NCBI GenBank assembly: GCA_030671985.1
Contig: DAOVHI010000011.1
Coordinates: 1-16,807 of the forward strand
Origin: JAHJDO01 sp030671985 [NCBI: bacterium]
Lineage (GTDB): Bacteria > JAHJDO01
DNA length: 16,807 bases
Reading direction: 5' to 3'
Each line of letters opens with the position of its first letter. Position 1 is the first letter of the stretch. The position numbers and the translations under genes are program-made. Under the pieces are notes generated by a model. That model was not told the DNA's origin and made no database searches. It worked only from the letters and a program-made list of their open reading frames with translations. Shown here piece by piece: positions 1 through 16,807 of this stretch.

Positions 1-766
1 GGGAGTCTTCATATCCAATAAAAGAAGAAATTTCAGAAATATTATAATCCGTTTCAATAAGCAGTCGCTTTGCATGGTTAATTCTTATACTGGTAAGATA
101 ATCAATAGGGGATTTACCTATAATTTTCTTAAAAATATTACCAAAATATGTTTCACTTAAGTTTGCTTCCACGGATATATCTTGCAATGTTATACCTTTT
201 TGATAATTGGTTCGCATGAATTTTTCTGCTTTGATTATATTTTTATAACTTTTTATTCTTCGAAATTGAAGTGTGTCTTTTGTGTTTAGATAAGCATTTA
301 AAATAAGCCCCAATAAAGCTTTTAACTCTCCACTTGTTATGATAGAAGATGCATCCGATTGGCTGCGAATGTGATAGATAATGGCGGAGCAGATTGTTCT
401 TGCTTCAATGTCTGCTTTTAGGTGAACAATACGAGGCCATATTTGATTATTTTTTAGTAGAGGTGTTTTCTTTCTCAACTTGTTTGTACTGTAAAAATTA
501 AAGTGGATGTAGTAACGGCAAAAATTTTCATCTCCTTTTGTATATATATTGAAATTTTCACCAGGGTATACAAGAAGAATATCCCCTTTTTCAAGGTGAT
601 ATTCGGTATCATCTACAACCAACACTCCTCTTCCTGACGCAACAAAATGAAGATCATGGTCAGAACAAACCTGAGTTTTTTTATTTTTTTCAACAAACCC
701 CGGAAGAAAACTGGTTTTTCCTGCAGAATTCACTATTGGAGAAATATCGTTGAGGTCTTTACTCAT
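1..766 (-). CDS. AraC-family transcriptional regulator, 3' end cut by window edge
   Basis: A DNA-binding regulator; 255 residues are visible and the frame is open through base 1, so roughly 25-35 C-terminal residues are missing. Residues about 38-85 look like an AraC-type cupin sensor (GRGVLVVDDTEYHLEKGD, then VYPGENF), which in this family usually binds a small sugar or related ligand. Residues about 190-255 carry the AraC double helix-turn-helix: first helix pair around ITLQDISVEANLSETYFG, the linker GKSPIDYL, and the start of the second around YNISEISSFIGYEDS. The ATG at 766-764 lies 6 bases after the icd stop, in the same frame, and has no clear Shine-Dalgarno sequence, so translation probably depends on ribosomes finishing icd. 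It is the last visible gene of the long minus-strand train and may regulate the nearby hydrolase/aminotransferase/isomerase genes (inference). The family call is firm; the ligand is unknown. Confidence 0.93.
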   Translation of the reverse strand, partial: MSKDLNDISPIVNSAGKTSFLPGFVEKNKKTQVCSDHDLHFVASGRGVLVVDDTEYHLEKGDILLVYPGENFNIYTKGDENFCRYYIHFNFYSTNKLRKKTPLLKNNQIWPRIVHLKADIEARTICSAIIYHIRSQSDASSIITSGELKALLGLILNAYLNTKDTLQFRRIKSYKNIIKAEKFMRTNYQKGITLQDISVEANLSETYFGNIFKKIIGKSPIDYLTSIRINHAKRLLIETDYNISEISSFIGYEDS

Positions 767-772
767 GTTTAA

Positions 773-1984
773 CTATTCTGTCATATTTTTTATGACTTCA
801 TCTCCGAATTCAGAGCATTTAAGAAGCTTTGCGCCATTCATCAATCTTTCAAAATCATATGTAACTTTTTTGCTTGAGATTGCCTTGCTTATCCCTTTAA
901 CAATAAGATCTGCGGCATCCTTCCATCCAATATATCTAAGCATCATCTCTCCTGACAATATCACTGATCCAGGGTTAACTTTGTCCATATCTGCATATTT
1001 TGGCGCTGTGCCGTGAGTTGCCTCAAATATTGCGTGACCGGTATCATAGTTGATATTCCCGCCGGGCGCTATTCCAATCCCTCCTGCTTGAGCAGCTATC
1101 GCATCCGAAATATAATCTCCATTAAGATTCATTGTAGCTATTACATCGAATTCGTCAGTTCTTGTTAATATTTGCTGCAAGAAAATATCGGCAATAGCAT
1201 CTTTTATTAAGACCTTTCCCTGAGGAACAATTCCTTTACATTCTTCCCATGAGATAACTTCTTCAGGAAACTCGTTTTTTGCCAGCTCATATCCCCATGT
1301 TCTAAACGCTCCCTCTGTATACTTTTGAATATTGCCTTTATGAACAAGAGTTATGCTTTTTCTTTTATTGTTTATTGCATACTTTATTGCTGCTCTTATT
1401 AGTCTTTTGCTTCCAGTCTCACTTATTGGTTTTATTCCTACGCCGGAGTCTTCTTTAATATGCCATCCAAAAGAATCTTTGCAAAAAGCAATAAGCTTCT
1501 TTACATCTTCTGAATATGCCTGTAGTTCCAGCCCTGCATAGACGTCTTCAGTGTTTTCCCGAAAAACAACTATATCGACTTTTTCAGGATGTTTGACCGG
1601 ACTCGGAACACCTTCAAGCCACTTTATTGGCCGCAGACAAACGTATAAATCCAATAATTTTCTAAGAGTTACGTTCAGACTTCTAAAACCGCCGCCAACA
1701 GGTGTTGTTAGGGGACCCTTTATCCCTATCAGATATTCCCTGAAAGCGTTAACTGTTTGTTCAGGCAGCCATTCCTTTGTTTTTTTATACGCTTTTTCTC
1801 CTGCAAATATTTCTTTCCATACAATCTTTCTTTTGTCTCCATATGCCAAATCAACCGCAACATTAAACACTCTTACCGAAGCTCTCCAGATATCGGGACC
1901 GATTCCGTCTCCCTCAATGAATGGAATAATTGGTTTATCTGGTACACATAGCTGCCCATCTTTCATTTTGATTTGGTTGCCCAT
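773..1984 (-). CDS. icd: NADP-dependent isocitrate dehydrogenase
   Basis: Oxidative decarboxylation of isocitrate to 2-oxoglutarate with reduction of NADP+, a cytoplasmic citric-acid-cycle step. The 403-residue protein is colinear with the E. coli Icd type (about 416 residues). Substrate residues are visible: S102 and N104 in RSLNVTLR, R108, R118, R142 in [12 protein letters not shown]149 and K216. Metal-binding aspartates are D262, D290 and D294 (NLNGDYISD). NADP+ rather than NAD+ use is indicated by K329-Y330 in HGTAPKYA and Y376/R380 in VTYDFERLM, which match the E. coli residues that hold the 2'-phosphate. S102 corresponds to the E. coli AceK phosphorylation site, but no aceK is in the window. 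The start lies 2 bases after the aconitase stop, with an AAAGGG-type ribosome site inside the end of acn, so the two consecutive cycle enzymes are probably co-translated. Confidence 0.97.
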
Positions 1985-1986
1985 TA

Positions 1987-3924
1987 TTATTTGCCCTTTC
2001 TTTTTATATAGTTCAGCAATCCTCCTGCCGCTATTATCTGTTTTTCTTTTTCAGTAAAATCGTGTTTCAACTCAATATCAACATTCTTGGTCTTGTTTTT
2101 TAGTTTCGAATTTTCTGCTATCGCTTTCTCTACATCCCTGATTTCCACAATATCGCCTGCGTTTAAACGCTGATAATCATCGGGTTTCATGAAGATAAGA
2201 GGCAGAATACCAAAGTTTATTAAATTCGTTCTATGAATTCTTTCTATGGATTTTGCGACAACGGCCTTTACTCCCAGATACATTGGACATATAGCCGCAT
2301 GTTCACGGCTTGAACCCTGTCCGTAACTCAGCCCAGCTACAATAATATTACTGTAACCGTCTGATTTGTTGTCCTTGCATTGTTTTGGGAAAGATGGCTC
2401 AATTCCTTCAAATACAAATTGAGAATATTTCTTAATATTGGAGCGGTATTTCAGTCTTGACCCTGCCGGCATTATGTGATCAGTAGTAATTTCATCTCCT
2501 ACTTTGATTGCAATCCTGCCATTGATGTTTTTAGATAAAGGTTCGTTTATTGGAGACTCTCCGATATTAGGACCTTTACATATCTTTGTTTTTTTGTACT
2601 CAGGTGCCGGTGAGATGATCATAGTGTCATCTACGCAAAATTTCTTCGGCAAAGTAAAATACGGAAAAACAAGTTCTTTAAGATCGCGTGGATCAGTGAC
2701 TACTTCGGATAGCGCGCATGCAGCAGCTGTTTCAGGACTTGACAGATAAACGGAAGCAGATTGAGTTCCGCAGCGACCCTTGAAGTTTCTATTATTGGTT
2801 CTGATGCTCACTGCTTTTGTGGCTGGAGCATGGCTGTTGCCGATGCAGAATCCACAAGCGCATTCCGCAATTCTGGCGCCTGCATCAATCAATGTAGAGA
2901 GACTGCCATCATCGGTTATCATTTTTAATACCTGTCTTGAACCCGGGGAAACCACAAAACTTACGCTTTGCGGGATTTTACGTCCTTTGACTATATGAGC
3001 GGCTGTCTTAAGATCATTGTAGGAAGAGTTGGTACAGCTGCCAATGATTACCTGATCTACTTTCTTACCAACCAGTTCCCTCACAGTTGTAACATTGCCC
3101 GGGCTATGAGGACATGCAAGCATTGGTTCAATCTCATCAAGATTAATATTTATTATCTTTTCGTACTTGGCATCCGAGTCTGCTTTTAATTCTTTCCACT
3201 GATATTCTCTATTCTGAGAGAGAAGAAATCTTTTCGTAAGCTTATCACTCGGAAATATTGAAGTAGTAATACCAAGTTCAGCTCCCATATTAGTTATGGT
3301 CGCTCTTTCAGGAACATCTAAACTCTCAAGTCCGCTGCCTCCATATTCTATTATGATTCCAACGTTTCCTTTGGCGCCGAACATCTTTAAAATTGTAAGT
3401 ATAATATCCTTCGCATTTACCCACGGATTTAATTTGCCTTCCAGATTAATACGGATGATTTTAGGATAACGCAGTGTATATTCGCATGTTCCCATTGCCA
3501 CAGCCACGTCCAATCCGCCTGCTCCGATAGCAAGCATCCCCATGCCTCCTGCTGTCGGAGTGTGGGAATCAGAACCAAGAAGTGTTTTGCCAGGCTCTGC
3601 AAATCTTTCCAGATGCACCTGATGACATATTCCGTTTCCTGCTTTTGAAAAATAAGCTCCATACTTACTGGCAGCAGTTTGAAGATAACAGTGGTCATCG
3701 GCATTTTCAAAACCGGCTTGTATCGTATTATGATCAACGTAACTGACAGACAGTTCCGTCTTTATCTTTGGAATTCCCAGTGATTCAAACTGGAGATAAG
3801 CCATTGTTCCCGTAGCGTCCTGTGTAAGAGTTTGATCTATTCTTATTACAATCTCCTCACCAGATACCATTTTCCCTTTTAAAAGGTGTTCTTTTATAAC
3901 TTTCTCTACTATACCAAAACCCAC
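1987..3924 (-). CDS. acn: Aconitate hydratase, short Aquifex-type
   Basis: Interconverts citrate and isocitrate through cis-aconitate using a [4Fe-4S] cluster. Cluster ligands are C297 ([11 protein letters not shown]) and C357/C360 ([13 protein letters not shown]). Other family signatures are [15 protein letters not shown] near 115-129, the substrate-loop motif [11 protein letters not shown] near 377-387, and the swivel-domain serine/arginine motif [14 protein letters not shown] at 531-544. At 645 residues it is much shorter than AcnA (about 890) and resembles the class annotated as 'putative aconitase, Aquifex type'. The start is GTG at 3924-3922; AGAAGGG lies 7 bases upstream, and no better start exists before the stop of the preceding gene 19 bases away. 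It is directly followed by icd, giving two consecutive steps from citrate to 2-oxoglutarate. No citrate synthase is visible. Related LeuC/homoaconitase enzymes are less likely because both the catalytic and swivel domains are present in one chain and the partner is icd. Confidence 0.93.
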
Positions 3925-3943
3925 TTTTGTGCCCTTCTCTGTG

Positions 3944-4780
3944 TTACAGTAATTGTTTTAATGTCTTTGCATACTTTCCAATAACATCCAGATTGTCATC
4001 CCAGTACGTCTCAAGGGAATACCAGCCGTTATATGAGCGGCTTTTTAGGAATTCTATAAATTCTTTTACTTCCGCAATTCCTGTTCCTAATTCGGCTTGC
4101 CCTAACCATCTATCTCCTTTTGCCGGATAACCGGTGCCTTCCTGTGTTTCCTTTACATCTTTGATATGAACATGTCTTAGTATATCCCAGAATTTCTCAA
4201 GCGCAACTACAGAAGATTCTGCTCCGTAATATGAATTTGCGGAATCTCCTACAAAATACAGCGGCGAATTTTTCATCATAGAAAATATGTCCTCAAGCAT
4301 TTCCGATGTTGACATAACATCATAAGAGATACCAAATGCCTCAGTAGCAATGTCCAAACCGTGCTCTTTTCCGGCTTCGATCGCATTATCAATAGAAGCG
4401 GCAACAAGTTTTCTTCCTTCTTCGGGAGACATATCTTCAGGCAGCCTGTTTCCGTTGGTCATGGCAAGAGCAGGTTTCAAAACAGAAGCTGAGTTAATCA
4501 TTACTCTTGTTTTTTTACATGCCTCCTCAAAGTCTTTGCCTCCGGATTTTAAATGATTGACAATAAGGTCTATGTTAGGAATGCACATATCTCTCTTTGT
4601 TATTTCTTTTAAAACGTCACGCAACAAATCATGATTAAGATAAAAATCCTCTGCTTCCAGAAACATAGGTTCTATTCCTGTAATGCCATACGATTTTATC
4701 GTATCTAAAAAATCACGAAAAGCACCAAGATCAGTAAACAGTTCTTTGGTATGTTTATAAGTCATTAATGAAATTTTCAT
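3944..4780 (-). CDS. Sugar phosphate isomerase/epimerase-like TIM barrel (AP_endonuc_2 family)
   Basis: A 278-residue xylose-isomerase-like TIM-barrel protein; family members isomerise or epimerise sugars, keto-sugars or inositol derivatives with a divalent metal. Likely metal and catalytic residues are E147 (ATEAFG), D179 (FVGDSAN), H203/H205 (HVHIKD) and E257 (YSLETYW), the usual E-D-H-E set. An early TIM-barrel strand is visible as ITGIEPMF near residue 33. The open frame continues 13 codons upstream to 4819, but ATG 4780 is chosen because AGGAG sits 5 bases before it and the protein then begins at the first barrel strand (MKISLMTYKH). That start lies 1 base after the stop of the DegT aminotransferase, so the two are probably translationally coupled. 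The substrate is not deducible; a keto-sugar or inosose made or used by the neighbouring aminotransferase is a reasonable guess. Confidence 0.85.
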   Translation of the reverse strand: MKISLMTYKHTKELFTDLGAFRDFLDTIKSYGITGIEPMFLEAEDFYLNHDLLRDVLKEITKRDMCIPNIDLIVNHLKSGGKDFEEACKKTRVMINSASVLKPALAMTNGNRLPEDMSPEEGRKLVAASIDNAIEAGKEHGLDIATEAFGISYDVMSTSEMLEDIFSMMKNSPLYFVGDSANSYYGAESSVVALEKFWDILRHVHIKDVKETQEGTGYPAKGDRWLGQAELGTGIAEVKEFIEFLKSRSYNGWYSLETYWDDNLDVIGKYAKTLKQLL

Positions 4781-4781
4781 T

Positions 4782-6062
4782 TTAACTCCTATAAGCTTCT
4801 GCAACTTTACAGAATGCATCTATCATATATTGGATGTGTTTTTCTTCATACACCGGATGAATAGGAAATGTACAGGTTCTCTGTTCAAGCCATGAAGCAT
4901 TTTCGCATATAAAGCCTGAATAGTCTACTGCTTCAGCCCGCGTGTATTCTTTTGACTCAAACGGGAATTTAGCCGTGCCAAATCCCATGTGTTCGGTAAA
5001 TGCCTTTTCTCTGTAGGACTGCCACCACTGAACAGGCATAACAGGAACGCCTTCCTTTGCTATAGAATCTACAAAGGTCTGAATATCGCATGTCAAATTA
5101 TCCATATTCAGTGTAATTGGGAAGAGCCAGAATGCATTTAACCTGTCAGACGTATGAGGAGGCAAATACTTGACGGCATTATGACTGGATAGTGCTTTTA
5201 TTATCATCTCTCCGTTTCGTATTCTGTTTTTCAAATGATAGCTGTCAAGCCTTGCCAGTTCTTTCAGTCCGATAGCTGACTGTATTTCTGTCATTCTATA
5301 ATTAAAACCGACCATCTCGTGAATATATGGAAGTCTCTTGCCCTCTGCCTGAGCTTTGAGTCTTGCAGGGATGTTATACCCATGATCTCTGAATGACTTG
5401 CATTTCCATGACAGATCTTCATCATTTGTAATTGTGCATCCGCCTTCGCCGCCGGTCGTAAAGTGTTTAGTCTGGCAGAAACTAAATGCTCCGGCATTAC
5501 CTATTGTACCGACTTTTTTACCTTTATAAACTCCTCCGAAGCATTGCGCGCAGTCTTCAATTACAAACAAGTTATGTTTTTTTGCAATATCCATAATCGG
5601 ATCCATATCGCAGACAATGCCATATAAATGCACAACAAGAATGGCTTTGGTTTTTTTAGTTATTTTTTGTTCTATGTCCGCGGGGTCAATTGTATGATTT
5701 TCTTTTTTAACATCAGCGAAGATGGGTATAGCTCCTGCCTGAAGAATGCAAAAGGAAGATGCTATGAAGGAATATGAAGGACATATTACCTCATCTCCCG
5801 GCCCTATTCCAAGACACGAAACTGCTGTATGCAGCGCAGCGGTTCCGTTTATTACGGATATACCGAATTTTGCTCCATTCCACTGCGCAAACTTGTTTTC
5901 AAATTCCATTCCCAGTGGACCTGTCCAGTAATTAGTTTTTCCATTTCTTAAAGGTCCCATTGCGGCCTGAATTGTTTCCTCTTCAAAATGCGGCCATTTT
6001 GGGAATGATTCCTTGCAAACAGGTTCTCCTCCGCTTATCGCTAGCTGTTCTTTGTTCGACAT
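4782..6062 (-). CDS. DegT/DnrJ/EryC1/StrS-family PLP aminotransferase
   Basis: A fold-type I pyridoxal-phosphate enzyme of 426 residues. These enzymes usually transfer an amino group from glutamate or glutamine to a keto-sugar or ketocyclitol. The Schiff-base lysine is K199 in SFCQTKHFTTGGEGG; D170 in VIEDCAQ should pair with the pyridine nitrogen; INGTAALHTA at 71-80 is the phosphate-binding loop. The opening LAISGGEPV is reminiscent of the glutamine:scyllo-inosose aminotransferases of aminocyclitol pathways, but that is recall, not an alignment. A strong AAAGGAG lies 9 bases upstream of ATG 6062, inside the end of the ceramidase-like gene. It lies between a putative hydrolase and a TIM-barrel isomerase, each 1 base away, so all three likely serve one pathway. 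The family is certain; whether the role is biosynthetic or catabolic is open. Confidence 0.94.
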   Translation of the reverse strand: MSNKEQLAISGGEPVCKESFPKWPHFEEETIQAAMGPLRNGKTNYWTGPLGMEFENKFAQWNGAKFGISVINGTAALHTAVSCLGIGPGDEVICPSYSFIASSFCILQAGAIPIFADVKKENHTIDPADIEQKITKKTKAILVVHLYGIVCDMDPIMDIAKKHNLFVIEDCAQCFGGVYKGKKVGTIGNAGAFSFCQTKHFTTGGEGGCTITNDEDLSWKCKSFRDHGYNIPARLKAQAEGKRLPYIHEMVGFNYRMTEIQSAIGLKELARLDSYHLKNRIRNGEMIIKALSSHNAVKYLPPHTSDRLNAFWLFPITLNMDNLTCDIQTFVDSIAKEGVPVMPVQWWQSYREKAFTEHMGFGTAKFPFESKEYTRAEAVDYSGFICENASWLEQRTCTFPIHPVYEEKHIQYMIDAFCKVAEAYRS

Positions 6063-6063
6063 G

Positions 6064-7398
6064 TTATTTCTCTCCTTTCTTTTTATGTAATGTATTAAGT
6101 AATTCTATTGTTTTCTCTCTTAAAATATATCCTGCTTCCGGTTTAAAAGCCGCACCTGTTGATTCATAACCACCTTGTTCAAAAGATTCCCTTCTGGAAA
6201 TATATCCCAGATAATCTCCGCCTAGTTCTATAATAAAAGTTTTTGCGAAAGGAGATTTTTTCTTTATTTCAAGTCCGAACTCCACAAAATATTCGCATGG
6301 CACAGTTACAAATGCTATATCTCCTATTCTGATACCCGTGATTTCTGTAGCATATTCACCTTTGCCAAGTCCTTGAGCTCTGAGCAACCCCATGCTTGAG
6401 AGAAATTCTTCCATATGTCCAGGCCAATCTTGACCTGCGCAATTTGTTTTGCTTGATACTATTTCTCTTGCCTTCCTTATAGAACTCTCATCATAATCCT
6501 TTAAAGGCAGTTTTACTTGGATTCTTTCTCCTGAAACAGTAACATCATCTCTAAATTTCTCCATCCTTGCAACAGTTTTAATTACTTCGGAACCCAGAAC
6601 TCTTCCTATTCGTGAAGCATGTTCAAAATATTCATATTTTTTATCAGGATTTCTCTTTACATTTGCATGATTGATATCGCCCATAGCGCCTGAAGTGTAA
6701 ACAAACCCTATGTCTCCTATTATATTGGTAATAAGTTTATTCATAACTCCGGGAAAATCTGCCGATACATCATATCCGTCAACAGTGTCCGTGTGCAGAG
6801 CAAAATTAGCTATAAGTCCGTCAATGTCATTATAATCTCTGCCAAAGGCCAACACTCCAACTTCCGGGTCAATTGGTCCGACAGGTTTAACAATATCTGA
6901 ATTACATATTCCGGGATTTGTTACGACTTTCCCATTTTTCATCAGGAATCTGCGATTAAAGGAAACGCCATGCTCTTCTCCGCTTAAACATGCGACTCTT
7001 GTTTTTTTGACTGAGCAGTTTGCCTGTATTGCTGCAGAAGCTATATTTGACGGCAGTGCCTCAAGCCATTTTTCGTCTACGCCATGAGTTATTGTAGTGT
7101 CTTTTTTCCATATTAACGTAGGACCTGTATGAGTATGAGTCGCGCAGATAATAATATTTTTATTAGGAATCCCTGTTTCTTTTACTATAATTTCTCTGGC
7201 AAGTTTCACTTCATCCTTTCCAATTCCAATCAAATCACAGGAAACTATGCAGATTTTGTTTTTACCGTCATCAAATACTGCAGCTTTGGCAAACAATAGG
7301 TCATGAATTTTTTTGGCTATCCTTACATCAAAATGCCCCTGAAGACAGCATCCAAGGTTCGGCGTAATATCTATCTTTGAAAATCCTGCTTTTAACAT
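6064..7398 (-). CDS. Neutral/alkaline ceramidase-like hydrolase, cytoplasmic short form
   Basis: A 444-residue protein matching the N-terminal catalytic domain of neutral/alkaline non-lysosomal ceramidases. The family opening AGFSKIDITP is at residues 4-13. Zinc-ligand candidates are H88/H90 in ATHTHTGP and H202 in FALHTDTV. Two features differ from true ceramidase as I recall it: there is no signal peptide, and the GDxS motif that carries the nucleophilic serine appears as GDIN (240-243), with Asn at the serine position. The C-terminal Ig-like domain of full ceramidases (about 650-780 residues) is absent. Many bacterial relatives occur next to sugar genes, and ceramide hydrolysis has not been shown for them. 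AAGGAG lies 7 bases before ATG 7398. The next gene starts 1 base after the stop. Amide, ester or other hydrolysis of a sugar derivative is possible; the substrate is unknown. Confidence 0.85.
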   Translation of the reverse strand: MLKAGFSKIDITPNLGCCLQGHFDVRIAKKIHDLLFAKAAVFDDGKNKICIVSCDLIGIGKDEVKLAREIIVKETGIPNKNIIICATHTHTGPTLIWKKDTTITHGVDEKWLEALPSNIASAAIQANCSVKKTRVACLSGEEHGVSFNRRFLMKNGKVVTNPGICNSDIVKPVGPIDPEVGVLAFGRDYNDIDGLIANFALHTDTVDGYDVSADFPGVMNKLITNIIGDIGFVYTSGAMGDINHANVKRNPDKKYEYFEHASRIGRVLGSEVIKTVARMEKFRDDVTVSGERIQVKLPLKDYDESSIRKAREIVSSKTNCAGQDWPGHMEEFLSSMGLLRAQGLGKGEYATEITGIRIGDIAFVTVPCEYFVEFGLEIKKKSPFAKTFIIELGGDYLGYISRRESFEQGGYESTGAAFKPEAGYILREKTIELLNTLHKKKGEK

Positions 7399-7418
7399 CT
7401 AATTTCTCCTTGAATTAT

Positions 7419-8291
7419 TTATTGCCTTTGGTAATAAGCAATGCCGCTGTTATTGGAAGGGTCGGATAGTTTGGGATTATTGCTGATAGCAAATTTCATT
7501 TGAGCCGCAGCCTGTTCAGGTTTTGCCTGTTTTAAGTAAACCAGTCCAAGATTGTAATGAGCATAGTAAAATTTCGGATCGTATTTTATAGCAAGTTTTA
7601 ATTGCTCTTCAGCTTGTACCAGCTTATCTTTCTGTAGATATACCGCGCCTAAGTTATTATGAGAAGCTACATGTTTAGGATCATGTTCAATAGCAAGTTT
7701 ATATTGCTCCTCGGCATTCTCTAATTTACCCTGCTTCCAATAAATGACTCCGAGGTTGTTGTAACTATCGGGATATTGAGGACTATGCTTGATGGCGAGC
7801 TTTAGATTTTTTATAGCCCCAGGAGTATTATTTATATCAGAATATAGTCTGGCGAGACTAAAATATGCCCAAGTATATTCAGGGTCATAAGAGATGGCAA
7901 GTTTGTAATGCTTTGCCATTTCCTCAAGTCGTCCAAGCTTTTTATAAACATCCGTTAAACAATCATAAGCCTTGGTATATTTAGGATTATATTTAATAGC
8001 AAGCGCGTATTGAGATATAGCTTCGTCAGATTTATTCTGTTTTTCATACGCTTTTCCCAGCTTGTAATAAGCTTCCACATACACAGGGTTATATTTGACG
8101 GCAAGTTTATAGCGTTTAACAGCTTTTTTAATTTCCTTATTACCAACGTGTTTTTCTGCAAGGATGAAGTGTTTCTCAGCTTTTTTTCTATTTGTATCCG
8201 ATAGCTGAAAAATCTCTGTGTTTGATTGAGAATAAGAATACGCGAAAGAGAAAAATAGAAAAAATATTGCAAATATAGCGGTTGTTTTCAT
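7419..8291 (-). CDS. Exported tetratricopeptide-repeat protein
   Basis: A 290-residue protein with an N-terminal hydrophobic stretch at residues 3-20 after MK, ending in small and polar residues (AYSYSQS), which reads as a Sec signal peptide. Residues about 37-274 form seven regular 34-residue tetratricopeptide repeats. Consecutive helices end in variants of LAIKYNPKY, and the later units carry the canonical NNLGVIYWKQGKLENAEEQYKLA pattern (split here as NNLGVIYWKQGKL, then ENAEEQYKLA). Such arrays are protein-binding scaffolds; no enzyme domain is present. The last unit breaks off in SNNSGIAYYQRQ, so the array ends mid-repeat. ATG 8291 directly follows the phosphofructokinase stop with no spacer, suggesting coupling, although a functional link to glycolysis is not evident. 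The partner and location (periplasm or outer surface) cannot be told. Confidence 0.9.
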   Translation of the reverse strand: MKTTAIFAIFFLFFSFAYSYSQSNTEIFQLSDTNRKKAEKHFILAEKHVGNKEIKKAVKRYKLAVKYNPVYVEAYYKLGKAYEKQNKSDEAISQYALAIKYNPKYTKAYDCLTDVYKKLGRLEEMAKHYKLAISYDPEYTWAYFSLARLYSDINNTPGAIKNLKLAIKHSPQYPDSYNNLGVIYWKQGKLENAEEQYKLAIEHDPKHVASHNNLGAVYLQKDKLVQAEEQLKLAIKYDPKFYYAHYNLGLVYLKQAKPEQAAAQMKFAISNNPKLSDPSNNSGIAYYQRQ

Positions 8292-9464
8292 CTATCTTTT
8301 TAATTTTCCAATTTCAGGTAATTTACCCACTAAAGGTCTCGCATATGCAAGAAACTTTTCCGTTACGTTGTTGCCTTCCTCGTTCATGTAGTCTCTGGGC
8401 ATACTTCGTGTATTTTTAGCAACAGAATGAAGAGGCGTTATGAAAAGCCCGCTTGCTTTTATTGCAACACTCCCGTCTTTAAGACCGCTTTCCGCAGCGC
8501 TCTTTACTGCGAATGCTCCGACACGTCTTGCTTCTTTCGCATCCGCTTCGGAAACAATTTCTGGAAAACATCTCTGCAAATAACCAAATGTATCGGCTCT
8601 TGCTCTAAGCTTGCCGGAAATATTTTCTTTAATAATATCTATCAGCATGTCTCCAAGTCCTCCGGATCCGCTTAATTGCACATTTCCGTGAGCATCTTTA
8701 ACTCCTGATTGAAAAATGGAATTACCTTCATCATCACTTATCCCTTCGGAAACTGCTATCTGACATCGCCCCAGCTTGTTGTAAACATCTTTAACGTCCT
8801 GTATGAATTTCTCCTTTGAAAATGGAATTTCAGGAACGTAAATAAGATGAGGGCCGTCATTCTCATGCTGTCTTCCCAGAGCAGAAGCGGCAGTTAAAAA
8901 TCCTGCGTGTCTTCCCATAATAATGTTAACCTTAATTCCGGGAATAGCTCCGTTATCAAGATTATCACCCATTATTGCCATTGCAACAAATTTTGCCGCA
9001 GAACCATAACCAGGACAATGGTCAGTAACGAGCAGATCATTATCAATAGTCTTTGGTATATGAAAAGATGTCAGATCATATCCTGACTTATTTGCAAGTT
9101 GATTTATAATGTCCGCTGTTTCTGCTGAATCATTGCCTCCGATGTAAAAGAAATATCTGATATTATTCTTCTTGAATATATCAACTATTTTTCCGCATTC
9201 CTCTTCAGTAGGTTTTTTTCTCACGGATCCCAGCGCGGCAGATGGCGTGTTGGCTACTTTTTCAAGAACTGTAGTGTCTTGTGCTCCCAAATCAATAAAA
9301 TTCTCATTAAGTAGTCCTTTTATGCCGTGTAACGCGCCGTAAAATTTTTGAATTTCAGGATGTTTACCTGCTTCCATTATTGCGCCGACTAAGCTCTGAT
9401 TAATAACACATGTTGGTCCGCCCGACTGACCTATAACGGCATTTCCTATTACTTTGCTGCTCAT
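8292..9464 (-). CDS. pfp: 6-phosphofructokinase, pyrophosphate-dependent type
   Basis: Phosphorylates fructose 6-phosphate to fructose 1,6-bisphosphate. The 390-residue protein shows IGQSGGPTCVIN at 11-22, GGNDS at 109-113, PKTIDND at 137-143 with the catalytic aspartate D141, and MGRHAGFL at 183-190. Donor-specificity positions favour pyrophosphate: E. coli ATP-PfkA has GGDGS and PGTIDND, while this protein has Asp at the second of these glycines (D112) and Lys in place of the Gly before TIDND (K138), the pair known to exclude ATP and bind PPi. With PPi the reaction is reversible, so the enzyme may also serve gluconeogenesis or sedoheptulose phosphate turnover, which would fit the adjacent transketolase. 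GGAGAG lies 6 bases upstream of ATG 9464, 17 bases after the transketolase stop. The family is certain; donor choice is inferred from residues. Confidence 0.94.
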   Translation of the reverse strand: MSSKVIGNAVIGQSGGPTCVINQSLVGAIMEAGKHPEIQKFYGALHGIKGLLNENFIDLGAQDTTVLEKVANTPSAALGSVRKKPTEEECGKIVDIFKKNNIRYFFYIGGNDSAETADIINQLANKSGYDLTSFHIPKTIDNDLLVTDHCPGYGSAAKFVAMAIMGDNLDNGAIPGIKVNIIMGRHAGFLTAASALGRQHENDGPHLIYVPEIPFSKEKFIQDVKDVYNKLGRCQIAVSEGISDDEGNSIFQSGVKDAHGNVQLSGSGGLGDMLIDIIKENISGKLRARADTFGYLQRCFPEIVSEADAKEARRVGAFAVKSAAESGLKDGSVAIKASGLFITPLHSVAKNTRSMPRDYMNEEGNNVTEKFLAYARPLVGKLPEIGKLKR

Positions 9465-9481
9465 TGTATGCTCTCCTATAT

Positions 9482-11482
9482 TTATTTCCCTATTATCTCT
9501 AACGCTTTCTTATATACATTGTCAGCAGTAAACCCGAATTTTTCCGCTAATAATTCATACGGTGCAGAAGCTCCAAATTCATCAATTCCGAGAACTTTAC
9601 CGTCTAATCCTGCATATTTATACCATCCTGCCGTCGAACCGGCTTCAACTACTAATCTCTTCCTGCATAATGATGGAATAACTTTTTCCATATATGATCC
9701 GGATTGCGCTTCAAATATTTCCACACTTGGTATATTCACAAGTCTTACGTCACGTCCTTCCTTATTCAAGCGCTCTGCTGCTTCCATACAAATGCTGACC
9801 TCGGAACCTGAAGCAATGATAACAAGTTCTGGCACGCTGGATTTGCTGTCTATTAACACATACGCTCCTTTAGAAAGGTCTTTTGCCGGTGGATATATAT
9901 TTCTGTCAATCGCAGAAACTTTTTGTCTTGTCAGAAGAATGACAGTTGGTCCGTTTTTGTTTTTGAGAGCCTCTATCCATGCAGTAGATGTTTCGGACGC
10001 ATCGGCAGGTCTTATTACTGTTAAGTTTGGTATCAATCGGAGTGAAGCCGCTTGCTCAACAGGTTCATGTGTTGCACCGTCTTCTCCGACAAAAATACTG
10101 TCATGTGTAAAAACATAAATTACCTGCTGTTTCATAATAGCCGCAAGCCGTATAGAAGGTCTCATATAATCCGAGAACACAAAGAAGGTGGAGCAGTAGG
10201 GGATAATACCGCCAAAAAGAGCCATGCCGTTTACAACCGCTCCCATGCAATGTTCTCTTATACCAAAATGCATGTTGCGTCCGCTGAATTTCCCTCTGTT
10301 TATGGATTCGTATTTTTTCAGTATTGTCTTTGTGGATGGAGAAAGATCCGCTGAACCTCCAATAAGAAACGGTACCTTTTCTGCGATAGTCTGCATTATT
10401 TCTCCGCCTGCGTTTCGTGTCGCAACAGACTTGTCTTCAAAATCAGGTAAAACATCCGCTAGATTTTCCGGAATTTCCTTATTCAGCCAATTATTCAAAC
10501 CTTCCGCCTTTTGCGGATATTTTGTTCTGTATTCTTCAAACTTGTTTTTCCATTCCATATACACGGAAAGTTTTTTCTCATTACATATTTTGAATATCTC
10601 TTTTGTTTCCTCAGGTATATAAAAAGCGGGTTCAAGAGGCCATCCAAGATTTTGCTTAGTAAGTTTTACTTCTTCTTCTCCAAGAGGTTCGCCGTGCGCA
10701 GAGGCCGAGTCCTGTTTGTTGGGAGAACCTTTACCTATATGAGTTCGTCCGATAATCAAAGTCGGCTTATTTTTTTCTTTTTGCCCTGATTCAATTGCTT
10801 TTACAATTTCATCCGGATTATATGGATCAATTTTTATTACCTGCCAGTCATACGCTTCAAAACGTTTTCCTACATCTTCACTGAAAGCGATAGAAGTATC
10901 ACCTTCAATAGTAATGTGATTATCATCATAGAAGTATATAATGTTCCCAAGTCCAAGATGCCCCGCAAAAGATGCCGCTTCTGCGCTAATACCTTCCATC
11001 AGATCACCATCGGTTACTATTCCGTAAACATACGGATCAAAGAGTGTAATATCGTCCGTATTAAACCTGTTTTTAAAGATTTTTGCTGATATTGCCATAC
11101 CAACTCCGTTTCCAAATCCCTGTCCAAGAGGACCGGTTGTTGTATCAACTCCCGGAGTTACCCCGTATTCAGGATGTCCGGGTGTTTTACTGTCCCACTG
11201 CCTGAACTTTTTAAGGTCATCAAGCGGCAGATCAAATCCGCCCAAATGAAGTAATGAATAAAGAAGTGTTGAACCATGTCCTCCTGAAAGAACAAATCTG
11301 TCTCTGTTTATCCACGAGGGATCTTCAGGATTGTATCTTAAGAATCTGGTCCAGACCACATACGCATAATCAGCAGCCCCCATTGGAAGTCCGGGATGTC
11401 CTGAATTGGCTTTTTGGACGGCGTCTACTGAGAGCATTTTTATCGTATTTATTGCGAGAGCATCATTTTTATCAAACTGCAT
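9482..11482 (-). CDS. tkt: Transketolase
   Basis: Moves two-carbon units between pentose, heptose, tetrose and triose phosphates with thiamine diphosphate; a cytoplasmic enzyme of the non-oxidative pentose phosphate pathway. The single 666-residue chain contains all three domains: the N-terminal cofactor domain with NSGHPGLPMGAADYA near 26-40, GPLGQGFGNGVGMA near 117-130 and the thiamine/metal motif TDGDLMEGIS to YDDNHITIEG at about 157-194; the pyrimidine-binding domain with the activating glutamate E410 in FGIREHCMGAVVNG; and a C-terminal domain containing IDEFGASAPYELL. Length matches full-size bacterial enzymes, not the split form. AAGGAG lies 6 bases before ATG 11482. It sits 30 bases downstream of holA, the largest gap in the train, and just before the PPi-type phosphofructokinase, together a small carbon-metabolism block. 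Confidence 0.97.
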   Translation of the reverse strand: MQFDKNDALAINTIKMLSVDAVQKANSGHPGLPMGAADYAYVVWTRFLRYNPEDPSWINRDRFVLSGGHGSTLLYSLLHLGGFDLPLDDLKKFRQWDSKTPGHPEYGVTPGVDTTTGPLGQGFGNGVGMAISAKIFKNRFNTDDITLFDPYVYGIVTDGDLMEGISAEAASFAGHLGLGNIIYFYDDNHITIEGDTSIAFSEDVGKRFEAYDWQVIKIDPYNPDEIVKAIESGQKEKNKPTLIIGRTHIGKGSPNKQDSASAHGEPLGEEEVKLTKQNLGWPLEPAFYIPEETKEIFKICNEKKLSVYMEWKNKFEEYRTKYPQKAEGLNNWLNKEIPENLADVLPDFEDKSVATRNAGGEIMQTIAEKVPFLIGGSADLSPSTKTILKKYESINRGKFSGRNMHFGIREHCMGAVVNGMALFGGIIPYCSTFFVFSDYMRPSIRLAAIMKQQVIYVFTHDSIFVGEDGATHEPVEQAASLRLIPNLTVIRPADASETSTAWIEALKNKNGPTVILLTRQKVSAIDRNIYPPAKDLSKGAYVLIDSKSSVPELVIIASGSEVSICMEAAERLNKEGRDVRLVNIPSVEIFEAQSGSYMEKVIPSLCRKRLVVEAGSTAGWYKYAGLDGKVLGIDEFGASAPYELLAEKFGFTADNVYKKALEIIGK

Positions 11483-11512
11483 TTCTATCTCCTTGATTTT
11501 TCGATTAAAAAA

Positions 11513-12586
11513 CTATTCGGAATGTATCAAATTTTTGTTAATTTTGCAAATCCCTGCAACAAGCATCTCCAGTGCCAGTTTTTGGGGAACTTTGCCTGTT
11601 TTTATAGAAACTTCTGTTTCAAATAATTTCTTTATATCCGCTATTAGCTCTTCTTTTTGAAATTTCAGGCTTTGTTGGGCGATTCTGAAGATGAGGTAAG
11701 GATGCTGTCCTGAGAGTTTTTTGGAAGCAGAACTATATGTTTTTTGATCATAGTATCCTCTTCTAACTACATCCTCGGGAACGTCTCCTTTTTCAATAAG
11801 TATCTTGTTCTGCAATAACAACCTGATTCTTTTTGTCAGCATAGGCACAAGGCTATAGCCGGAGTTTTTAGCGCGGGAGAATTCTTCAAGAAGTTTTAAG
11901 GCTCTTGTAAGGTTTTTCTCCGCAACGGCATCAGACATAGCAAACGGCGCGTATTCTATTGATTTAGGAACAAGTGTATTTATGTCATCCTCTGTAATAT
12001 TATCTTTGTCTTTGCAGTAAAGTTCTAATTTCTCAAGCTCATTCATTATCTGCCTGAGATTTACACCTGTTAAAGACAGCAGATATTCAAAGGCAATCGG
12101 AGAGAGCTTCTTGCCGTTCTTCTTTAGTTTTAACTGTGCAAATTCGTATGCCTGATTTCTATCCGATTTTTTATTTTCCTTAAAAGCGGGAAATTCAATT
12201 ACTTCCCCAATTTTTTTACCCGCCTGTTCGGCGGTCAAAATCACATAGGTATTAACAGGTATGCTGTGTTCTGTAACTTCACTAAAATCTTCGGATTTTT
12301 TCTTGAGCAGATTTCCGCAATCTTTAATCCAAATAACTCGTTTGAGCCCAAGCAAAGAAGAAGTTTTTATTGCGGAGATAATGTTCTTTATGTCTGTACT
12401 CTCGGCATGTATTGTTTCCAGCCCGAATTCTTTCTGGTCGTCGGGCAAGAGTGTGTTAATGATTTTCTTAGCGGTATCTTCTACAAGGTATCCTTCCTCG
12501 CCAAAAACCAAAAACAACTTAGGTATATCTCCGCTTTTTATTTTCTTAATCAGATTCGATTGTTTAATTAATCTATTTTCTAACAT
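11513..12586 (-). CDS. holA: DNA polymerase III delta subunit
   Basis: Clamp-loader subunit that opens the beta sliding clamp at replication. The 357-residue protein has the HolA layout: an N-terminal AAA+-like domain starting PKLFLVFGEEGYLVEDTAKK at about 22-41 (no true Walker A, as is normal for delta), a middle helical domain with the typical LTGVNLRQIMNELEKLELY stretch, and a C-terminal collar domain with FRIAQQSLKF and a final helical segment. ATG 12586 overlaps the last 14 bases of oppF in another frame; GGAAAG lies 7 bases upstream. The gene is single-copy and essential in most bacteria, so its position inside an operon of transport and metabolic genes is a chance housekeeping arrangement as far as can be seen. 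Confidence 0.93.
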   Translation of the reverse strand: MLENRLIKQSNLIKKIKSGDIPKLFLVFGEEGYLVEDTAKKIINTLLPDDQKEFGLETIHAESTDIKNIISAIKTSSLLGLKRVIWIKDCGNLLKKKSEDFSEVTEHSIPVNTYVILTAEQAGKKIGEVIEFPAFKENKKSDRNQAYEFAQLKLKKNGKKLSPIAFEYLLSLTGVNLRQIMNELEKLELYCKDKDNITEDDINTLVPKSIEYAPFAMSDAVAEKNLTRALKLLEEFSRAKNSGYSLVPMLTKRIRLLLQNKILIEKGDVPEDVVRRGYYDQKTYSSASKKLSGQHPYLIFRIAQQSLKFQKEELIADIKKLFETEVSIKTGKVPQKLALEMLVAGICKINKNLIHSE

Positions 12587-13538
12587 TTTTTATCTTTCCG
12601 GCATATCCCGCACCTCTTGAGGCAGTGCCTCTTGATGAAAAAATCTCACACATTACATGACAGGCGAGATAGTGTTCTTTGCCTATTTGTTTTAATTTAG
12701 GAACTTGTTTTTGGCATTTGTTTTTAGCAATTTTGCATCTCGGATAAAAACTGCATCCAGAAGAGGGGAGTGACGAAGATGAGATTTTAGATATAGGCGC
12801 TGCGCGAAGCAGAATATTTGTATAAGGATGCAATGGAGTTTTGAATACTTCACTACATAGACCCTGTTCTACTATTTTGCCAAGATACATCACACACACT
12901 CGACGACTTATATATTTAATCAGGCTTAGATCATGTGAGATAAAAAGCATAGAAAGGTTAAAATCAGATTGTAATTTACTCAGCAGATTTAGTATTTGCG
13001 CCTGTATTGAGACATCCAGAGAGGAAGTCGGCTCATCAGCGATTATAAGCTCGGAGTTTGCCGCTAAAGCTCTGGCTATGCCGACACGCTGTTTTTGCCC
13101 TCCGCTTAGTTGATGCGGATATTTATTTAATATTTTTTCGTCTAATCCAACCATTTTTAGCAATCTTTTAATTTCAGCCAATATATTTTTTTTACTTAAG
13201 AATCTATTTATTAGCAACGGTTCATAAAGTGTCTGGCTTACTTTCATTCTTGGATTTAGGGAGTTTACAGGATCCTGAAATATCAACTGCGGATTAACGC
13301 TTTTATCCCCAAAATAATCTATTGTCCCTTTATCCGGCGGAATAAGACCTGTTATCAATTTCCCGACAGTGCTTTTCCCGCACCCGCTTTCCCCGACAAG
13401 CCCAAGTATCTCTCCTCGTCCAATACGAAAGCTCACTCCATCCACAGCCTTTACTGCATACGAATCTCTTGCCCAAAAACTTGTTTTCCTCGAGAAATGT
13501 TTCTCCACGTTATCTATGACTAGAATATCCTGTTTCAT
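12573..13538 (-). CDS. oppF: Oligopeptide/dipeptide ABC transporter ATP-binding protein, OppF/DppF type
   Basis: ATPase subunit of a peptide- or nickel-type ABC importer. From the chosen start (321 residues): Walker A GESGCGKST at 49-57, Q-loop QDPVNSLNPRM near 88, signature LSGGQ at 144-148, Walker B LIIADEP at 164-170, H-loop H202, then the oligopeptide-family C-terminal region with spaced cysteines (CSFYPRCKIAKNKC). An upstream ATG at 13556 in the same frame would add six residues and overlap oppD by 16 bases; ATG 13538 is preferred because the protein then begins at the usual strand (MKQDILVIDNVEKHF), and AAAGAG lies 6 bases before it. After the last family cysteine there is an unusual short tail (SSRGTASRGAGYAG) encoded by a 15-base repeat. 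No permease or binding-protein gene is nearby. The OppF label is by family and order; the substrate is unknown. Confidence 0.92.
   Translation of the reverse strand: MKQDILVIDNVEKHFSRKTSFWARDSYAVKAVDGVSFRIGRGEILGLVGESGCGKSTVGKLITGLIPPDKGTIDYFGDKSVNPQLIFQDPVNSLNPRMKVSQTLYEPLLINRFLSKKNILAEIKRLLKMVGLDEKILNKYPHQLSGGQKQRVGIARALAANSELIIADEPTSSLDVSIQAQILNLLSKLQSDFNLSMLFISHDLSLIKYISRRVCVMYLGKIVEQGLCSEVFKTPLHPYTNILLRAAPISKISSSSLPSSGCSFYPRCKIAKNKCQKQVPKLKQIGKEHYLACHVMCEIFSSRGTASRGAGYAGKIKNVRK
12613..12635. repeat. 15-base tandem repeat with small palindrome in the oppF tail
   Basis: CCTCTTGA occurs at 12613-12620 and again at 12628-12635, 15 bases apart, and GAGGCA-G-TGCCTC at 12619-12631 is a perfect 6-base inverted repeat around one base. 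In the oppF frame this encodes SRGTA followed by SRGAG. It lies after the last conserved family cysteine, so it looks like a local duplication extending the C-terminus rather than a terminator; no T-run follows it on the minus strand. Confidence 0.5.
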
Positions 13539-13540
13539 CT

Positions 13541-14503
13541 TTATCTCTTTAGACATCTAACCAAATGCTGTTTCTTTACTTCAAATAATCCGGGTTTGAC
13601 TTTTTTGCATATTTTGTCGGCTTCTCTGCATCTTGGATGAAACTTGCATCCTGTTGGAAATTCTGCAGGATTAGGCACGGAGCCGGGTATGACTTCCAAT
13701 TTACCTTTTCCTTTTTTGAAACTTGGTACTGACTTTAGAAGAGCTTCTGTATATGGATGTAGAGGTTTTTTAAAAACTTGTTTTGCGTCTGCTTCTTCTA
13801 CTATCTCTCCTCCATACATTACTATAACCCACTGGGCAACCTGAGCTACTATGCTCAAATCGTGAGTTATTAATAGAATTGACATGTTGAATTTTTTTTG
13901 CAGAGTTTTTAGCAAATTCAGTATTTGTGCCTGAATAGTAACATCCAAAGCAGTCGTTGGTTCATCTGCGATCAAGAGCTGTGGTTTTGTAATTAGAGCC
14001 ATAGCGATCATAGCCCTCTGCTGCATACCTCCGCTGAGCTGATGCGGATATGTATTAAATATTCTTTGCTGATCCTGCAGACCAACCGTTTTCAAAATAT
14101 CAATTGTATCTTTATATGCCTGATCTTTTGAAGTGGATTTATGCGTGAAAATAGCTTCCGTGATTTGATTCCCGATAGTAAAAGTCGGATTAAGACACGA
14201 CAGAGGTTCCTGAAATATCATGGATATATTATTCCCTCTTATTTTTCTAAGCTGTTTTACATCTAATTTCAGCAGGTCAATATCATCATTAAAATTTATC
14301 TTTCCTTTTACAATCTTTCCAGGAGAAGAGATAAGTCTTAATATTGAAAGAGCAGCCGTGCTCTTGCCGCATCCACTCTCCCCGACAAGCGCTACAATCT
14401 CTTTTGGATGGATAGAAAAGCTTACATTATCAACGGCTTTAAGAACCTGTTCTCCCAGATAAAAATATGTTCTTAGATTCTGAATATCCAGTAAATTATC
14501 CAT
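13541..14503 (-). CDS. oppD: Oligopeptide/dipeptide ABC transporter ATP-binding protein, OppD/DppD type
   Basis: Partner ATPase to the following OppF-type protein; the two should form the nucleotide-binding heterodimer of an importer on the cytoplasmic face of the membrane. From the chosen start (320 residues): Walker A GESGCGKST at 41-49, Q-loop FQEPLSCLNPT near 97, signature LSGGM at 156-160, Walker B LLIADEP at 176-182, H-loop H214, and a C-terminal cysteine pattern (CKFHPRCREADKIC with a later C) of the kind proposed to bind an iron-sulfur cluster in some members. The frame is open to an ATG at 14530, but ATG 14503 gives the usual N-terminus (MDNLLDIQNLRTYF) and overlaps the ispH stop in the 8-base string ATGGATAA, a classic coupled start. 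Permease and solute-binding genes are missing from the window. Confidence 0.93.
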   Translation of the reverse strand: MDNLLDIQNLRTYFYLGEQVLKAVDNVSFSIHPKEIVALVGESGCGKSTAALSILRLISSPGKIVKGKINFNDDIDLLKLDVKQLRKIRGNNISMIFQEPLSCLNPTFTIGNQITEAIFTHKSTSKDQAYKDTIDILKTVGLQDQQRIFNTYPHQLSGGMQQRAMIAMALITKPQLLIADEPTTALDVTIQAQILNLLKTLQKKFNMSILLITHDLSIVAQVAQWVIVMYGGEIVEEADAKQVFKKPLHPYTEALLKSVPSFKKGKGKLEVIPGSVPNPAEFPTGCKFHPRCREADKICKKVKPGLFEVKKQHLVRCLKR

Positions 14504-15338
14504 GCGTGTCTCGTATTTTGCTAACCACATTTTTTATGCTCTCAGGTGACGTAGATGCTCCAGCGCTTATTCCAATCTTCTCTTTGCCTTTTAGCCACGC
14601 TAAGTTTATATCCCTGACCATCTCTATGTGATAGGTCTTCACACCTGTTTCTTTGCTGACTTCAACCAATCGTTTTGTATTTGCGCTGTTATATCCTCCG
14701 ATCACTATCATTACATCAGAGCGTTTTGCCAGCTGTCTAGCGGCGGTTTGTTTTTTTAGAGTGGTTTCACATATTGTATTATATATTCTTAATTCATCGG
14801 AGTAGGGAAGTGCTATCGTAGATATTTCTCTAAGATTCCATATCCCTTGCGTTGTCTGTGAGACTATCCCGATTTTTTTATCATTCTGAAGTTTTTTGAT
14901 ATCTATTTCAGATTTGTTTCCAATAACCTGAAAATTGGTTCCACAGAATCCTACAATACCTTTTGTTTCAGCATGATTTTTGTCTCCGATAATGATGATA
15001 TGATATTTATCATTCTTTAACTGTTCAGCGTATTTCTGCGCTTTTTTGACTAATGGGCAAGTAGCATCAATAATTTTCAGCCCTTTTTCAGCCGCTTTTT
15101 TAATCAGTTTCGGTTCAAGTCCGTGCGCAGAGATGACTAGAGCACCTTTTTTTATGATTGAGATATCTTTGACTATCTTCAGTCCTCTGTCCATGAGACC
15201 CTTTACTACCTGCGGATTATGAATTATTGGACCGAGACAATAAATATTCTGTTCGTTTTTAAGGCTGTCTTCAACTATTTTAATAGCCCTTTTTACGCCA
15301 AAACAGAACCCAGAATGACTTGCTATTTCAATTTTCAT
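14496..15338 (-). CDS. ispH: 4-hydroxy-3-methylbut-2-enyl diphosphate reductase
   Basis: Last enzyme of the MEP (non-mevalonate) isoprenoid pathway, giving IPP and DMAPP from HMBPP with a [4Fe-4S] cluster. From the chosen start (280 residues) cluster cysteines are C12 (GFCFGVKRA), C94 (DATCPLV) and C190 (TICETT). Diphosphate and proton-relay residues are H40, H72 (SAHG), H122 and E124 in NHAETKG, the SQTT motif near 160, GGYNSANT near 214 and AGASTSPE near 259. The frame extends to a TTG at 15353 and an ATG at 15344, but ATG 15338 is preferred: GGAAG lies 8 bases before it and the protein starts at the first strand (MKIEIASHSGFCFGV). It is the first gene of the long minus-strand train, with a strong extended -10 just upstream. 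Confidence 0.97.
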   Translation of the reverse strand: MKIEIASHSGFCFGVKRAIKIVEDSLKNEQNIYCLGPIIHNPQVVKGLMDRGLKIVKDISIIKKGALVISAHGLEPKLIKKAAEKGLKIIDATCPLVKKAQKYAEQLKNDKYHIIIIGDKNHAETKGIVGFCGTNFQVIGNKSEIDIKKLQNDKKIGIVSQTTQGIWNLREISTIALPYSDELRIYNTICETTLKKQTAARQLAKRSDVMIVIGGYNSANTKRLVEVSKETGVKTYHIEMVRDINLAWLKGKEKIGISAGASTSPESIKNVVSKIRDTHG

Positions 15339-15346
15339 TTTCATAT

Positions 15347-15351
15347 CTTCC
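15347..15351 (-). promoter_or_regulatory. Ribosome binding site deciding the ispH start
   Basis: The minus strand reads GGAAG here, 8 bases before ATG 15338 but only 2 bases before ATG 15344, and it overlaps the possible TTG start at 15353. The spacing favours 15338. Confidence 0.6.
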
Positions 15352-15361
15352 AAATAAACTG

Positions 15362-15367
15362 TATTAT
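15362..15367 (+). promoter_or_regulatory. Possible greA -10 element overlapping the ispH -10
   Basis: The plus strand reads TATTAT (five of six matches to TATAAT) in the same bases as the opposite-strand -10. A weak -35-like TTCATA at 15340-15345 lies 16 bases upstream. The distance to greA ATG 15413 is sensible. It is the best plus-strand candidate in the 74-base divergent gap but is not strong. Confidence 0.35.
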
Positions 15368-15371
15368 ATCA
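15363..15371 (-). promoter_or_regulatory. Extended -10 promoter element for the ispH-led gene train
   Basis: The minus strand reads TGATATAAT, a perfect extended -10 (TG-n-TATAAT) for the main sigma factor. A transcript would begin about 7 bases downstream near 15356 and have a short leader to ATG 15338. A -35 candidate TTGTTT lies 19 bases upstream, too far to be ideal, which an extended -10 can tolerate. It is the only good promoter noticed for the train of genes ending at the AraC regulator; internal promoters within coding sequence were not searched exhaustively. Confidence 0.6.
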
Positions 15372-15399
15372 GAATAAGTTCTAATTAAAACAAACATTT

Positions 15400-15403
15400 G
15401 GAG
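15400..15403 (+). promoter_or_regulatory. Ribosome binding site deciding the greA start
   Basis: GGAG lies 9 bases before ATG 15413. It overlaps the alternative TTG start at 15398, which therefore has no ribosome site of its own; this selects 15413. Confidence 0.7.
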
Positions 15404-15412
15404 ACTGAAAAT

Positions 15413-15883
15413 ATGCAAAAAACTTATTTAACCCGGGAAGGCTATGAAAAATTAAGAAAGAAGCTGGAATATTTAAAGACCGTGCGGCGTGGAGAGCTGT
15501 CTAAGGAGATAGGAATAGCCCGAAAGCATGGAGATCTGAAAGAAAATTCAGAATACGATGCAGCTAAAAATGCACAGGGTCTAAATGAGGCAAAAATCGC
15601 TGAATTAGAAGGTAAATTAAGCAACGGACAAATTATTGATTATGAAGACATTCCTACGGATAGAGTATTGATAGGAGCAATAGTAGAATTAAAGAATTTA
15701 GACTCCGGAGAAAAGATTCAATATACTCTGGTGTCAGAACTGGAAGCTGATTTCTCAGACGGTAAGATTTCTATTTCTTCTCCGGTAGCCCAAAGCCTAT
15801 TGGGGCATAAGGAAAACGAGACAGTTGAGATTAATGTTCCGGCTGGAATTTTAAGATATAAAGTACTAAAAATATCCAGATGA
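15413..15883 (+). CDS. greA: Transcription elongation factor GreA
   Basis: Binds the secondary channel of RNA polymerase and stimulates cleavage of backtracked RNA. From ATG 15413 the protein has 156 residues, against 158 for E. coli GreA. The N-terminal coiled coil (about 8-75) holds the tip acidic residues D41 and E44 in HGDLKENSEYDAA. The C-terminal FKBP-like domain includes IGAIVELKNL near 87, SSPVAQSLLGHKENE near 122-136 and the terminal strand. A TTG at 15398 would add five residues, but it overlaps the GGAG ribosome site and is rejected. It is the only plus-strand gene, divergent from ispH and convergent with the PilZ pair, with only 20 bases before the latter's stop. Confidence 0.97.
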   Translation: MQKTYLTREGYEKLRKKLEYLKTVRRGELSKEIGIARKHGDLKENSEYDAAKNAQGLNEAKIAELEGKLSNGQIIDYEDIPTDRVLIGAIVELKNLDSGEKIQYTLVSELEADFSDGKISISSPVAQSLLGHKENETVEINVPAGILRYKVLKISR

Positions 15884-15903
15884 CAGCAAAATGAGATGTA
15901 TTT

Positions 15904-16281
15904 CTATTTAATATTATCAATAAATCTGGAAAGACACGCTTTCATTTCCTCACCATTTGAGTTAAATCGTATGCCAATATTGTAATTTTTTTCTTTCCGT
16001 GAATACCAGATTATCCGGCCGGTTAATTCTAAATATTCTTGGATATCCGGCACAGGGATTTTTACATGGAGTCTTGTCTTTTCTTTTATTCTAGGATATT
16101 CCACATCATTATTTCTCGGTATTTTTATGCAAATCCCATCCAGACTTATATTCTTTGCACAGCCACAATATCCAATTAAATGTTTTCCTAAATCATCTTG
16201 CAATCTTAATTCAACACCAATACTAGCAGTATTTCGCGGATGTTTTCTTCTTTCCTTACTTGTCCATGTAACTGTTTTCAT
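15904..16281 (-). CDS. PilZ-domain protein, downstream copy
   Basis: A small (125-residue) stand-alone PilZ protein, a cytoplasmic receptor type for cyclic di-GMP. The two binding motifs are intact: RRKHPR at 11-16 giving RxxxR (R12, R16), and NISLDG at 44-49 giving (D/N)xSxxG. A beta-barrel pattern follows (TRLHVKIPVP, YLELTGRIIW, YNIGIRF) with a short C-terminal helix (EEMKACLSRFIDNI). No other domain is fused. The start ATG 16281 lies inside the end of the upstream PilZ gene (26-base overlap), with AAAGGG 8 bases before it. It is clearly a paralogue of that gene, sharing LQDD-GK, NISL-GICIKI and IKEKT-L-VKIPV. The output target is unknown; motility, exopolysaccharide or surface functions are usual for the family. 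Confidence 0.9.
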   Translation of the reverse strand: MKTVTWTSKERRKHPRNTASIGVELRLQDDLGKHLIGYCGCAKNISLDGICIKIPRNNDVEYPRIKEKTRLHVKIPVPDIQEYLELTGRIIWYSRKEKNYNIGIRFNSNGEEMKACLSRFIDNIK

Positions 16282-16657
16282 AATCGTATCCCTTTCTTTT
16301 TATGCTCTCAACGAACTGAAAAAGAAACACTTCCTTCCCCTTATTATTATTTGGAAGAAACTGTATACCGACCCTGCTACTCTTTTCATCCTGTGAACGC
16401 CACGTCACTTGTCCGATTAGCTCTAAAGGCTGACTCGTCCCACACACAGGAATTTTTACTTGAAGTTTTGTCTTTTCTTTTATCTCGCGATATTTTAGAG
16501 ATATTTTTATGCAGATACCCCTAAGACTTATGTTTTCACAATGCCCGTGACATTGAATTCGTGATTTCCCTGAATCATCCTGCAATCCAAGCAGGACATC
16601 GGCGCTAAAAGAATATCGCGGACATTTTCTTCTTTCTTCGCCATTCCAATTACGCAT
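16256..16657 (-). CDS. PilZ-domain protein, upstream copy
   Basis: A 133-residue PilZ protein, paralogue of the next gene. Binding motifs: RKCPR at 10-14 (RxxxR) and NISLRG at 42-47 ((D/N)xSxxG), so cyclic di-GMP binding is likely. The barrel segments TKLQVKIPV, LELIGQVTW and SRVGIQF align with those of the paralogue, followed by a C-terminal helix (VFLFQFVESIKRK). The frame is open to 16705, but that part is recombinase coding sequence in another frame; ATG 16657 has GGAG 7 bases upstream and gives an N-terminus matching the paralogue. Its start overlaps the recombinase stop in the 8-base string ATGCGTAA, so translation is probably coupled to the recombinase. It carries several cysteines (C12, C36, C40, C72) beyond those of the paralogue. 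Confidence 0.88.
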   Translation of the reverse strand: MRNWNGEERRKCPRYSFSADVLLGLQDDSGKSRIQCHGHCENISLRGICIKISLKYREIKEKTKLQVKIPVCGTSQPLELIGQVTWRSQDEKSSRVGIQFLPNNNKGKEVFLFQFVESIKRKGYDYENSYMDK

Positions 16658-16807
16658 ACAATCTCTCCAAAGCCTTTTCCATATCCTCATTAAAAACGTC
16701 TGCATAAACCTCTGTTGTTTTTATTGAGCTATGACCAAGCTGCTTCTGAACCAGTCTTAGATTAAATCCGCTTGCCTTATAGAGATGGCTTGCGTATGTA
16801 TGTCTTA
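16650..16807 (-). CDS. Tyrosine recombinase/integrase, C-terminal fragment cut by window edge
   Basis: The last 51 whole codons of a phage-integrase-family tyrosine recombinase; the rest lies beyond the right edge. The visible part begins at the box II arginine (RHTYASHLYKASG, the R of HxxR) and continues with QLGHSSIKTTEVYADVF, giving the conserved histidine (25th visible residue) and the nucleophilic tyrosine (34th, codon at 16704-16706). A helix of 17 residues follows to the stop at 16650-16652. The catalytic end therefore looks intact. The fragment cannot tell an XerC/XerD-type housekeeping enzyme from a mobile-element integrase. Its stop overlaps the start of the PilZ gene by 8 bases, so it is the upstream member of a recombinase-PilZ-PilZ operon. 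No attachment site or tRNA is visible in the window. Confidence 0.92.
   Translation of the reverse strand, partial: RHTYASHLYKASGFNLRLVQKQLGHSSIKTTEVYADVFNEDMEKALERLYA
16663..16668 (-). promoter_or_regulatory. Ribosome binding site deciding the upstream PilZ start
   Basis: The minus strand reads GGAGAG, with its GGAG core 7 bases from ATG 16657, inside the recombinase reading frame. It supports the short form of the PilZ protein over the longer open frame reaching 16705. Confidence 0.65.

Follow-up and report, generated by a model that had tools for sequence, protein, structure and literature searches.

A recurring ceramidase-like/DegT gene pair and a possible amino-sugar or aminocyclitol pathway

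The window analysed here, a stretch of 16,807 nucleotides (contig DAOVHI010000011.1), carries on its minus strand a ceramidase-like zinc amidohydrolase consisting of the catalytic domain only (CER, 444 aa, 6064..7398, PF04734), a DegT/DnrJ/EryC1/StrS PLP aminotransferase (DegT, 426 aa, 4782..6062, PF01041) and a TIM-barrel sugar isomerase/epimerase-like protein (TIM, 3944..4780, PF01261; 278 aa when read from an inner ATG, versus a 291-aa ORF in the mechanical list). Do these three genes form one module, and what would their products process together?

Gene layout of the locus

The coordinates and families given in the original prediction were correct, as was its claim of 1-nt gaps. CER and DegT are separated by 1 nt, as are DegT and TIM, and the ribosome sites of DegT (AAAGGAGAG) and TIM (AGGAGTT) lie inside the final codons of CER and DegT, respectively. 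However, the trio belongs to a minus-strand run of 13 genes (15353 to 1) with gaps of -35 to +30 nt. Since all 12 junctions are 30 nt or less, tight spacing is ordinary here and weak proof for the trio; the 1-nt gaps were therefore dropped as a sign of special coupling, and it is family co-occurrence that carries weight.

The remaining minus-strand genes serve as context. Directly upstream of CER is a TPR-repeat protein (7419..8291, many TPR families); the run also has a PPi-type phosphofructokinase subfamily member (8292..9464, NF010675 subfamily above cut-off) and a transketolase, named by eye. Next downstream of TIM is aconitate hydratase (1987..3924, NF005558 equivalog above cut-off), which is not claimed as a part of the pathway. 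The AraC-type regulator with a cupin-like domain that had been placed at the end of the train is real (2..766, 255 aa, cut by the contig end; PF12833, PF02311), but aconitase and NADP isocitrate dehydrogenase (773..1984, TIGR00183 above cut-off) lie between TIM and this gene.

Folds and conserved residues of CER, DegT and TIM

CER matched Pfam Ceramidase_alk (PF04734) over residues 4-206 with 36.6 bits (cut-off 32.1). Its AF2 model (pLDDT 92.4) superposed on neutral ceramidase 2zws over 388 residues, spanning positions 4-490 of the 646-residue chain (Z 39.8, rmsd 3.0), and on 4wgk with Z 37.3, at a sequence identity of 18-19%. CER thus has the entire catalytic fold of neutral ceramidase together with the metal and catalytic His/Arg/Tyr positions: H88, H90, R149, H202, E369, Y399 and Y411 are kept in CER (P0003). 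All of these except R149 align with 2zws chain indices H97, H99, H204, E411, Y448 and Y460, its zinc-binding and catalytic residues, and are conserved in 63-71 of the 71 aligned sequences (370-520 aa).

In contrast to neutral ceramidase, CER has no C-terminal domain, and the active serine of the GxxSPN motif is an asparagine, N243 (alignment by profile); among the 71 sequences this column holds N in 38, D in 9 and S in 9. We assume that Ser354 of the human enzyme occupies the same column. In a review passage on human neutral ceramidase, Ser354 is placed at the pocket base, where it stabilises Arg257 (PMC6952831). An assignment of CER as a true ceramidase was rejected (NCBIfam equivalog, 24.4 bits vs a cut-off of 1200), and no secretion-like N-terminus was seen by eye. 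From sequence and model, CER looks like a cytoplasmic zinc amidase with a neutral-ceramidase fold. Such short ceramidase-like proteins occur in at least 37 of 289 genomes, with at least 7 matches in one genome (best 6-8 candidates scored per genome).

DegT scored 304 bits against PF01041 and contains the motif SFCQ..K..TTGGEGG, where K199, invariant in 13 of 13 aligned sequences, is the presumed PLP lysine. Among solved structures, 7l7x and perosamine synthetases outscore scyllo-inosose aminotransferases as its closest relatives. TIM scored 66 bits against PF01261; H205 is invariant and E147, D179 and E257 are at least 90% conserved (21 sequences), and these four residues presumably form the metal site. 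The TIM model is closest to the isomerase Art22 (Z 28.7), followed by ketose 3-epimerases (Z 25.6); these AP_endonuc_2 superfamily proteins share the E/D/H/E set with TIM, but identity is 19% or less. TIM was rejected as an IolE inosose dehydratase (TIGR04379, 27.9 bits vs an equivalog cut-off of 290).

Recurrence of the CER-DegT pair and its partners

At least 104 CER matches were listed from the best 6-8 candidates per genome, 98 of them outside the window's genus, and 60 regions were taken down the list, skipping two places that already lay within a fetched region; in three regions (L111, L113, L120) the ORF filter retained no CER gene. A same-strand DegT gene lay within 200 nt of 11 of the 63 CER genes. 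Among genes of at least 300 aa, the figures were 0 of 152 for 20 control regions and 11 of 387 for the genes other than CER within the CER regions. The controls were hand-picked from contigs in nine genomes, with 13 regions coming from G276, G139 and G115, and are not genome-matched to the CER regions; a DegT of the orthogroup described below lay in one of them (L150). The CER-DegT pairing recurs. It is found in all three genomes of the phylum of G050, and the DegTs next to CER fall into two main clades and one outlier in a quick tree (51 sequences, including some fetched because they were DegT; the equally quick CER tree had 76, of 360-530 aa). A DNA-pattern scan of named genomes gave 10 loci only: L035 and L036, from isolate CSMAG_2459, and L037-L044, where none of the eight fetched stretches contained DegT; in L038, CER and a TIM gene are 186 nt apart.

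For TIM, the adjacency test lends no support: none of the 63 CER genes, all in other genomes, had a same-strand TIM gene within 200 nt (3/153 control and 6/401 other genes; a local profile of limited sensitivity, which found only 13 TIM genes in its first set). Gfo/Idh genes adjoined 6 of 63 CER genes (4/146 control, 18/383 others), and neither CER-TIM nor CER-Gfo/Idh adjacency is clearly above controls. The TIM (P0001) orthogroup is confined to the five genomes of the window's genus (289 genomes, best 6-8 candidates scored in each). In two of these, G001 and G004, CER-DegT is retained, but TIM has its ortholog on a separate contig, adjoining an HNH-nuclease gene (Pfam-tested in G001). In G002, DegT is broken over three contig ends, after CER (C54), after a TIM remnant (C100) and before TIM (C62), and given these breaks the triad is neither demonstrated nor excluded there. 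The three-gene module found no support in the form predicted, as the contiguous orthologous triad was seen in the window genome only, and TIM looks like a local addition to CER-DegT.

The DegT of the window belongs to a tight orthogroup present in 14 of 289 genomes; across these 289, an IolG-like Gfo/Idh dehydrogenase (GFO) orthogroup occurs in 13 and a NagB-like one in 17. GFO accompanies DegT in 12 of its 14 genomes and NagB-like in 14 of 14; by genus (260 genera) the figures are 10 for DegT, 10 for GFO and 13 for NagB-like, with all three in 10 of 10 DegT genera. Scoring covered the 6 to 8 best candidates of each genome, the genomes are not independent samples, and the cut-offs were fixed after the score gaps had been seen (519/252 bits for DegT, 507/288 for GFO, 383/294 for NagB-like). 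In the 10 DegT genomes outside the genus, the gene adjacent to DegT is GFO in eight, CER in five and NagB-like in three (one divergent, in G128), and G145 and G282 have a DegT-GFO-NagB-like set without CER. Within the genus GFO is found in three of five genomes; no ortholog was found in G000 or G002 (92% and 90% complete).

NagB-family genes also adjoin N-deacylase genes. They abut CER in L116 (281 bits) and L039 (178 bits), these two being more distant relatives outside the co-inherited orthogroup, and they abut a PIG-L N-deacetylase gene in G001 and G050 (Pfam) and G128 (local profile), as well as in G000, G002 and G004 by homology to the G001 gene. Three of the four sequences of the PIG-L profile (L228, L229, L231) owe their selection to their location and their homology with L230, which was Pfam-tested; their match to the profile is built in. 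NagB-like was rejected as a true NagB (TIGR00502, 64.9 and 43.9 bits vs an equivalog cut-off of 236.9). It keeps the Asp of NMDE and the His in 20 of 20 sequences and the Glu in 19, but at the GDGHIAF aspartate, which we take to be NagB D141 with a catalytic role, there is no Asp (V 11, C 6, M 1, T 1, P 1); deamination is therefore not assured.

A possible pathway and its alternatives

The original prediction of an N-substituted sugar or aminocyclitol as substrate is partly supported: it fits the neighbourhoods and the recurrent CER-DegT link. The partners GFO, NagB-like and PIG-L lie outside the window and were beyond its view. We give an even chance to the reading that the trio forms the window's part of a scattered pathway for an N-acyl amino sugar or aminocyclitol. 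We infer its reactions, substrate and direction, with a preference for catabolism. CER would strip the N-acyl group from the amino sugar or aminocyclitol, and DegT would replace the amine so released by a ketone, or act in the opposite sense, with a partner of the glutamate/2-oxoglutarate type. Among relatives, and in three of five genomes of the genus, GFO could interconvert this ketone and an alcohol. NagB-like, whose family lies beside CER or PIG-L genes, may provide a second exit by deamination, and the genus-specific TIM may isomerise or epimerise the keto product.

Various loci of the putative pathway have ABC sugar transporter, ROK, GH20, GH4, GntR-UTRA and sulfatase genes as neighbours. 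In the genus of the window, PIG-L and NagB-like are paired within a tmk-holB-PSP1 gene order, and CER-DegT lies among glycolysis/TCA genes in the window and beside DUF1015 and glycosyltransferase genes in G001; such settings bear little resemblance to a classical inducible operon for catabolism. A biosynthetic role, in which DegT (with a Gfo/Idh protein) builds an amino sugar that goes into surface glycans or lipids while CER trims off an N-acyl group, is rather unlikely, albeit UDP-GlcNAc 3-dehydrogenase/aminotransferase pairs make amino sugars, UDP-GlcNAc 3-dehydrogenase is the second-best NCBIfam model of GFO, and perosamine synthetases are near relatives of DegT. A sugar transferase gene also follows in G001, and in G004 a near-identical DUF1015-type protein comes next, and then genes of like length. 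On the other hand, the DegT orthogroup member of G282 lies in a string with ROK, TIM, sugar-binding protein and permease genes, an order repeated in G145 (by lengths and profiles), and that of G166 with GH20, ROK and aldose epimerase genes.

That CER-DegT is a genuine two-gene unit to which TIM, perhaps with the rest of the run, became joined by chance in a gene-dense chromosome, the three enzymes serving different pathways, is unlikely in our judgement. The unlinked TIM of G001 and G004, its genus-confined orthogroup, the control-level CER-TIM adjacency and the uniformly small gaps argue for it, but TIM directly follows the DegT end in G002:C62, the TIM remnant directly precedes the DegT start in G002:C100, contig G002:C61 carries a second, contiguous DegT-TIM-CER set that is non-orthologous to the window trio, and G145 and G282 have a TIM gene four genes away in the DegT-GFO gene string. 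It is very improbable that CER acts on ceramide-like N-acyl lipids, with DegT and TIM processing the freed amino alcohol head: fold and metal site are those of neutral ceramidase, but the N-terminus, the missing C-terminal domain and the replaced serine speak against this, and the Pfam-scanned neighbours are mostly sugar enzymes.

The amino-sugar or aminocyclitol pathway would have known counterparts. As in NagA/NagB catabolism and NagB-PIG-L type proteins (PRK02122 is presumably a fused NagB/PIG-L protein), an N-deacylase gene adjoins a NagB-family gene, but here the deacylases are CER or PIG-L, and NagB-like scores well short of the nagB threshold, with one catalytic Asp missing. In rhizopine (scyllo-inosamine) metabolism, MosB is a DegT-type protein and MocC an IolE-like TIM barrel. 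IolG and MosB converted myo-inositol to scyllo-inosamine in vitro only when both were present (PMC6668481), and rhizopine catabolism, the task of the moc genes, requires mocC, described as encoding a protein of unknown function (PMC10107442). The pairing of a PLP aminotransferase with an IolG/IdhA inositol dehydrogenase resembles that of DegT and GFO; ceramidase-like, NagB-like and PIG-L genes are unmentioned in the relevant passages of these papers, and the window genome differs in having no GFO ortholog. An inositol dehydrogenase (Hyg17) and an aminotransferase (Hyg8) are likewise a proposed pair for the aminocyclitol of hygromycin A, in a report counting 15,139 occurrences of DegT (PF01041) near PF01408 sequences (PMC10949010), but that system belongs to secondary metabolism, and partners like CER, NagB-like and TIM go unmentioned in the sections concerned. 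Aminotransferase and inositol-dehydrogenase chemistry is already known, and what we describe would be a variant.

A search of one open-access library found no literature on a ceramidase/DegT or a NagB/DegT/inositol-dehydrogenase cluster, and our claim to novelty reaches as far as that search. Tentatively, we propose an undescribed amino-sugar or aminocyclitol pathway that bacteria of unrelated families share and that combines a constant core (the DegT orthogroup, the IolG-like dehydrogenase and NagB-like) with interchangeable N-deacylases, either serine-less ceramidase-fold or PIG-L proteins, the ceramidase-fold proteins acting as cytoplasmic sugar N-deacylases. The co-inherited core makes such a pathway assayable with few purified enzymes. 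The ceramidase-like family may be misnamed, after a lipid that its members possibly never meet, and the linkage of CER to DegT, NagB-like and PIG-L genes suggests for it an assayable function, sugar N-deacylation.

The ceramidase, aminotransferase and TIM-barrel genes

The window makes up the whole of contig C54, from a 1.25-Mb genome of 152 contigs with an estimated completeness of 92%, and carries 13 minus-strand genes in one run, with every gap at most 30 nt. Within this run, the genes for the ceramidase-like protein (CER; 7398-6064), the DegT aminotransferase (6062-4782) and the TIM-barrel isomerase/epimerase-like protein (TIM; 4780-3944) are preceded by a TPR and a PPi-PFK-like gene, and followed by aconitase, NADP-isocitrate dehydrogenase and an AraC gene truncated at the contig end. 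The spacing originally described for the three genes was borne out: the CER/DegT and DegT/TIM gaps are 1 nt each, with Shine-Dalgarno-like sequences within the final codons of the gene upstream. Two neighbouring minus-strand ORFs at 15904-16705, alike in sequence (starting ERRKHPR and ERRKCPR), are perhaps PilZ-like candidates.

PF04734 matches only the first half of CER. Its model (pLDDT 92.4) aligns with Pseudomonas neutral ceramidase across the catalytic domain (388 residues, Z 39.8, rmsd 3.0), but stops short of the C-terminal domain of that enzyme. The zinc/catalytic positions H88, H90, R149, H202, E369, Y399 and Y411 are conserved in 63-71 of 71 homologues. The serine column of the GxxSPN motif, which we take to be the ceramidase catalytic serine, holds Asn in CER and Ser in just 9 of the 71. 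DegT has lysine at the PLP position (K199), and TIM is a metal-site barrel with the isomerase Art22 and ketose 3-epimerases as nearest folds; its assignment as IolE was ruled out by score (27.9 of 290 bits).

Conservation of the trio

The phylum of the window is represented in the collection by five genomes of a single genus (G000, the source of the window, to G004). CER orthologs were found in G001, G002 and G004 (81-84% identity), DegT orthologs in G001 and G004 (94-95%), and TIM orthologs in all four other genomes (84-91%); the higher identity of DegT compared with its adjoining genes is odd. G001 retains the CER-DegT pair, with DUF1015 and glycosyltransferase genes after it, and has TIM on a separate contig adjoining an HNH gene; G004 has the same arrangement, judged from gene lengths and homology. 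The DegT gene of G002 is interrupted by contig ends in three places: behind CER, ahead of TIM-aconitase-IDH, and behind a remnant of TIM that carries an internal deletion. Since TIM is on another contig in G001 and G004, and DegT is split in G002, only the window shows the three orthologs side by side. G002 also has a non-orthologous DegT-TIM-CER set on contig C61 (36%, 16% and 30-33% identity, respectively), with one sulfatase gene directly after it and a second further along. In G003 (62% complete) GFO, the IolG-like Gfo/Idh dehydrogenase orthogroup, and TIM are present, without a DegT ortholog, CER or NagB-like match. Outside the genus TIM gave one weak match only in a search of 289 genomes.

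The TIM remnant (G002:C100:1-400), with its internal deletion and frame change, lies immediately before the DegT start, and the first 140 nt are identical to the start of contig C54 of G002, which suggests that two near-identical DegT copies broke the assembly. A 108-aa ORF in G001 (C108:29553-29747; L034:7431-7757), with about 70% identity to only the final 64 or so CER residues, is by its sequence a putative second, fragmentary CER.

CER was found in 37 of 289 genomes. Adjacency, defined as a same-strand neighbour within less than 200 nt, was assessed for 63 CER genes in 60 fetched regions and for 20 hand-picked control regions. DegT adjoined 11/63 CER genes versus 0/152 control genes and 11/387 other genes of the CER regions (Fisher p about 2e-6 with these 539 genes pooled), and the pairs came from 8 of 24 sampled genomes. 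The same test gave no link for TIM (0/63 versus 3/153 controls), and little signal for Gfo/Idh (6/63 versus 4/146). CER-linked DegTs fall into two main clades and one outlier, the linkage label changing 8 times on the DegT tree (7 forced by starred branches; shuffled mean 13.2), and window-type DegTs are paired with several CER lineages (6 changes on the CER tree). The pairing is thus recurrent rather than a single inherited block.

Partners outside the window

The orthogroup of the window's DegT is sharply bounded: of the 289 genomes, 14 score at least 519 bits (next match 252 bits), counting G002 despite its split gene. In the 10 genomes outside the genus, DegT is directly adjoined by an IolG-like Gfo/Idh gene in 8, by CER in 5 and by a NagB-like gene in 3 (one in divergent orientation). 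GFO occurs in 13 and the NagB-like orthogroup in 17 of the 289 genomes; DegT shares 12 genomes with GFO and 14/14 with NagB-like. All three are present in 10/10 DegT genera (of 260; hypergeometric p 3e-18 and 9e-16, with non-independent genomes and cut-offs placed at visible score gaps). CER is present in 12/14 DegT genomes, and absent from G145 and G282 in the 289-genome search. No GFO ortholog was found in G000 or G002, where every candidate was scored, and NagB-like occurs without the orthogroup DegT in G285, G276 and G139.

The GFO ortholog of G004 (C38) lies amid E1/transketolase-type, ornithine cyclodeaminase-like, class IV aminotransferase, diaminopentanoate-dehydrogenase-like, polysaccharide-deacetylase, MTTB-like and three URO-D genes; the G001 locus (C101) resembles it, judged by gene lengths.

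NagB-like scores are far under the nagB cut-off; the NMDE Asp and HIAF His are present in 20/20 rows and the GDGHIAF Asp in 0/20. A PIG-L de-N-acetylase gene directly adjoins NagB-like in G001 and G050 (Pfam) and G128 (local profile), and in G000, G002 and G004 as assigned via homology to the G001 gene. In two other regions (L116, L039) CER is directly adjoined by more distant members of the NagB family, which score 281 and 178 bits, under the orthogroup cut-off; L039 has the order CER, amidohydrolase, CER, NagB-like. The pairing of NagB-family genes with deacylase genes is, by association, the best indication that CER may N-deacylate sugars; no report of CER, NagB-like and PIG-L links was found in the literature searched. 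Other NagB-like genes covered have as neighbours an esterase (G019), M16 peptidase (G265), GH4 and M24 peptidase (G042), GntR-UTRA (second copy of G145) and arginyl-transferase (G139).

In G001 (C109; L230:8626-12838) the Pfam-read order is thymidylate kinase, DNA pol III delta', PSP1, PIG-L, NagB-like, RNase E/G, matched by gene lengths in L228, L229 and L231 as far as the contigs extend.

A proposed pathway

Neighbours of the DegT/CER loci include genes for a sugar-binding protein, permease, ROK, GH20, aldose epimerase, SDR, BNR, GntR-UTRA and sulfatases. Pairing an aminotransferase with an inositol dehydrogenase has a precedent in MosB, presumably a DegT-family member, and IolG. The two yield scyllo-inosamine from myo-inositol in vitro (PMC6668481), and PF01408-PF01041 neighbourhoods are common (PMC10949010).

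The main rival reading is a role in surface-glycan biosynthesis. The preferred reading, rated about as likely as not, is a pathway for an N-acyl amino sugar or aminocyclitol that employs CER, DegT, GFO, NagB-like and TIM. In such a pathway CER would take off the N-acyl group, DegT would exchange amine and ketone, and GFO, where present, ketone and alcohol; NagB-like may provide an alternative step of deamination or isomerisation, and TIM would isomerise in the genus of the window. The original prediction is thus partly supported: the substrate class is plausible and the CER-DegT association real, but the three-gene unit is not conserved, and key partners are located outside the window.
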